Origin: Metabacillus litoralis
GTDB taxonomy: Bacteria > Bacillota > Bacilli > Bacillales > Bacillaceae
DNA: 64,000 nucleotides
Assembly (NCBI RefSeq): GCF_003667825.1
Contig: NZ_CP033043.1
Coordinates: 2,461,501 to 2,525,500 of the forward strand
Direction: 5' to 3'
In this document: positions 1-64,000 of the stretch, in pieces
Layout of the letters: the number at the start of each line of letters is the position of its first letter
How positions within the stretch are numbered: position 1 is the stretch's first letter
Made by a program: the position numbers and the translations under genes
Notes under the pieces: model-generated
What the model was told of the DNA's origin: nothing
What the model saw: the letters and a program-made list of their open reading frames with translations, nothing else
Database searches by the model: none

Positions 1-1100
1 AAAAAAACGTTTGAACACTCCAATGAATCATTAATATTAATTTTATCAATTCTTTTCTCCTTGATGCTTACAAGACCACCTAAGTCCTGAGATTTATTGC
101 TAGATTCTTGAAGCTCCATAATTTTCTCAACAGCAGGCATGGCAGATGATATGTTTTCTAAATTTGATTGTATACCTGTGAAACGAGGCCATAAACGAGT
201 AAAAATCATAATAATCAATAACATTAATGCTCCATCACTCTGAAAAAAATTAAAAGATATATAAATAAATAAAGCAATCATCATAGTGGAAAATAGCTTA
301 TAAGTCAGTTTTGAATTACTGCGAACTTTTGCGCTTTCATATCTTTCATTTGCAACAAGATCAGACCAAGTGGATAACCATCTATATTGTGAAGCCTCTA
401 ATAAGTTACTTTTAATATCTTTAACACCATTAAAATGATCTGAAATTCCTGCTAAATATCTTTGAGATAATTCATTCATTACCTTCCCTAATTCCCTGGA
501 CCTTCTAAAAAAACTTTTAGATAAGAAGGTTATAATCAATCCACAACATAAAACAAAAAGTGTCATCTTAACAGAGACAAACAATGCAATTACAATTTGA
601 ATTACTGTGAAAACAAGGGAGGCTAAAAATTGTAATAATAAAAATGTGCTGTTCGTTACTCTTCCAAGTTCAGAAGTAAGAGAATTGACTAAATCTGACT
701 TTCTTCTTTTGGTGAAAAATTCCCAATCCGCCTTCAACAAAGAGCAATAAAGATCTAATCGAATATGATTTATAAAACCAGTATGAATTCTTATTTCTCT
801 TAATCCTATATTTCTAGAAAGGAGGGCCTGACTTGATACCAAGATTACATAGAAAAATAAAATGATAAGTAAGGCTTGTTCTGTCGGGATATTTTCTAGA
901 AAATTAAATACTTGAATACCTGGTATATCATTTATACTTATCTCGACAATCCCAATTGCACTTAATAATGGTATAAGCAATAAGATTCCAGCACTTTCTA
1001 AAAGCCCCATTAACATACTTCCAAATAGATTGATATATAGTATTTTCCCTGAATAGTTATGAAGTTTTCTTAAGAAAACTAATAATGGTGATAGTTTCAT
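1..1100 (-). CDS. ABC transporter, lasso-peptide exporter (D protein), 3' part cut by window edge
   Basis: The frame opens with ATG at 1100, two bases after the B2 stop, and stays open to the window edge (366 residues visible). It begins MKLSPLLVFLRKL and contains several long hydrophobic segments spread over residues 20-270, as in the membrane domain of an ABC exporter. The nucleotide-binding domain would lie left of position 1. Its place at the end of the lasso genes suggests that it exports, and gives immunity to, the mature lasso peptide. Family membership is inferred from the transmembrane pattern and context, because no Walker motif is visible here. Confidence 0.75.
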   Translation of the reverse strand, partial: MKLSPLLVFLRKLHNYSGKILYINLFGSMLMGLLESAGILLLIPLLSAIGIVEISINDIPGIQVFNFLENIPTEQALLIILFFYVILVSSQALLSRNIGLREIRIHTGFINHIRLDLYCSLLKADWEFFTKRRKSDLVNSLTSELGRVTNSTFLLLQFLASLVFTVIQIVIALFVSVKMTLFVLCCGLIITFLSKSFFRRSRELGKVMNELSQRYLAGISDHFNGVKDIKSNLLEASQYRWLSTWSDLVANERYESAKVRSNSKLTYKLFSTMMIALFIYISFNFFQSDGALMLLIIMIFTRLWPRFTGIQSNLENISSAMPAVEKIMELQESSNKSQDLGGLVSIKEKRIDKININDSLECSNVF

Positions 1101-1101
1101 C

Positions 1102-1575
1102 TTATTTTCCACCCACAAGATTTGTCATTTTCGCAAATTTACCAGTGACCGTGAATCTATACATCTCCTCATAACCGGTCACATACATTGAACCACTCCT
1201 TAACCAAGCATGAGCAATCATTTTACCATTCTCATCTGTACCTGTTCCTAAATAAAGGGTACTATCTATGTTACGTCTTTCTAGCATCTTTAGTGCTGCA
1301 ATAGCCCTAACTAAGCATTTACTTTCCCAAAAGGTATACTTACTCATAACTTGAATTGAATGTCGAATATGTTTCAATTTACTATTATGACTTTCTGTAT
1401 CCTCTACTTTTGTTTCCTTCATATATACACCGAGAGAGAGCGCTAATTTTGAAAATGGGAGATACATTAGTTGAAACCGAGCCCACCCTAGATAAAGGAA
1501 GGCTTCTATTAATAAACCTATTGTCGTTAAGTCCAAACTCATAAGAACCTTAAATTTTCCTATCATATATTTCAC
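1102..1575 (-). CDS. Lasso peptide biosynthesis B2 protein (transglutaminase-like leader peptidase)
   Basis: 157 residues, the usual size of a stand-alone B2 protein. The cysteine-protease core is visible: Cys87 in ESKCLVRA and His122 in AHAWL, the order and spacing of the transglutaminase-like family that removes the leader of lasso precursors. A hydrophobic stretch lies in the N-terminal 40 residues. It overlaps the kinase stop by four bases, so the two are translationally coupled. B2 normally works with a PqqD-like B1 protein; no B1 domain is fused here and none is seen between the neighbours. Confidence 0.87.
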   Translation of the reverse strand: MKYMIGKFKVLMSLDLTTIGLLIEAFLYLGWARFQLMYLPFSKLALSLGVYMKETKVEDTESHNSKLKHIRHSIQVMSKYTFWESKCLVRAIAALKMLERRNIDSTLYLGTGTDENGKMIAHAWLRSGSMYVTGYEEMYRFTVTGKFAKMTNLVGGK

Positions 1576-2534
1576 CTATTTACTATTATTTCATTTTGAG
1601 TATTAGTATTGTTTCCTGAACTATTAATTTCTGTTAGTATCTTCTCAACAATCTGGAAAGCAGAGAATCCTGTTTCTGGCCTTTTAATTTGATAAAAAGG
1701 AAGACGCTCTGCTAATAAAGTGGATTTAATAAAATGCCATTTAGTTAAATTTAGTTTAGGAATAAGAAATTGGCGATATGTATGTGTAAAGAGTTTCTGC
1801 AGTAAATCAAGTCCATGTATAGGATGGATAGAAATTGAATCACCATTCGTTTTAACTAGTTCAAAAATTCCACCTAGAGGAAGCTGTGTTGTATGGAAAT
1901 TTTTTATTACCGGCTTACAAAATTTACTTTCCCTTCCATAAATCGGTCTCAGTTTTTCGTTACTAATACCAAAAGCGTCGAGGCTTTGCTGCCAAAGCTT
2001 TTGCTGTGGATAAGAAGGGATTACGATTGGAAGATTTTCCTTTGAAAACTTGACTGCTATAACATCATCACTTAACAATTGATATCCCCTTTCCATAAAA
2101 GCTGAAGCAAGTGTGGATTTTCCGGCTCCTGAGTCACCTATAATGGCAAAAGCTTTACCATCTATTACAATAGCACTACCATGTAAAGGATAAATACCTC
2201 TCTGAAGCAGCAAAGCCCCGAAGCTAGAGCCTAATAAATATAATCGAATAATATCCTGGTTAGCTCCTTCAAAAGGAGAAACTGTTATCTCCTTACCATC
2301 TTTAACTTGGAAAATCGCAATCTCAGGTACCATAAATGTAACAGTTTGATTTTCTACCAAAAACTCAAAGGGTCTACTTTTAAAACAATTTTTAAGGCTT
2401 GTGTTTATCTTAATTTCAATATCAGCAGCTTCAGAATATCTCCGTTGTATTAGCTCTTGCAAAATAATCTCACTCTTAATAGTTAGACCAAATGCTTTAT
2501 ACATGTTATATTTAGTAGTTTCCAAAATTCTCAC
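1572..2534 (-). CDS. HPr-kinase-like lasso peptide kinase
   Basis: 320 residues. The kinase core resembles HPr kinase/phosphorylase: LHGSA near residue 117, P-loop GDSGAGKS at 133-140, then LLSDDV near 153-158. Homologues in paeninodin-type clusters phosphorylate the side chain of the C-terminal Ser of the lasso precursor (established for that family). The precursor encoded just upstream does end in Ser, which supports the assignment. The gene starts about 80 bases after the precursor stop, beyond short inverted repeats (around 2557-2586) that might attenuate transcription so that precursor exceeds enzyme. It is unlikely to be the housekeeping HprK because of its N-terminal region and its cluster. 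Confidence 0.87.
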   Translation of the reverse strand: MRILETTKYNMYKAFGLTIKSEIILQELIQRRYSEAADIEIKINTSLKNCFKSRPFEFLVENQTVTFMVPEIAIFQVKDGKEITVSPFEGANQDIIRLYLLGSSFGALLLQRGIYPLHGSAIVIDGKAFAIIGDSGAGKSTLASAFMERGYQLLSDDVIAVKFSKENLPIVIPSYPQQKLWQQSLDAFGISNEKLRPIYGRESKFCKPVIKNFHTTQLPLGGIFELVKTNGDSISIHPIHGLDLLQKLFTHTYRQFLIPKLNLTKWHFIKSTLLAERLPFYQIKRPETGFSAFQIVEKILTEINSSGNNTNTQNEIIVNR

Positions 2535-2612
2535 TCCAAATAAAATTCAATTATATAAGGGAGAAGCCCTTACACAGGTGTATAAGAGCCTTTAACCATG
2601 TTAATTTCAACC

Positions 2613-2771
2613 TTAGCTTTCATGATGTGGTACTAATTTGCCATCAGGCTTTCTTCTTGTTTGGTCACCATTATAAGCTTCATCGTGTTCTGGCTCATCG
2701 TAAGTAGCAGCTTCAGTCATATTTATGTTAAGAAACTCGAACTTAGGCTGTGCCCATGCTTTTTTCGTCAA
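2613..2771 (-). CDS. Lasso peptide precursor, 52 aa, C-terminal Ser
   Basis: A TTG start at 2771 follows a strong GGAGGTG ribosome site, five bases after the cyclase stop. The product has 52 residues. The leader MTKKAWAQPKFEFLNINMTE resembles paeninodin-type leaders (KK-W-x-x-P, hydrophobic L-x-I/V, then MT), with the conserved Thr at position -2. The inferred core is 32 residues, starts AATYDEPEHDEAYNG and ends LVPHHES. An isopeptide between Ala1 and Glu8 would give an 8-residue ring. The terminal Ser is the expected substrate of the adjacent kinase. The core is long for a lasso peptide, acidic at the front and basic (TRRKPDGK) in the tail. The cleavage site is inferred from the Thr rule, not shown. 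Confidence 0.85.
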   Translation of the reverse strand: MTKKAWAQPKFEFLNINMTEAATYDEPEHDEAYNGDQTRRKPDGKLVPHHES

Positions 2772-2776
2772 ATTAT

Positions 2777-4717
2777 TCACCTCCCTTCATTATTAATGAA
2801 ACGGTAAAGGACAAGGCTATCCATTAATATCTTTAGATGCCTTGAATACGCATGTTGAGGTTTGACAGGCTCATGTAAGCATTCTTGAGCATCTAGTAAT
2901 TTCTCTTCATTAACAATCTCCATAAATGCCTTATCGTTACACATGGTTGAAACCTCATATGTAAAATCATTCCATCTCGGGATAATACGGTGCACCCAAT
3001 CCACACCTTGAACCCCTCTAACTCTCATATTTAGACGAACATTATCAGGTAAATAGTTTTCAGTTGCTCTTCTAATCAAGGCACGATTCAGCCCATTTTG
3101 AACATATTGCTCGTGTGGTATTGACATACAAAACCTTATTACTCTTAAATCATTGGTCGGATCTCGTTTCCAAACTGAGTAATGTAAAGACAATTTTGCT
3201 GCAAGTGAATTACTAGCATTCCACTGGAATAACTGTTCAAAATGTTGTTTACGAAGAGCAACTGAGTCTTTTATTAAAGATTGCCCTGTTTTGTCAATTT
3301 CATATAGGTTCCTCAGCTTATCATATACACGAGTCCGATTTGCAAATTCCTGATTAATAAGTGGCGTATGAGTAGTTGATAAATTAGAATTTCTTTGTAA
3401 TATTGGAAAAGCTTGATTTAGAACTGACGACAATATGGTTTTCCGTCCAGAGCCAACATTATTACTAAATGACTTTACCTCCGATAAAAGTCGAACCCAC
3501 TTAAATCGTTTTAGTAGCTGAGCATAGAATGGAAAGGCATCTCCCCAAGAGATTGAAAGATTGCCTCGACCACCATTAAGTAGTATTCCAATATCCATTT
3601 TGTTAGCTTGTTCAAACATTCCTTTTAACCAAAAAGAATTAACATAAAACTTATAGGGTGTTTCCATATGACTCATCACACTATCAATTTCTGAATATGA
3701 ATCCCTTCCCTCAAAGTCAAAATAGTGATCTTTTAATCCCCCTATATAATTTACAGTCGATTTAATATATGGTTTTTCATTTGCTACTAAGTGTTTAGGA
3801 GTATAATCAGTAAAATCACTAGGCGGTATGTAACTAAAAGTATGTAATTGTTTATTTTGTTTTTTTAATTCTCTTGCAGCGAAGCTAACGATAGAACCTG
3901 AATCAAGCCCACCACTTAACTGTGCTCCAACTGTCTTATAAGTTCTTATTCGAGAAGAAACAGCCTGTTGAAACACTTCTTGAAAAGCTTCGATATATTC
4001 ATTATTAGAAAGGTTCTGAAGAGAACTTTCCCATTTTAAATACTTATATTGCTTTAATGAAACTTTCCCATTTTGTACTGTTATACTATGCGCAGGAGGT
4101 AATTGTTTGATTTCCTTATAGGGAGTAATGGATGTATCAGCCACATCTACCATTCCAGCAATGACTAGGAATTCAGCTATCCATTCTTGGTTCAATACAC
4201 TACTAATATATGGAAGACTTAATAAAGGTTTAATAGTTGTGCAAAAGGTAAACTGTGTGAGGTCGCTATTGTAGTAGAGTGTCCTGCCTCCAGAGAAGTC
4301 TCTAGCACCGAATAACTTTTGCCTTTTTTCATCCCAAATCACAAAAGCAAAGTCACCAACTAAATATTCAGGACAATCGTCTCCCCATTTTTTATATGCT
4401 TGGAGAATTAAATAACTATCTGGGATCGTTTTTCTTTTATTTTCACTTATTTGAAGTTTCTCAAAAAGTTCTACCCTATTATCGATAATCGCATCTGAGG
4501 TTATGACCATTCCCTGTTCTACATCATAAAATGGTAGCATTTCATCTACTGATTCTGGAGTAATCCACTGTGCATGGCAACCAAGAAATACTTCATCTTT
4601 TATCCACACCTGAGTGTCATCAGCTGGAAAATGTAATAACGAATCCATTATCCTTTTGTAGTGATCTGTGTTTATTGGTTCTTTATTCATTTGATAAATA
4701 CCAGCTATTGCACTCAT
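2777..4717 (-). CDS. Lasso cyclase (C protein), asparagine synthase family
   Basis: 646 residues. An N-terminal class II glutaminase-like domain is followed by the synthetase domain with the ATP-binding motif SGGLDSGS at 268-275. The protein starts MSAIAGIY, so the catalytic Cys that follows Met in true glutamine-dependent asparagine synthases is replaced by Ser. This fits the lasso C proteins, which adenylate the ring Asp/Glu side chain and form the macrolactam. It is first in the lasso operon, and the precursor begins five bases after its stop. A promoter and two SinR-like palindromes lie upstream. Confidence 0.87.
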   Translation of the reverse strand: MSAIAGIYQMNKEPINTDHYKRIMDSLLHFPADDTQVWIKDEVFLGCHAQWITPESVDEMLPFYDVEQGMVITSDAIIDNRVELFEKLQISENKRKTIPDSYLILQAYKKWGDDCPEYLVGDFAFVIWDEKRQKLFGARDFSGGRTLYYNSDLTQFTFCTTIKPLLSLPYISSVLNQEWIAEFLVIAGMVDVADTSITPYKEIKQLPPAHSITVQNGKVSLKQYKYLKWESSLQNLSNNEYIEAFQEVFQQAVSSRIRTYKTVGAQLSGGLDSGSIVSFAARELKKQNKQLHTFSYIPPSDFTDYTPKHLVANEKPYIKSTVNYIGGLKDHYFDFEGRDSYSEIDSVMSHMETPYKFYVNSFWLKGMFEQANKMDIGILLNGGRGNLSISWGDAFPFYAQLLKRFKWVRLLSEVKSFSNNVGSGRKTILSSVLNQAFPILQRNSNLSTTHTPLINQEFANRTRVYDKLRNLYEIDKTGQSLIKDSVALRKQHFEQLFQWNASNSLAAKLSLHYSVWKRDPTNDLRVIRFCMSIPHEQYVQNGLNRALIRRATENYLPDNVRLNMRVRGVQGVDWVHRIIPRWNDFTYEVSTMCNDKAFMEIVNEEKLLDAQECLHEPVKPQHAYSRHLKILMDSLVLYRFINNEGR

Positions 4718-4732
4718 AAAGCCCTCCAGCTT

Positions 4733-4748
4733 ATTCTTATTTAAGAAC
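4733..4748. promoter_or_regulatory. Near-match SinR-type palindrome at lasso leader
   Basis: ATTCTTATTTAAGAAC matches GTTC-N8-GAAC at all but one fixed base. It lies just upstream of the cyclase ribosome site, downstream of the better copy at 4817. A second, weaker operator is plausible, but it could be chance in AT-rich DNA. Confidence 0.4.
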
Positions 4749-4816
4749 TACTAATGACAAAAAAGGTGTTTACTATAGAAAAATCAACTAATAATCTCGT
4801 AAATCAAAACATATTC

Positions 4817-4832
4817 GTTCTTTAAAAAGAAC
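4817..4832. promoter_or_regulatory. SinR-type operator upstream of the lasso operon
   Basis: GTTCTTTAAAAAGAAC is a nearly perfect 16-bp palindrome of the form GTTC-N8-GAAC, the architecture of the SinR operator at the B. subtilis eps promoter. It lies 11 bases downstream of the proposed -10 box, about where transcription would begin. Confidence 0.65.
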
Positions 4833-4843
4833 GTCATAACACA

Positions 4844-4872
4844 AAAGTAACACTGCTTAAATTAAGTGTCAA
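4844..4872 (-). promoter_or_regulatory. Sigma-A-type promoter of the lasso operon
   Basis: Read on the minus strand, TTGACA (4872-4867), a 17-base spacer and TACTTT (4849-4844) form a promoter with a perfect -35 and a moderate -10, about 130 bases before the cyclase start. Confidence 0.55.
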
Positions 4873-4904
4873 TACCTATTCGTTTCATATTTATTTAATA
4901 AACC

Positions 4905-5792
4905 TTAATCACTTCTTTGTATTTTAAAATTAATATATTTATTTAATATTACCCCTAATGGCAGTGCAAAAATAGTTAACAATTTTTGAGGAGATTGCAT
5001 TGTTAGACTCCTACTCTCTGTAAATAAACTACAAGACACATAATGCACTGCCTGCTTAAACTTAAAAGTTAAAGAAGTATTAGGCAACTTCATCATTTCC
5101 ATACGATAAAATCTAAAACCGTTTGCACTATTTCTATATTGTCGGAAGATATTCATAGATGATCCATCAGGTAGATACTCAACTACACATAGTGGTTCAT
5201 TTAGCAGTAGCAATTCACATTCAAGATCTAGCATAAAATATTTATATGACAAGGGGACTAATTTTTCATTAGGAAACACTGGATAAGGAAACTTCTTTGA
5301 TAGCTCTGTTCGATATACAATCTTTTTATCACCTTTAACCCCTTTTTTTTGATATAGGTTAAATAAGGTTGATTTCTTCAGCTCTGCTGGTAATTTTGTC
5401 CCGATAATGTCACCATTACTTTTGCAATCGAGCCCTATCATACCTCCTACTTCATTACTACCATGTTTTCTCCAAAATGAGATAATCTTTTCAATAGCAT
5501 CATCTGGCATATAATCATCGCTATCAATACAAACATTTAATTCTGTATCTATTAAGCTATACGCAGTATTATGAGCACCATGCATCCCTTGGTTTTCCTG
5601 CTTAAAATAACTGATTGAAATATCATTATCCTTGATCCAACTGTTAACTAGTTCTTCAGTGTTATCAGACGATCCATCATCAATAATTAACCATATAAAC
5701 TCCTTATTTGTTTGCCTTTTAAGGCTTTCATAACACTGATGAAGAATATATCCACGATTAAATGTAGGTGTAAAAACTGTTAAAATTGGCAA
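4905..5792 (-). CDS. Glycosyltransferase family 2
   Basis: A GT-A fold GT2 enzyme of 295 residues using the TTG at 5792, which has an AGGTG site six bases away and gives the typical N-terminus MPILTVFTPTFNRG; an upstream GTG (5801) is less likely. It shows the nucleotide-sugar motif IIDDGSSDNT and a CIDSDDYM motif in place of DxD near residue 95. It probably adds one sugar to the lipid-linked repeat unit. It is the last eps gene before the lasso promoter, and its start lies just past the stop of the preceding GT4 gene. Sugar specificity cannot be read. Confidence 0.85.
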   Translation of the reverse strand: MPILTVFTPTFNRGYILHQCYESLKRQTNKEFIWLIIDDGSSDNTEELVNSWIKDNDISISYFKQENQGMHGAHNTAYSLIDTELNVCIDSDDYMPDDAIEKIISFWRKHGSNEVGGMIGLDCKSNGDIIGTKLPAELKKSTLFNLYQKKGVKGDKKIVYRTELSKKFPYPVFPNEKLVPLSYKYFMLDLECELLLLNEPLCVVEYLPDGSSMNIFRQYRNSANGFRFYRMEMMKLPNTSLTFKFKQAVHYVSCSLFTESRSLTMQSPQKLLTIFALPLGVILNKYINFKIQRSD

Positions 5793-5797
5793 GAAAA

Positions 5798-6910
5798 TCA
5801 CCTCGTTTTTGACAGATAAAAGTCTTGCAGCCAGCTTGTTGTGCTTTTAATATCATAGCCCCGTTCTCTAATCTGGTTTATTTTAATTTTATTTAGCTCT
5901 CTTTGTTTAGGATTTAGATCCCTCAGCTCAGAGACCCACAAATCAATATTTTCAATGTTTAAATATTTAATTAATCCTAATCCTAGGTCCACTTCAGCTG
6001 TAATTTTATTTGAAATTACACAAGGTACACCTGCTGCCTGTGCCTCAATAAGTGTCACAGGTAAACCTTCGTGCAAAGAAGGAAATAAAAATACATCAAA
6101 TGCTTGAAGTAATTGGTTTATATCACTTCTAACACCTAAAAATTTAATATTTTCATGTATATTTAATATTTTTGCTTTATTTTCAATTTCATCTCTTAGG
6201 AAACCGTCACCACATAACAACAAGATAGCATTAGGTCTTCTTTTTAAAACATCAGCAAAAACCTCAATTAAAAACTGATGATTTTTCTGCTTCGTAAATC
6301 GTCCTATATGACCAATGACTAATTGTGAATCATGAATTCCTAGCTCATTCCTTTTCATCTTTCTTACATCTGGAGAATAATGAAAAGTCTCCACTTCTAT
6401 TCCATTGTTAAGTAGCTTTACATCATTTGATTTACTTCTAAATAGCCATTTAGCAGCAGCTTCTGAACAAGCAAAATTAAAGTCTGAGTTCGACCGAATA
6501 TATAAACCGGAATACCATTTATACGACTGAGCCAGAAAACTTCCTTCTCCACCTGTGTTATGACTATGGGTTATACAGTATTTCACTCCAAATTTTTTGG
6601 CTGACCGTACCACTAATCCACTCATTTTATTTAAATGTGTATGTACGATCTTATAATTACTATATTTTGAGAAGAAATTGTTCAAGGCCTTAATATAACC
6701 AAAATGACCTGCTTCACTAACATATGGGATTCTATGAACAATTCCACCGAGTTGTTTAATTTCTGAATCAAAAACCCCTTCTTTACAAGTTAAAAAATCA
6801 AATTGCACTTTTGACCGGTCGATATTTCTATATAAATTCATGATGAGTGTCTCTGCCCCACCTCTGTTCATATTGACTACTACATGTAGAATTCTAATAG
6901 GTTTTGTCAT
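5798..6910 (-). CDS. Glycosyltransferase family 4 (EpsF-like)
   Basis: 370 residues, GT-B fold. The N-terminal domain opens RILHVVVNMNRGGAETLIMNLY, and the C-terminal domain carries IGHIGRFTKQKNH and the ExxxxxxxE-type loop HEGLPVTLIEAQAAG. This profile is typical of EpsF-like retaining transferases in exopolysaccharide clusters. ATG at 6910 has a GGGAGG site. It is co-transcribed with the neighbouring GT2 and epimerase genes. Donor and acceptor are unknown. Confidence 0.85.
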   Translation of the reverse strand: MTKPIRILHVVVNMNRGGAETLIMNLYRNIDRSKVQFDFLTCKEGVFDSEIKQLGGIVHRIPYVSEAGHFGYIKALNNFFSKYSNYKIVHTHLNKMSGLVVRSAKKFGVKYCITHSHNTGGEGSFLAQSYKWYSGLYIRSNSDFNFACSEAAAKWLFRSKSNDVKLLNNGIEVETFHYSPDVRKMKRNELGIHDSQLVIGHIGRFTKQKNHQFLIEVFADVLKRRPNAILLLCGDGFLRDEIENKAKILNIHENIKFLGVRSDINQLLQAFDVFLFPSLHEGLPVTLIEAQAAGVPCVISNKITAEVDLGLGLIKYLNIENIDLWVSELRDLNPKQRELNKIKINQIRERGYDIKSTTSWLQDFYLSKTR

Positions 6911-6940
6911 TTACAATCCTCCCGGTCAACTATCAAAATC

Positions 6941-7933
6941 TTAAACGACTTTTAAAGCTTTTAAATCCGCTTTATACCAATCTATCGCAGCTTCAATTCC
7001 TTTTTCAAAACTCCATTCTGGATCATAGCCTAATAGCTCTTTAGCTTTGGATATATCAGCATTACTATGCTTAATATCTCCCCTTCTTTCGGGACCAAAT
7101 ATAGGTTGTATATCTTTTCCTAATGCTTGTGTTAAATGGTAGTAGATATCAATTAAAAACTCTCTACCTCCATAAGCAATATTAAAAACCTTTCCAGCTG
7201 CCTCACTATTTGCCTTACAAGCCTTTAAATTAGCTTCAATAACATTTTCAATATAGGTAAAATCCCTACTTTGTTTTCCATCTCCGTTAATGACTGGTTG
7301 CTTATCATTCAGCAGCTGCTTAATAAACTTTGGAATAACCGCTGCATATGCTCCATCAGGGTCTTGTCTCTTTCCGAATACATTAAAATATCTTAAGCCA
7401 TAGGTATCAAGGTCATAAAGACTTGTGTACAGACGGGCATATTCCTCATCTGATTTTTTAGTAAGCGCATATGGCGACAATACTTTTCCCTCTCTTCCCT
7501 CCTGTTTAGGCAAAGTGGGTTCATCTCCGTATACAGAGGAACTTGATGCATAGACAAACTTTTTCACACCATTTTGTCTAGCCGCCTCCAGCATATTCAA
7601 AGTACCTTTTAGATTTATTTCTTCATATAATAGTGGTAATTCAATGCTTCTTGGAACACTTCCCCATGCAGCTTGATGAAGCACAAAATCTACACCATCA
7701 CATGCCTTCATGCATGTATCAAGGTCACGAATATCTCCTTCAACAAATTCATAGTTAGGATGATGAAGAAATAAATCTACATTTTCTTTTTTACCAGTAG
7801 AGAGGTTATCAAGTCCTCTAACTTGGTAGCCTAAGTTGATAATGGCTTCAACTAAATTAGACCCAATAAATCCAGCTGACCCTGTTACTAAAAACTTTGT
7901 TTTCTCTGGAAAGCTAATATTTTGATATCCCAT
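6941..7933 (-). CDS. UDP-N-acetylglucosamine 4-epimerase-like SDR
   Basis: About 330 residues, extended short-chain dehydrogenase. The NAD-binding motif GSAGFIGSN is near the N-terminus and the catalytic SSSSVYG...SPYALTKK region (Ser, Tyr-x3-Lys) is in the middle. HQAAWGSVPRSIELP resembles the WbpP/TviC group, which interconverts UDP-GlcNAc and UDP-GalNAc (or the uronic forms). ATG at 7933 is preferred because GGAGGT precedes it by eight bases; a TTG 15 bases upstream would sit on top of that site. It supplies a precursor for the polymer, with the exact substrate inferred. Confidence 0.82.
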   Translation of the reverse strand: MGYQNISFPEKTKFLVTGSAGFIGSNLVEAIINLGYQVRGLDNLSTGKKENVDLFLHHPNYEFVEGDIRDLDTCMKACDGVDFVLHQAAWGSVPRSIELPLLYEEINLKGTLNMLEAARQNGVKKFVYASSSSVYGDEPTLPKQEGREGKVLSPYALTKKSDEEYARLYTSLYDLDTYGLRYFNVFGKRQDPDGAYAAVIPKFIKQLLNDKQPVINGDGKQSRDFTYIENVIEANLKACKANSEAAGKVFNIAYGGREFLIDIYYHLTQALGKDIQPIFGPERRGDIKHSNADISKAKELLGYDPEWSFEKGIEAAIDWYKADLKALKVV

Positions 7934-7969
7934 ACTTATAACCTCCAATGGTATTTAAAAGTAACTTTA

Positions 7970-9088
7970 CTATTTAGTAGTATTCTTTTTCCAAATTTTA
8001 CTTGCAACCTCATTAATTTCATCTAAATAAGCATTTATCACAATCCTTCGGTCATATTCCCGTTCCATTTTTGTCCGCCCAGCAATTCCCATTGCTTGCT
8101 TTTGTTCATAAGGCATGCTTATAAACTTTTCGATGGTATCAACTAAGCTATTTACATTTTTTACTTCAAACCCTAAACCTGTGATTTCCTCATCAAAGGT
8201 TTCTTTACAACCCGGAACTCTCGTGGCGAGAACGGGACGACCAGCTGATGCTGATTCAAGGAGTACATTCGCTGTTCCTTCATGATAGGAAGGTAGGATG
8301 GTAGCATGTGATTTCTTAATAAAAGAATGGACTTCTTGTTGTTGGCCATGGTAGGTAATTACATTCAAACTTTGGAGATCTTTTAATTGGTGTTGGTAAT
8401 CTTCTTCACAACCACCAACTAAGTCGAATTGTGTATTGGGAAATTTCCTTTTAATGATGCTAGCTGCTTGGAGGAGTTCATCGATGCCTTTTGCTTTCAT
8501 CATCCTTCCGATAAAAAGGAACCTAATGGTGTGATCTTCCTCAGGATATTTTTCAAGTGAATGGAGGTGTATGTTTACACCAGAACCAGGAACTAGCCTA
8601 GTTTTGTTTTTTACGATCTTATTCTTTATAAAGAACTTTAAATTGTTATCATTTTGAAAAAATAAGCAAGAGGAATCTTTAAGACCTATTTTATAGAGGG
8701 ACATCGTAAACTTTAGGATCTTACTCTTACTCTCAAGTGCAGTACCTAACCCTGTTATATTGGTAATATACGGGGTATTGGTCACTCTACATGCAAGACC
8801 ACCGTAGACATTTGGCTTAATCGTATAGGTTAGGACAAGGTTCGGTTTTATTTCCTTAATAAGCTTAATATAATGAAGGAATAGCTTTGTGTCTTTAAGA
8901 GGATTAGTTCCTCTCCTCTCGAGTTCAGTCTCTAAATATTGACAGCCTAAACTTTTAAGTTTTATTACATATTCATCATGAGGCAAGGAAATGTAAACTT
9001 CGTTACCTTGTTTAATTAGCTCCGCTAATAACTCTTTTCTAAAGTTGTATAGTCCCATACCGAAGTTTGCTAATATTAGGATTTTCAT
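7970..9088 (-). CDS. Glycosyltransferase family 4 (EpsD-like)
   Basis: About 372 residues from the ATG at 9088 (AGGGAG site), giving the family N-terminus MKILILANFGMGLYNFRKEL. A longer reading to 9160 would run through an operator and is rejected. C-terminal motifs include FLFIGRMMKAKGIDEL and the donor-binding loop SYHEGTANVLLESASAGRP. It resembles EpsD/WbpL-neighbour GT4 enzymes. It is first in a sub-operon with its own promoter (9210-9238) and two SinR-type palindromes. Confidence 0.85.
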   Translation of the reverse strand: MKILILANFGMGLYNFRKELLAELIKQGNEVYISLPHDEYVIKLKSLGCQYLETELERRGTNPLKDTKLFLHYIKLIKEIKPNLVLTYTIKPNVYGGLACRVTNTPYITNITGLGTALESKSKILKFTMSLYKIGLKDSSCLFFQNDNNLKFFIKNKIVKNKTRLVPGSGVNIHLHSLEKYPEEDHTIRFLFIGRMMKAKGIDELLQAASIIKRKFPNTQFDLVGGCEEDYQHQLKDLQSLNVITYHGQQQEVHSFIKKSHATILPSYHEGTANVLLESASAGRPVLATRVPGCKETFDEEITGLGFEVKNVNSLVDTIEKFISMPYEQKQAMGIAGRTKMEREYDRRIVINAYLDEINEVASKIWKKNTTK

Positions 9089-9142
9089 TATTAAACTCTC
9101 CCTATACAAAACATGTATAACGGCTTCAAACTCGTCTAGGTG

Positions 9143-9158
9143 GTTCTTTAATAAGAAC
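9143..9158. promoter_or_regulatory. SinR-type operator (copy 2 of this promoter)
   Basis: GTTCTTTAATAAGAAC fits GTTC-N8-GAAC exactly and lies in the leader between the promoter at 9210-9238 and the GT4 start at 9088. Confidence 0.55.
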
Positions 9159-9193
9159 AATCAAACATAAAAAAATAAACATTTTAACTTAAT

Positions 9194-9209
9194 GTTCTCT
9201 ATAATGAAC
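9194..9209. promoter_or_regulatory. SinR-type operator at internal eps promoter
   Basis: GTTCTCTATAATGAAC, a 16-bp palindrome of the recurrent family, abuts the -10 box of the promoter at 9210-9238. A repressor bound here would block the start of transcription. Confidence 0.65.
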
Positions 9210-9238
9210 ATGATATATTGGACCCACCTTAATGTCAA
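9210..9238 (-). promoter_or_regulatory. Sigma-A-type internal promoter for the distal eps genes
   Basis: Minus strand: perfect TTGACA (9238-9233), 17-base spacer, TATCAT (9215-9210), then immediately the palindrome at 9194-9209. It would drive GT4, epimerase, GT4 and GT2 (9088 to 4905). Confidence 0.65.
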
Positions 9239-9259
9239 GAATATATTTATACTATTTAA

Positions 9260-10354
9260 TTAGTCTATATGTGCAACTGAGTAACCCTCTATCTGGGTTT
9301 TAAACTCCTTAAGGTAGACTTTTAAATTTTCTTCAGTTACTAAATATTTATTTCTCCCGAAAGACTCTAGAATAAATTTATTCACGTCTGGGTGGTGGTG
9401 CATTGTATCTTTGTATAGGCTCAGGTTATGTGTAATATCCTTTTCTGTTGTAAAATCGTAAATCTTTACGTTTGGGTAAGTCTGTAATTGAGTGAAGAAA
9501 TACTCCCTACTTTTAATAATATCCTCCATTATTTGATTATCGACATAGTAAAAACGTTTATTCATTAGGATTGAATATGGAGGATAATAGAAATAAAAAT
9601 TTGTCTCAGGGTTACTTATAACATAGGGTAGAATATTATTGTCAATATTTTCCTTAAACTTACTAAAATTAAATTGTTTTTGTAAGTCATTTTTAGTTTC
9701 TTTTATCTCTTTTATCTCTTGAAAATAATCAGCTCTTACTATTTCTTCTCCATATTGAAAAAGATCTCCCCAGTAACTTAAACGATTTAAGTCTTGATTA
9801 GGCTGATCCTTTAAATTGAGAAAGTATAAAGATAATTCAGCACGTTCAGGTGCAAATTTATAGAATGCTGAAGCTAGGCTATATTTTATGGTGGTAATAT
9901 TAAACAAATAATTCAAATCATTAAAAATATTGTTATCATAAAGAAATATAGGAAATTCCTCAGTTAATTTTTCATCTTTACTTAGAGATGTATAATCAAT
10001 TCCCCAAATAACATTTTTTATTTCTTTGTTACTAAATGCCAAATTTGCTATCAGACTTTGTTCATGAGTTGAAGAACCTGACATTGATAACTTTAACGTT
10101 TTTGCTCCTTGGAATTGTCGATCAACTTCACTTGGAATAAAGTTTTCTGTCATTGAGGTTCCTAATATTACTGTGTTATAGTCATAATTTTTTGCGAGAC
10201 CTGCTAATTGCCACCTTTGTTCTCCCCAGTAAACTGCATCTCTTTCTTTCACTCGATAAAATTGTAACGGGTCAACTACAAAGTTAATCGATACCAAGAT
10301 GACAGAGAATATAAGTATCAACGCAGCTGTCATTCTAATCCATCTTTTATTCAA
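9260..10354 (-). CDS. Membrane-anchored SGNH-like protein, partner of MBOAT acyltransferase
   Basis: 364 residues with one N-terminal membrane anchor (residues 8-28, LILIFSVILVSINFV), so the body is expected outside the cell. A GTSMTEN motif near residue 65 and a late KDTMHHHPDVN segment could supply the Ser and Asp/His of an AlgJ/DltD-like SGNH hydrolase fold. It lies directly after the MBOAT gene, the usual pairing in polysaccharide O-acetylation. The role is inferred from the pairing, since fold recognition was not possible here. TTG start; GGGAG lies ten bases away. Confidence 0.7.
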   Translation of the reverse strand: MNKRWIRMTAALILIFSVILVSINFVVDPLQFYRVKERDAVYWGEQRWQLAGLAKNYDYNTVILGTSMTENFIPSEVDRQFQGAKTLKLSMSGSSTHEQSLIANLAFSNKEIKNVIWGIDYTSLSKDEKLTEEFPIFLYDNNIFNDLNYLFNITTIKYSLASAFYKFAPERAELSLYFLNLKDQPNQDLNRLSYWGDLFQYGEEIVRADYFQEIKEIKETKNDLQKQFNFSKFKENIDNNILPYVISNPETNFYFYYPPYSILMNKRFYYVDNQIMEDIIKSREYFFTQLQTYPNVKIYDFTTEKDITHNLSLYKDTMHHHPDVNKFILESFGRNKYLVTEENLKVYLKEFKTQIEGYSVAHID

Positions 10355-10372
10355 TTTTAATAGACTCCCTTT

Positions 10373-11821
10373 TTAAAAGTTAAAATATAAAAACTCACTT
10401 ATTTTGTTAAAATTTAAAATGCAGTATACAATAGCAACAGTTATAAATACTGAAGTTAATATATTAGGCCTAAAAGTATTTGTCATTGTATTTGAATTTT
10501 TACAAAAAATAATAATGATTAATGCAATAAGCAAATATGGAGCAATTCTTAATAATTCGCTTAAATCGATAAAATAAGAGCCTAATGTAAATCCATAGCT
10601 TTCAACAAAGGAAAGAATCTCAAAGCTCGGTAACACAATTCCGTTAAACCCAAACATTCCTTTTAGAACTTTAATTGCATCCCCCCAAGTTGTGGCTCTA
10701 AAAAATACCCATGCTATATTTACAAAATTAAATGTAATAAACCAGGCTACAATTTTATTCAACTTAATTCCTTGTGCTTTCCAAAATCGATTTATGACAG
10801 TTGCTATTCCATGTAAAAGGCCCCAAAAAACAAATGTCCAACCAGCACCATGCCAGAAGCCACTAATTAAAAAAATAATTAATATATTAATATAGGTTCT
10901 ATTTTTTCCTTTTCTATTTCCACCAAGAGGTATATAAATGTATTGGGTTAAAAAACGGCTAAGTGTAATATGCCATCTTCTCCAAAAGTCTTGTATATCC
11001 AAAGCCTTATATGGAGAATTAAAATTTATAGGCAGTTTAATGTTAAAAAGAAGTGCAGCTCCAATAGCCATGTCTGTATATCCACTGAAATCAAAGTATA
11101 ATTGTATAGTATAAGATAAAGAGGTAATCCAACCTTCCACAAATGTAAGTGTTTCAGTTTCATCAAAACCCTTAGTTGCCCAAACTGCAAAAGAATCAGC
11201 TATTACTACTTTCTTAAATAATCCTATAGAAAAAACAAATATACCTAAAGCGATATTCTGATAATCAATAACTTTATTTTTCAATTTTTCAAATTGAGGC
11301 ATCATTTCTTTATGATGAACAATTGGGCCTGCAATTAATTGCGGAAAGAATGTTACGAATAATGCATAATTTAAAAAATCATATTCCTTTGTTTCATTTC
11401 TATATGCATCTACCAGATAAGCTATTTGTTGAAATGTGAAGAAACTAATGGCTAAAGGCAGAGCAAGCTTCAACAGTGGCATATTTGTAGAAAATAAACC
11501 ATTAACATTAGAAATAAAAAAATCAGAGTACTTATAAATACCAAGTAATATAACATTGAATAGAATTCCTAATGTTAAAACTATTTTTCTATTAATTCTT
11601 AAATTTTCTCTACCTAATTTAGTTCCAATAGCATAGTTAATAAACATTGATATTAGAATTAAAGGTAAGTACGCTACATTCCACCAACTATAAAAGAATA
11701 ATGAACTAGCTACTAGCCATGCCTTAGAAGCAAGAATTAGTCTACTTTTATTTAGAAGGAAATAGATGATAAACACTATTGGTAAAAATGCAAAGATAAA
11801 TTCAAATGAGTTAAATAACAT
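10373..11821 (-). CDS. MBOAT family O-acyltransferase (AlgI-like)
   Basis: 482 residues with about ten membrane segments. The MBOAT signature is clear: DFWRRWHITLSRFL followed by the invariant His in SGFWHGAGW. AlgI/DltB-type enzymes hand an acyl group, usually acetyl, across the membrane to an extracellular partner. With the SGNH-like protein downstream it should O-acetylate the exopolysaccharide. DltB is an unlikely alternative because no dltA, dltC or dltD is present and the setting is an eps operon. Confidence 0.9.
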   Translation of the reverse strand: MLFNSFEFIFAFLPIVFIIYFLLNKSRLILASKAWLVASSLFFYSWWNVAYLPLILISMFINYAIGTKLGRENLRINRKIVLTLGILFNVILLGIYKYSDFFISNVNGLFSTNMPLLKLALPLAISFFTFQQIAYLVDAYRNETKEYDFLNYALFVTFFPQLIAGPIVHHKEMMPQFEKLKNKVIDYQNIALGIFVFSIGLFKKVVIADSFAVWATKGFDETETLTFVEGWITSLSYTIQLYFDFSGYTDMAIGAALLFNIKLPINFNSPYKALDIQDFWRRWHITLSRFLTQYIYIPLGGNRKGKNRTYINILIIFLISGFWHGAGWTFVFWGLLHGIATVINRFWKAQGIKLNKIVAWFITFNFVNIAWVFFRATTWGDAIKVLKGMFGFNGIVLPSFEILSFVESYGFTLGSYFIDLSELLRIAPYLLIALIIIIFCKNSNTMTNTFRPNILTSVFITVAIVYCILNFNKISEFLYFNF

Positions 11822-11878
11822 AATAATTCTCCATCATCATCTTTTTTAAAATAAAACTTAAGGTTAATATTGAATTTA

Positions 11879-12817
11879 TCAATTTCGAGATATCGTTTTT
11901 TTTGTATAATAAAAAAACTTTCTTAATCCAATATTAGAAGATTTACAGCAATCCAATATTTTGTAATAAAAATATCTTAACTTTATGGTGTATAAGATAT
12001 TCTCAATTGCTGTTAATTTATCTCCTTTATACATTATTAATAGTTTCTCGACTTCAAACTTATATAAAGCTTTCGTTGTATTAAAATTAGCCCAGTGAAT
12101 CAATATTGCAGTCCCTTTCTTATTCTCTTTGTGAGATCTATAGGTTACTTCCTGATTAAAAATGTCAGCAGAGAGTTTTTTAATTGCCGGTAAAAAAACC
12201 TTTGATTGAGGATAATTATCTACCGGTTTACAATTGTGCAATGCCATACTCAAAGCTAGTACAGGTTCATCTGCTGGTTTATCAAACATCGCAAACGAAT
12301 ATTTACTGTAACTGTCTGCAAAATAATTTGCCAATTCAAATATAGATTGACAAGTAGGTGTTTTTCTAAAAAAATAAATACCGCCATTAAAAGAAGGAAT
12401 GAAGGAAATTTTATCTTTGTATTCTCCAAGTCCATCATTAAAAAACCAACCTCTATTAGTGTTGATATCTTCATAGAAATGTCCGAAGCAAGAGAAATCT
12501 CCTGCATCACAAAAGTATTCCCAATATGTATTTAGATCACCATAAGCTAGGCTATCAGCATCAATAAATATAGTTTCATCATAAGGAGTATATTTGTAGA
12601 GCTTAAGCTTATCCATAAAATTGAAAGATGAATCATTTATAATAATTACATCATCAAATTCAGTAGTGTATTCATTCTCCCTGTCGGTAATCAATGCAAA
12701 GGGAAGAGGATTTTTTGTGAATTTGCGATAAGAATACAATAAATTCCTGGCAAGAAGAAAGTATTTCTCTTTGCCAGTAGCTATTGTTATAAAACCCTTT
12801 TTTTTAGTGGTTGTCAT
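11879..12817 (-). CDS. GT8-like nucleotide-sugar transferase
   Basis: 312 residues. FITIATGKEKYFLLARNLLYS at the N-terminus and TIFIDADSLAYG (a DxD-type motif) near residue 87 resemble GT-A glycosyltransferases of the GT8/glycogenin type. FNGGIYFFRK near residue 145 is the usual second element. It is placed between the cytidylyltransferase and the MBOAT gene, so it probably acts on the same repeat unit. AGGGAG precedes the ATG. Specificity is unknown and family assignment is moderate. Confidence 0.65.
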   Translation of the reverse strand: MTTTKKKGFITIATGKEKYFLLARNLLYSYRKFTKNPLPFALITDRENEYTTEFDDVIIINDSSFNFMDKLKLYKYTPYDETIFIDADSLAYGDLNTYWEYFCDAGDFSCFGHFYEDINTNRGWFFNDGLGEYKDKISFIPSFNGGIYFFRKTPTCQSIFELANYFADSYSKYSFAMFDKPADEPVLALSMALHNCKPVDNYPQSKVFLPAIKKLSADIFNQEVTYRSHKENKKGTAILIHWANFNTTKALYKFEVEKLLIMYKGDKLTAIENILYTIKLRYFYYKILDCCKSSNIGLRKFFYYTKKTISRN

Positions 12818-12868
12818 ATTAGCTCTCCCTAATTTTTTATTGATAGTAACTAAGGTATTTAAAAGTCT

Positions 12869-13573
12869 TTAACTCAAAGAAGGCATTTGCTTTTTTTGGT
12901 CTAGAATAAGTTTTAACACTTCTAAATCAAAAGGTTCATCTATATCGATATCAAATTCCCTTCCCATTAAAAATGCCAATTTATTATCATTTAAGCTCGT
13001 ATTTGAATTAAAATTTTCGTTTATTTTATTTATATAAATTGAACCATTTACCCTATAAATTTTTGGGAAATCTTGTCTCCTAATCGTACTATTAGTGTTT
13101 AACAAATTATGCACCACACCGTTGGGATCCAATGTTCTAAATAATACGGGATGCTCTGATACTTCAGTTATACTTACTAAACTCTCCGCATTCTGCAGCA
13201 CTATATTTTCAATTGCAAGATCTATCTGCTCATTCGTTCTTAACGGTTGTGTAGGTTGTAAGAGGACAATATAGTCAAAATGACTTCCTAATTTATTAAG
13301 CTCCTCTAGAGTATGAATTAAGACATCTATCGTTTTGGCAGTATCGTTAGCTAAATTTTCCGGCCTAAGAAATGGAACTTCTGCTCCACATTGAATTGAT
13401 ACATCAGCTATTTTTGAATCATCTGTAGATACGACTATTCTATCGATATACTTTGATTTTTTTGCTGCATCAACTGTATACTGAATTAATGGTTTTCCAT
13501 TCACATTTATAATATTTTTACCCGGAATTCCTTTGCTTCCACCTCTTGCAGGAATAACAGCCAAAAATGACAT
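12869..13573 (-). CDS. neuA: CMP-N-acetylneuraminate synthase (acylneuraminate cytidylyltransferase)
   Basis: About 234 residues from the ATG at 13573, which gives the standard N-terminus MSFLAVIPARGGSKGIPGKN. GTG (13597) or ATG (13585) starts are possible, and no clear ribosome site decides; the gene overlaps the neuC stop, so coupling is likely. Motifs include STDDSKIADV, LLQPTQPLR and EFDIDIDEPFDLE. It activates a nonulosonic acid as the CMP sugar. With neuC and neuB next to it, Neu5Ac is the likeliest substrate. Legionaminate or pseudaminate is less likely because their dedicated upstream enzymes are not seen. Confidence 0.87.
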   Translation of the reverse strand: MSFLAVIPARGGSKGIPGKNIINVNGKPLIQYTVDAAKKSKYIDRIVVSTDDSKIADVSIQCGAEVPFLRPENLANDTAKTIDVLIHTLEELNKLGSHFDYIVLLQPTQPLRTNEQIDLAIENIVLQNAESLVSITEVSEHPVLFRTLDPNGVVHNLLNTNSTIRRQDFPKIYRVNGSIYINKINENFNSNTSLNDNKLAFLMGREFDIDIDEPFDLEVLKLILDQKKQMPSLS

Positions 13574-13577
13574 ATTT

Positions 13578-14729
13578 TTATACATGAGCTTTTTCACCAG
13601 TAAAGTTATAATCTATAAATCTCTTTTGAACATCGAAACTCCAAATATCTCCATCCTCAAGTATAGCTAAAAATTTTTCATCACTTATACCATCTCCAAA
13701 TTCTTGGCTAAATACTCTGATCCCATCCTGACTATAGGTAGCCTGTAAAATACTATCTTTATCGTCTTCTACATGTAATATGGTTTTATTTTTAATAGAG
13801 TCATACCTACCTAATTGTCTAGTTCCAATATCAATAGAAGGGACTCCATAAACACCTGCTTCTCGTATGCCAGCACTTGAATTTCCGATTAAAAAATCAC
13901 AATGTTTTAATAAAGTTAAGAAATACTCAAAACGCATAGAAGGATACAGTTTGAATCTAGTATTATTTTCTAGTCTTCTATATTCACTTAAGATTATATC
14001 GCTGCCTTCATCATTATTTGGATAAATAACTATATAGTTTCTGTTGCTCTCTAGTAGAGCATCTACTAGTTGTTGTACATTCATATGTAGTTTCTCTATC
14101 TGAGTGGTCACAGGATGATACATTAAAACAGAAAATTGATCATAATTAATATTATAATGTTCTTTTACTCTTTCAATTGATGGTAAATCATTTGAAAGCA
14201 TAACATCTATATCTGGTGAACCAATAACAAAGATACTTTCCTCTGGTTCTCCCAACTGAATTATTCTCTTCTTGGCTTCTATATTGCTTACAAAGTGAAT
14301 ATGTGACAGCTTTGTAATGGAATGTCTAATTGATTCATCTATTGTACCTGAGACCTCTCCTCCCTCTATATGAGCAACTTTTATATTATTAAATGCACCA
14401 ACAATTGCTCCAGCTAGGGCCTCAAGTCTATCACCGTGTACAACAATCAAATCGGGCTGTAATTCATGTACATAATTGCTTAGTCCTAAAATTGTGTTAC
14501 TTAAAGTCATATCCATTTTAGAGTTTTGTTGTTGGTTAACAAAATGATACTTGTTTCGAAAGCCGTCCTTATCCAATTCCCTCCATGTAGAACCATATTT
14601 TGAAAGCATATGCATACCAGTAACAAAAATATAAAGTTCTAGATTCGAACTATTATCTACTTTTCTCATTAAGGACTTTATCTTTCCGTAATCAGCCCTA
14701 GTACCTGTTAAAAAAAGAATTTTTTTCAT
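13578..14729 (-). CDS. neuC: UDP-GlcNAc 2-epimerase (hydrolysing)
   Basis: 383 residues. The N-terminus MKKILFLTGTRADYGKIKSL and the HIEGGEVSGTIDESIRHSI motif near residue 125 are typical of NeuC, which converts UDP-GlcNAc to ManNAc and UDP. A GDP-sugar LegG-type role is possible for the family, but no other legionaminate genes are present. ATG has a TAGGAG site. It is flanked by neuB upstream and neuA downstream in transcription order. Confidence 0.87.
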   Translation of the reverse strand: MKKILFLTGTRADYGKIKSLMRKVDNSSNLELYIFVTGMHMLSKYGSTWRELDKDGFRNKYHFVNQQQNSKMDMTLSNTILGLSNYVHELQPDLIVVHGDRLEALAGAIVGAFNNIKVAHIEGGEVSGTIDESIRHSITKLSHIHFVSNIEAKKRIIQLGEPEESIFVIGSPDIDVMLSNDLPSIERVKEHYNINYDQFSVLMYHPVTTQIEKLHMNVQQLVDALLESNRNYIVIYPNNDEGSDIILSEYRRLENNTRFKLYPSMRFEYFLTLLKHCDFLIGNSSAGIREAGVYGVPSIDIGTRQLGRYDSIKNKTILHVEDDKDSILQATYSQDGIRVFSQEFGDGISDEKFLAILEDGDIWSFDVQKRFIDYNFTGEKAHV

Positions 14730-14781
14730 CCAAAAACTCCTATTCTAATTTTTCTGAATTTAACATCATTAATTTGACTAG

Positions 14782-15825
14782 TTATACAATATCTGCCCAA
14801 GAAAGGTGATGATCAACTTGCATATCCTTATTAACTTGTTTACCTAATAGCGATTTATAGCTTTCCGCTTTTATTTCACCTAAACCAGGCCTTTTAACCC
14901 ATATATTATCCTCTGTAAGGATATCGCCTTGTTTTAGCTCTTTTATTGTTACTATTGTTGCAAATGCAAAATCAGATGTGACCTTTTCTTCTACTGCCGC
15001 CTCCTTCTTTCCACCTCTCATTTTAGCTATTTCTGAGCTAGCAGTTATTAATTCTTCTAGGTCTTTTGAATCCATTGAACATAAGATATCTGGCCCTGGC
15101 CTATCCTTGGAATCAGTAAAATGTCTCTCTAATATTGATGCTCCAAGAGCTGTCGCTGCTAAAGCAGCATTATTGTTTGCTGTGTGGTCAGATAATCCAA
15201 TAATTGCATTAGGAAAAACCTTTTGAAGTTCTCCCATACCTCCAAGTCTTACTAGATGTGGTGGGGTTGGATATAGGTTTGTACAGTGCAAAAGTGCATA
15301 TTGAACTCCTTTTCCTTCAAGAATTTCAACTGTTTTCTTAATACTTTCAATATCGTTCATACCTGTAGAAACAATTATAGGTTTACCGTATGATGCAATA
15401 TGTTCTATCAGAGGGTAATTATTACATTCACCTGATCCAATTTTGTATGCTAAAACCCCCATTCTCTCAAGTCTTTCAGCAGCTGCTCTAGAAAATGGAG
15501 TACTTAGAAAAAGCATACCTAACGACTCAACATACTCCTTTAATTCTGTCTCATCCTCCTCGTTAAGCGCACATCTCTCCATTACCTCATAAATAGATAC
15601 ATCCGTATTTCCTGGTATAACATTTTTAGCTTCTTTACTCATCTCATCTTCAACAATATGAGTTTGATGCTTTATTACCTCTGCTCCAGCACTATGGGCA
15701 GCATCTACCATTTGTTTAGCAACTTCTAAACTACCTTCGTGATTAATTCCAATTTCTGCAATTACAAAGGGCTTGAATTCTTCTCCTATTTTTCTACTAC
15801 CAATTTGAATAAATGGCTTAGGCAC
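14782..15825 (-). CDS. neuB: N-acetylneuraminate synthase
   Basis: 347 residues. The TIM-barrel NeuB domain carries [27 protein letters not shown] and CTNLYPTPP, followed by a C-terminal SAF (antifreeze-like) domain from about residue 285. It condenses ManNAc with phosphoenolpyruvate to Neu5Ac. Long stretches, for example [20 protein letters not shown] and [18 protein letters not shown], look very like the meningococcal sialic acid synthase as I remember it, which favours Neu5Ac over legionaminate. GTG start at 15825 with AAGGAGG. Confidence 0.9.
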
Positions 15826-15930
15826 TTTATATCCTCCTTATTAATATATAGAATCTAATTATTTTGACAACAGTACCTTTTAGGTGCAGCTTAAATTAAT
15901 ATTTCCTAGACATTTTGGTTGATACGAGTC

Positions 15931-16827
15931 CTATAATGCCTTATGCAGGTTATTTTCTTTCTCAAAATCTACTTGAACTCCAACAAATTCTCCATTTTCA
16001 TTAAATAACTCATCAAAGTTTACTCTAGGAAACACCTCTAGCTTCCCACCTCTGGTAGCATTATAGATTTTCACTCCAATTTCATCGCAATACTTTTTAG
16101 CAGATAAGTATGCTTCAGTCATTTCATAAATATTTACTGGTGTATTTTTCTTATGTTCAACAGTATTGTAATATTTTTCATCAAAGTGATCATTTCCTAA
16201 TAGATATTCGTTCAACTCAATTTTTCCGTCTTTCTGCTTGCTGATTCCAAAATTGTGATCAACTCCAAGCAGATAAATATTTTTAAATCCCATATAAGAT
16301 GCAAGTTGAATATTTGCAAAAGTAACAGTTCCGTGTTGGATCAATTTTTTTGATACATCATGACTAAAGTTGGGCATACCTTTTTCATCTTTTTCATAAT
16401 AGGATCTTAAAAATACACAGTCCTTTCCAAAATGCTTTTTTAATGATCCATAGCTTGTATTAGAAGCAGCAACAAACATTTTCTTCTTTGACATTTGATA
16501 TACTTGATCAAAGAATTTGCTAGCTATTAATGAATCTGTAAAAGTGTAATAGTAAGGTCTCCATGCTGTCTTATCTAAAATTAAATTAATTCTATTAGAA
16601 GAAAAAGACACCTGATTCTTAATTTTATTTAAATCTTCTGGCGTCAAACTTGGACCATTTCCTATAATGAAGCAACTTTCTCCATTATGTTTCCCCTGAT
16701 ATTGCTTTGCTCTTGTTGACAAAAATCTCATCCTGAAGTTAATCAACAATGGTCTTACCCTTTTCCTGAAAGTCCATGCCCAAAATGAAATTGTATTATT
16801 AATTAATCTTTTTATTAGATTTGTCAT
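15931..16827 (-). CDS. DUF115 protein 1, candidate CMP-sugar glycosyltransferase
   Basis: 298 residues. CFIIGNGPSLTPEDL near residue 52, NRINLI and WRPYYYTFTDS follow, with YLLGVDHNF near residue 190 and KIYNATRGGKLEVFPRV near the end. The GNGPSL loop, the IYLLGVD strand and the overall order resemble DUF115 (MptE-like/Maf) and, more loosely, GT42 sialyltransferases. It overlaps DUF115 protein 2 by 29 bases and sits beside neuB. Function is inferred: transfer of Neu5Ac or Kdo from the CMP donor. It is not likely to be a pterin enzyme in this context. Confidence 0.65.
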   Translation of the reverse strand: MTNLIKRLINNTISFWAWTFRKRVRPLLINFRMRFLSTRAKQYQGKHNGESCFIIGNGPSLTPEDLNKIKNQVSFSSNRINLILDKTAWRPYYYTFTDSLIASKFFDQVYQMSKKKMFVAASNTSYGSLKKHFGKDCVFLRSYYEKDEKGMPNFSHDVSKKLIQHGTVTFANIQLASYMGFKNIYLLGVDHNFGISKQKDGKIELNEYLLGNDHFDEKYYNTVEHKKNTPVNIYEMTEAYLSAKKYCDEIGVKIYNATRGGKLEVFPRVNFDELFNENGEFVGVQVDFEKENNLHKAL

Positions 16828-17632
16828 ATTGCACTCCTAATAGTTCATCGAAATCCTTCATCTTAAAAACATCTAGATAAGATACTCGGCTCGCATTAAA
16901 AACTTTTCTACCTGCTTCTTCAAATACAAGTTTAGATTTCTCCATTCCTTTATACATTTCATCTGGTGCCTGCCCTGCTCTCTTTTCATCTTTTCTTATG
17001 TAGTTTTCGGTAAAATAGATAGGTGAACTCTCTACATTACTAAGAAATGATAAATCTCTCGTCTTAGATACTGCACCTTTAAAATTGTAATCATGTCCTA
17101 TTAAGTAAACTTCTGAAAATCCCATATAAAAAGCTATTTGCAACATATGATACGATACAGTCCCTGAGGAGTATAAAGATTCCATGATATTTTTTGAGAA
17201 AGTACCCCTTTTATCCTTTATGAGATTATTATTAAAATATATATCTGATTTAAATAGGTGTTTATAAATTTTAAGAGTGAACTTATTATCAGACTCAACA
17301 AGATTTATATCCTCTACATTCTCTTTCAATACTATAGGATCTACCACCATATAAAATGTTGGTCTCCATGTAGTTTTATTGAATATCTTGTATATTTTGT
17401 TTGATGCAAAAGTATATTCACCTGTTAATCTCTCTAAGTCCTCTGGAATTAGACTCGGGCCATTTCCTATAATAAAGCAGCGTTTACCCTTATATCTGTT
17501 TTTAAAAAGGAAAATTTTAAAGTTATTCTTGGTTAATGGAATACTCATTTTTGAACAAAAGTTAACAACCTTTGATATTATAAAATTAAAAATATTATAG
17601 ATTTTAATTAATCTTTTCTTTAACTTATACAC
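16799..17632 (-). CDS. DUF115 protein 2, candidate CMP-sugar glycosyltransferase
   Basis: 277 residues from the GTG at 17632 (TTGGAG site seven bases away); it overlaps the kdsC stop. It is a paralogue of the other two: CFIIGNGPSLIPEDL, NKIYKIFNKTTWRPTFYMVVD, YLIGHDYNF (Tyr replaces the His of the paralogues) and KVFNASRVSYLDVF. The C-terminal GGKLEVF block seen in the other copies is changed, so its acceptor or donor may differ. It lies between the Kdo and Neu5Ac genes. Confidence 0.65.
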   Translation of the reverse strand: MYKLKKRLIKIYNIFNFIISKVVNFCSKMSIPLTKNNFKIFLFKNRYKGKRCFIIGNGPSLIPEDLERLTGEYTFASNKIYKIFNKTTWRPTFYMVVDPIVLKENVEDINLVESDNKFTLKIYKHLFKSDIYFNNNLIKDKRGTFSKNIMESLYSSGTVSYHMLQIAFYMGFSEVYLIGHDYNFKGAVSKTRDLSFLSNVESSPIYFTENYIRKDEKRAGQAPDEMYKGMEKSKLVFEEAGRKVFNASRVSYLDVFKMKDFDELLGVQYDKSNKKIN

Positions 17633-18161
17633 CTTTATTCTCCAAATAATAAGGTTTTTGTATTTTTGTTTGACTTGTTTTTGCATCTAAGATTAAGTCA
17701 ATGAACTCTCGTACAGCTCCGTCTCCACCTTTAACCTTACATACATAATCTACCATTCCAATAACTTCATCTACTGCATCTACTGGGCTAGCTGTAAATG
17801 AACAAGCTCTAATACAATCAATATCATTAATATCATCACCTATATAAGCAACATTTTCGTATGATAAGTTGTATCTTTTAGTTACCTTATCCAATATATT
17901 TAACTTATCGTCAATTCCCTGATACACCTCTTCAATCTTTAGTTCAGCAGCTCGTTTCAATAAAATCCCAGAGGTCTTTCCTGTAATAATAACTGGAATA
18001 ATATTGTGTTTATTGATGGTAATTAAACGATAGCCGTCCTTAACATTAAATGCCTTAAATACCTCACCATTGTCACCAACATAAATTTTCCCATCCGTCA
18101 GCGTACCATCTACATCCATTACAAGCATTTTTATTTTTGATAAATCCTTTTCTTTTATCAT
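17625..18161 (-). CDS. kdsC: 3-deoxy-D-manno-octulosonate 8-phosphate phosphatase
   Basis: 178 residues, HAD superfamily without a cap, the KdsC size. MDVDGTLTDGKIYV holds the nucleophile Asp16 and Asp18. VIITGKTS and the YIGDDINDI metal motif follow. It removes the phosphate from Kdo-8-phosphate. Start and stop overlap kpsF (four bases) and DUF115 protein 2, so translation is tightly coupled. Confidence 0.9.
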   Translation of the reverse strand: MIKEKDLSKIKMLVMDVDGTLTDGKIYVGDNGEVFKAFNVKDGYRLITINKHNIIPVIITGKTSGILLKRAAELKIEEVYQGIDDKLNILDKVTKRYNLSYENVAYIGDDINDIDCIRACSFTASPVDAVDEVIGMVDYVCKVKGGDGAVREFIDLILDAKTSQTKIQKPYYLENKGV

Positions 18162-19171
18162 AAGAATATACCCACTCCAATAATATCGTTCACTCTTATA
18201 GTACCGCCTAATTTATTACCATTTTTTACGATCGGCAATGCAGAAATGTTGTTTTCTTTCATTAACTTTAGTGCATCCACTGCGAGCATATCAAAATTAA
18301 TGGAGATTGGTGTTTTTATAAGAACATCATCTATTGATAATTCATAGACATTTACTTCTCTAGTAAGCGTTCTTTTTAAATCACCGTCTGTAAATACACC
18401 CATTAATTCATTTTCTTCATTAACTACGTTTAAAATCCCTATTGCTTTGGTACTCATCTCAATGATTGCATCTTTTAGCTTAGTACCAACCATAACAACT
18501 GCATTTCTTTCACCTGTATGTGCGATATCACTTACTTTTATTAGTAGTTTCTTCCCAAGGGAACCTGCTGGATGATACAAGGCATAGTTATTTTTTTGAA
18601 AACCATAAATTTTGGCTAAACAAACGGCTAACGCATCTCCCAAGACCATTTCAACTGTTGTACTAGATGTTGGTGCAAGGTTCATAGAACAAGCTTCCAT
18701 AAACCTCGGAAATACGAAAGAATAATCACTGTATCTTACAAGTGTTGAATATTGATTACCAGAGATCCCAATGATGGTTGCTCCTATAAGTTTTATGTTT
18801 GGTAGAATTCTAGTTATTTCTTCACTTTCTCCGCTATAGCTAATTGCTATTACAATATCATTTGACGAGATCATCCCTAAATCTCCGTGCTGGGCCTCTG
18901 CAGGGTGAAGGAAGAATGACGACGTCCCAAGACTAGATAATGTTGCTGCTATCTTTCTTGAAACATGTCCTGGCTTTCCCATCCCTGTAACAACTACTTT
19001 CCCTTTACAGTTAGAAATCAATTCAACTATTTGGACAAACCTTCCATCTAGTGCATCCTTTACTAGATTGATCGCATTTACTTCAGTCTCAAAAACATAT
19101 CTAGCTTCTGAAAGAATATCTATTTTGTTTCCAATTTTCACTTCAGATAGAGTAGCTATGTTGTTCAACAT
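18158..19171 (-). CDS. kpsF: Arabinose-5-phosphate isomerase (SIS domain + two CBS domains)
   Basis: 337 residues. An N-terminal SIS domain ([40 protein letters not shown]) is followed by two CBS domains (about residues 205-335), as in KdsD/KpsF/GutQ. It converts ribulose-5-phosphate to arabinose-5-phosphate, the committed substrate for Kdo-8-phosphate synthesis. ATG at 19171 lies within the kdsA 3' end and has an AAGGCGG site. KpsF is the capsule-linked paralogue name; kdsD would be equally apt. Confidence 0.9.
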
Positions 19172-19982
19172 CGCGCACCGCCTTATATACTTTTATTAAT
19201 TTTTGTAACATTACCTCAACATCATCAAGTCTTACCATATTCGGACCATCTGACATTGCATTGTCTGGATCTTCATGTACTTCCATAAATAGTACATCTG
19301 CACCTACAGCTAAAGCTGCTTTAGCTAATGGTTCTACGTATTCTCTATTACCACCAGTAGACGTAAGATTCCCTCCTGGTTTTTGAACACTGTGAGTCGC
19401 ATCAAAAACTACTGGATACCCGTACTTTTTCATTTCAATTAGATTTGTCATATCAACGACTAAATTGTTGTAACCAAATGTGTTTCCTCTTTCTGTTAAT
19501 AGAATTTTTTCATTGCCTGATTCCAAAACCTTTGTGACAACATTTTTCATATCCATTGCAGATAAAAACTGTGCTTTCTTTATGTTAACTGGTAATCCAG
19601 TTTGTGCAGCTGCGATTAATAGATCTGTTTGTCTACATAAAAATGCAGGGATTTGTAGCATATCCACAACCTCTGCAACGATTTCTGCTTGATAGGCTTC
19701 GTGAATATCGGTTACTACTGGTACATCTAACTCATCCTTAACTTTTTTCAAAATACGTAATCCTTCCTGTAATCCAGGTCCTCTGAACGAATTAACAGAC
19801 GTTCTGTTCGCTTTATCGAACGATGATTTAAAAATAAAAGGAACCCCTAGCTTCCCTGTAATGTCTTTCATCCTTTTAGCCAAATTCATGACTTGTTCTT
19901 CTGACTCAATTACACATGGTCCTGCTATCAGAGTTAACATGTTATGATCTACTTTAATATTACCAACATTAATTGCCTTCAT
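19143..19982 (-). CDS. kdsA: 3-deoxy-D-manno-octulosonate 8-phosphate synthase
   Basis: 279 residues, the family length. [10 protein letters not shown] near residues 18-27, [23 protein letters not shown] and [17 protein letters not shown] are KdsA signatures. Cys23 in AGPC, with the His, Glu and Asp of the other motifs, marks the metal-dependent class (the metal-independent class has Asn at that position). It condenses arabinose-5-phosphate with phosphoenolpyruvate. DAHP synthase is excluded by the SDGPNM end and the kpsF/kdsC/kdsB neighbours. Confidence 0.93.
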
Positions 19983-20020
19983 TTTTCATTCTCCCTTCAG
20001 ATATTTAGAATTTTCACCTA

Positions 20021-20767
20021 TTATTGAATTACTGCTATTTTCCTATTTTTCATCATATATTCTTCAACCTTTTCAATATCTTTAGGTGTATCAACAGATA
20101 TCGTTTCACAAAGGGCATTTATGTAATAGATGTCCTTTCTGTTTTCAATAAATCTAAAAGAATCGTTTTCCTCAATTTTCTCAATAGGTCCCCTCGGTGT
20201 TTCATGGTAGTATTGTAGAGCTTTTTTCGTAAATGCTCCTACACCAACAAATTTCTGGTAGGTATAGTTCATCCCACCCTTAGGGAAAGGTATTGGACTT
20301 CGTGATATGAATAAACAAATTCCATCTTTGTTTGTAACTATTTTTAGGTTAGAGGTATCAACTACTTCAACAGGATCAGAAAAATTCGTCATGAGATTTG
20401 ACACATAAAAACCTTCTTTATTTAAATTGGCAGGAATACATTTTACGATATCTTTTGCTTCTATAACTGGCTCATCACCATTTACCATGACATATAGGTC
20501 AGCATCTATGGATTGTGATACTTCAAAAAGTCTTTCAGTTGCTGTATCATGCTCACTGGATGTCATTATGACTTTTGCCCCAAAGCTTTCACATACTGAT
20601 TTAATTTCTTCACTATCCGTTGCGATATATACCTCATCGAAACAATCTACTTGCTTTGAATGTGTGTAAACCCACCATACCATTGGTTTTCCAAGTATAT
20701 TGGCTAATGGTTTATTATAAAATCTTGCAGAACCACCTCTTGCTGGTATCACTCCAACTATTCTCAT
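20021..20767 (-). CDS. kdsB: CMP-Kdo synthetase (3-deoxy-manno-octulosonate cytidylyltransferase)
   Basis: 248 residues. VIPARGGSARFYNKPLANI, YIATDSEEI, VNGDEPVIEA and SVDTPKDIEKVEEY follow the KdsB layout. The segment EHDTATERLFE replaces the usual HxSGTDR, so it diverges from proteobacterial KdsB. With kpsF, kdsA and kdsC adjacent, CMP-Kdo is the expected product. A related CMP-ulosonate cannot be excluded from sequence alone. ATG overlaps the stop of DUF115 protein 3. Confidence 0.85.
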   Translation of the reverse strand: MRIVGVIPARGGSARFYNKPLANILGKPMVWWVYTHSKQVDCFDEVYIATDSEEIKSVCESFGAKVIMTSSEHDTATERLFEVSQSIDADLYVMVNGDEPVIEAKDIVKCIPANLNKEGFYVSNLMTNFSDPVEVVDTSNLKIVTNKDGICLFISRSPIPFPKGGMNYTYQKFVGVGAFTKKALQYYHETPRGPIEKIEENDSFRFIENRKDIYYINALCETISVDTPKDIEKVEEYMMKNRKIAVIQ

Positions 20768-21570
20768 ATTGTTACCCTCTCATTCTCAAAAAATATTTTA
20801 TCAAAATCTACTCTTTCAAAAACTTCTAATTTACCACCGCGTGTTGCGTTGTAAATCTTTATATCGTTTTTATCTGCGTATTTTTTTGCAGCTTTGAATG
20901 ATCTTGTTGATACTTCAACATTAGGGATATATAGATCTTCTTTGTCTGTATTGTATTCTTTTGTAAAATAGTCTTTTGCTGTCTTATCAATAATTATTTC
21001 ACCTTTATCATTAATCATTTTACTAAAATTATGATCAACACCTAATAAGTAAATTTCTTTTATGCCCATATATACAGCCATTTGAATAGCGGTGTATGTT
21101 ACCGTGTTTCCCCAGTAAATTCCTTTAACAATGTCATTAGAGAATTTGGGCTCAACATTTTTATCACTAAATTTGAATATATAGTACTTTGCATTTCTGA
21201 ATTGTATCTTATAATCTCTTGGAAAGTTTAAAGGGAAAAATTTATTTTCTATTTTAAGGCTATCAATCTCATCTCTACTATTTAAAATCGTTTTATCATC
21301 TTCAGAGCAGTAATATGTAGGTCGCCAGTCTGTTTGATCAAATATATAATAAATTCTATTGAAGGCAAAAGTTACTTCATTTTTTAGTCTCTTGAGATCT
21401 TCGGTTGTTAGACTAGGACCATTACCGATAATAAAACAACGTTCACTCATATGTATATCTTGTAAAGCTTTAAGATTATTCCCAGTTTTAGTAAATGGAA
21501 AGATAACTTCACTAATATATTTATTAGTTTTATAAATAGCTTTTGATAGAGATCTTTTTACAATTTTCAT
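20764..21570 (-). CDS. DUF115 protein 3, candidate CMP-sugar glycosyltransferase
   Basis: 268 residues, third paralogue: CFIIGNGPSLTTEDLKRL near residue 42, NRIYYIFDQTDWRPTYY, YLLGVDHNF and IKIYNATRGGKLEVFERV. It is shorter at the N-terminus than the other two. It is joined to kdsB by a four-base overlap, which makes it the best candidate for a transferase using CMP-Kdo. The family resemblance to Maf and GT42 is from motif order, not from a search. Confidence 0.65.
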   Translation of the reverse strand: MKIVKRSLSKAIYKTNKYISEVIFPFTKTGNNLKALQDIHMSERCFIIGNGPSLTTEDLKRLKNEVTFAFNRIYYIFDQTDWRPTYYCSEDDKTILNSRDEIDSLKIENKFFPLNFPRDYKIQFRNAKYYIFKFSDKNVEPKFSNDIVKGIYWGNTVTYTAIQMAVYMGIKEIYLLGVDHNFSKMINDKGEIIIDKTAKDYFTKEYNTDKEDLYIPNVEVSTRSFKAAKKYADKNDIKIYNATRGGKLEVFERVDFDKIFFENERVTI

Positions 21571-21573
21571 TTT

Positions 21574-22746
21574 CTAACCAACCTCAATCAGTCTAAATAT
21601 TTTTTTCATTATCACAGCAGGACTGTAATTTCTTAAAAGTTCACTTTTATCTTCATTTAATTGCTTATAAATATGATTGTCCTCTAATAAGTAAACAATC
21701 CCATCAGCTAGTCCTTCTGGCGTTGAATCGACAAGCAGACCATTTTCTTTGTGACGTATAAATTCCTTTGGACCCATAGATTCCGCAACTATTACAGGTG
21801 TGTTTAATGCTAATGCCTCTAATACTGTTATAGATAAAGATTCTACAAGTGATGGATGGACGTATATGTTCGCATTTTTAATATAAGGATAAGGATTTGA
21901 AATTGAGCCTAAAAGAAAAATATTATTTTCTAAGTTATATTCTTTAATACACCTGGTAATTCTATCTCGTTCTATACCTTCACCTATGAGATACCATTTC
22001 ACATCAAACCCTTTTTCTACTAATTTTTTACAGGAATGAACACAATTTATCATACCCTTTTCTGGTGATAACCTTCCTACACTTAGTAAAGTAACGTCCT
22101 CAGTAAAATTAATATCATTAATTGGTTCATTTGCTTTTTTCTGTATTTCCTCCACATTTATTATATTAGGGATGGTAAGCAGTTTTTTATTAATTCCAGG
22201 GATATTATCATTAAGCATCTTTTTACTGCTATCAGATACAGCTATTAGCCTATCAAATCTACTTAAAACTTTGATCCATCGCTTTTGTTGATTTTGAGGT
22301 ATATCGTATGTTCCATGATGCCACCAGGTTATCTTCTTAGTGCTGTCAACTAAGTATCCGACAAAGTCAGTACATATGCCTACTCGATATGCAATAGCAC
22401 AATCGTAAGTTTTTTGTAATTTAAAAAGTGGTTTTGCTATCGACAATACCCATGGTCCTAAATTTTTTTCTAGTAAAAAAATCACTCTGAGGCATATAGC
22501 GAACCAATTTCGTTCTTTAATATTATCCAGAAAACACTTCTTAATTGGACCAAATGCTTTTGATAAGTCATAATATTTAATATTAACTTCTTTTGGCACC
22601 TCACTAGCATAGTCACCAAGATCTTCAAAGAGGATTAGATCCACATCATAAGTGTCAAAATCTATGTTTTTTAAGACATTAAGAAGAGAGTTCTCAACCC
22701 CACCTACATTTAAATGACCATTTACGAATAGTACTTTCTTTTTCAA
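21574..22746 (-). CDS. Glycosyltransferase family 4
   Basis: 390 residues, GT-B fold. VLFVNGHLNVGGVENSLLNV at the N-terminus, LLSVGRLSPEKG mid-protein and HPSLVESLSITVLEALALN as the donor loop. The start is TTG with an AGAGAGG site. A similar arrangement, GG-x-E-x-SL-x-N, is seen in the GT4 at 25839-27038, so the two may be paralogues. The sugar added is unknown. Confidence 0.82.
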   Translation of the reverse strand: MKKKVLFVNGHLNVGGVENSLLNVLKNIDFDTYDVDLILFEDLGDYASEVPKEVNIKYYDLSKAFGPIKKCFLDNIKERNWFAICLRVIFLLEKNLGPWVLSIAKPLFKLQKTYDCAIAYRVGICTDFVGYLVDSTKKITWWHHGTYDIPQNQQKRWIKVLSRFDRLIAVSDSSKKMLNDNIPGINKKLLTIPNIINVEEIQKKANEPINDINFTEDVTLLSVGRLSPEKGMINCVHSCKKLVEKGFDVKWYLIGEGIERDRITRCIKEYNLENNIFLLGSISNPYPYIKNANIYVHPSLVESLSITVLEALALNTPVIVAESMGPKEFIRHKENGLLVDSTPEGLADGIVYLLEDNHIYKQLNEDKSELLRNYSPAVIMKKIFRLIEVG

Positions 22747-22810
22747 TTTATAACCTCTCTAATCGAATAGTTTATCTTTTTCCAATTCTTATCCAAAAAA
22801 CTTTAATATA

Positions 22811-23821
22811 TCACATTTTAGATTTTGGAATAATCATATAATTGTAAAGTCTAGCCATTTTAAATTTAATAAGCAGAATTGCAACTTTAGTCTTCCAAGA
22901 TACTTTAGGCATATTAAATCCTATAAATAGTTCAATAACTTTTGGGTGGTTCATTATATTTTTAATACTTATTATTCTGTCTTCTAAATTTTCCGGTGAG
23001 TTCTGCCCTATGGTATTTAATGTAAAATACAACAAGTTAACTTTTATTTACCTTGAAAAGTCAAATTCACTTGCATCTCCAAAATACTCCGTTAACCTCT
23101 GATTAATTTTCAGGTAAGAATTCCATTTATTTTCATTATAAGTGTTAGTAGTCGAGTTAGGATTGTAAAAATAATTATAGTAATGCTGATTTTTCAAATA
23201 ATAAAAGTCTTTTGCATGGTACATTACTTTCGATCCGAATAATGAATCCTCACAATAGTGAATATCCTCATCGTAGAGCAAATTGTTTTCCAAGAGGAAA
23301 TGTAAATTAAATAAACAAACCCAATTTGAAATAGTAGGTGGAAATTCTATATGTTCAAACATAATTAAACATTGGAAAAGTTCGTTCTTTATATCTTCCC
23401 GTGAGTAATACCCACCCCGTATAGGTTGTGTTCGCTTGTCTTCGAAATAATCCGATTTTTTTTTATAATCGCACATTATAAAATCCAATTTAAATTCTTC
23501 TGCTTTACTTACCATCACTTGAAACATCTCGGGTTCAATCCAATCATCTGAGTCGATGAAACTTACATAGGTTCCTCTGGCCATTTTAATACCATCATTT
23601 CTAGCTGCTGCAACTCTTGCATTTTTTTTGTGAATTACTTTTATTCGATGATCTTGTCGAGCATACTCATCACAAATAATTCCCGATTTATCAGTAGAAC
23701 CATCATTAATTAGAATTATTTCAAAATCCTGGAACCTTTGGTTCAAAACACTATCAACACAGCGGTTTAGGTATTTTTCAACATTATAAACTGGAATTAT
23801 TACACTAATAGTTGGCAGTAT
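22811..23821 (-). pseudogene. Broken glycosyltransferase family 2 (in-frame stop, degraded start)
   Basis: One continuous reading frame encodes a GT2 enzyme: PTISVIIPVYNVEKYLNRCV, LINDGSTDKSG, SFIDSDDW, then a C-terminal part ending FKMARLYNYMIIPKSKM. A TAA at 23050-23048, same frame, cuts it after about 257 residues; the C-terminal part continues without a frameshift. At the front the expected ATG is ATA (23821) or CTG (23818) behind a strong GGAGGAG site. Both lesions suggest recent inactivation. A truncated protein from CTG or an internal TTG (23746) could still be made. Sequencing error at the stop is possible. Confidence 0.75.
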
Positions 23822-23854
23822 CCTCTCCTCCTCCCATTTAGTATGTTATATCTT

Positions 23855-25630
23855 TCACATTGTTTGTTTTAATTTATGTTGTGTTGAAAGTAAGCTTCCT
23901 CGGTCGATTTTATAGACAATATCACAATTTTGAATGGTACTTAATCGGTGAGCAATTATTATTAGAGTTTTTTCACCCTTAAGCCCATCAATAGCCTTCA
24001 TGATTTCCATTTCTGTCTCATTATCTAATGCTGAAGTCGCTTCATCCAAGAAGATAATTTCTGGATTATGATACAGTGCTCTGGCAATACCAATACGCTG
24101 TCGTTGACCTCCTGAAAGCCTAACACCTCGTTCTCCAACAATGGTATCTAAGCCTTCTGGAAGTGTTTCAGTAAACTCTTTTAGCTGCGCATCTTCTATT
24201 GCCTTTTGAACTGCAGTTTCGTCAATGTCACTGTCATCAATTCCAAATGCAATGTTTTTCTTAATCGTTTCATCTGATAAATAAATAGATTGCGGGATAT
24301 ATCCAATTTTACTTTTCCAAATTGGTAAGAGTTCCTTTAGCTCTTTCCCATCAACAGAAACTTTCCCTTTATCTGGTTCTAAAAGTCCGAGTATAATATC
24401 TACAATCGTTGTTTTTCCCGCTCCTGATGATCCAACAAAAGCAACTGAACTCCCGATAGGAATTGATAAAGATACATCCTCTATTGAATATTCCTTTTGA
24501 TTTGGGTATCTAAAATACACGTTTTCTAAGTTAATCGAATGACGAAATGTTTTCCCTTGAATTTCTGATTTCACCCTATTTTGTGAGTCTATATGTGAAA
24601 ATGTTATATTAGCAGTATCTTGAACTAAGTCATGATAGACGACTGACAAAGCCGGCTGATTAAATCGAATAGACGTTAGCAAAGAAACAATTCTATTAAT
24701 AGATGGCATCAGTCGAAAAGCCGCCATTGCAAATAATGACATCGTTGAAACTAACTTACTAGTATCAGACCCTTGGAAAACAAGTGTAACCATTGTAATC
24801 AAGACTACCGCTACTAACAATGTCTCGATAAAAAACCTTGGTACCTGATCTAAAATATTTTTATAAACAGTATTTCTGGCTAGAATTTGACTATGTTTAT
24901 CATATGCTTGAACAAAGTAGTTTTCCTTTCCTGATACCTTTACCTCTTTACTTGCCCCTAAGCCTTGATTTACAGATTTGATTACCTCACGATTTACTCT
25001 TTGCTCCTCTTTTCCTAAAAAGGAAATTTTCTTGCGGAAGGTTTTGAAAAATATCATGACACTTCCAAGTAACAATAAACCAGCTATAAGGGTTGCTAAA
25101 GGTGCTGTATATACTAGTAAAATTAGGATCGATATAATAACTAATGTTTCAGTTAATAATTGAAAACCTGCTAATACAATTCCTCCGAAAACCTTTGACA
25201 CTTCGCCATTTATATTCCTAAGCAACTCAGCGGAGTTCCTCTGCAAGTGAAATGTATATGGTTTCGTCAAATACTCCTTAAACATTGTTCGAGACAGTTT
25301 TACTCTTTGATTAAAGATCACTCTATACTGTACATAGTAAAAGAGTAATAAATAAATATTTTTCAAAACATAGAATGATAATAAAACACCAACAGCGAAT
25401 AAAATAAAGGCATTCATTGTTTGAAAGTTTAAAAGATCATATGTAGAAGATAAGAATGATTGTTCTTGAACCAAATCAGGATTTGTCACAATTCCAACAA
25501 AGGGTATGATTAGTCCAATACCTGCTGTTTCAAATATTGCAGCGATGATCATCATCATAAAGAGTAATAAAAACTTTTTCTTTTCTTTCTTATTAAAAAG
25601 AAATCTTAGCTTTCGTATTGTATCTTTCAC
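23855..25630 (-). CDS. ABC transporter, PglK/MsbA-like flippase for lipid-linked glycan
   Basis: 591 residues from GTG at 25630 (GAGGTG site eight bases away). Six membrane segments lie in residues 20-320, then the ATPase domain: Walker A VGSSGAGKTT, signature LSGGQRQRIGIARAL, Walker B IIFLDEATSALD. The N-terminal domain resembles PglK, which flips undecaprenyl-linked oligosaccharide. No Wzx-type flippase is present in the locus, so this may do the flipping. A SinR-type palindrome with an embedded TATAAT lies upstream. Confidence 0.82.
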   Translation of the reverse strand: MKDTIRKLRFLFNKKEKKKFLLLFMMMIIAAIFETAGIGLIIPFVGIVTNPDLVQEQSFLSSTYDLLNFQTMNAFILFAVGVLLSFYVLKNIYLLLFYYVQYRVIFNQRVKLSRTMFKEYLTKPYTFHLQRNSAELLRNINGEVSKVFGGIVLAGFQLLTETLVIISILILLVYTAPLATLIAGLLLLGSVMIFFKTFRKKISFLGKEEQRVNREVIKSVNQGLGASKEVKVSGKENYFVQAYDKHSQILARNTVYKNILDQVPRFFIETLLVAVVLITMVTLVFQGSDTSKLVSTMSLFAMAAFRLMPSINRIVSLLTSIRFNQPALSVVYHDLVQDTANITFSHIDSQNRVKSEIQGKTFRHSINLENVYFRYPNQKEYSIEDVSLSIPIGSSVAFVGSSGAGKTTIVDIILGLLEPDKGKVSVDGKELKELLPIWKSKIGYIPQSIYLSDETIKKNIAFGIDDSDIDETAVQKAIEDAQLKEFTETLPEGLDTIVGERGVRLSGGQRQRIGIARALYHNPEIIFLDEATSALDNETEMEIMKAIDGLKGEKTLIIIAHRLSTIQNCDIVYKIDRGSLLSTQHKLKQTM

Positions 25631-25709
25631 ATTAGTCACACCTCAATAATGTTTATTTACATTGGGCAAATGTAAAAACACCAACTTTTTTGCAAATATT
25701 TCACTTTTT

Positions 25710-25725
25710 GTTCATTATAAAGAAC
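25710..25725. promoter_or_regulatory. SinR-type operator overlapping a -10 box
   Basis: On the minus strand GTTCTTTATAATGAAC is a near-perfect GTTC-N8-GAAC palindrome that contains TATAAT. It lies 80 bases before the ABC transporter start. No convincing -35 is seen, so the promoter is tentative; the operator is clearer. Confidence 0.6.
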
Positions 25726-25838
25726 TTAATACTCAAAAAAATATACCTGCGAGAAATCTGTTCTATATATAATACAATAACTCAAAATAAATTCTTATTA
25801 AAGAATAAATATTCGACATTTTTTTCGTTTTTAAGAAA

Positions 25839-27038
25839 TTAGCTAATAATCTTATATATCTTTTCTAGCTCAAAGTTATTGCTATAATCTATCCTTTTAA
25901 TATTGTTTACCAATGTTTCTTTCAAATTATGATTTTGATACAAATCCTCTATTCCTTTTGATAAACCTTGAACACTAAGATCACAAATAACTCCTTCAAT
26001 GCCATTCTCTAATTGGCTAGAAGCTGTTGGATAATTTGTAATCAGTATTGGTTTTCCTAAAATCTTAGCCTCCGAAACAGTTACAGCCTTTCCTTCATAT
26101 CTGGATGGTTGTACGTAAAGGTCACATTCCTTTATATATGGATAAGGGTTTGTTTTTTTTCCTAATAGAATAAAACTGTCTTTTAAATTATGTCTAATGA
26201 TTAAATTTTTCAGTTCTTTCTCATATCCGCCATAACCAATAATGTACCACTTTATATTCGTGAGTCCTTTTTCATGTAAGCGTCCAAGCGCTTCTATTGC
26301 CATATCAAATCCTTTAACATAAGATAGTCTACCAACAGAGACGATTTTAAAGGTATTTGCTTCATTTTCAATAACCCTTGGTGTTTCCGCTGCCATTTTC
26401 TTAATGAAGTTAGGTGAAGTTATATTTTCTACAACCATCAACTTCTTTTTTAAAGTTGGATAGGTTTCTAGGAAGGAATCTTTGCATGCATCTGATACTG
26501 AAGCAATATAATCAAATTGATTCCATACCTTTAAATCTAACTCATTATCAATTTCTAACTTACTATAGTCTGTATGTATCCATGCGATTTTCTTTTTAGC
26601 TCTCACCTTATATGCGACAATATCATGTGGCCATGCATAGCTTATCGCTACATCATAATTTTTTTCCAGCCTAGGTAAAAGAATTGAGGAATATTTTTGT
26701 GCTAGCTGCATTTGAATATAACCTGATCCTTCCACTAGATTCCTAGACTTAGATTTAATCTCTGCCATATATTTTGCTAACACTCGAGTAAAAGCTAATG
26801 AATACTGTTTTTCCTTAATACAGAGAGCAACAGGTTTCCGAAACACACTGTATTTTCCTATTTCAGGCAACACATTTACAGAACTCGGTATAAGGCTCAT
26901 AAACTCTCCAACATGGTGATAAATTAAAAGATCAACATTATAGTTATAGTAGTCAAAGCTTTCTAACATATTGATTAAGCTTCTTTCAATTCCACCTATC
27001 TCCAAATTATATACGGCAATTAATACATTTTTTTTCAT
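25839..27038 (-). CDS. Glycosyltransferase family 4
   Basis: 399 residues from the ATG at 27038, which has a GAGGG site six bases away; a GTG 12 bases upstream sits on that site. GT-B fold: VLIAVYNLEIGGIERSLINM, IVSVGRLSYVKGFDMAIEAL, and the donor loop QPSRYEGKAVTVSEAKILG. It follows the acetyltransferase in the operon and is the last gene before the internal operator at 25710. Sugar specificity is unknown. Confidence 0.82.
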   Translation of the reverse strand: MKKNVLIAVYNLEIGGIERSLINMLESFDYYNYNVDLLIYHHVGEFMSLIPSSVNVLPEIGKYSVFRKPVALCIKEKQYSLAFTRVLAKYMAEIKSKSRNLVEGSGYIQMQLAQKYSSILLPRLEKNYDVAISYAWPHDIVAYKVRAKKKIAWIHTDYSKLEIDNELDLKVWNQFDYIASVSDACKDSFLETYPTLKKKLMVVENITSPNFIKKMAAETPRVIENEANTFKIVSVGRLSYVKGFDMAIEALGRLHEKGLTNIKWYIIGYGGYEKELKNLIIRHNLKDSFILLGKKTNPYPYIKECDLYVQPSRYEGKAVTVSEAKILGKPILITNYPTASSQLENGIEGVICDLSVQGLSKGIEDLYQNHNLKETLVNNIKRIDYSNNFELEKIYKIIS

Positions 27039-27062
27039 TCTTTCCCTCACCTAATTGAAGTA

Positions 27063-27701
27063 TTATCCTTGGACTTTTACTAGCCTATTATAATCATGCT
27101 GAATAGGTCGTGTATCTATTTCTCTTTTATTCAAATAGATTGTGTTTGATGGAACATTTCCTTTCACCACACTACCAGCTGCGATGACTACATTATCTCC
27201 AATATGTGTATCCCTTAAAATTACTACATTCGAACCTATCCAAACATTCTCACCAATCGTCACTTCACCTCTTATTAAATGGTCAGAAGTATTTTTTTTA
27301 TAATTATGATCATGATCATTAATACAAACATTTGGAGCAATTTTTGTATTTTGTCCTATCGAAATTCGATTAACACAATTAATCGTGCAATTATCATTAA
27401 TAAAAACATTGTTATCTAACGTAAGTACTCCATTATAATCTATTCTGAGGCTTGCGTTTTTACGGATGAAGACAAACTTGCCAACTTGAATTCTAGCATT
27501 TTTATTGAAAATTTCTATTTTACTATTAGACTGTAAAGAAAATATAGTTGATTTTATGTTTTTAAAATAGAGGAGCTTGAATAGCATTCCTCTAAAAATT
27601 CCAAACAAATGGGAGATATTCATAAAAAACGTAATCATAATACCACGTTTTTTACTCTCAGCAACTAGAGTCTTAACTATCTTTATTATCACATTCACCA
27701 T
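27063..27701 (-). CDS. Left-handed beta-helix acetyltransferase (WbbJ-like)
   Basis: 212 residues with hexapeptide repeats from about residue 65 to 190 (for example ISIGQNTKIAPNVCI, VTIGENVWIGSNVVI, THIGDNVVIAAGSVV) and the catalytic-type segment NDHDHNY. Such enzymes O- or N-acetylate sugars with acetyl-CoA in the cytoplasm. It lies between GT32 and GT4 genes, so it probably decorates a repeat-unit sugar. Confidence 0.8.
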   Translation of the reverse strand: MVNVIIKIVKTLVAESKKRGIMITFFMNISHLFGIFRGMLFKLLYFKNIKSTIFSLQSNSKIEIFNKNARIQVGKFVFIRKNASLRIDYNGVLTLDNNVFINDNCTINCVNRISIGQNTKIAPNVCINDHDHNYKKNTSDHLIRGEVTIGENVWIGSNVVILRDTHIGDNVVIAAGSVVKGNVPSNTIYLNKREIDTRPIQHDYNRLVKVQG

Positions 27702-27709
27702 GCCCCTTA

Positions 27710-28450
27710 TTACTTTTCACTCACAATTTTTCGTAATTTTGCAATATTGTGACCGCCTATTAATCTTGAAAGGTATGTTTTTATTTTCCCCTTTATTCTC
27801 ACCCTGAGCGGCAACCAACTCTTATAAAAATGATGCATGGCATATGTATGTTCTGTTAAAAAGCTTTGACAATTAATATAATCATACGGAGAAAAATAGG
27901 TTTGAGGGTAAAAAACACCCATCCCTTCAATCTCCTGATGCTTACCATTAGTTTTAAGTCCCAAGCTCTCAAGCAACCTCGTAATAAAGACTACATTTGT
28001 TAAACTGTTTACTGTACCGTCTTCATTAAGAAACTTCTTATCCTTATACGAATCAAGAAATTGCTCAATTAATATATTTCCTTTTTGTGCTCCAATTGTA
28101 CTTGTTGCAACATAGTTTTCTTGCTCAAACCCCCAGAAGGAAGGATGGTGTAATAAATCATTAAATGACTTATACACTTCTACATCTGTATCTAAATATA
28201 TACCTCCGTAGTGATATAATGCATGCACTCTTACATAATCGCTGACAAATGCGAATTTTCCTGAAGCGTATGCTTCTTTTACATATGAATTTATGCTTAT
28301 ATCAAAATTCGTTTCGTTCCATTCCACAATCTCATAATCTGATAAATGCTTCTGCCAGCTCGCAATACATCTTTTAACAATTTCAGGCTTTTCTTTCCCA
28401 CCAAACCAACAGTAATGAATAGTTTTGGGAATATCCTTTGTAGAGTTCAT
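27710..28450 (-). CDS. GT32-type glycosyltransferase (capsular polysaccharide synthesis)
   Basis: 246 residues. IPKTIHYCWFGGKEKPEIVK at the front and HYGGIYLDTDVEV (DxD) near residue 95 are diagnostic of the Gly_transf_sug/GT32 group. It transfers a sugar from a nucleotide donor in the cytoplasm. AGAGGGAG precedes the ATG. It is directly downstream of the internal XRE regulator. Confidence 0.82.
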   Translation of the reverse strand: MNSTKDIPKTIHYCWFGGKEKPEIVKRCIASWQKHLSDYEIVEWNETNFDISINSYVKEAYASGKFAFVSDYVRVHALYHYGGIYLDTDVEVYKSFNDLLHHPSFWGFEQENYVATSTIGAQKGNILIEQFLDSYKDKKFLNEDGTVNSLTNVVFITRLLESLGLKTNGKHQEIEGMGVFYPQTYFSPYDYINCQSFLTEHTYAMHHFYKSWLPLRVRIKGKIKTYLSRLIGGHNIAKLRKIVSEK

Positions 28451-28469
28451 TTGTCTCCCTCTGACCTTT

Positions 28470-28811
28470 CTACTTTTTTTGTTTCCTCCATTGAATAAAT
28501 TCTATAAGTGTTTTATATTCTTTGATTTCTTCCTTATCTATTCCTGATTCTTTGAGCGTTGTAGCTAATTCAATCAAAACAGGATCTATATCTTGTTGTT
28601 GCAGTCTTATCTTTTTCCCTGGGTTTAAGAGCACGTTTATATCTACATCCAAAACTGTCGCTATTCTTCCCACAACTTGTAAGGAAGGATTGAGATTTAA
28701 ATTCCGTTCAATATTACTTAAGTATGATTTAGACACTTTTGCCCGTTTAGCCACTTCTGATAACGTTAACCCCTTCTGTTTACGTCTATTACAGATCAAA
28801 TCTCCTAACAA
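28470..28811 (-). CDS. SinR-like XRE regulator inside the eps operon
   Basis: 113 residues. An N-terminal XRE helix-turn-helix (RRKQKGLTLSEVAKRAKVSK, then SYLSNIERN) is followed by a C-terminal SinI/SinR-type pairing domain (LKESGIDKEEIKEYKTLIEF then IQWRKQ). The layout is that of SinR/SlrR. It could compete with, or heterodimerise with, the SinR at 37565-37939, as SlrR does in B. subtilis. TTG start with GGAG at eight bases. That it controls this operon is inference. Confidence 0.8.
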   Translation of the reverse strand: MLGDLICNRRKQKGLTLSEVAKRAKVSKSYLSNIERNLNLNPSLQVVGRIATVLDVDINVLLNPGKKIRLQQQDIDPVLIELATTLKESGIDKEEIKEYKTLIEFIQWRKQKK

Positions 28812-28842
28812 GTTTCATTCTCCGTTCATTTTCAAATAGAAA

Positions 28843-30039
28843 CTAAATACTATTTATCTCTACTTTTTGTTTACTTTTAATAACTGTTTGTTTTATACAA
28901 TTAATAATTCTCTCGAAATCTTCATCAGTCATATTTGACCCTGAGGGCAAACATAACCCGTTTTGAAAAAGTTTGTCTGATATACTTTCTAGTTCATGAT
29001 GAGGATAATACTTCTTGCCATAAAAAACAGGCTGAAGGTGAAGCGGCTTCCAAACAGGCCTTGCTTCAATCTGCTCCTCACTTAAAGCTGTTAAAATATC
29101 TAATACAGATACTCCAGCTTCCTCCTCATTAATTGTTAATGCAGTTAGCCAACGATTAGAAAAAGTATCCTCTAGTTCAGGCATAAATGAAAAACCGGGA
29201 AGAGTTGAAAGCTCCTCTAAATAACGTTCGAAAATGGCCCTTCTAGATTCGATTCGATCCTCTAATACCTCAAGTTGGGCTCTTCCCACACCAGCTAAAA
29301 TATTACTTAAACGATAATTGAATCCAATTTGACTATGCTGATAATGAGGGGCATCATCTCTTGCCTGTGTTGCAAGAAATCTTGCTTTCTTTAGTGCATC
29401 ACAGTCGTCGGATATCAACATGCCTCCACTAGATGTTGTTATAATCTTATTTCCATTAAAGGAGTAGATGCCAAACTTTCCGAAAGTTCCACTCGCTCTC
29501 CCCTTATACGAAGCTCCTAATGACTCTGCCGCGTCTTCTATTATTGGAACATCGTATTGATTACAGATCCCTATAATTTCATCCATTTTAGCACTCTGTC
29601 CATAAAGATTTACCACAATAACAGCTTTTGGAAGAATCCCCTCTTTAACCGCATCTTGAAAAGCTCTTTGTAAAGCATTGGGAGACATATTCCAAGTTTC
29701 AGGTTCAGAATCAATAAATATAGGTTCAGCACCTTGATAAATTATTGGATTTGCACTTGCTATAAAAGTAAGACTAGAGCAAAATACTTTGTCATCTCGT
29801 GTTACTCCTAATAAAGAAAGAGCCAAATGAATAGCTGCCGTTCCCGAACTTACGGCTAATGCTTCATTGGCTCCTACATACTGAGCTATTTCCTTTTCAA
29901 ATGCATCTACATTTGGCCCGATTGGAGCAATCCAATTGGTTTTAAATGCTTCCTCAATGTATTTTAGTTCTTGCCCACTCATATGTGGGGAAGATAAATA
30001 AATCCTTTTTTTATAGGTTTCGCCATTCAAAAAATTCAC
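28843..30039 (-). CDS. epsN: PLP-dependent sugar aminotransferase (EpsN/PglE-like)
   Basis: 398 residues, DegT/DnrJ/EryC1 family. SSGTAAIHLALSLLGV binds the cofactor phosphate, EDAAESLGASYKGRASGTFG follows, and the Schiff-base Lys lies in SFNGNKIITTSSGG. EpsN/PglE enzymes aminate UDP-4-keto-6-deoxy-GlcNAc made by EpsC. The gene runs into epsM (four-base overlap) and epsL, forming the N,N'-diacetylbacillosamine module. GTG at 30039 or TTG at 30030 could be the start. Confidence 0.87.
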   Translation of the reverse strand: MNFLNGETYKKRIYLSSPHMSGQELKYIEEAFKTNWIAPIGPNVDAFEKEIAQYVGANEALAVSSGTAAIHLALSLLGVTRDDKVFCSSLTFIASANPIIYQGAEPIFIDSEPETWNMSPNALQRAFQDAVKEGILPKAVIVVNLYGQSAKMDEIIGICNQYDVPIIEDAAESLGASYKGRASGTFGKFGIYSFNGNKIITTSSGGMLISDDCDALKKARFLATQARDDAPHYQHSQIGFNYRLSNILAGVGRAQLEVLEDRIESRRAIFERYLEELSTLPGFSFMPELEDTFSNRWLTALTINEEEAGVSVLDILTALSEEQIEARPVWKPLHLQPVFYGKKYYPHHELESISDKLFQNGLCLPSGSNMTDEDFERIINCIKQTVIKSKQKVEINSI

Positions 30040-30680
30040 CCCACAATTATTTTATCTTTCATTTTTGCTTTGGCAGGAGTTCCAACTGCTAGACAGTTGG
30101 AAGGGAGATCTTTCGTAACAGTAGCTCCTGCACCAATCGTTGTCCATTCACCTATCTTCTTATTTGGAATAATGGTTGCTCCACTTCCTACCATACACCC
30201 TTCACCAATCGTAACCGTTCCAGCAATTGTACTGTTAGGACATATGTGAACAAAATCTTCTATAGTACCATCATGTTCCACAATTGATCCTGAATTTAAG
30301 ATACAATGATCTCCTATAATTGTATCTGCATTGATAATTGTATTAGGCATTACAACTGTACCGCTGCCGACCTTTGCACTTGGACTTACAACTGAAGTTG
30401 GATGTATGACTGTAATAAACTCTTTTTCAGTTATCTTTAGCTTTTCTACTATCATTTTTCTAATTTTGTTATCTCCAATAGCTATAACAAACTGGATTTC
30501 TCCGATTTTCTTCTTCAGATCATGAACAGCATGTAAAGGAGCATAAATGACATGATTCATGACTTGAACTTTTTCATATTTGTTATCAAGGTAACCAATG
30601 ATATGAAGTCCCTTTGTAGCATGGACGATATCAGTAACCACTTTACTATGTCCGCCATGACCAATAATCATTATTTTCAT
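30036..30680 (-). CDS. epsM: UDP-4-amino-sugar N-acetyltransferase (EpsM/PglD-like)
   Basis: 214 residues. An N-terminal Rossmann-like part (IMIIGHGGHSKVVTDIV) binds the substrate and a C-terminal left-handed beta helix (hexapeptides from about residue 95, including NSGSIVEHDGTIEDFVHICP) binds acetyl-CoA. The His in VEHD is the expected base. It acetylates the amino sugar from EpsN to give UDP-diNAc-bacillosamine. It overlaps both neighbours' ends. Confidence 0.87.
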   Translation of the reverse strand: MKIMIIGHGGHSKVVTDIVHATKGLHIIGYLDNKYEKVQVMNHVIYAPLHAVHDLKKKIGEIQFVIAIGDNKIRKMIVEKLKITEKEFITVIHPTSVVSPSAKVGSGTVVMPNTIINADTIIGDHCILNSGSIVEHDGTIEDFVHICPNSTIAGTVTIGEGCMVGSGATIIPNKKIGEWTTIGAGATVTKDLPSNCLAVGTPAKAKMKDKIIVG

Positions 30681-31288
30681 TAATGACCTCCTCCAACTGA
30701 CTTTGATCCCTTAAAGTTTTCTACTGTTGCATTCCCTGGTTGATTAATTCCGTCTGAAATGATTACTTTATACACCGTTAAAAATAGGATTTTTATATCT
30801 AAGAAGAATGATTGATTTCTAACGTACCAAACATCTAGCTTGAATTTTTCCTCCCAGGATAGATTATTTCTCCCATTCACTTGTGCCCAGCCCGTAATTC
30901 CTGGCCTAACCTTATGTCTTAGTGCTTGTTCCTTTGTATAAAGGGGCAAATATTCAACAAGTAAAGGCCTTGGACCTACCAAACTTAAATCTCCTTTAAT
31001 GACGTTCCATAATTGAGGATATTCATCTAAACTATATTTGCGTAGGAATTTACCGAATCGTGTAAGTCTCATAACATCTGGAAGAATTTCACCGGCATTA
31101 TCTCGTTCGTCTGTCATTGTTCTAAATTTATATAGCCAAAAGATTTTTCCATTTAACCCTGGTCTTTTCTGTTTAAAAATAATAGGTGAGCCAAGTCTAA
31201 CTTTGATTAACAAAGCAATTATAAAGAAAACTGGACATAGACATACAAATATAATAAATGAAATCGTAAAATCAAAAATCCGCTTCAT
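30680..31288 (-). CDS. epsL: Undecaprenyl-phosphate sugar-1-phosphate transferase (EpsL/PglC-like)
   Basis: 202 residues, the monotopic PglC type: one N-terminal membrane helix (residues 5-27), [11 protein letters not shown], the catalytic-region [20 protein letters not shown] and LVGPRP, then [15 protein letters not shown]. It starts the lipid-linked repeat unit by loading diNAc-bacillosamine phosphate on undecaprenyl phosphate. ATG overlaps the stop of the 53-residue protein. Confidence 0.9.
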
Positions 31289-31446
31289 TCTTCACTCCTC
31301 AAACTTATGGAATCATCTAAAATTTGCTCTATTATTTCTTCGATAAGTTCATTCACATGCATATTTTCTGTTTCCATACCCTTAACATACATTTTCATTA
31401 ATATTTCTTTCAATCTATGCTCGTTCAATCGTTCTGAAATAACCAT
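31285..31446 (-). CDS. Unrecognised 53-residue protein before epsL
   Basis: ATG at 31446 is preceded by AAAGGAAAGGAT, and the stop overlaps the epsL start (ATGA), so it is very likely translated. It begins [20 protein letters not shown] and ends in an acidic helix-like stretch ([15 protein letters not shown]). No membrane segment, Cys or known motif. It lies just downstream of an intrinsic terminator. Function unknown. Confidence 0.65.
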
Positions 31447-31481
31447 TATCCTTTCCTTTCATACTAATAATTATTTGTTTT

Positions 31482-31513
31482 TAACAAAAAGTCCTTACTA
31501 CAAAGCAAGGACT
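31482..31513 (-). terminator. Intrinsic terminator inside the eps operon
   Basis: Minus strand: AGTCCTT, a 10-base loop, AAGGACT, then TTTTTG. It falls between the polymerase gene and the 53-residue gene, so epsL and everything downstream would need read-through, a second promoter or EAR-type antitermination. Confidence 0.7.
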
Positions 31514-31568
31514 CACATCTTGGCTATACTTTATTTAATTAATTTTATTCATTACGCTTGAGATATCT

Positions 31569-32645
31569 TTAGCCAAAATATTGACTTGAGTATTTAAGAT
31601 TAAGATTAATAACAGTCTCATAAAAATAATAGAGCAAGTAACAAATTAGTAATGAATAGTAAACAAGTTTCCTGTCTCTTTCTTTAAATACATGTAAGAT
31701 CCAAGACACTAAAACTAATTGGTAAAGTTCAAAATAAATATTAAACCTGGCAAAAATCCAATTTGCTGTTGAAATAATCATAAAGCATAGACCAATTAGA
31801 GCCATATTTACAAAAACATCACTTTGAGGAAATATTTCTCTTAACTTTTCTCTTCCAAAAAAAGCAATAGCTAAAGGCGCGGCAGATACGAAAACTCTAA
31901 TAATGTTTGCTCCACCTTCATCGAAATTACTATACCCACCATACTGACTATCTTCTATTGCAGAAAATAATACCGTTGAAAACTGGTTAAAACCTAAAAC
32001 GATTAGGATTGAGAAAAATAAGAGAACTAAAGTTGCTTTTGTCCATGGTTTAAACCTAACTAAGAAATAAACTGGAATCAATATGAGGGCACTTTGATGA
32101 AAGAAAGAAGCAAATATTACCACTAAAAAATATTTAACTTTATTACCTTCGATTAAGAATTTTGTTGCTGAGAAGATAATTGCAGCCGCTAGACATTGTC
32201 TAATTCCATTCATAGTGACTAAGAACAAGCCACCAGTAATATAAACAAAGATACTCAATTCAACTACCCTTGAGTATTTGTAAAAAACAAGAATGATCAG
32301 TAGATTTGTTACAAAAGCTGTGATGAAGATTAATAACTGTGGATCATTTGTATAGCTTTTTAAAATCATTTGTAGGATAGCAAATCCTATATCATCTTGT
32401 GTTTTAACATATTCCCATGAAAAATCATTGAGAATATAAGTGCGCATATATAAAGGGGTATCCCCTATATTATTACGCAGTCCAGAAACTAAGATAAAAG
32501 GTATTATAGAAAGTAGGGCCATCAATTTATTCGGTTGCATTTTAACCAATGAACCTGAGCCATTTAACACGACATTAGTTGAAAAAAACCGGGAAAGAAA
32601 TGCTAATAGAAACACAAGAACAAGGTTAACCCATAAAACTGTCAT
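31569..32645 (-). CDS. epsG: EpsG family oligosaccharide polymerase (Wzy)
   Basis: 358 residues with about ten membrane helices and almost no catalytic-looking motifs, as is usual in Wzy/EpsG. GLRNNIGDTPLYMRTYI near residue 55 matches the EpsG family start of the first periplasmic-type loop, and GGLFLVTMNGIRQCLAAAI near residue 137 is a typical EpsG segment. It joins lipid-linked repeats outside the membrane, with Wzz/EpsA setting chain length. An intrinsic terminator follows it. Confidence 0.82.
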   Translation of the reverse strand: MTVLWVNLVLVFLLAFLSRFFSTNVVLNGSGSLVKMQPNKLMALLSIIPFILVSGLRNNIGDTPLYMRTYILNDFSWEYVKTQDDIGFAILQMILKSYTNDPQLLIFITAFVTNLLIILVFYKYSRVVELSIFVYITGGLFLVTMNGIRQCLAAAIIFSATKFLIEGNKVKYFLVVIFASFFHQSALILIPVYFLVRFKPWTKATLVLLFFSILIVLGFNQFSTVLFSAIEDSQYGGYSNFDEGGANIIRVFVSAAPLAIAFFGREKLREIFPQSDVFVNMALIGLCFMIISTANWIFARFNIYFELYQLVLVSWILHVFKERDRKLVYYSLLICYLLYYFYETVINLNLKYSSQYFG

Positions 32646-32681
32646 ACAATAAATCCTTTCAAAGTTTAGAATTTCTAGCTA

Positions 32682-33557
32682 TTAAACTAGTTCTTTTTCT
32701 ATCCTTGAGGAAAGATAGTGCAATAATTCTTCTCTTAAGTCTTTCCTATTAAGAGCAAATTCTATTGTCGTTGTAATAAACCCCATTTTTTCTCCAACAT
32801 CATATCGAGTTCCTTCAAAATCATAGGCATATACTGCTTCATGCTGATTTAGCCTAGCAATTGCGTCCGTTAATTGTATTTCCCCACCAGCACCTGGCTG
32901 TTGTTTTTCTAAGATTTCAAAAATCCTCGGATTTAATATATACCGCCCCATTATTGCTAGATTAGAAGGTGCTTCCTCTTGTTTTGGCTTCTCAACAAGG
33001 TTATTAACACTAAAGAATCGCTCCCCAATTGGATTAGCATCAACAATCCCATAACGAGATACTTCGCTATTAGCTACAGTTTGAACACCTAATATTGAAG
33101 CGTTGTATCGTTCGTATTGATCTATCATTTGCTTTAAGCATGGCTTCTCAGCTGAAACAATATCGTCACCTAATAATACAGCAAATGGCTCGTTACCAAT
33201 AAATTTACGCGCACACCATATTGCGTGGCCTAATCCTCTTGGTTCTTTTTGACGGATATAGTGGATATCAACAAGCTTTGATGCCTTTTGTACTTCATCT
33301 AACAAATCAAACTTTCCTTTATCAAGTAGGTTTTGTTCAAGTTCGAAGGAATGATCAAAATGATCCTCTATTGCTCGCTTGCCTTTTCCTGTAACAATAA
33401 TAATATCTTCAATCCCTGACTCTACAGCTTCCTCAATAATATATTGAATTGTTGGCTTATCTACAATTGGTAACATTTCCTTCGGCATTGCTTTTGTTGC
33501 TGGTAAAAATCTCGTTCCTAATCCTGCTGCTGGTATGATAGCTTTTCTTACTTTCAA
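32682..33557 (-). CDS. galU: UTP-glucose-1-phosphate uridylyltransferase
   Basis: About 291 residues starting at the TTG (33557) that follows AGGAG by eight bases, giving (M)[59 protein letters not shown] and the late [12 protein letters not shown] are GalU signatures. It makes UDP-glucose for the polymer. A GtaB paralogue is often present in eps clusters. Confidence 0.92.
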
Positions 33558-33571
33558 TGGACACACTCCTA

Positions 33572-35401
33572 TTAAACTGAGATTAGTTTCTTTTTATAAG
33601 CAATCCGTGTTCGAGCATTTGCCAATTCCAGAAGAGAATCTCTCAGGTGCTCACGGTCTAATGATCTAAAATTCTTTATCATATATTCTATTTCTTCTAT
33701 ATATAATTCCGATGTTTTCCCAATGTAAATTTTGGGGTAAATTTGTTCTTCATGAACCTCATCACTACTTAATAGTTCTTCAAATAATTTCTCACCAGGT
33801 CTCATTCCAGTAAATTCAATGCCAATCTCGTCAAGATTATTTCCTGACAGTTTAATCAAATTTTTGGCAAGATCAACAATTTTCACTGGTTCCCCCATAT
33901 CTAAAACAAAGATTTCTCCACCCTTTGCTAAAGCTCCAGCTTGAATGACTAGCCTAGAAGCTTCAGGTATAGTCATAAAATAACGAACCATTTCCGGATG
34001 AGTCACGGTTACTGGTCCACCCTTTTGAATTTGTTTTTTAAATAACGGAATAACACTTCCTCTACTTCCTAAAACATTTCCAAAACGTACAGCAACAAAT
34101 CTAGTTTTGCTTATTTGATCAAAATGTTGAATAATCATTTCTGCAAGTCGTTTTGTAGACCCCATAACACTCGTAGGATTTACAGCTTTATCAGTTGAAA
34201 TCATTACAAAGGTGTCCACACCATGAAGACTAGATGCTTCTGCAATGTTCTTGGTTCCTATTATATTGTTTTTTACAGCTTCCTCTGGGCTTCTTTCCAT
34301 TAAAGGAACATGCTTATGAGCAGCCGCATGATAAACAACGTTAGGCTGATACTGTTTCATAACTCTCATTAATTTGTCATTATCTTGTAGATCTGCAATT
34401 TCAGTAATGATATTGATCTCAGTATCTTTACATCGCTCTTTTAATTCCAATTCAATCGTGTAAATACTGTTCTCTCCATGTCCTAATAAAATGATTGTTT
34501 TAGGATTAAAAGAAGAAATTTGTCGGCAAATTTCAGAGCCAATTGATCCTCCTGCTCCTGTAACAAGAACTACCTTATTAGTGACAGAATCACTAATACT
34601 AGTTATGTCTAACTCAATCGCCTCACGACCTAGCAGATCTTCAACTTGTACATCTCTAAATTGATTAACAGAAACTTTTCCAGTTAACAAATCTTCAAGC
34701 ATTGGAATCATCTGAGTCTTAGCAGTGGTTTTTGCACACTCTTTAAAGATATGGTTAAGCTGTTTTTTATTAAGAGAAGGAATGGCAATGACTATGTTTG
34801 ATATATTTAGTTCTTTGGTAATGCGTTCAATTTCTTTCACACCACCAACAACTGGAATCCCTAATATATCTAATTTCTGTTTTTTTACATTATCATCAAT
34901 AAATGCAATCGGCTGAAGCTCACCATCGTGATTATGAAGCAATTGTCTAGCAACCATCGTTCCAGCTGCTCCTGCTCCTATTATTAATGTTCTTTTCTTA
35001 TTGAAAGAATGTCGTAAGTATGTATCTCGATAAACTCTCCAAACAAACCTAGATCCTCCGATAAGCAATAAGTGAATCATCCAAGTAATCGCTAGAATTC
35101 TAAAATAGATATCATTTTGTACCATTTGTTGTACAATAGCTGTTACGATTATCGTAAAACTAATTACCTTAAAAATACTTATAAGTTCTCCTATACTTGC
35201 ATATTCCCAAGCTTTTTTATAAAGCTTATAAATAAATGAAAATAAGTGGTGACAAAATAATAAAGAAATAGAACTGATAAAAACTTGAAATGATACTATT
35301 TCCATACTTGGATTTATCAAAGCTTTGCTAAAATAAATTGTAGATAGAACAATGATAGAGTCTAATATAATAAGCAACCAAATTCGGCTATGATAAGTCA
35401 T
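33572..35401 (-). CDS. epsC: UDP-GlcNAc 4,6-dehydratase (EpsC/PglF/WbpM-like)
   Basis: 609 residues. Four N-terminal membrane segments (about residues 8-130), a first nucleotide-binding fold ([17 protein letters not shown]), then the SDR domain with [19 protein letters not shown] and [20 protein letters not shown], where Met takes the place of the usual SDR Tyr as in WbpM/PglF. It makes UDP-4-keto-6-deoxy-GlcNAc for EpsN. It is the third large eps gene, as in B. subtilis, and follows the EAR RNA. Confidence 0.9.
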
Positions 35402-35421
35402 TGTCTCTCACTCCTTTCTAT

Positions 35422-35577
35422 TTAATTTTGTGATGATTTCTTTATTACTATTGTTCTTCTTTGTATGGCATAATCTAATTCTTTCTTAAACTGCTCAAGC
35501 TGTTCTATTGATGCATCCTGTTTTATGTAACGCAAGAGCTTTTTCATGACCTTTGGAAAGCGATCAAACTCCTTCAT
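35422..35577 (-). CDS. Unrecognised 51-residue protein between EAR and epsC
   Basis: ATG at 35577 has an AAAGGAGC site. Begins MKEFDRFPKVMKKLLRYIKQ and ends TIVIKKSSQN; basic and helical-looking, with no membrane segment. It lies between the hairpin at 35597-35646 and epsC. The position suggests a small regulator or partner of the polysaccharide machinery, but I do not recognise it. Confidence 0.7.
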   Translation of the reverse strand: MKEFDRFPKVMKKLLRYIKQDASIEQLEQFKKELDYAIQRRTIVIKKSSQN

Positions 35578-35596
35578 GGTTTCAGCTCCTTTAACT

Positions 35597-35646
35597 AAAA
35601 TGATTACCTATAAACCTCTAACTCGAGAAATATAGGTAATCATTTT
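35597..35646 (-). terminator. Perfect 16-bp inverted repeat after the EAR RNA
   Basis: AAAATGATTACCTATA and its exact complement are separated by 18 bases. In the eps transcript this forms a long hairpin ending in ATTTTAG, a weak U-tract. It is a plausible terminator or stalling site for the EAR to override; it might also be an RNA-processing site. Confidence 0.5.
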
Positions 35647-35654
35647 AATATATG

Positions 35655-35775
35655 TGGGCATTTAACCCTCCCTCACACCACACTCTTGACGACTCGCATC
35701 TAAGGTTTTTTAGACCCACAGCATGGTCGAGTGCCTCCATTGATAAAGGCAAGGAGACATCACCTTTTCATTATT
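35655..35775 (-). ncRNA. EAR (epsC) antitermination RNA
   Basis: The 240-base gap between the kinase and epsC genes holds a GC-richer, structured segment on the minus strand. It has GTGATGTCTCCTTGCC pairing towards GGAGGCAC, GACC-ATGCTGT-GGGTC, TCTAA-AAAACC-TTAGA, and a CACTC/GAGTG long-range helix. In B. subtilis the EAR element sits in exactly this place, between epsB and epsC, and lets RNA polymerase read through terminators in the long operon. Identification rests on position and foldability; exact ends are approximate and no covariance model was run. Confidence 0.7.
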
Positions 35776-35786
35776 ACTCACAAAAT

Positions 35787-35802
35787 ATTCTCAATAAAGA
35801 AC
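35787..35802. promoter_or_regulatory. Weak SinR-type palindrome before EAR
   Basis: ATTCTCAATAAAGAAC differs from GTTC-N8-GAAC at one fixed base. It is just after the kinase stop. It may mark an internal control point or be chance. Confidence 0.3.
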
Positions 35803-35819
35803 AATCGAGCAAATAAAGC

Positions 35820-36491
35820 TTATTCCCCAGCATTCAATATAACACCTAAAACATTCGCTCGTACAAGTTTTAATAATCTATTGGCTTCTAAAGCTTTTTC
35901 CTGATCTGTTCTTCCACTATTTAGTGTTAACACTACACCATCACATTGCCCTGCTAATAATTTGGTTTCTGTCGTTTCAAGAACTGGGGGACAATCAAAT
36001 ATCACAACATTATACTCTTTTCTTGCTTCTATTAGAAAACGACTCATAGCTCCTGATCCAATAATTTCTGCAGGATTTGGGGGAATGGTTCCACTTGAAA
36101 GCACATCTAATTGTCCAATCTGCGTTTGAAAGACTGCTTCTTCTAAAGGAATACCTTCGATTAGAACATCTGTAAGTCCTTTTGTTTCTTTTATATTAAA
36201 TGCTTGTTGAAGTTTTGGTCTTCTTAAATTAGCATCTATTAACAATACTTTTTCACCTTGCTGTGAAATCGAAATGGCTAAATTCACAGCTGCTGTTGTT
36301 TTCCCTTCTCCATTAGAGGGGGAAGTTATCATTAACAATTGATGCTTTTTATCAATCGAACTAAATTGAATATTGGTTCTTATAGTACGGAAACGTTCAG
36401 CAATTTCAGAGTTGGGGTATGTATGGGAAACAAAATGACGTCTTGTGATTTCTTTCATTGCTTTATTTTTGTTAATTAAACTAAGAACCAA
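35820..36491 (-). CDS. epsB: Capsular/exopolysaccharide BY-kinase (EpsB/CpsD-like)
   Basis: About 223 residues from the TTG at 36491, which follows GGGAGTG; earlier in-frame codons lie on that ribosome site. Walker A SPSNGEGKTTAAVNLA near residue 59, Walker A' VLLIDANLRRP and Walker B VVIFDCPPV define the bacterial tyrosine kinase fold. It acts with the adjacent membrane activator EpsA to control polymer synthesis. The C-terminus ends VLGVILNAGE with no tyrosine cluster, unlike many CpsD/PtkA proteins. Confidence 0.85.
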   Translation of the reverse strand: MVLSLINKNKAMKEITRRHFVSHTYPNSEIAERFRTIRTNIQFSSIDKKHQLLMITSPSNGEGKTTAAVNLAISISQQGEKVLLIDANLRRPKLQQAFNIKETKGLTDVLIEGIPLEEAVFQTQIGQLDVLSSGTIPPNPAEIIGSGAMSRFLIEARKEYNVVIFDCPPVLETTETKLLAGQCDGVVLTLNSGRTDQEKALEANRLLKLVRANVLGVILNAGE

Positions 36492-37218
36492 TTGTCTCAC
36501 TCCCGTAATCAAATCTCACTGAACGTTTTTGTTTACCTTGCATATTTGCTTTCTTCATTTTTGGCACAGTTCCTAGAACTGGTAAACCTAATAATTCTTC
36601 AACTTCGTGCTCTTTTCTTATGCTATTATTTAAAGTGTTAAGTAAAAAGGCTAGACCAATACTGACTACTATTCCACCAGCAAAACCGTATATTATTGGT
36701 TTATTTTTATCTTCATTAATCGGAAACGGTACTTCCTTTGCTTGTGATAGAAGTTTAACATCATTAAACCCAATAATTCCCGGAATTTCTTCTTTATAAG
36801 TTTCCGCTATAGAATTTGCTAAAATTGCAGCCTGCTTTGGATCTGAATCTGTTACCGTAACAGTGACAACCTTTGAGTCACCGATACTGGCAACCATAAT
36901 CTTACTGCTAAGTACTTCTGGAGGGTAGGGAAGATCTAGTTTTTCAACTACTTTTTCCAATACAGTTGTGTCTTGAATGATCACTTTAAGTGTTGACATT
37001 AGGCCACTATCGGCATTTAATATCATTCTTGAAGCCGATTGATACATAGGAGTGTATGAAGAAATAGAATAATATGTTCCCGCGGAGGTTGAGATTACAG
37101 TTACCAATAGAATGATCCATAAATATCTTTTAATTACTAGTAACAACTCTCTTATGTTAATTTCTTTTGATTTTTGTTCAAGTAATTGTTTATCATCAAG
37201 GTCTTGAAGGCCTGACAT
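36481..37218 (-). CDS. epsA: Polysaccharide co-polymerase / kinase modulator (EpsA/Wzz/CapA)
   Basis: 245 residues. Two membrane helices, about residues 32-52 and 173-193 (PIIYGFAGGIVVSIGLAFLL), flank an extracellular Wzz domain. A Pro-rich approach (VPFPINEDKNKP) precedes the second helix. It sets chain length and activates the EpsB kinase through its cytoplasmic tail. It is first in the eps operon, divergent from sinR, with GGGGGGAAAG before ATG and a SinR-type operator in its promoter. Confidence 0.88.
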   Translation of the reverse strand: MSGLQDLDDKQLLEQKSKEINIRELLLVIKRYLWIILLVTVISTSAGTYYSISSYTPMYQSASRMILNADSGLMSTLKVIIQDTTVLEKVVEKLDLPYPPEVLSSKIMVASIGDSKVVTVTVTDSDPKQAAILANSIAETYKEEIPGIIGFNDVKLLSQAKEVPFPINEDKNKPIIYGFAGGIVVSIGLAFLLNTLNNSIRKEHEVEELLGLPVLGTVPKMKKANMQGKQKRSVRFDYGSETIGS

Positions 37219-37257
37219 TTAACTTTCCCCCCGTTTATTTTATTTGAACCTATTCAT

Positions 37258-37286
37258 AGGATAGTTCACTATAGAGAACAAGTCAA
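37258..37286 (-). promoter_or_regulatory. Sigma-A-type eps promoter
   Basis: Minus strand: TTGACT (37286-37281), a 17-base spacer and TATCCT (37263-37258). The SinR-type palindrome fills the whole spacer, so bound repressor would exclude RNA polymerase. It lies 40 bases before epsA. Confidence 0.65.
37264..37279. promoter_or_regulatory. SinR-type operator in the eps promoter
   Basis: GTTCACTATAGAGAAC, differing only in the centre from the GTTCTCTTTAGAGAAC palindrome I recall at the B. subtilis eps promoter. It lies between the -35 and -10 boxes. Confidence 0.7.
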
Positions 37287-37511
37287 TCCTTTTTAGCGAA
37301 TTTTCAAATTCTTTATTACCTTTCTTAGAAACGTTCCATAAACATTTGCCTATATGTTCTTGTTCATTATATATATAACTATATCCGATTTAATTGATTT
37401 AAAAAAACTCTTAAATTTTGTTGTTTTTTCGTTAAAACGAACAGCATAGTCTTATTTTCTCATGAAATCTCTTCCATTCATATGTTTTTGTTATTTTATT
37501 AAGAACAAATT

Positions 37512-37527
37512 GTTCCTTATAATGAAC
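37512..37527. promoter_or_regulatory. SinR-type operator upstream of sinR
   Basis: GTTCCTTATAATGAAC contains TATAAT and lies 38 bases before the sinR ATG, with a second GAAC half site just upstream. It suggests autorepression; the -35 box is not clear. Confidence 0.6.
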
Positions 37528-37564
37528 TTGTTAACAATTTTCTTTTTATGATAAGGAGAACCAT

Positions 37565-37939
37565 ATGGTTGGAAAACGTTTAAGGGAGTTGAGGCAGGAA
37601 AAGGGATATTCAATAACTGAATTAGCTGAGTTAGCAGGGGTGTCCAAGTCTTACCTAAGCTATATTGAACGCGATGTGCAGAAAAATCCCTCACTTCAAT
37701 TTTTAAAAAAGATTGCTTCAACTCTCGAGATAGAGGTTGAAGTGCTACTAGGTTCTTCGCCTTCCGAGGAGCTGTCAAGAGAGATTGTTCTTGATAAGGA
37801 ATGGAGTAAATTATTGAATAAGGCGATTGAGGAAGGCATGAGTAAAAAAGATTTTAAAGAGTTTAGGGATTATTTGAAATTTCGAAAATGGAAAGAAACA
37901 AAGATGAAAAAGGAAAACCTTATCCAGGAGGACAGCTGA
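37565..37939 (+). CDS. sinR: Master biofilm repressor SinR
   Basis: 124 residues. The XRE helix-turn-helix (RELRQEKGYSITELAELAGV then SKSYLSYIER) is followed by the SinI-binding domain (LLNKAIEEGMSKKDFKEFRD then YLKFRKWKE). It is very similar in layout to B. subtilis SinR, which represses eps and tapA operons by binding GTTCTYT-type sites. AAGGAG precedes ATG. It is divergent from eps and next to sinI, which follows it here instead of preceding it. Confidence 0.92.
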   Translation: MVGKRLRELRQEKGYSITELAELAGVSKSYLSYIERDVQKNPSLQFLKKIASTLEIEVEVLLGSSPSEELSREIVLDKEWSKLLNKAIEEGMSKKDFKEFRDYLKFRKWKETKMKKENLIQEDS

Positions 37940-38080
37940 ATGAATGTTGTGAAGGAAAAGCTAAATAACGAGCAATTAGATGTAGAATGGATAGAATTAA
38001 TGAAAGAAGCAAAGCAGCTTGGCTTATCTTTTAATGAGGTCCAAGAGTTCCTTCACCAACAGGTAGCTTCTCATGAATAA
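37940..38080 (+). CDS. sinI: SinI anti-repressor
   Basis: 46 residues, starting at the base after the sinR stop with an ideal AGGAGGACAGCTG-ATG spacing. The SinI core is plain: LDVEWIELMKEAKQLGLSFN followed by EVQEFLHQQ, matching the helical hook by which SinI binds SinR and releases DNA. It is short, with only a few residues after the hook. The gene order sinR-sinI is reversed from B. subtilis, so both come from one transcript in fixed ratio unless an internal promoter exists. Confidence 0.88.
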   Translation: MNVVKEKLNNEQLDVEWIELMKEAKQLGLSFNEVQEFLHQQVASHE

Positions 38081-38101
38081 AAGGCCATTTTCCGGCCTTT
38101 T
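38079..38101 (+). terminator. Terminator of sinR-sinI
   Basis: AAAAGGCC, seven-base loop, GGCCTTTT followed by ATTT; begins within the sinI stop codon. Confidence 0.75.
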
Positions 38102-38245
38102 ATTTACTTATTTATTTTTCAGAAAAAGTACATTTAAACATGCTATGGCTTATATATGCTAAATTTTATTCGGGATTCCAATTGAATTAAAATAGCATAT
38201 AACTATTTGATAGAATGTCTCGTACAATTAGATAGTTATAATAGG

Positions 38246-38281
38246 AAAAAAAAGGCCATCAATCAATGACCTTTTGATCTT
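38246..38281 (-). terminator. Terminator overlapping the 3' end of the lipoprotein gene
   Basis: Minus strand: AAAAGGTCAT, loop TGATTG, ATGGCCTTTTTTTT with one G-U pair. Part of the stem encodes the last residues. Confidence 0.65.
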
Positions 38282-38861
38282 TACTTACAGAAACTTTATA
38301 AACGAAAACATCCTGATACTTAGCGATCACCTCTTTAAAACGTGGATCATCTTCTTGAAGGGATCCAGTTATGATTTCATTTCCACTATCTTCAATTGTA
38401 ACACCTACAATGATTTCTTCGTTCGTGTTGAAGGTTATTTCTTCCTCTAATTTCTTAAACAATGAGGATGAATTTTTTGTGTTGTACTCTTTATAAGCTT
38501 CCATTGCACTCACACCATTTTCCGACAATACTAATGCATGGATCGTATAGCCTTCATCTGTCTTCTCTCTTGAAAAGAAGAGCGTATGGGGTTTGTCTTT
38601 TGCTGTAATGGAACTGGACATATTCGCTACATGATTTTGCTTTTCACCGTTGTGATAATGTTCAACAGTTAAACGAAGTTGATGGTCATTAGGAAGCGAG
38701 CTTACATCATAACTAAGTATTTCCTGCCCAATTACTCCTTCCAATATTGATTTCTCTCTGCTTGTCAGTTCTGTTGGACTGATTGACATTTCGGATTGAG
38801 TCGGTTCTGTAGTGCACCCAATGAGGAAGATAATAGAAAGAATGAAAATAATCCTTTTCAA
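38259..38861 (-). CDS. Predicted lipoprotein, unknown function
   Basis: 200 residues. The signal peptide KRIIFILSIIFLIGC ends in a lipobox (LIGC, Cys16), so it should be lipid-anchored outside. The rest is soluble with a repetitive Thr/Glu/Ser pattern and no motif I recognise. TTG start has a GGAGGAGA site supplied by the Gly codons of the upstream gene, which it overlaps by four bases. It occupies the place of tapA-sipW-tasA in the sin locus. Confidence 0.75.
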   Translation of the reverse strand: MKRIIFILSIIFLIGCTTEPTQSEMSISPTELTSREKSILEGVIGQEILSYDVSSLPNDHQLRLTVEHYHNGEKQNHVANMSSSITAKDKPHTLFFSREKTDEGYTIHALVLSENGVSAMEAYKEYNTKNSSSLFKKLEEEITFNTNEEIIVGVTIEDSGNEIITGSLQEDDPRFKEVIAKYQDVFVYKVSVSKDQKVID

Positions 38862-39136
38862 TCTCCTCCACCACCATCGCCACCTCCAAAATCTCCAAAT
38901 CCGCCAGAGGAATCATTTGAATCATGATGATTCTGTTTGTCATGGGAATCACCAATAAAAAATGGTGGGATAAAGGACGAATTCTCATTTCTATTCTTTC
39001 TATTTTTCCTCGACTTTGTTCTGATACCGGCTGCTAGACCAATGAAAAGAAGCGTAATAAAAATCAACACCACTATGAAACCTGCCATCACTGTTACCAC
39101 CTTTATTGTTTTCTTCTCAACTCCTACTCCCTCCAT
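38858..39136 (-). CDS. Small membrane protein with Gly-rich tail
   Basis: 92 residues. One membrane helix (about residues 15-36, VMAGFIVVLIFITLLFIGLA), a basic stretch (RTKSRKNRKNRN) and a tail ending GGFGDFGGGDGGGGD. The positive-inside rule places the tail in the cytoplasm. Co-transcribed with the lipoprotein. Function unknown. ATG has AAGGTG seven bases upstream. Confidence 0.7.
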   Translation of the reverse strand: MEGVGVEKKTIKVVTVMAGFIVVLIFITLLFIGLAAGIRTKSRKNRKNRNENSSFIPPFFIGDSHDKQNHHDSNDSSGGFGDFGGGDGGGGD

Positions 39137-39210
39137 ATGATTACACCTTACAAACTATGTATGATTTTCAATGTATTGGTAAAAATATGTAGCAAGGATG
39201 GTGTTCATAG

Positions 39211-39525
39211 GTGAAGAAATGGATATTTTTTCTTACAATACTGTACGGATTAACAGCAACACAGGTTTCATTTTCACCTGAAGTTCATGCTGTTTCTCAG
39301 AAAACATGGGAAGATGTTGCAGTAAAAGAAACAAAAAAACGTTACCCATTATCACAAGTATTGTTTTCTCAAAAAATTTGGGACAAAAAGAAAAAGGATT
39401 TTACAGTTAAGCAATACCGCTTAACATTACGTGAAGGTATGGACGACTTTGCTGTCTATACAACCATAACATATGATTCAAAAACTGGTGAAATCAAAAA
39501 AATTCAGGTTGTACCGGAGGCATAG
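39211..39525 (+). CDS. yqzG: YqzG-like secreted DUF3889 protein
   Basis: 104 residues with a signal peptide (WIFFLTILYGLTATQVSFSP then EVHA). The mature part WEDVAVKETKKRYPLSQVLF and ITYDSKTGEIKKIQ fits the small DUF3889/YqzG family. GTG start. In B. subtilis yqzG lies next to yqzE and the comG operon, as here. Function unknown. Confidence 0.75.
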   Translation: MKKWIFFLTILYGLTATQVSFSPEVHAVSQKTWEDVAVKETKKRYPLSQVLFSQKIWDKKKKDFTVKQYRLTLREGMDDFAVYTTITYDSKTGEIKKIQVVPEA

Positions 39526-39567
39526 GTGGTGCCTCCCCGATATTTGTAAAATAATGTCGACCAGATT

Positions 39568-39606
39568 AGCTCTGTCATATAAATTCGCTTTATGACAGAG
39601 CATTTT
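39568..39606 (+). terminator. Terminator of yqzG
   Basis: GCTCTGTCATA, an 11-base loop, TATGACAGAGC, then ATTTTTATT. Confidence 0.75.
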
Positions 39607-39616
39607 TATTGTTATA

Positions 39617-39650
39617 TAAAAAAACAGCACAGTTAATGACTGTACTGTTT
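39617..39650 (-). terminator. Terminator of the comG-aroK-yqzE transcripts
   Basis: Minus strand: AACAGTACAGT, loop CATTA, ACTGTGCTGTTTTTTT. Confidence 0.7.
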
Positions 39651-39659
39651 TCCCATCTT

Positions 39660-39854
39660 TTATTGATCTTTTTTCTTATTCATTAACAATCTAACTGCAA
39701 AAGGTAAAACACCTAACCAACGATTACTGTAATATGAAGAAGATGCATCAAGATCTTTACGTTCCTGCCGTTGCTGCTTTCTTGTTTCTTTAGGCGTGTC
39801 CATAAATTTCACTATTTGCTGTGTAACATACTTAACATAGTCATTTGTAGACAA
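39660..39854 (-). CDS. yqzE: YqzE-like protein
   Basis: 64 residues from the TTG at 39854 (GAGGTG at seven bases), giving MSTNDYVKYVTQQIVKFMDT. A basic centre (RKQQRQERKD) and a hydrophobic C-terminal segment (WLGVLPFAVRLLM) match the YqzE family found beside comG genes in bacilli. Function unknown. Confidence 0.8.
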   Translation of the reverse strand: MSTNDYVKYVTQQIVKFMDTPKETRKQQRQERKDLDASSSYYSNRWLGVLPFAVRLLMNKKKDQ

Positions 39855-39888
39855 GGTAAAACACCTCAATTAATAATGGTATCTACCT

Positions 39889-40404
39889 CTATTTATTTCC
39901 AAAGTTCTTAGCATTTAATCGTATACTTATTTCATTCACAATATCTTCAATATTTTTTTGTGCGGTTTCAATTAACACTGAACAATCATCATAAAAATTT
40001 ACTCGTGATTGATATAAATCATTAAGCTCTTGTTTTGATTTTTTACTTGCTAAAGGCCGACTTTTATCTGAATGAACACGTTCGTAGATTGTATCAATAT
40101 CTGCATGAAGCATCACGATACTGCCATGTTCTTTCATCCAAGCTCTATTTTCTTCCTTAATAACAATTCCACCGCCTGTTGTAATAATAACGTCATTTGT
40201 TGGAAGTTCTTTTAAGATTTTTGTTTCTTGGTCTCGAAAAAAGGCTTCACCATATTCTTCAAATATTTCTTTAATGCTCTTATTTAATTTTTTTACAATT
40301 TCTTGATCTGTATCAATAACAGGAAGTTTCATGTTTTGTGCAAGTTGTTGACCAACTGTTGTTTTTCCTGCTCCCATAAATCCAGTTAAATAGATTGCTT
40401 CCAA
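39889..40404 (-). CDS. aroK: Shikimate kinase
   Basis: 171 residues from the TTG at 40404 (GGAGG at eight bases): MEAIYLTGFMGAGKTTVGQQ. Walker A GFMGAGKTT, DTDQEI near residue 33 for shikimate, FRDQETKIL with the binding Arg, and TTGGGIV. It phosphorylates shikimate in aromatic amino acid synthesis. It lies after comGG, as in other bacilli. Confidence 0.92.
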   Translation of the reverse strand: MEAIYLTGFMGAGKTTVGQQLAQNMKLPVIDTDQEIVKKLNKSIKEIFEEYGEAFFRDQETKILKELPTNDVIITTGGGIVIKEENRAWMKEHGSIVMLHADIDTIYERVHSDKSRPLASKKSKQELNDLYQSRVNFYDDCSVLIETAQKNIEDIVNEISIRLNAKNFGNK

Positions 40405-40445
40405 AACCAGTTCCTCCACGTTTTCTTTCTACAATACCATAATTT

Positions 40446-40826
40446 TTAATATTCAGACCATACATTCATTTCATTTTTTGCAGAATCATATTGATAAGAA
40501 GCTGTATATTCTTTTCCTTCATTTGTTTGGCACGTGATCGAAACATTAAAAATCAGTGGTGAGACTTCTTGAACCAGGTAAGTGAATTGCCCATTAAACG
40601 TATTCACTGAAATCTGTTCATTAAGTAAAGCAGTTCCTCTTTTTACTTCCTTTAGTGATTTTTCAACTGCAACTTGCATGATTGAATCAAGAGTATAATA
40701 TTGTTTTGTTTCCTCATAGAATTTTTTTTCATTTACTAAGGACATTGAGATATGTGCTGTTATTAGCAAACAGAAAAACACGATCACCATCATACTTGGC
40801 ATAATGAAGCCTTTTTCGTCCTTCAT
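40446..40826 (-). CDS. comGG: ComGG minor pseudopilin-like competence protein
   Basis: 126 residues. Short basic start KDEKGFIMPSMMVIVFFCLLI with a prepilin-like membrane helix. It belongs to the DNA-uptake pseudopilus. ATG overlaps the comGF stop by four bases. Last gene of the comG set. Confidence 0.82.
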   Translation of the reverse strand: MKDEKGFIMPSMMVIVFFCLLITAHISMSLVNEKKFYEETKQYYTLDSIMQVAVEKSLKEVKRGTALLNEQISVNTFNGQFTYLVQEVSPLIFNVSITCQTNEGKEYTASYQYDSAKNEMNVWSEY

Positions 40827-41326
40827 ACTTTGACTAATTCCTTATAAGATCTAAAGGTATAGGTATAAACCTTACCAGCTTCACTTATGACAGAAAGTTG
40901 AATTCCTCTGTCAACTTGGTGAAAGGTCATTGTTTTTACTTTTAAAAGGAGGATTTCGTGGCCTCTGTCGGATATTTGTCTACGAATTAGGTTTTTATAG
41001 TGATTAATACTAACATGTTGTCCACTATGATTTGTAAACGTTAATTCTGTATCCTGAATGGTTATATTACTGGATTCTTTAAATTCCCTATGAAGTTGTA
41101 TGATAAAAAGTTCCCATTCAAATGGCCTTAAGTCTTCTGGATGTTGGGAATGAGAAATTAGAAAGTGAAAAATAATGGTGAGAGTTGAAATAATGAAGGA
41201 GTAAATGAAAAAGGTTAGAAGCATATTCAAAAACGTATACCCCCGTTCGTTAAGATACAAGAAGGCAAACCGATTTTGTTTTTTTAAACAAACTTGACCA
41301 TTCCATACATGCCTTTTGATCCCCAC
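40823..41326 (-). CDS. comGF: ComGF competence pseudopilin
   Basis: 167 residues. GTG at 41326 is supported by a GGAGGGAGG site. NERGYTFLNMLLTFFIYSFI is the prepilin-type signal and helix. It overlaps comGE by 77 bases, an unusually large overlap; a shorter start near the signal is possible but lacks a ribosome site. Confidence 0.78.
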   Translation of the reverse strand: MGIKRHVWNGQVCLKKQNRFAFLYLNERGYTFLNMLLTFFIYSFIISTLTIIFHFLISHSQHPEDLRPFEWELFIIQLHREFKESSNITIQDTELTFTNHSGQHVSINHYKNLIRRQISDRGHEILLLKVKTMTFHQVDRGIQLSVISEAGKVYTYTFRSYKELVKV

Positions 41327-41582
41327 CTTCCTCCCTCCATGTTAAGTGATAAACTACTGAGTCTTTTTCAATATCTTCGTTTTCTTTGTCAACACCAGAA
41401 AAAGCAACATGTTGAACCTTCTTGTGTAATAATTTTAACGCATCGGAAGATTGTTTTGTTGTAACTCGTTCTTGAGTTAAAAGAACAAGCTGAGGGATGA
41501 GGATGGAAACAATTAATATCCACATACTAAATGCTGTGATTGTTTCTGCTAATGAATAGCCTTTAACGTTCTTGAAGAGCAA
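41250..41582 (-). CDS. comGE: ComGE competence pseudopilin
   Basis: About 110 residues from the TTG at 41582 (AAGGG site), overlapping comGD. NVKGYSLAETITAFSMWILI carries the prepilin cleavage region (G-x-S-L-x-E). Length suits ComGE. A longer in-frame reading to 41798 would only shadow comGD. Confidence 0.75.
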   Translation of the reverse strand: MLFKNVKGYSLAETITAFSMWILIVSILIPQLVLLTQERVTTKQSSDALKLLHKKVQHVAFSGVDKENEDIEKDSVVYHLTWREEGGDQKACMEWSSLFKKTKSVCLLVS

Positions 41583-42018
41583 AACGACCCTTTCCAAGAT
41601 AAAAAACCACCTTATATGACTGATTGTAATAGCTAATGTGCATAGTCCCGCTTGCTCGAATCGAACCATTAGGATTATAAGTGATGCGGTTCGAAAATAC
41701 TTCAGCCTCAATTTTGATTCGACTGTCATACTTTCTTTCAATAAGTTTTGATCCCAGCATTGTCCCTTCAATTGTGTATTTGTTCTGACTCGGCACAAAT
41801 ACTATATAAGCCTTTTCTTCATTTACCAGTGCGTATTGCTGTGCATACATGACATCTTTTTCAAATGTATCTAGAAAAGTATCTAAAACTTTTTGATTAT
41901 AAATAGGAACAATATTCGCAATAAAAAGCAAGCTCATACTGCTTACAATAGCTAACACAAGAACTGTTTCTAATAAAGTAAAACCATTTTTATTAATCGA
42001 CTGCTGGTGCTCCTCCAT
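41563..42018 (-). CDS. comGD: ComGD competence pseudopilin
   Basis: 151 residues from the ATG at 42018 (GGAG at nine bases). NKNGFTLLETVLVLAIVSSM is a classical type IV prepilin signal with Glu5 of the mature form. It starts inside the comGC end. Confidence 0.85.
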   Translation of the reverse strand: MEEHQQSINKNGFTLLETVLVLAIVSSMSLLFIANIVPIYNQKVLDTFLDTFEKDVMYAQQYALVNEEKAYIVFVPSQNKYTIEGTMLGSKLIERKYDSRIKIEAEVFSNRITYNPNGSIRASGTMHISYYNQSYKVVFYLGKGRFALQER

Positions 42019-42307
42019 CAGAAACAACTCCATCTGCAGCAATTGCAACCGTATTACCATTTGGACATACAGGTTTACTTCGTAGATAGCCACCGGTTTG
42101 TAGTTCTCCTACTGTAGGAATTTTTTTATGATCAATTTGATAAGATGTTACTTGAGCCTGTACCATATTAATAAGCCCATCACAGCCTTTTTCTTGAATA
42201 CTGCTATTATGCTTTGTTACATTTGGAATTGTAATAAGCAGTAATACCGTTATAACCAGTAATACAATTAGCATTTCTATTAACGTAAAACCTTTTTCTT
42301 TCTTCAT
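41993..42307 (-). CDS. comGC: ComGC major competence pseudopilin
   Basis: 104 residues. KKEKGFTLIEMLIVLLVITV then LLLITIP: prepilin signal cleaved after Gly6, with two Cys (KGCDG, KPVCPNG) that form the ComGC disulphide. Main subunit of the DNA-uptake pilus. Confidence 0.92.
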   Translation of the reverse strand: MKKEKGFTLIEMLIVLLVITVLLLITIPNVTKHNSSIQEKGCDGLINMVQAQVTSYQIDHKKIPTVGELQTGGYLRSKPVCPNGNTVAIAADGVVSDGGAPAVD

Positions 42308-42317
42308 CGATTACCTC

Positions 42318-43352
42318 CTATAAGCTTTCCATCATCTTGTACATCGGTAAAAGCATAGATAAGTAGACAAATAATACGATTATACCTACGAATCCATAAA
42401 TAGCAGGTTGAACGACTTCCATTATTTTCACCATTTTTTGCTCAAGCTTATCGATAATAAGCTGGCTATACGTGTAAAGTTCCCTTGACAGCTGCCCATT
42501 TGCTTGTCCATGCAAAATAACAAGAGACAGCTCCTTTTCATAAAAACATCGTTCACCAATAATGTGGTGAAGCTGTTCACCAGCTCGTAATTGTTGAATA
42601 AGGTAGCCTGCCTCTACCTTAAAAAATGGCAATAAATTCTGACTTTCAAACACCTTTAAACTCTCAAAAGTAGACATCCCCCCTTTTAATAAATTACTCA
42701 GTTGCAGGGCAAAGAAATAACTGTGTGAAATAACAAATATTCTTTTTAAAATAGGAATTTTTATGATTGTGTTCATTTGAGCATCTGCGGGCTGTTTTTT
42801 AAATATGGAAAAGAAGTAATAAACAATTGCGGATACTGCCACTATTAATAAAATTCCTAAAAGCTTTATTCCATTAAAAACAATTAGTAAAAATAATGAA
42901 AAAAAGGAGGTTTCAATATTCATAGAAGCATATAGCTGCTCAAATTGTGGGGTAATAACAAATTGGATCATTAGTAAAATAATGGCCACCGTTGATAATA
43001 AAAAGATAGGATATCGCAGTAGTTTTGTAAGCTTATCAAACTGTGTAAGTTTTTTATCCAGAATTCCACTACATTCTTTTAGTGAAAATTCTAGGTCCCC
43101 ATGTTGTTCAGCAAAATAGAGATAGCTTAACACATCCCGATGAAAATGTAAGCTTGAAAGAGCTGTTCGAAATGAATTACCTGAAGATAAATATGATATA
43201 CATTGCTGTAAATCAGCTTTTTTATAGCCTTGCTCATTAACATGAAGAAACTGTAAAGCTTCATTTAATGTGTACCCTTTATCTAACAAACTACTTAATC
43301 TTTTTAGTAAAGATAGTTGGTCTTTCAAGTTCCACTTTTTTTTAATCTTCAT
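42318..43352 (-). CDS. comGB: ComGB pilus assembly membrane protein
   Basis: 344 residues from the ATG at 43352, which overlaps the comGA stop. GspF-type protein with two repeats and three membrane helices (about residues 95-120, 160-195, 315-340). Anchors the ComGA ATPase. An upstream start at 43373 is possible. Confidence 0.88.
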   Translation of the reverse strand: MKIKKKWNLKDQLSLLKRLSSLLDKGYTLNEALQFLHVNEQGYKKADLQQCISYLSSGNSFRTALSSLHFHRDVLSYLYFAEQHGDLEFSLKECSGILDKKLTQFDKLTKLLRYPIFLLSTVAIILLMIQFVITPQFEQLYASMNIETSFFSLFLLIVFNGIKLLGILLIVAVSAIVYYFFSIFKKQPADAQMNTIIKIPILKRIFVISHSYFFALQLSNLLKGGMSTFESLKVFESQNLLPFFKVEAGYLIQQLRAGEQLHHIIGERCFYEKELSLVILHGQANGQLSRELYTYSQLIIDKLEQKMVKIMEVVQPAIYGFVGIIVLFVYLSMLLPMYKMMESL

Positions 43353-44409
43353 AACGAAACACCCAACGGTCATAAGAATTTGGATACAGATATCCTAGTG
43401 CTATTCCTTTTTTAATAACATCTTTTAATGTTGGGTATTGATAGGAAGCTAATTCCCCTTTCGCCTCCTTTACGACAGCTGTTAAGTTTTTCCCATATAA
43501 AAGCTCATAAATACTTAACCTTCTTTTTTGTCTTAGTTTCTTACAAAAAGGAGAGCATTGGTCTTCACAGAATGGACATTTTAGTTGAACTAGTCTCTGA
43601 GCTGAGACAGCAATGAGGGTTTGTTCAATTTCTGATAAACTCACATCAAATTCCATTAATCGATAAATCGCCCCCTTTGCATCTCTTGTGTGCATGGTTG
43701 ACAAAACAAGGTGACCAGTTAGACTGGCGCGAATGGCAATTTGAGCTGTTTCTCGATCACGAATTTCTCCAACCATAATAATATCGGGATCATGACGCAG
43801 AATTGCCTTTAAACCAGCAGCATAGGTAATCCCCGCTTTTTCATTAACTTGAACTTGCAATACTTCCTCACTTTTCGTTTCAACCGGGTCCTCTAAGGTA
43901 ATAATATTTCTGTTAAAATGACGCTTTGCATAATGAATGAGAGAATAAAGTGTCGTTGTCTTACCCGAACCAGTAGGGCCTGTAAAAATCATCAAACCAT
44001 GTGAGTGATTCAAAATAGAGAGCAGCTTGTTAGTTGTGGCAGGGAATAACGATAAATGTGTAATTGGTGGAATTTTCTCTTGTGGCAGAATTCTAATCAC
44101 AAGACTTTCTTCGTGAATGGTAGGTAAGGTGGATAATCTAAGATGAACGTTCAGATTAGTAGTATAAAGTGACAGTGACCCATTTTGTGGTCTTCGTCTT
44201 TCACCAATGTCCATGGAGGCTAAGAATTTTAGATGAGAGATAATACGACCACAGATTTCTTTTTTCATAGTATGCTTTTCAATTAAATCATCATCAACTC
44301 GAAATTGAATGAGCGTGTCTTGTTCTCTAGGAATAATGTGAATGTCTGAGGCTCTTAATGCACAGGCTTCTTCAATAATGCGTTCACTTATTTGTTCAAT
44401 TGGTTTCAC
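43342..44409 (-). CDS. comGA: ComGA traffic ATPase
   Basis: 355 residues. Walker A GPTGSGKTTTLYSLI, Asp-box LEDPVE, Walker B DPDIIMVGEIRDRETA and a Cys-rich zinc motif (LKCPFCEDQCSPFC). It powers pseudopilus assembly for DNA uptake. GTG start with AAGGAG at eight bases. Upstream lie a TGTACAA palindrome and an AAAA-N5-TTTT box. Confidence 0.93.
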   Translation of the reverse strand: MKPIEQISERIIEEACALRASDIHIIPREQDTLIQFRVDDDLIEKHTMKKEICGRIISHLKFLASMDIGERRRPQNGSLSLYTTNLNVHLRLSTLPTIHEESLVIRILPQEKIPPITHLSLFPATTNKLLSILNHSHGLMIFTGPTGSGKTTTLYSLIHYAKRHFNRNIITLEDPVETKSEEVLQVQVNEKAGITYAAGLKAILRHDPDIIMVGEIRDRETAQIAIRASLTGHLVLSTMHTRDAKGAIYRLMEFDVSLSEIEQTLIAVSAQRLVQLKCPFCEDQCSPFCKKLRQKRRLSIYELLYGKNLTAVVKEAKGELASYQYPTLKDVIKKGIALGYLYPNSYDRWVFRYED

Positions 44410-44430
44410 TTGTGCTTCTCCTTTCTACTT

Positions 44431-44447
44431 TGTACAACCATTGTACA
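44431..44447. promoter_or_regulatory. TGTACAA palindrome at comGA start
   Basis: TGTACAACCATTGTACA, perfect seven-base arms around three bases, contains a TACAAT -10-like box for comGA. A related sequence occurs before the mgsR-like gene. Confidence 0.45.
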
Positions 44448-44474
44448 GAATGAGAGGATTTTTTGCACATTGAT

Positions 44475-44487
44475 AAAAGTGAATTTT
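44475..44487. promoter_or_regulatory. Possible ComK half-box
   Basis: AAAA-N5-TTTT exactly, about 70 bases before comGA. ComK sites need two such boxes at a fixed distance; I see no good second copy. Confidence 0.35.
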
Positions 44488-44654
44488 AAGGGAGGTTTTT
44501 TAGGTCATTTTTAAGTTTTTATAGAAAGAAATTAAATTTATTGTGATTTTTTGTTATATAAAATGGAAAATCGAACATAATAGAGGTTGTAAGTTGGTTT
44601 AGAGTAAAGCTTTACTGGGCTACTTGCTCAGCTCATACTTAATCCCAAGTGATA

Positions 44655-44716
44655 CTTAGTTGTCGACGATATTTCGCGTTATTTCCTTGCAGAAATAACA
44701 CAAAATATCCTCTTGC
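44655..44716 (+). repeat. Structured repeat, copy 1
   Basis: A unit of about 62 bases beginning CTTAGT(T/C)GTCGACGATATT and ending TATCCTCTTGC, repeated at 44800-44860. Inside, 44668-44709 forms GATATTT / 4-base loop / TTATTTC / hexaloop / GAAATAA / 4-base loop / AAATATC. Confidence 0.75.
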
Positions 44717-44799
44717 TGGGGTAGTGCTTTGTGATGGGGCTTAGTGTAATACTTAAACCGTCTACTTTTTGCTTAGCACTTACTTCATCACAGGTTTTA

Positions 44800-44860
44800 C
44801 TTAGTCGTCGACGATATTCCGTGATATTTCCTTCAGAAATATCCCAGAATATCCTCTTGC
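44800..44860 (+). repeat. Structured repeat, copy 2
   Basis: Second copy. Hairpin 44813-44853: GATATTC / CGTG / ATATTTC / CTTCA / GAAATAT / CCCA / GAATATC. Differences from copy 1 in both stems are compensated on the other arm, so the RNA or DNA hairpin is conserved while sequence drifts. Confidence 0.75.
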
Positions 44861-44912
44861 GGCGCGCATTCATGGAGCAGATTCGAAGAAGCTGCACATG
44901 AAGCCTCTTCAG

Positions 44913-44984
44913 TGGGCTATAGCCAAGCGGTAAGGCATCGCACTTTGACTGCGACATGCGTTGGTTCGAATCCAGCTAGCCCAG
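44913..44984 (+). tRNA. trnQ: tRNA-Gln (UUG)
   Basis: A full cloverleaf: acceptor TGGGCTA/TAGCCCA with discriminator G, D-arm GCC/GGC, anticodon stem CGCA/TGCG with loop CTTTGAC (anticodon TTG), and T-arm with loop TTCGAAT. CCA is not encoded. A strong terminator follows. Confidence 0.95.
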
Positions 44985-44990
44985 CTATCT

Positions 44991-45025
44991 GAAAAAGACG
45001 TTTGCCATGTGGCAGACGTCTTTTT
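44991..45025. terminator. Bidirectional terminator between tRNA-Gln and mgsR
   Basis: GAAAAAGACGT and ACGTCTTTTTC arms, with inner TTGCC/GGCAG pairing, serve both the tRNA and the convergent mgsR-like gene. Confidence 0.85.
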
Positions 45026-45028
45026 CTT

Positions 45029-45409
45029 TTATGATACTGATTTTTTTAGTTCTTGTTTTCTTGCTACTTTGCTTAGTTCCTGTGGGTTGTAGCCTACGAT
45101 AAGTTTGTTTCCGTCTGTGATGATTGGACGGCGTAGGAGTTTTGGCTCTTGGTGCATAAGCGTAAGTACCTCAGAAAGAGAGAGTTCATTTACGTCAATG
45201 TTTAAGTCTTTATAGGTTTGGCTTCTTGTTGCAAGAATTTCATCTATGCCTTCTGTTGTTAAAGATAAGATTTGTTTAAGTTCATCTATAGATGGTGTGT
45301 CACGAAAAAGATGCCTTTCGTGAAAGGTTACATTGTGCGCTTTTAGCCAATGCTTTGTTTTTCTACATGATGTACAACTTGGGTAACTGTAGAACGTTAG
45401 ATTATTCAC
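45029..45409 (-). CDS. mgsR: Spx/ArsC-family regulator, MgsR-like
   Basis: 126 residues. Thioredoxin-like fold with the redox pair C12-x-x-C15 (YPSCTSCRKTK) and RRPIITDGNKLIVGYNPQEL near residue 93, as in Spx and MgsR. Such proteins bind RNA polymerase alpha and switch on stress genes. The position, beside yqgY and before comG, matches mgsR (yqgZ). ArsC activity is unlikely. Confidence 0.85.
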   Translation of the reverse strand: MNNLTFYSYPSCTSCRKTKHWLKAHNVTFHERHLFRDTPSIDELKQILSLTTEGIDEILATRSQTYKDLNIDVNELSLSEVLTLMHQEPKLLRRPIITDGNKLIVGYNPQELSKVARKQELKKSVS

Positions 45410-45475
45410 GATACTTCCTCCTCAGGTAATAAGTGTTTAGATCTATCATTGGCCCCTGATAACTTGTTGGTTTAA

Positions 45476-45494
45476 TTGTACATTATTTGTACAA
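45476..45494. promoter_or_regulatory. TTGTACA inverted pair before mgsR
   Basis: TTGTACATTATTTGTACAA has TTGTACA and TTGTACAA arms, similar to the comGA-proximal TGTACAA element. Confidence 0.35.
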
Positions 45495-45575
45495 CGAATG
45501 TATAGTTATTTGTTTAATAATATTTTGAATTTTTTATTACAACAATATTTTCTTTTTTAGATTGTTGCAGCATGA

Positions 45576-45594
45576 TTGTAAACGCTATTTACAA
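45576..45594. promoter_or_regulatory. TTGTAAA palindrome before yqgY
   Basis: TTGTAAA-CGCTA-TTTACAA, perfect seven-base arms. It resembles but does not match a cre site. Likely an operator of an unknown regulator. Confidence 0.35.
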
Positions 45595-45751
45595 GTATAT
45601 TAATGGTACATTATAATAATTAAAGTGATGGACTTGTATGTCAGATTATAATTTGTCAAAAGCTATCATATTGATGTTATTTTTATGTACTTCTAACATC
45701 AGGTTTATCTACCATTCAGCTAATGGCAAAGTCAACAAAGGAGGGATACAT

Positions 45752-46000
45752 ATGGATCGTATGTTCCGAGTATTAGGTTTCTGGACGGGAATCTTCGCAG
45801 TAATGTTCTATCTTGGAGATATGAAGACGACTTCCTTACTCTTTTTCGGACAAACTGGATTTTTTGTTTTCTTATCTTATTTAAAATTATCCGAACGCAT
45901 GTACATTTATATTTTTGGTGCTTACCTAACTATTTTCTTTGTCGGATTTACGTACTGGACAACATTTATGATGATTCCAGGACATAACATGGGACATTAA
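45752..46000 (+). CDS. yqgY: YqgY-like small membrane protein (DUF2626)
   Basis: 82 residues from the ATG at 45752, preceded by GGAGGG. Two to three membrane helices (GFWTGIFAVMFYLGD, LLFFGQTGFFVFLSYL, IFGAYLTIFFVGFTYW). Fits the DUF2626/YqgY family in this conserved neighbourhood. Function unknown. Confidence 0.8.
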   Translation: MDRMFRVLGFWTGIFAVMFYLGDMKTTSLLFFGQTGFFVFLSYLKLSERMYIYIFGAYLTIFFVGFTYWTTFMMIPGHNMGH

Positions 46001-46020
46001 TGAAAACACCAATGTAAATG

Positions 46021-46058
46021 AAAAAACAGGCAGCTATTTTGTATAGCTGCCTGTTTTT
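46021..46058. terminator. Bidirectional terminator between yqgY and yqgX
   Basis: AAAAACAGGCAGCTAT and ATAGCTGCCTGTTTTT, 16-bp stem with a short loop. Confidence 0.85.
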
Positions 46059-46062
46059 CCTA

Positions 46063-46695
46063 TTAAAAGCCATTTAAAAAAGGATTGCTTTCCATCTCTT
46101 GTTCAATACTGGTTTCCGGACCATGTCCTGACAAAACAATTGTTTCTTCTGGTAGGTTCAATAGCTTGTTATGTATGCTTTTTATTAGTTGCTCATGATT
46201 GCCACCTGGCAGGTCAGTTCTGCCAATGCTACCTGCAAATAATGCGTCTCCAGAAAAAACAACCCCTGCTTCTTCTGCATAGAAAGAAACGCTTCCTGGT
46301 GAATGACCAGGTGTTTCATATACTTGTAAAGAAAATTCACCTATCTCTAGTTTTCCTTCACCTTTAATTAATTTATCAGGCTCTGCCACACTAACAGCAC
46401 CAGCCATAAAAAATTGAGAACCATTTAGAGACGAATCTGCCAACCAATCTTTCTCATTTTTATGTACATAAACAGGAATGTTCCATTTCTTTCTCACATC
46501 GTCTACTGCCCCAATATGATCAAAGTGAGCGTGTGTGAGTAAGATGGCTAGCGGTTTTATATGCTGCTGCTCAAGTAAGCTAATCAGCTTTTTCCCGTCA
46601 CCACCCGGATCAATAATTAAACATTCCTTCTTTTCATTGAAAAAAAGATAGCAATTCGTTTGCAGTGGTCCTAAAGGAAGTTGTCTCCATTTCAT
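46063..46695 (-). CDS. yqgX: Metallo-beta-lactamase-fold hydrolase YqgX
   Basis: 210 residues from the ATG at 46695 (GGAGG at eight bases). Zinc motif THAHFDHIG, ETPGHSPGS, FSGDALF and SGHGPET: the glyoxalase II-type family. YqgX has been linked to hydroxyacylglutathione/bacillithiol-dependent detoxification; the substrate here is not known. Confidence 0.85.
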   Translation of the reverse strand: MKWRQLPLGPLQTNCYLFFNEKKECLIIDPGGDGKKLISLLEQQHIKPLAILLTHAHFDHIGAVDDVRKKWNIPVYVHKNEKDWLADSSLNGSQFFMAGAVSVAEPDKLIKGEGKLEIGEFSLQVYETPGHSPGSVSFYAEEAGVVFSGDALFAGSIGRTDLPGGNHEQLIKSIHNKLLNLPEETIVLSGHGPETSIEQEMESNPFLNGF

Positions 46696-46948
46696 TTTCT
46701 CATCCTCCAAATTATGTACTTACGTTCATTTTACACTATAGATCAGTATGATGATAACCACATGATGGTTAATTATAGAACAAGATGGTAAATATAATAG
46801 TATCCTATAGAATAAATAGAATCGAAAATAAACTCGACAAACGTCATGAAACCGATTAAAATATTAGAAGGACTTGTTATTGTATTTTGTTTTTAAAAAC
46901 AAAGATTCAACGAAAAAATGATCTACATAGAGTAAGGGGGCTTTATTA

Positions 46949-47122
46949 ATGGGCTTAGTGATTATTTTTGCACTTGTAACCATTCTAGGGATTTTCGGAC
47001 TTATTCGTTCACTGAAAGATAAAAACCTTCTTGGTGCAGCATTTGCGTTTGGTACTTTAGCTGTATTTGGATGGTTTGCCGTAATGACCTTTATTCACCA
47101 CGGTTACCCAACTGCACACTAA
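46949..47122 (+). CDS. yqgW: YqgW-like membrane protein (DUF2759)
   Basis: 57 residues. ATG preceded by AAGGGGG. Two membrane segments (LVIIFALVTILGIFGLI and LGAAFAFGTLAVFGWFAV) separated by RSLKDKN. Conserved position between yqgV and yqgX. Function unknown. Confidence 0.78.
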   Translation: MGLVIIFALVTILGIFGLIRSLKDKNLLGAAFAFGTLAVFGWFAVMTFIHHGYPTAH

Positions 47123-47138
47123 TAATAAAAACAGAACA

Positions 47139-47169
47139 AACCCCTTGGCACTTTGCTAAGGGGTTTTTT
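47139..47169. terminator. Terminator after yqgW
   Basis: AACCCCTT, 11-base loop, AAGGGGTT then TTTT; can also serve convergent yqgV. Confidence 0.85.
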
Positions 47170-47180
47170 ACTGATTATTT

Positions 47181-47498
47181 TCAAAAATGCTTCTGTACAC
47201 TTTCTAGTTTACTTTCCATTGTAGACTTTTTATCTCGTCGATCATCAATTCGAATATTGGTTGCTACCCTTTGGATGCCTTTATTAAAAGGGGCTTCATG
47301 AATGTCTTCAATCACTTGAAGCAATGTATGTAACTCCCCTTCAATAATGGTATTCATCGGAGTTAGCTGATACTTAATTTTCTCCTCAGATTCGTACTTT
47401 TTAAGGATTTGTTGAATATCTGCTACATATTCGCTAACACTTGGTGTATTTGTTCCAATTGGAATTACTGTTACATCTACTATTGCCATATTTGTCAT
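47181..47498 (-). CDS. yqgV: YqgV, MTH1187 family (thiamine-binding-like)
   Basis: 105 residues: MAIVDVTVIPIGTNTPSVSE, then YQLTPMNTIIEGELHTLLQV. Small ferredoxin-like DUF77 proteins bind thiamine or hydroxymethylpyrimidine. ATG has AGGAAGG. No thiamine genes nearby. Confidence 0.82.
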   Translation of the reverse strand: MTNMAIVDVTVIPIGTNTPSVSEYVADIQQILKKYESEEKIKYQLTPMNTIIEGELHTLLQVIEDIHEAPFNKGIQRVATNIRIDDRRDKKSTMESKLESVQKHF

Positions 47499-47503
47499 CC
47501 TTC

Positions 47504-48634
47504 CTACTTTAGAGAAACTAGCTCTACCATCTTTTGTGAGTCCAAATTAATTAGATGCTCATATCTAGCACCATATAGTGCATAGTCCCCATTTGGCGAT
47601 AATTTTATTGGGAGATTTTCCATTTTTTCTATAACTGTTTGTTTTTCACCAGAGTCCAATGAAAAAGAAATGAGAGAAAACCCTGTTTTTTCTTTATTCA
47701 CTTCAAGCATGTAAAAATGGTTATTATGATCCATATCATGATATGGAATGGACCAATCAGAATAAAGGGCAACTAGACGTGTCGGCATCTCCGACAGTTG
47801 TTGTTGACTTATTGAATCATAAAAACGCACCTTTGCTGTACCATCCTCATCCACTATTTCAATCGTAGACATGATGCTTGTGTAATTGGTATTAGCAACA
47901 ACCCCATCAGAGACAGAAGTTTCCTCTTTGCTATCAAGGTTATAAATATATAATGGAGCAGTTAAAGCCGGAGCTTCTTGATCCCACTTTAAATAGCTCA
48001 CTTCATGATCATTTATCCATTGAATGAACGGGATATCAACTGGATTTTCAACAAGTGTTTGCTCTTTTGTATCAATTATGTACGTATTATAGGTCCAATC
48101 TTCATTAAAACTAGATACAAACAGCTGATTTTGGTTTTGCTGATTCCAAGTGTACTGAAGCTCATACGATTCAATTGTCGTCTGATATTGTATCTTTGCC
48201 TCGTCGTCCACAATTAATAATTCTGCTTCATAACTTGAAGGACTAGTATGAATTAAAAAAAGACTTTTATCTTCATTTGCTTCCAATTGAACAATTGGTG
48301 CTTCTGATGTGAAAAACAATGTTGAGTCTCCAGAGTATATATTATACGTATATACTTTAGATCCATCTGCATCATTGAGGATATAAAAAATGGTCTTGTC
48401 ATCCTTCCAGTCAGCAACTGAGTGGAATTTCGCCTCCTCTGCTTCTAATGGTAAAGTGAGTTGTTTTCCCTGAGGTTGATTCCCTGAGCCCTTAACAGGG
48501 GTTTCTTCTTCCCTCAGAGATAGTAACTCTTTATCATTCTCTTGTTGATGAGATGGATTACAGCCCGATCCAAAAAGCACGATTAACAAGAAACATAAAC
48601 ATAATTTAGTTAATCTCATCAACTTTTCTGTCAC
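47504..48634 (-). CDS. yqgU: YqgU-like lipoprotein
   Basis: 376 residues. Lipoprotein signal LCLCFLLIVLFGSGC (Cys25), then a repetitive beta-rich domain (KTIFYILNDADGSKVYTYNI and similar), suggestive of a beta-propeller. GTG start with AGGAG at six bases. Position matches yqgU. Function unknown. Confidence 0.78.
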   Translation of the reverse strand: MTEKLMRLTKLCLCFLLIVLFGSGCNPSHQQENDKELLSLREEETPVKGSGNQPQGKQLTLPLEAEEAKFHSVADWKDDKTIFYILNDADGSKVYTYNIYSGDSTLFFTSEAPIVQLEANEDKSLFLIHTSPSSYEAELLIVDDEAKIQYQTTIESYELQYTWNQQNQNQLFVSSFNEDWTYNTYIIDTKEQTLVENPVDIPFIQWINDHEVSYLKWDQEAPALTAPLYIYNLDSKEETSVSDGVVANTNYTSIMSTIEIVDEDGTAKVRFYDSISQQQLSEMPTRLVALYSDWSIPYHDMDHNNHFYMLEVNKEKTGFSLISFSLDSGEKQTVIEKMENLPIKLSPNGDYALYGARYEHLINLDSQKMVELVSLK

Positions 48635-48796
48635 CTGTCTCTCCTAAATTTTTCTCTATTACTTCATACGTATTATCTTGTTAAAATGTTTCATTTTATT
48701 ATTAGATTATTCCTCATTAAAAAATAACATACTGAGGTGTAAAAAAAAATCAAAGCTGATGAACTTTTTTTGAATTTCTTAACTTTAACACTATGT

Positions 48797-48836
48797 AAAA
48801 AAACGAGTGACTAAATGGTGTTCAATCACTCGTTTA
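48797..48836 (-). terminator. Terminator after yqgU
   Basis: Minus strand: AAACGAGTGA, 15-base loop, TCACTCGTTTTTTT. It lies downstream of yqgT on the same strand, between yqgT and yqgU. Confidence 0.75.
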
Positions 48837-48845
48837 AAAAACTTA

Positions 48846-49946
48846 CTACATATATAATGCTGCGTAGAAAATACCCTTACTCTTTTTATAAATATCATCA
48901 AATTGGTCAAACGGTAAGGGGTTCACACCATTTCCTAGCTCAATTGTATAGCCTGGTTTTCTATAGTCATGAACGAACCAATCTCTGAACCCCGCATGAC
49001 TGTCTATGTCTCTTACTGCTTTATAGCCACTAAGACGTTCAAATTCTCTTACAATCGCCTCTGCTTCTTCAGGTTCTTTCCTTAGATATCCCCAGTAAAT
49101 CTCTTCTCCTTGTGTATGAAATGCTAATACACGATCAAAATGTTGTTTTTTAACAAGATTTGATAAAGCAATGGCTTCAGGTTCAGTTAAAGGAGCATCT
49201 CCAGGGTAATCGCGTGGTGCTGGTGTTTTTGGAATTTTACGGGCTTTTTCAATATCCCAGTTAACAGGATATTGATTATTCAAATCAATACCTCTAATAT
49301 TTGCCTTCCACTGTGAAAAATCGATGCTTAAATCATTCATTTGCAAAAGACCTGCTTCATAAGTGTTATCATGTGGCAATCCATTTAAAACAAGATCTAC
49401 TCCATCAGGATTGACCATCGGGACGAATGAAAGAGTTGTTTCTTTATATATAGATTGGACATCGTGCCCATTTATTCGTATTGAACCATTCCCTAAGGCA
49501 TCAACATATTCATGTAACCAATACATCATCACACTCGTGGTTATCCATTCATTAGCATGAAAAGAACCGTTCATATGAATCTTTTTAGGGCCATTCCCGA
49601 TTGTTAATTGATAAATAGGTTTTCCTAACACACTATAGCCAACTATGTCCTTTTTTATAAAAGGATACATAAAAATCAATTTCTCTATTTCCTTTTCTAA
49701 CTCATTTGAATCATAAGGTTTCTTCATCATTGGTTCGGGTTTTATTTTATCGTCACCAACTAACTCCACAATATCACTATTTTCAACAATAGATAGGCAG
49801 TTAACAGGAATATTTAACTGAGTATTTGCTTCTATTTCACCTCTCAGCTCAACATCATTGCTCTCATATAAAAGCTGACTGTCGAGTTGCAAATGAGTTG
49901 AAAGATCAGTAAGTGAAATGCTTTTATTTAAGCGGATAATCATCAT
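48846..49946 (-). CDS. yqgT: M14 zinc carboxypeptidase (YqgT, gamma-D-Glu-diamino acid endopeptidase-like)
   Basis: 366 residues. N-terminal LysM-like region (residues 1-65), then the M14 domain with FHANEW (zinc His, Glu), a later His in AFHTQGEEIYW and the catalytic Glu in YTIELGNG. It would cut stem peptides of peptidoglycan. No signal peptide is seen. Confidence 0.87.
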   Translation of the reverse strand: MMIIRLNKSISLTDLSTHLQLDSQLLYESNDVELRGEIEANTQLNIPVNCLSIVENSDIVELVGDDKIKPEPMMKKPYDSNELEKEIEKLIFMYPFIKKDIVGYSVLGKPIYQLTIGNGPKKIHMNGSFHANEWITTSVMMYWLHEYVDALGNGSIRINGHDVQSIYKETTLSFVPMVNPDGVDLVLNGLPHDNTYEAGLLQMNDLSIDFSQWKANIRGIDLNNQYPVNWDIEKARKIPKTPAPRDYPGDAPLTEPEAIALSNLVKKQHFDRVLAFHTQGEEIYWGYLRKEPEEAEAIVREFERLSGYKAVRDIDSHAGFRDWFVHDYRKPGYTIELGNGVNPLPFDQFDDIYKKSKGIFYAALYM

Positions 49947-50029
49947 TGAACCTCCAATTTGCCTATTTAGTTATAGCTTATGTTAGGTTAGTTCAATTGT
50001 TGTTAAGTTCATTACTGTTTTTCAATAAC

Positions 50030-50077
50030 AAAAAGGGCTGACCCTCTAAGACTTACACCTTAGTTTGAGTCAGCCCT
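50030..50077 (-). terminator. Terminator after yqgS
   Basis: Minus strand: AGGGCTGAC ... GTCAGCCCTTTTTG, with a long loop. Confidence 0.75.
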
Positions 50078-50081
50078 GTTA

Positions 50082-51983
50082 TTAATTTTTTTCTACCTCT
50101 GTTTCTGCTTTTACTTCTGTTTCTTCTCCGTTTTCACCATAAAAACGTAATAAGTCACCGTAAATGATTTCATCAGAGTAATTCAGTTCCTGCTTTGCTT
50201 TTTCCATATACGGATCACATACAGCCTGATCTGTAGGCTGGCCTGTTTCTTTATCATAGCAAATACCACGTGTATAAACATTGTTTTCAGTGATAAAGCT
50301 TCCATCTCTTAAAACTGTGAACGATAATTTATCATCTGATAACGCATCTGTACCAAACTGAATTTGCTCACTAGTATCAATACCTAATAAGCTCATGATT
50401 GTTGGGCGGATATCAATTTGTCCTGCTACCTTCGTGATTTTCTTAGGATCTTTATCCGTTACACCCGGTATGTGAACAATGAAAGGAACACGTTGTAATT
50501 GCACTGTTTCAAACGGCGTAATCTCTCTGCCAATAAACTTCTCCATTGCTACGTTATGGTTTTCTGAAATTCCATAGTGATCACCATAAAGGATGATGAT
50601 TGAGTTTTGATAAACATCTGTTTTCTTTAAGTCCTCAAAGAATACTTTTACTGCCTCATCCATGTAACGAACAGTAGGAATATATTGATTTAACGTTTTA
50701 CTATTAGAATCAAACTCGTCAATCATACGATCCTCTTCCCCAAGTTCAAATGGAAAGTGGTTTGTTAATGTAATTAATCTTGTATAGAATGGCTGTGGAA
50801 GATTATCGATATGTTGAACTGACTGTTGGAAAAAGTCGATATCCTTTAAGCCCCAACCAATTGAATTTTCTTCCGTTACATTGTAATCATTAACATCAAA
50901 GAAGCGGTCATAGCCAAATGCTTGATACATCAAGTCACGATTCCAGAAACTCTTATTATTCGCATGAAACACTGTTGAATAGTATCCAGACTCTTTTAAA
51001 ATTTCTGGTGTTGCATTGTATTCATTATTGCTGTTTGTAAAGAATACGGCACCACGACCTAATGGATATAATGAGTTATCTACAATAAATTCAGAGTCAG
51101 ATGTTTTTCCCTGACCTGTTTGATGATAAAAGTTTTCAAAGTAGTAACTCTCACCGATAAGATCATTTAAAAATGGAGTAATTTCTTGTCCATTTAATTC
51201 TTCATTTAGTACGAAGCTCTGTAATGATTCAAGTGAAAGTAAAATCACATTACGACCCTGTGCTATTCCTTGTAAGTCTTCATTTGAAGCTTTACGGTTA
51301 GCATTTACATAGTTTTCTATCTCAGTCAAGCTATCACTGTCAGCTAAAGCACGTTGGGCAGATGTTTTTGATTGTAATACCGCATCATAAATATGAAAGT
51401 TGTATACACTGATGTTTTTCACCAGCATTTCTCTATCAAATGAACGTGTTAATAATTGTGGTCTTTCTGTTTCAGCTAAGCCTAAATTAAAAAAGAATAC
51501 AGCGGCTACTAGTAGAAAATAAGCTGACTTTTCTTTTCTAGTCAGTAATGAAGCGGATCTGAAAGTTGGCTTTTTTAACAACCAGTATAAAATAGCTAAA
51601 TCAACAAACATTAATAAATCACTAGGTAAGAAAAGATTCGTAATACTACTTCCTAAATCTCCCATATTGCTTGTCTGAAACAATACTGGTATTGTTAGAA
51701 AATCATTGAAAAATCGGTAAAATACCATGTTTGCCAAGAGCAAGGCTGTTACAAAGATACTAGCACCAAATATATAGCGGTTTCTGTTCTTCTCCTTCAT
51801 GAAAAGACCAAAACCAAATATTAGTAATAGAAAGCTCAATGGATTAATGAATAATATAAACTCTTGTGTGAAGTTTTCAATTTTAATATCAAAGCTAGTT
51901 TTATAGACAATGTATGTTTTTATCCATAGAAATAACGTTGCTAATAGTAAAAATGAGATTTTTGAAAATGTCTTTTTGCGCAT
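50082..51983 (-). CDS. yqgS: Lipoteichoic acid synthase family protein (YqgS)
   Basis: 633 residues. Five N-terminal membrane helices (to about residue 180), then an extracellular sulfatase-like domain with the nucleophile Thr in [30 protein letters not shown] and YGDHYG. It polymerises or primes glycerol phosphate on a glycolipid. AGGAGG before ATG. A long untranslated region of about 400 bases separates it from glcK. Confidence 0.9.
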
Positions 51984-52389
51984 CTAACTACCTCCTCATC
52001 CCTTGGGACAATTACGCTTCCTTTTATCTCTAATTTTTTCCATTTATTAGGTAAGTATTAAACAACTAAAACATATCTTAATACTTTCTTTACAAAAAAT
52101 CAATGTTTTTTCATACGCCCATTACAATAGCCTGCTAGAATAATAATGTTAAGCTTATTCTCTATACCCTAGTATTAGACGTCCTAAAACATAAAAAGTT
52201 TCGTTTTCTTTAAAAGTAAAATAATTCTGAAAATAAACCAAGGGATCTAGGTCTACTTTTGATTAGATACAAAAGATCCATTAAACTCAGCAATTTCACC
52301 ATTTAAAACATAAAAGGAGCTCTCTCATGGAGGCTCCTTTTTACTATCACCTATTAGTAGTAATTCGTAGGTCTTTTTACGTGTTGAAT
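51984..52389. other. Long intergenic region yqgS-glcK
   Basis: 406 bases, AT-rich. Apart from the yqgS ribosome site and the hairpin at 52312-52343 I see no gene, repeat or recognisable riboswitch. Confidence 0.5.
52312..52343. terminator. Terminator-like hairpin after glcK
   Basis: AAAAGGAGC, loop, GCTCCTTTTT. The best U-tract reads on the plus strand; on the minus strand it ends TTTTATG. Confidence 0.6.
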
Positions 52390-53346
52390 TTAATTATTTA
52401 GTAACTTTGTCTTAACTAACCATGCTCCACCGATTACACCTGCATCATTCCCTAATGTCGCAACCGAGATGGACGCTGCTTTAGCAACTCGTGGAAAGGC
52501 AAAGCGTTTAAAATATTGCTCAACTCTAGAGATAAGAAGGTCTCCAGCTTTAGATACTCCACCGCCGATTACAATCTTTTCAGGATTTAATCCATTGGAT
52601 AAATTTGCAAGTACAAGTCCTAGTTGAAATGTAACATAATCAATTACTTCTAAAGCTAAAGAATCACCTTTTTCAGCTGCATCAAATACATCTTTTGATG
52701 TTAAATCAGAGATCGTTTTAAGAATGCTATCCTGATTAGATGATTGAAGCTTTTCCTTTGCTATTCTTACGATTCCAGTAGCTGATGCTATTGTTTCAAT
52801 ACACCCTGTTTTACCACACCCACATTGAGCTCCACCTTCAGGGACAACCGTAACATGTCCAATTTCTCCACCTGCTCCATTTACACCATGAATTACCTCT
52901 CCATTAGAAATAAGACCGCCACCAACACCAGTACCTAATGTTACACAAATTAAGTCCTTAGCTCCGTCTCCAGCACCTTTCCACATTTCTCCTAGTGCTG
53001 CAATGTTTGCATCATTATCAATAACAGCAGGTAAACCGGTTTCTAGCTCTAAATGATCTCTTAGTGGGTAGTTTACCCAGCCTAGGTTTGGTGTTTCATA
53101 AATAAGTCCGCTTTCTAAATTAACTGGACCAGGCGCTCCCATCCCTACGCCACCAAGTCTTGATTTATCCATTTCTAGTTCTTCTAGCTTTGTATCAATT
53201 GCTTTAGCGATATCAGTTGTAATCGCCTTCCCTGATTTATCAGTAGGAATTTCCCATTTCTCTACAATCTCTCCGTAGTAATTAATAAATGCCATTTTTA
53301 TTGTTGTACCACCTAAATCTACACCCACTAATATTTTCTCATTCAT
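52390..53346 (-). CDS. glcK: Glucokinase (ROK family)
   Basis: 318 residues. [22 protein letters not shown] and the zinc motif [18 protein letters not shown]. It phosphorylates glucose. AAAGGTGAT precedes ATG. A cre-like site lies 40 bases upstream. Confidence 0.93.
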
Positions 53347-53385
53347 TTAAAATCACCTTTTTCTACTATTATATATGTGTTCATT

Positions 53386-53400
53386 AGTAAACGTTTTCAA
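53386..53400 (-). promoter_or_regulatory. cre-like site before glcK
   Basis: Minus strand TTGAAAACGTTTACT matches the CcpA consensus WTGNAARCGNWWWCA at all but the last base. Confidence 0.4.
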
Positions 53401-53439
53401 CCCTGTTACTTTTTACTTATACCAAACACTAAACTTATA

Positions 53440-53640
53440 TTATCCTTGCTTTTTAAGTTTTTGCATTTCTTGTCTTAAGAGGAGAATTGCCATTTGGTAA
53501 TCCTTTGGCTCTACTAAATTTGATTGATACAGCTGTTTCATTTCTTCTTCCATTAATTCTAAGTCAGAAACTCGATCGCCTATGTAAATGATCGTTCCGA
53601 ATTTTTTTAAAAGCTGCTGAACGTCATATATTGTTTTCAA
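53440..53640 (-). CDS. yqgQ: YqgQ family protein
   Basis: 66 residues from the TTG at 53640 (AGGTG site): MKTIYDVQQLLKKFGTIIYI, then DLELMEEEMKQLYQ and DYQMAILLLRQE. Length and sequence fit the YqgQ (DUF910) family, which sits before glucokinase in bacilli. Function unknown. Confidence 0.85.
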   Translation of the reverse strand: MKTIYDVQQLLKKFGTIIYIGDRVSDLELMEEEMKQLYQSNLVEPKDYQMAILLLRQEMQKLKKQG

Positions 53641-53953
53641 GGTATCACCTACTTCATTATAACTGAGCACTACTTTCAAGTATAAAGGAATTGAAAAAAG
53701 CGTCAAGAAAACGTTAAAAATTTGTAAGGGTATTTAACAAGATTATTTTTCTAGCATTCCCTACATTATATTTCAATATATTAAAAATGATCAGAAACCA
53801 TTAATTTTCCCTTATGTTGATTGGATTCAATACTATATTTTGTTTTATTTATCAGAATTATTTATTTTTTCTAAAAAATATATTGTCATTTCTAAAAGAC
53901 AAGTTTAAAATAGGGTTACTTATTAATTGGAAGTTTATTAGGGGGAACAAGTA
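53641..53953. other. Divergent yqgQ-cstA intergenic region
   Basis: 313 AT-rich bases holding the promoters of two divergent genes. No clear operator or RNA element seen. Confidence 0.4.
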
Positions 53954-55384
53954 ATGGTAACTTTTATTCTATGTGTACTTATTTTAATCGTAGGATATTT
54001 CGTGTATTCGAAGGTAGTTGAGCGCGTATTTGGTATTGATGACCAACGTGTAACTCCTGCTTATGCAAAAACAGATGGGCTAGACTATATGCCTATGAGC
54101 TGGTGGAAGGCTTCACTTATTCAGCTACTAAATATCGCAGGCTTAGGTCCTATATTCGGGGCGATTATGGGAGCTCTTTATGGACCAGTTGCATTTATCT
54201 GGATTGTTGTTGGATGTTTATTCGCCGGCGCTGTTCATGATTATTTTTCTGGGATGCTTTCCATTAAACATGGCGGTGAACAATATCCAACCCTTGTTGG
54301 ACGTTATTTAGGAAAATCAGTAAAAACAATTATAAACTTAGTATCACTAGTGTTAATGATTTTAGTTGCAGCAGCTTTTACAGCAGGACCAGCTCAATTA
54401 GTTGAGCAGTTAACACCTTTAAGCTATTCAGCTTCTTTATTACTTATTTTCGTTTATTTCGTACTAGCAGCTGTTTTACCTATTAACAAACTAATCGGAA
54501 AAATTTACCCAATTTTCGGACTAATCTTAATCATCATGGCTGTTTCTATTGGATTTGCTTTATTCTTTATGGATCATTCCATTCCAAATCTAACAGTAGA
54601 AAATTTACATCCTGGTGAATTACCTATTTGGCCATTGCTAATGGTTACGATCTCATGTGGAGCGATCTCTGGTTTCCACAGTACACAAAGTCCAATTTTA
54701 GCTAGAACATTAAAGAAAGAAAGCGATGGACGCAAAGTATTTTTTGGTGCAATGGTTGCTGAAGGTATTATTGCTTTAATTTGGGCAGCAGCTGGTATGA
54801 CATTCTTTGGTGGTCCAGATGGACTTCAAGGAGCTCTTGCTGAAGGAGGTACAGCAGGTGTTGTAAACGAAATTAGTAAAACAACATTAGGTCAATTTGG
54901 TGGAATTCTTGCCATTTTAGGTGTCATTATTCTTCCTATCACAACAGGAGATACAGCATTAAGATCTTCAAGAATGATGCTAGTAGAATTATTAAGCAAA
55001 TTTGGAAATTTTGATTCTAAAATGAAAACTGTATTAATGACAATTCCAGTTATCGTTCCAACTTATCTTTTAACACAAATGGATTATTCATTCTTATGGC
55101 GTTACGTTGGTTGGACAAACCAAGTAGTAGCAACAGTGATGCTATGGACAGCTGCAATGTATTTACTACAGAACAACAAATTTCACTGGATTTGTAGTCT
55201 TCCAGCATTGTTCATGACAGCTGTAACTGGATCTTATATTTTCTATGCACCAGAAGGATTCCAATTATCCTATCAAACTTCTATGATCATCGGCTCCATC
55301 ATCTTTTTAGCCGTACTTATTTGGTTCTTAACTCAAATGAAGAAATATAAAAGCAATCCTCTTCCATATGAAAAGGTTGCTTAA
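53954..55384 (+). CDS. cstA: CstA-family carbon starvation / pyruvate transporter
   Basis: 476 residues, about twelve membrane helices. DYMPMSWWKASLIQLLNIAG then LGPIFGAIMGALYGP, and ISGFHSTQSPILARTL are CstA signatures. Shorter than enterobacterial CstA. Members import peptides or pyruvate. ATG has AGGGGGAACA upstream. It is an insertion relative to the B. subtilis yqg order. Confidence 0.88.
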   Translation: MVTFILCVLILIVGYFVYSKVVERVFGIDDQRVTPAYAKTDGLDYMPMSWWKASLIQLLNIAGLGPIFGAIMGALYGPVAFIWIVVGCLFAGAVHDYFSGMLSIKHGGEQYPTLVGRYLGKSVKTIINLVSLVLMILVAAAFTAGPAQLVEQLTPLSYSASLLLIFVYFVLAAVLPINKLIGKIYPIFGLILIIMAVSIGFALFFMDHSIPNLTVENLHPGELPIWPLLMVTISCGAISGFHSTQSPILARTLKKESDGRKVFFGAMVAEGIIALIWAAAGMTFFGGPDGLQGALAEGGTAGVVNEISKTTLGQFGGILAILGVIILPITTGDTALRSSRMMLVELLSKFGNFDSKMKTVLMTIPVIVPTYLLTQMDYSFLWRYVGWTNQVVATVMLWTAAMYLLQNNKFHWICSLPALFMTAVTGSYIFYAPEGFQLSYQTSMIIGSIIFLAVLIWFLTQMKKYKSNPLPYEKVA

Positions 55385-55388
55385 ATCC

Positions 55389-55421
55389 CAAAAGGGCTGA
55401 CAAATTGTCAGCCCTTTTTTA
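55389..55421. terminator. Bidirectional terminator cstA / spoVAF-like
   Basis: AAAAGGGCTGAC, AAATT, GTCAGCCCTTTTTT. Confidence 0.9.
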
Positions 55422-56882
55422 ACGATCAGGATCTTGTGGATGTAAAAATGTTGGTCGCCGATTTTTTAACGGCATTGGTGAACGGAATAAAACATCCCTT
55501 AGGGCGCGACCATTAAATGGGATAAACGGATATAGGTATGGAACATTAAAGGACTTCATACGCGCAAGCATTATAATCCAGCCAGTAATTCCAGCTACAA
55601 AACCTATTACTCCTAGCCATGCGGTGAATAGAAGTAGCACGATACGGTAAATTCGATTAGCTAGGCTTAATTCGTAACTAGGTGTTGCAAAGGTTCCAAT
55701 TGCCGCTATAGCTAAGTATAAAATCACTTCGTTTGTCAAAAGGCCAACTTCCACCGCTACCTGGCCGACCATTAATGCGGCAACAAGCCCAAGGGCGGTT
55801 GCCAACGATGAAGGAGTATGTATGGCGGCCATCCTTAATATATCAATACCGAGTTCAATTAGAAGGAACTGTAGAAGCAAAGGTACTTGACCTGGGTCTT
55901 CAATACCAACAAACTTCATACCAGGTGGCAACAAATCAGGATTATTAGCGAATAAATACCAAAGCGGTAAAAGAAAGATTGAAGCCCAAACTGCAATAAA
56001 TCGAACCATTCGTAAATAAGCTCCTACTATCGGCTTATTTCGATATTCCTCAGCATGCTGCAAATGATGCCAAAATGTCGTTGGCGTGATAAGTGCGCTA
56101 GGAGACCCATCAACAAAAACAATTACATGTCCCTCATATAAATGAGCTGCTGCTGTGTCAGGACGTTCGGTGTATCTTACCACCGGGTATGGGTTAAGAT
56201 GTCGACCTGATATAAATTCCTCTACTGTTTTTTCACCCATTGGAAGACCGTCTGTATCAATAGCCTTTAGTGACTTTTTTAAATCCTCTACATGTTTCAA
56301 GTCTGCTATATCCTCTAAATAGCACACAACCACATCTGTTTTGGAACGTCTACCTACTTGTAGATACTCCATTCTGAGAGATCGATCTCTAATTCTTCGT
56401 CTTGTTAACGCCGTATTAAATACGATTGTTTCGACATACCCATCCCTTGAGCCCCTAACAACTTTTTCCATATCTGGTTCCTGAGGCCCACGAACAGGGT
56501 ATGTACGGGCATCAATTAAAATGACTTGATCAATACCCTCTATAACAAGAGCTGTTGGCCCTGCCAAAACAGTTTGAACAACTGTATTTAAATCATCTGT
56601 TTTTTCAATTTCTACGTACGGGATATACGTTTTGAGTAGCTTTTCAAGTGTATTTTCCTCGAGCTGCTCTGGTGTAAGCTCAGATAAATATTTCATTAAA
56701 TAATGTAGAATATCATCTTTTACAAATCCATCCACCATAAATAACGCCATTTTACGTCCAGCATACTCAACATCGAGCTGAATAACATCAAAGCTTTTTT
56801 TTACACCCAGCCGTTCATTTAAGTACGATGTATTTTCCTGAAAATCTTTTGTTACAATCTTTTTTTCTACCTCATACGCCAT
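55419..56882 (-). CDS. SpoVAF-like GerA-family spore protein
   Basis: 487 residues. Large N-terminal cytoplasmic domain, then five membrane helices from about residue 290. The C-terminus FNVPYLYPFIPFNGRALRDV followed by RPTFLHPQDPDR is as I recall for SpoVAF. FVDGSPSALITP is a GerA A-subunit hallmark. Inner spore membrane in germination. It stands without the spoVA operon, so a GerAA-type orphan is also possible. Confidence 0.82.
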   Translation of the reverse strand: MAYEVEKKIVTKDFQENTSYLNERLGVKKSFDVIQLDVEYAGRKMALFMVDGFVKDDILHYLMKYLSELTPEQLEENTLEKLLKTYIPYVEIEKTDDLNTVVQTVLAGPTALVIEGIDQVILIDARTYPVRGPQEPDMEKVVRGSRDGYVETIVFNTALTRRRIRDRSLRMEYLQVGRRSKTDVVVCYLEDIADLKHVEDLKKSLKAIDTDGLPMGEKTVEEFISGRHLNPYPVVRYTERPDTAAAHLYEGHVIVFVDGSPSALITPTTFWHHLQHAEEYRNKPIVGAYLRMVRFIAVWASIFLLPLWYLFANNPDLLPPGMKFVGIEDPGQVPLLLQFLLIELGIDILRMAAIHTPSSLATALGLVAALMVGQVAVEVGLLTNEVILYLAIAAIGTFATPSYELSLANRIYRIVLLLFTAWLGVIGFVAGITGWIIMLARMKSFNVPYLYPFIPFNGRALRDVLFRSPMPLKNRRPTFLHPQDPDR

Positions 56883-57040
56883 AAGATTTCTCCATTCCGT
56901 ATCACGATTTGTTACAATCTTTGACGAATTATTGGTAAAACATACCTATATTCTATTAATTTGTTATTTTTAGCTTGTACTCATAAAATTCGAAAATGAC
57001 TCATACAATTTAGCAACCTGTCCTTCTCGGAGTTGATAAA

Positions 57041-57910
57041 ATGAAAGTAAAATGGATGATTGTCATCATTCTTGCCCTTATAACGTCTGGTATTCTTTAT
57101 TTTTCGCATGGTCAAAGTGTTCGTGAAAGCATTATCTTTTTTCCCATTACCGATTCTGTAGCTTTTACAACAGCTTCAACTTCACTTGAATTTGTTGAAA
57201 ATAAGGATGATGATGAATATGTGATTGAATGGGATGCTACCTCGTTTACGAACAAGGTAATTTTTCTTAGACAAGATTTATCTCTTCTTTTCTCTGATGG
57301 TAAATTAATTGACACATTATCAGAGTGGGAAGACCAAAGCCAAAAGCTGGCACAGTTTAAAAAGGTAAATGGTGAAGACAGTAGCCATTATGAAGCCATT
57401 AGTCTTCATTATGGTGAGATCCATTTGGAAGATGATCAAATCCGAAGTACACAGCAGATGACAAGTGATCATTTATATGTCATTGATTCAGAATTTACAA
57501 ATGCTTTTTCATTTAAAGAAGCACAAACAGAGGAAGAACATGAGTGGAAAGATATTTTAGACAAAGTAAAAGCACAACACCTTGAATATAGCTGGAATCA
57601 TTTAATCAATCATTATCAGATAAATAAAAATGAGTACGAGGCTATTCCATTAATTGAGCTTGCTAGATATAATAATGAGCCCCTTTTAGGACTTTCTAAG
57701 GCAAAAACACAAGAAGTCATCGGGAGTCTTTGGGAGGGGCTATATAAGAATTATTTCTTAGGTTTAAAAACAAAAGAAGGGAAAGCCATTGAACCAATTG
57801 GTAGTACAATGCCTCTCCTTCTATTTGCAAAAGATTATTCACATGTATTAGTACTAATTCAAGCAGAAGATGGTACTCCTTTTAAATTTATACAAAACAT
57901 TAAAAGTTAA
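57041..57910 (+). CDS. Unknown membrane-anchored protein
   Basis: 289 residues. N-terminal anchor KWMIVIILALITSGILYFS and an acidic extracellular domain. No recognised motif. CGGAG precedes ATG. Its stop overlaps the convergent gluP stop by four bases. Confidence 0.65.
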   Translation: MKVKWMIVIILALITSGILYFSHGQSVRESIIFFPITDSVAFTTASTSLEFVENKDDDEYVIEWDATSFTNKVIFLRQDLSLLFSDGKLIDTLSEWEDQSQKLAQFKKVNGEDSSHYEAISLHYGEIHLEDDQIRSTQQMTSDHLYVIDSEFTNAFSFKEAQTEEEHEWKDILDKVKAQHLEYSWNHLINHYQINKNEYEAIPLIELARYNNEPLLGLSKAKTQEVIGSLWEGLYKNYFLGLKTKEGKAIEPIGSTMPLLLFAKDYSHVLVLIQAEDGTPFKFIQNIKS

Positions 57911-59511
57911 GGAGTAAGTTCATCCTGAAAAGCTTTGTAGTTTTCATTGTCCGGATCAAATTCTAGAGCTTTTGATACTTGTTCTTGCGCTAATTCCAAT
58001 TTATTTTGATTAGCGTATAATACAGCTAAATTAAAATGTGCCTGGTGGTAGCTGTCATCATTTGAGATGACTTGTTGCAGGTGTTCCGTCGCTTCATCGT
58101 ATTTTTTCAATTGAATGGCAGCTACAGATAATAAAAACAAGATATCATTTGAAGACTGATCACTAGAAATGGCTTCATGTAAATATGTGTATGCTTCTTC
58201 AAACTCTTCATTTTGAATAAGCTCCTGCCCCTTCATCGCTCTATACTCACTATATTGTGCTTTTGATTGGTCCATCCCGTATAGGATTAATCCTATTAAC
58301 AATGCGACTGTTATGATAAGTCCGCCAACTCTAAGAAACCATTTTTTTTGGTTGGGTAGCTGAACGATGCTTGCAGCGAGAAATCCACCTATTAACCCTC
58401 CTATATGCCCTGCATTGTCAATATTAGGGATTACAAATCCCATCGCCAGGTTAATACCAACAACCACTAAAATATTTGAGCCCATTGTTCGGAAAAACAC
58501 TTTTAAATTATAGACACCAATAAATAGTAAAGCACCAAAGCAGCCAAAAATAGCTCCCGAAGCTCCAGCAGACAGAAATGGACTAAAGGCAAAACTGACA
58601 ATTGATCCAAAAACCCCTGCTAAAAGATAAATAAATAAAAATTTTCCTCTTCCATAAGCCCTTTCAACCGCTGGCCCAATATAAAAGAGAGCAAAGCTAT
58701 TCATAAGGAGATGAAGAAACCCAATATGTAGAAAAATAGGTGTTATAAATCTCCACCATTCTCCATCATAAATAAGTGGATTAAATTTAGCGCCGAACTG
58801 AATAAGTGTATTTGTATCAGTACTTCCCCCAAAAAGTTCAAGAACAAGGAACATAAGGATTTGAATGCCTAGGAATATATTAGTAAAGAAAGGCTTGCCA
58901 TTTTGAAAGAGCCTTTTTTCTTCCTCTCTTAGTTTATTTTGATGAGAAATAACTCGTGTCCTAACTTCATGAAGCTGAGATTCAGACACATCGGAAGAAT
59001 TTAAATCTTTAATTGTGTCTAAAGGAAGATGTAGAGTGTCTGACAGCTTATCTAATCCTTGTTTCAGTTCATCTTTCACAAGAATCATTGAGGTAATATC
59101 AATGCTGCCCTTTCTTCCACCACTATAGCCCTTTAAAAACACTTCAGGATAGTCATCTACAGGCGGCAAGCTAGAAAAATAGATATTTAAAACCGTCAAA
59201 GGACCTCTAACCCCGGTTTTTAACAGCTGTTCAAATTTCCGACCGGCTTGTTCAATATCAATAGCAAGTGTGTTTCCCCAATCAACATCAGTTCTCTTTA
59301 CCCTAATAATTGAAAACTGTTTCTTCCTAAAAGGTTCGAGCATAACCTCATTTCCATCTTGGGAAATAGCTAAGATTGTATACTTCTGTTCAATAACTAG
59401 TTGTTCAATAAACGACCAGTAGACATAATCCTGTTCTAAGACCATTTTTATCCGCTCCGCTTTATTTTTCTTTATTATATCAATACATGAATCAATTTCA
59501 TAATGTATCAT
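57907..59511 (-). CDS. gluP: Rhomboid intramembrane protease with TPR domain (GluP/YqgP)
   Basis: 534 residues. Cytoplasmic N-domain, rhomboid core (about 210-400) with the catalytic Ser in SAGASGAIFG and His in NIDNAGHIGG, then TPR repeats (about 425-530). It cleaves membrane proteins, in B. subtilis including the Mg transporter MgtE. Same position as yqgP. The ribosome site is weak. Confidence 0.92.
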   Translation of the reverse strand: MIHYEIDSCIDIIKKNKAERIKMVLEQDYVYWSFIEQLVIEQKYTILAISQDGNEVMLEPFRKKQFSIIRVKRTDVDWGNTLAIDIEQAGRKFEQLLKTGVRGPLTVLNIYFSSLPPVDDYPEVFLKGYSGGRKGSIDITSMILVKDELKQGLDKLSDTLHLPLDTIKDLNSSDVSESQLHEVRTRVISHQNKLREEEKRLFQNGKPFFTNIFLGIQILMFLVLELFGGSTDTNTLIQFGAKFNPLIYDGEWWRFITPIFLHIGFLHLLMNSFALFYIGPAVERAYGRGKFLFIYLLAGVFGSIVSFAFSPFLSAGASGAIFGCFGALLFIGVYNLKVFFRTMGSNILVVVGINLAMGFVIPNIDNAGHIGGLIGGFLAASIVQLPNQKKWFLRVGGLIITVALLIGLILYGMDQSKAQYSEYRAMKGQELIQNEEFEEAYTYLHEAISSDQSSNDILFLLSVAAIQLKKYDEATEHLQQVISNDDSYHQAHFNLAVLYANQNKLELAQEQVSKALEFDPDNENYKAFQDELTP

Positions 59512-59675
59512 TTGTTACCAAAAAACGTATGAATTTCACATATAATCAAGTTTTGATCCCATTATTGTATATTAACATGTTCAGGATGACGAAAAATGTT
59601 CGTTTTTTGATTTAAGAGTCATAATTATGAAATTAACTCACATAAACAAGAAAAGAAAGATTCTGCTTTTACAGA

Positions 59676-59707
59676 TAAAAAAAAGCTGACAGTAGAAAGT
59701 CAGCTTT
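59676..59707 (-). terminator. Terminator of the YqgO-like gene
   Basis: Minus strand: AAAGCTGAC, 8-base loop, GTCAGCTTT then TTTTT. Confidence 0.85.
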
Positions 59708-59751
59708 AATGATGAATTTTCATTATGTTTTGATTTCTAAAATTGTTCAAA

Positions 59752-59919
59752 TCAATGGAAAGCACGATTAACAAAACGATCTCTAATAAATGGTATTCTC
59801 ATCGATAAATTAATAAAATATCTACGCAATTGCGGTTGACCTAATACAAAATTTACAATGCGATATCGATAACGATAAACAGCAAATGAACCTGCCGCAA
59901 GCATAATTAATCGTCTCAT
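59752..59919 (-). CDS. Small basic protein (YqgO-like position)
   Basis: 55 residues starting MRRLIMLAAGSFAVYRYRYR, very rich in Arg and Tyr. ATG at 59919 has GGAGG at seven bases; an ATG six bases upstream sits on that site. Followed by a clear terminator, so it is a real gene. The position suggests YqgO; no function known. Confidence 0.72.
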   Translation of the reverse strand: MRRLIMLAAGSFAVYRYRYRIVNFVLGQPQLRRYFINLSMRIPFIRDRFVNRAFH

Positions 59920-60045
59920 GATCATCCCTCCTACATTTTATCATTAGTAGGAACGGGTGATTTTATCCTTTTTAAAAAAAGGTAACATTGTTTCCTTTAC
60001 TACACTAACTGAGTGTTTGAATGATATTTGCTTTTTCATAAGTTT

Positions 60046-60822
60046 TTATATAAAGGATAGAAACGCTAGGAATGTCGTCAATACAATTGCTATAAAATTA
60101 ACTGCATCATTATTCATAAAAGCAAACCGATTTGATTTCCATCCAATTTTCGAACAATGAATTCTTTTTTCAGTAACCTTTTGACAAGTTTTACATTTGT
60201 ATTTTATTTGAACAGTTTGCCCTAGAACAGTATCAAAAATATTTCCAAGGAAACCAAAAAGAGCAATGAATAAGACATCTAGTATAGACAGTGAAAATAC
60301 GAAACCTGACATAATACCGATAAAGAACGCTCCAACCAAACCAGCAAAAGAACCAAGCAAAGAAACAGCACCAGAGGTACCTCTGTCCACTTCCTTTAGT
60401 GTAAGCAACATTCTAGGACGTCCTTTACTCAATGTGCCTATTTCGGAAGCCCATGTATCTGAATTTGCTGCAGCTAAAGAAATTGAAAACAACAAGAGGT
60501 AGAGTGTATCGTTTGACCCTTGGAAATAATAAACAACTGCAATAAGCGCTGGTATTCCTCCATTTGCCGCTACCTGCATCATATCTCGTTGATCACCTTT
60601 AGGAAGGATTTCCTGTAAAAATGACTTTTGTTTTGCTTTAACCTTACTTAGAAGGCTCGAACTTACAAAGAAGCATCCCAATAAAAATAAGCCTTTCCAG
60701 GAAAAACCTAAAAAAATAGCTGAACCTACCACAAAAGCACCTATCATTCCACTTATCGACAACGACCTCATTTTCCACGCCCTATAGGAAAGGAACATGA
60801 CTAAAAGTAATCCAAGTAACAT
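60046..60822 (-). CDS. DUF92 integral membrane protein
   Basis: 258 residues, about six membrane helices. AANSDTWASEIGTLSKGRPR, RGTSGAVSLLGS and GFLGNIFDTVLGQTVQ are DUF92 signatures. Plant members are phytyl-phosphate kinases; the bacterial role is unclear. KCKTCQKVTEKRIHC near the end looks like a zinc knuckle. It follows the cyclo-ligase gene. Confidence 0.82.
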   Translation of the reverse strand: MLLGLLLVMFLSYRAWKMRSLSISGMIGAFVVGSAIFLGFSWKGLFLLGCFFVSSSLLSKVKAKQKSFLQEILPKGDQRDMMQVAANGGIPALIAVVYYFQGSNDTLYLLLFSISLAAANSDTWASEIGTLSKGRPRMLLTLKEVDRGTSGAVSLLGSFAGLVGAFFIGIMSGFVFSLSILDVLFIALFGFLGNIFDTVLGQTVQIKYKCKTCQKVTEKRIHCSKIGWKSNRFAFMNNDAVNFIAIVLTTFLAFLSFI

Positions 60823-60823
60823 T

Positions 60824-61381
60824 TTATTTCATTACTCCATGCTCAGTAATAAGGGTGGATACAGGAACATCATGAGCTTCTATAGGTACTCCGTTAATAA
60901 GTTGACTTGAAAAAGCTAATGAAACAGTATCATTTTTATAATCCATAAGATATCGATCATAATATCCCCCACCATAGCCTATTCGATAACCATTTTTATC
61001 AAAACAAATACCTGGGACAAGGATAAGATCAATTAGAGATTTTTTTACAGCAGATGTTTCTGATAAGATCGGTTCTTTTAAACCGTAAAAGACATTCTCA
61101 AGCTGATCAAAAGAGGTAATGCTTCTAAATTCCATCGTATTGGTAGCTGGTTCGCATTTTGGAACAACAACTGTTTTCTTATCAGTCCACGCTTGTTTTA
61201 TGATCGGAAAAGTATCAACTTCTCTGCCTCGAGAAACTGTAACAGCTACTGTATTTGCCTTATTCCATGTTGAGAAAGAAAATAAATGCTTATGTATTTC
61301 TTTTGAAAGCTGTTGATATTCTTCATCACTGATTTCGGTAAGTTGTTTTAGCATAATGCTTCTCATTTCCTTTTTCTTCAA
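60824..61381 (-). CDS. yqgN: 5-formyltetrahydrofolate cyclo-ligase
   Basis: 185 residues. KKEMRSIMLKQ for ATP binding, YRIGYGGGYYDRYL for the folate and VPVSTLITEHGV near the end. It recovers 5-formyl-THF as 5,10-methenyl-THF. TTG start with GGAGGG. Confidence 0.92.
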   Translation of the reverse strand: MKKKEMRSIMLKQLTEISDEEYQQLSKEIHKHLFSFSTWNKANTVAVTVSRGREVDTFPIIKQAWTDKKTVVVPKCEPATNTMEFRSITSFDQLENVFYGLKEPILSETSAVKKSLIDLILVPGICFDKNGYRIGYGGGYYDRYLMDYKNDTVSLAFSSQLINGVPIEAHDVPVSTLITEHGVMK

Positions 61382-61543
61382 GAATATCCCTCCTTTTGTT
61401 TATAGTAGCATATTTGAAAACTCGCTGACTGGTGAAAATAAAAAGTGAAGACCGAAGCGTTAGTTGAACTTATAGTTAATAAATAAAATTAGCTACTACG
61501 TCGTGTAGTCTCCTGTGCTACTAATTTATACTGTAATAACTTA

Positions 61544-61576
61544 TAAAAAAAAACAGTAGGATATAAAATCCTACTG
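61544..61576 (-). terminator. Terminator of rpmG
   Basis: Minus strand: CAGTAGGAT, short loop, ATCCTACTG, then a run of T. Confidence 0.88.
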
Positions 61577-61577
61577 C

Positions 61578-61727
61578 TTACTTTGTTTCACGGTGTACTG
61601 TCATTTTTTTCTCTCTTGAACAATATTTCTTAAGTTCAAGACGATCTGGATTATTACGTTTATTCTTTTTAGAAATATAGTTACGTTCGCCACAATCAGT
61701 GCAAGCTAATGTAATATTCACACGCAT
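61578..61727 (-). CDS. rpmG: 50S ribosomal protein L33
   Basis: 49 residues: [20 protein letters not shown] then [17 protein letters not shown] and HRETK at the end. The first CxxC is present, but the C-terminal pair is reduced to YCSRE, so zinc may not be bound by four Cys. GAGGGAAAG before ATG; clear terminator. Confidence 0.93.
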
Positions 61728-61824
61728 GTTTCTTTCCCTCCAAACATAAAAAACTATAAAACAAATCAGACTTTAATATAATAGCATTTTTATTTGACAA
61801 ATTCCACATCTATTTCATTATATT

Positions 61825-63006
61825 TTAAAGATATTGTAGAAATTCAGGCTTTTTATAGATAGAGATTAACTTTTTTATAAGAATTGACCACTGATACTCC
61901 TTTATAATAGCAAGATATCCAGTATGAGCTATCTCATCGGCCTGCTTTGGGTGTGACAGAACAAAATGTAGAGTTTCAGCTAAACTTTTGCTGTTAATTT
62001 GCTCTGTTAACAAGCCACGGTTATGCAACAACACTTCTCCTAAGCCTCCAACCTGAGATGAGATAATTGGTCTATGTAAAACCATTCCTTCTAAAGCAAC
62101 GATCCCAAATGGCTCATATAAGCTTGGTACAATAAGTGCTTGGCAATTGCTAAGTAGTGTATTACGTTCCTTATCTTTCACAAAACCAGTAAAAAAAACG
62201 TTCGCCTTGATTTGAAGAGTTGTTGTCATTTGTTTTAATTGTTCTTCATAAGGTCCTTCACCAGCTATAACAAGGTTTAATTCAGAATACTCTTTATGTA
62301 AGATCGAGAAGGCCTCAAGGAGAAGGTGATATCCCTTTTCTTTAACTAATCTTCCCATGGATAATAAAAAAGGAGAATTGATAAAAGAAAACTTTTGTAG
62401 TGCTTGTGAAGGCTCTAGCATTTTTTGATAGTTTTCGACGATAACACCATTTGGTATTACCTCTATTTGAATTTCTCGTTTTACTGCTCTATTTTCTATA
62501 ATTTTTCTCATATAAAGACTACAAACGATTAGCTGATCTGAAGCTTCAATAAGCTGTTTCTCATAGTTTGTTATGGTGGAAAGCTCTTTTCCATTCTTAA
62601 ATTGTTTTCGTTCATGTTCTGTAGAATGAATCGTCGTAATTAATGGTTTATGTAATTCTTCCTTAATTTGACAAGCTGATGCCGTAAACATCCAATCATG
62701 TACGTGAATGAGGTCAAATGGAATGTGTAGCTCCTGAAGAACAAATTGACTGAACCGAAAATTAATGTTCCGTATAAAATCGAACAAATCTGACGAGTTT
62801 TGTTTCCATGGCAGCAAGTGAAAGATGTGGACATTCTCCTTCTTCATATAACTTTCTTTATTACTTTTAGAAGGCGTTAAAATAATAAATGTAAGATTAT
62901 GTTTAATCCCTTCCTCCACGAAATCATTTACATGTCTACCAAGTCCCCCAACTAGATGTTCATCAAATTCAGGTGTTAACACTAAAATTGTACGATCACT
63001 CTTCAT
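61825..63006 (-). CDS. yqgM: Glycosyltransferase family 4 (YqgM-like, starch-synthase type)
   Basis: About 393 residues from ATG 63006. ILVLTPEFDEHLVGGLGRHV is the GT5/GT4 starch-synthase-like start. Later LLSMGRLVKEKGYHLLLEAF and SLYEPFGIVALEGM. It starts inside the DUF4912 gene end, so the two are coupled. Product unknown. Same place as yqgM. Confidence 0.85.
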   Translation of the reverse strand: MKSDRTILVLTPEFDEHLVGGLGRHVNDFVEEGIKHNLTFIILTPSKSNKESYMKKENVHIFHLLPWKQNSSDLFDFIRNINFRFSQFVLQELHIPFDLIHVHDWMFTASACQIKEELHKPLITTIHSTEHERKQFKNGKELSTITNYEKQLIEASDQLIVCSLYMRKIIENRAVKREIQIEVIPNGVIVENYQKMLEPSQALQKFSFINSPFLLSMGRLVKEKGYHLLLEAFSILHKEYSELNLVIAGEGPYEEQLKQMTTTLQIKANVFFTGFVKDKERNTLLSNCQALIVPSLYEPFGIVALEGMVLHRPIISSQVGGLGEVLLHNRGLLTEQINSKSLAETLHFVLSHPKQADEIAHTGYLAIIKEYQWSILIKKLISIYKKPEFLQYL

Positions 63007-63466
63007 CATAGTCTGTATATGCTGAGAACATTGGTACCCACGTCTCGCTCTCCTCCATTTCAACTACCCTTCTCCAGTTTAGTTGATTCTTTATTCTCTT
63101 ATGATTATGGTACTCTTTTTTAGTAGAGCATTTAATGACTATAGATTGGTTTTTAGAGTTGCTTACGACGAGCTCACAAGAGTATGTAGCTGTCTCAAGG
63201 TTTCGAATTTCTAAAACACCACTACATTTACTTACATTAAATGAAAATTCTTCATTGAATTGATTCTGCCGACAAAGAATAACTCTTACTAATAAATCAT
63301 TAAAGTTTTCTCCAAGTAATGAGGAAACCGCTATCTTAGTAGAAGAAACTATTTTCCAGGAAACTAGTACAACGTCTGGATAAGTAAAAATTTCTATAGT
63401 ATCGACACAAACCGGCGATTGATTTCGAATGATATGTTGGTGATTAAGAAGATGATATGTTTCCAT
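62996..63466 (-). CDS. DUF4912 protein
   Basis: 156 residues. YPDVVLVSWKIVSSTK near residue 30 and RNLETATYSCELVVSN near 110 match the beta-sandwich DUF4912 family, often paired with GT4 glycogen-synthase-like enzymes. AGAGAGG before ATG. Possibly carbohydrate binding (inference). Confidence 0.75.
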   Translation of the reverse strand: METYHLLNHQHIIRNQSPVCVDTIEIFTYPDVVLVSWKIVSSTKIAVSSLLGENFNDLLVRVILCRQNQFNEEFSFNVSKCSGVLEIRNLETATYSCELVVSNSKNQSIVIKCSTKKEYHNHKRIKNQLNWRRVVEMEESETWVPMFSAYTDYDEE

Positions 63467-63639
63467 AAAGATTCCTCTCTTATTTCATACTCTATTTATC
63501 ATACCATGTGCGAAAAGTATTCAAACTTAGCTTATTTAAAGAAATATCGGCAAAAAACTACATTTTCCTCAAAATATCACTTCTTTACAATGGCAAATTA
63601 TGATATAAAGGTAAAGGGAAATAATCAAAGAAGGTGAAA

Positions 63640-64000
63640 ATGATGACAATTGTGATTATTATTTTATTTATTATAAGCATTGCTTTAATTGGATTATCTT
63701 TTTTCCAACGTGACAATGTTAAAGAACTAGAACAAGAATTAGACCATTTACAATTATCTGCCATGCAAGAGATTTATAAATTGAAAAAGAAAATGCGCAT
63801 TGTAGAAGAAGAATTATTACAAAATGATGTTCCTTTAAAGGAACAAGCAAAACAATATCAAGAGGATGAGGGCGCAAACCCTAAACGTATATTAGCAAAG
63901 TATCGCCAAGGTATGTCACTTGAAGCTATCGCTTTATCAGAAGCTTCTTCTGTAGAAGAAATTCGCACAATTGTGGAACAGAATGAGAGGGCATTAACAT
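63640..64000 (+). CDS. Membrane-anchored coiled-coil protein, 3' end outside window
   Basis: Starts MMTIVIIILFIISIALIGLS (one membrane helix), then a coiled coil (DNVKELEQELDHLQL and later) and a C-terminal segment ILAKYRQGMSLEAIALSEAS like a small helix-turn-helix. AAGGTG precedes the two ATGs (63640, 63643). Open at the window edge. Function unknown. Confidence 0.7.
   Translation, partial: MMTIVIIILFIISIALIGLSFFQRDNVKELEQELDHLQLSAMQEIYKLKKKMRIVEEELLQNDVPLKEQAKQYQEDEGANPKRILAKYRQGMSLEAIALSEASSVEEIRTIVEQNERALT

Follow-up and report, generated by a model that had tools for sequence, protein, structure and literature searches.

Which residue closes the ring of the lasso peptide encoded at this locus? 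The size of the ring limits which tail can thread and lock, and the precursor found in the window (the whole stretch of 64,000 nucleotides of Metabacillus litoralis DNA that was analysed) has core acids at both position 8 (Glu, minus-strand codon at 2688..2690, read from the sequence) and position 10 (Asp, minus-strand codon at 2682..2684, an invariant column of the precursor alignment). According to the parts of reviews available to us, the ring-closing acid of lasso peptides lies at position 7, 8 or 9, and the available part of a June 2026 review gives 7, 8 and 9 residues as the sizes of the structurally characterised rings. In our analysis, Asp10 is the predicted ring-closing residue, and Glu8 is its rival.

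Five genes lie on the minus strand in the order C, A, K, B2 and D, the order that the first-pass annotation had proposed. C (2777..4717) encodes a lasso macrolactam cyclase of 646 aa with an asparagine-synthetase fold, assigned from NF033535, an AF2 model and Foldseek; A (2613..2771) encodes a lasso precursor of 52 aa; K (1572..2534) encodes an HPr-kinase-like peptide kinase of 320 aa; B2 (1102..1575) encodes a leader peptidase of 157 aa; and D (1..1118) encodes an ABC exporter that is cut by the left window edge and has 609 aa when complete (L084:15789-17618). In the genomic stretch of 17.7 kb that was examined, the window is adjoined on the left by B1 (G000:C1:2460336-2460629, or L084:15336-15629; 124 bits against NF033536, cut-off 80) and a nucleotidyltransferase gene, N (L084:14095-15264), and then by a separate linear-polyphosphorylated-peptide (LPP) cluster. 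Because B1, the nucleotidyltransferase gene and the LPP cluster are all outside the window, they were missing from the first-pass annotation, which also made no mention of a displaced candidate ring-closing Asp. A, B1, B2 and C occur together at the locus, with B1 and B2 above their NCBIfam cut-offs and C below its own, and the locus is almost certainly a genuine lasso peptide cluster.

The precursor starts at a TTG (2771) six bases after a GGGAGGTG stretch, as read from the sequence, and the upstream GTG (2780) falls inside that stretch itself; the TTG start claimed earlier is retained. All of the features that had been attributed to the 52-residue product are present, namely the WxxP motif, a C-terminal Ser and a Thr at the penultimate leader position, Thr(-2), which is also seen in the alignment. 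With the cut position predicted from Thr(-2), the leader comprises 20 aa (2712..2771, minus strand) and the core 32 aa, AATYDEPEHDEAYNGDQTRRKPDGKLVPHHES (2616..2711, minus strand). The precursor scored 25.3 bits against NF033524 (PadeA family), below the cut-off of 27, but L005, which differs from it by one core residue, scored 34.6 bits, and the shortfall is thus probably an effect of the model edge. The gene had been described as easy to miss; this holds for the NCBIfam model, which misses it by 1.7 bits, but the 52-aa form is already present in the protein collection (P0001), so that it does not escape every gene finder.

The enzyme beside the precursor was confirmed as HPr-kinase-like: K scored 34.6 bits against Pfam Hpr_kinase_C (cut-off 33.3), and it carries the H, P-loop GKS and DD residues of such kinases, which are named in the available parts of PMC10368454 and PMC9266682. 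Residues H118, G133, G136, G138, K139, S140, D156 and D157 were invariant in all 82 aligned kinases. The last residue is Ser in 95 of the 96 cyclase-linked precursors compared, including that of the window, and Cys in the remaining one. Taken from sequence, phosphorylation of the terminal Ser is very likely. B2 scored 103.1 bits against NF033537 (cut-off 33), and its C87 and H122 are kept in 76 of the 77 rows aligned; the remaining row has a gap at these positions. In the RRE of B1, 12 of 15 checked positions are identical to those of PbaB1 (I44T, D68E and E70D differ), and the Trp-selective pocket residues E75, Q79 and F83 (PbaB1 numbering) are all kept. The assignment to a paeninodin-type cluster with its own kinase is thus supported by the gene set, the precursor motif and the conserved kinase residues.

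To place the two acids among relatives, we used 96 precursor-cyclase pairs (that of the window and 95 cyclase-paired precursors taken from 80 kinase loci). In these pairs, which are not independent because they are related and some come from the same genome, the acid is Asp9 in 70 (D9) and Asp10 in 26 (D10), the window being among the latter, and 18 of the 26 D10-type precursors lack both Asp and Glu at core positions 7-9. The ORF search at the loci required a Thr at Trp+13 and gave 105 precursor-like ORFs, with none at L063, one of the 80 loci. Ten of these ORFs, several of which are not precursors, were excluded because a cyclase was missing immediately upstream (L004 12820, L022 13486, L027 13494, L033 13496, L036 minus strand, L040 10905, L050 10903 and 11713, L053 3886 and L068 12759). 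The precursor alignment and profile took 20 of the 96 rows (16 D10 and 4 D9), the L025 row being one residue short. The search of the protein collection, in which the Thr was not required, matched 421 proteins. Among the 120 listed, several of which were rows of a query that favoured D10, all 120 have Thr at Trp+13 and 106 have Asp10, and 91 of these 106 D10-type proteins have no acid at 7-9.

The genes, the motifs, their conservation and the split of the cyclases by Asp position are direct observations. On the cyclase tree, the 9-versus-10 label needs 2 changes, compared with 23.0 on average when the labels are shuffled. With the 26 D10 cyclases all placed in a single clade, the best tree found exceeds the free quick tree by 24.9 log units (p-AU 0.84). 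Within the D10 side sits a D9 group of 10 rows, for which a reversal was considered and rejected; the single-clade D10 tree needs none.

Glu8 might nonetheless close an eight-residue ring after a canonical cut, with the conservation of Asp10 due to something else, for example fold or tail fit. In favour of this reading, Glu8 occupies one of the canonical positions, and each of the 10 distinct relatives whose core is of the window type (L004-L007, P0003-P0007 and P0036) likewise carries an acid at position 8. However, the cyclase of the window sits in a 14-row group (SH-aLRT 99) with 9 D10-only partners; the Asp in the HDEAYNG stretch of the window's precursor shares an alignment column with Asp9 of L017; and the same HDEAY occurs with His8 in L017, L018 and L042. 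In addition, residue 10 is Asp, never Glu, in all 106 listed D10-type proteins, whereas residues 5 and 6 vary. We consider an eight-residue ring unlikely, and Asp10 is the probable ring acceptor in the peptide of the window.

The size of a ring closed at Asp10 depends on where the leader is cut. If the cut fell one residue later, with Thr at -3, Ala2 and Asp9 would form an ordinary nine-residue ring, and a known ring size would be restored for the D10-type precursors. The B2 proteins, too, are partly sorted by the position of the Asp (73 single-state rows, 4 changes), and their tree fails to separate a shifted cut from a ten-residue ring. Three genomes, however, speak against the shift. In each of L072, L075 and L083, a D9 precursor and a D10 precursor with identical Trp-to-Thr spacing, and a cyclase for each of them, accompany a single B1 gene and a single B2 gene, and one B2 would serve both precursors. 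Their genomes are drafts whose completeness is not stated. Each contains 1 B2-family match and 2 cyclases, and the B1-family matches number 1, 1 and 2, respectively; the second match in the genome of L083 is weak and lies inside a 433-aa open frame elsewhere. Moreover, in the 106 listed D10-type proteins residue 1 is mostly A (88) or L (14), while residue 2 is variable (S, D, A, N, T, H or Q), and Thr(-2) is reported for all earlier precursors in the available part of PMC10368454. No D10 precursor with a mapped leader cut was found. As the B2 proteins sort by Asp position too, it is mainly the three draft genomes with a shared B2 that disfavour a shifted peptidase, and we regard it as improbable. 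For the peptide of the window we lean slightly towards a ten-residue macrolactam ring, judging from the sequence comparisons; the lower yields after one-residue changes of ring size in other systems, described in the available part of PMC13352647, count against it.

C scored 416.6 bits against NF033535, below the cut-off of 525; its AF2 model, built with 54 of the 96 rows in the cyclase alignment, has a mean pLDDT of 92.6, and the best Foldseek match of the model is 7ylz (TM 0.72 by query length). No lasso cyclase was found among the solved structures matched by sequence at E <= 1e-5. D10 and D9 cyclases are told apart best at Leu387, Leu411 and Val618; these columns may reflect only shared ancestry and were for that reason left out of the evidence. 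The related D10-type pba cluster gave no assignable product when its products were sought in the native host, Paenibacillus alginolyticus (PMC13381572), as might be expected if the peptide were never cyclised and stayed a linear phosphopeptide like the neighbouring LPP, or if the cluster were silent. However, the reading frame of C is intact, its SGGLDS motif is invariant and its predicted fold is confident, and the cores of the window and L005 are under purifying selection (pN 0.03, pS 0.62), so that a linear or silent outcome is very improbable.

From these data we infer every chemical step of the pathway. The WxxP leader would be bound by B1, the terminal Ser would be phosphorylated by K, and the leader would be cut by B2 after Thr(-2)-Glu(-1). 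C would then activate the Asp10 side chain and couple it with the Ala1 amino group; the result would be a macrolactam ring of ten residues with a loop and tail of 22 residues. The product, exported by D, would be a C-terminally phosphorylated lasso peptide without disulfides, and a sugar on the phosphate may come from the neighbouring nucleotidyltransferase.

The ring of paeninodin closes at Asp9, and in the cyclase clade of the window the acceptor Asp is predicted to lie one residue further out. As described in the available parts of its sources, the paeninodin cluster (Paenibacillus dendritiformis C454, PadeA/C/K/B1/B2/D) shares with the window the split B1/B2, the HPr-like kinase, the C-terminal Ser and the ABC exporter; compared by description, the window differs in its pair of acids, Asp10 and Glu8, in its core of 32 aa and in the placing of B1 after D. 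The pba and lpp clusters of P. alginolyticus DSM 5050 (PMC13381572; L082) show the same enzyme set, an adjacent LPP cluster and a D10-type precursor, and the pba locus resembles the window in its surrounding polysaccharide genes. The published numbering of PbaA (W-15, P-12, L-10, K-18) fits the L082 precursor, whose sole acid at 7-10 is at 10. Its 25-aa core (LDPKNGNHLDHAY...) and the gene order are both unlike the window, and, as a further difference, the conserved Tyr in the RRE-binding motif is missing from the LPP precursor near the window. Pseudomycoidin (Bacillus pseudomycoides), compared by description, also comes from a lasso cluster with a kinase and a nucleotidyltransferase, and receives a phosphate and then a hexose according to the available parts of two reviews. 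As the lasso and LPP pairing is published (PMC13381572), the cluster as such is of a known kind; the novelty is the predicted position of the ring-closing acid.

In the accessible parts of the open-licence literature, we found no natural ten-residue lasso ring; the sole relevant mention was a fusilassin/fuscanodin analogue with the ring size predicted for the window, made in vitro and not presented as a natural product (PMC8498205). A ten-residue-ring family is predicted because Asp10 occurs without an acid at 7-9, the cyclases split and D9 and D10 precursors share a B2, and it would have escaped notice because position 7, 8 or 9 is where the acid is expected. We give about even chances to a natural ten-residue-ring lasso family that includes the peptide of the window and is made by a dedicated Bacilli cyclase clade, with one peptidase in some bacteria feeding both nine- and ten-ring cyclases. 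If true, searches that expect the acid at 7-9 would overlook the ring in D10-type peptides or assign it wrongly, and the family would widen the lasso fold and offer cyclases already suited to larger rings. With D9 and D10 cyclases beside one peptidase, the question is testable directly within one genome.

At the left end of the window, on the minus strand, we found genes for a cyclase (C), a 52-residue precursor (A; 2613-2771), an HPr-kinase-like protein (K), a leader peptidase (B2) and an ABC exporter (D), the last of which runs past the edge and continues further left in the genome. The first-pass annotation had read this gene order on one strand as a paeninodin-type lasso cluster with its own kinase, and family-model matches upheld both the order and the identification. 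K and B2 matched Hpr_kinase_C and the lasso B2 model above cut-off; C reached 416.6 bits against the lasso cyclase model (below the 525 cut-off) and A 25.3 bits against the paeninodin-family model (cut-off 27). The single Transglut_core3 match in the entire genome was the window's B2. Beyond D, in the genome's own stretch reaching left of the window (L084), lie the RRE protein gene B1 (L084:15336-15629; NF033536, 124 bits, cut-off 80) and then a nucleotidyltransferase gene, N (PF14907, 202 bits), so the set C-A-K-B2-D-B1-N is complete. The window cluster is real, complete and paeninodin-type, and as a cluster it is ordinary. Its distribution is patchy: of 80 family genomes, only the window's own yielded the window precursor. 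Past N, a calcineurin-like phosphoesterase gene (L084:12933-13892) adjoins the cluster and has matches of at least 49% identity in 14 of 80 kinase loci; its product is possibly a partner that trims or removes phosphate.

On the opposite strand, L084:7381-12096 carries the gene set of a linear polyphosphorylated peptide (LPP), the same set as that of the LPP of PMC13381572. Besides the precursor (L084:7381-7590), it comprises a PqqD protein, a homologue of the archaeal-type signal peptidase (TIGR02228, 60.3 bits, cut-off 51.85), an exporter of the ABC type resembling D and a second PF14907 protein. Where the LPP kinase would stand, there is a protein whose P-loop match is weak (AAA_29, 19.8 bits, below cut-off). 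To the right, directly adjoining the lasso cluster, are polysaccharide-type genes (4905-11821) for glycosyltransferases, a sugar epimerase and an MBOAT acyltransferase. This arrangement is already known, since LPP and paeninodin-type clusters have been reported often together in polysaccharide loci of Bacilli (PMC13381572). In the LPP precursor of this genome, Asp replaces the RRE-motif Tyr present in all eight other precursors found, and in its LppB (L084:8418-8702) Ser replaces Asp70, a position holding D or E in 10 of 10 other LppB compared. LppB Asp70 is reported to hydrogen-bond the RRE-motif Tyr (PMC13381572), and the two replacements might represent a matched change of specificity.

H118, the P-loop residues and D156/D157 were invariant in all 82 aligned kinases, and in K they are the residues named in PMC9266682 and PMC10368454. 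A C-terminal Ser was present in 95 of 96 cyclase-linked precursors, and the terminal Ser is very likely the phosphorylation site of the window precursor. This prediction is not certain, because the related kinases BsfK and LppK target Ser3 of the core (PMC13381572, PMC10368454), and core position 3 in the window is Thr.

With K as query, 259 relatives were obtained and the best 80 loci retained. In most of these, B1 lies between K and B2; in the window genome and in two relatives with its core type (L005, L006) it follows D. Small open reading frames with W/YxxP and Thr at Trp+13 numbered 105, spread over 79 of the 80 loci. A cyclase gene lay directly upstream of 95, giving, with the window, 96 precursor-cyclase pairs, which are related to each other and partly from the same genomes and so are not independent. 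With the leader cut placed from Thr(-2), the predicted ring-closing Asp stood at core position 9 in 70/70 of one group (D9) and at position 10 in 26/26 of the other (D10); 18 of the 26 D10 precursors have no acid at positions 7, 8 or 9. One alternative, which we consider unlikely, is that Glu8 closes the ring in the window peptide after a canonical cut. The window core does carry Glu8, and Glu or Asp occupies position 8 in all ten distinct relatives with its core type. When 20 precursors (16 D10, 4 D9) were aligned, the invariant columns were W, P, L, T and this Asp, and the D9 rows showed a gap of one residue within the ring. This alignment matched 421 proteins of the protein collection. Among the 120 matches listed, all had Thr at Trp+13 and a final Ser, and 106 were D10-type, 91 of them with no acid at 7-9, although the query leaned to D10 and some of the 120 are query rows, so these counts do not give the family-wide share of D10.

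On a tree of the 96 cyclases, the Asp position changed twice, compared with a mean of 23.0 with shuffled labels. The window cyclase fell within a D10 group of 14 rows (SH-aLRT 99), including nine D10-only partners, and the best tree found uniting all 26 D10 cyclases fitted better than the free quick tree. At three loci (L072, L075 and L083), a D9 and a D10 precursor-cyclase pair precede a single K-B1-B2 set. Each of these genomes had two cyclases, one strong B1-family match and one B2-family match; in one of them a second, weak B1-family match falls inside a 433-aa open frame of a different contig. A second B2 could have been missed, because the three genomes are drafts and a partial further N gene is present at the left edge of L075. 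Given the shared peptidase and equal leader spacing, the simplest reading is that D10 precursors would be cut as in D9 and closed into a different ring by a dedicated cyclase. If the leader were instead cut one residue later in D10 precursors, a nine-residue ring would result, a reading that we regard as improbable. The Asp position divides the B2 sequences too, less cleanly than the cyclases (4 changes), and our search found no D10 precursor with a mapped cut.

If the leader is numbered as published, the precursor of the Paenibacillus alginolyticus pba cluster is D10-type, like the window's. No compound from the native host could be attributed to this cluster, and the authors raise unknown modifications as a possibility (PMC13381572). 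Structurally characterised lasso rings have 7, 8 or 9 residues according to a review of June 2026, the range also given by PMC10368454 and PMC8498205, and our searches of an open-licence library found no natural ten-residue ring. Such a ring is possible, as a fusilassin/fuscanodin analogue with a ring of ten residues has been made in vitro (PMC8498205).

The window and L005 cores differ at one of 32 residues (pN 0.03, pS 0.62), whereas nine of the 18 leader residues that were compared differ (pN 0.23) and the two cyclases share 66% identity. In comparisons across species of the window and four relatives with its core type (L004-L007), the core was more alike than the leader in 10/10 pairs; among six AGPG-type precursors this held in 3/15 pairs and the reverse in 12/15. 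L004 contains a second set (L004:12820-16451) with a WxxP/Thr(-2) leader, a kinase, B1 and an exporter, in which no cyclase or B2 was detected; no B1 of its own was seen in the first cluster of that locus. The core of the second set consists of Gly-Ser-Asp repeats ending in Ser. Might this set encode a linear phosphopeptide whose leader is of the lasso type? For the window peptide, so constant a core suggests one fixed partner or role. As judged from the sequences, the point of interest of the window cluster is its membership in a predicted clade of ten-residue-ring lasso peptides.
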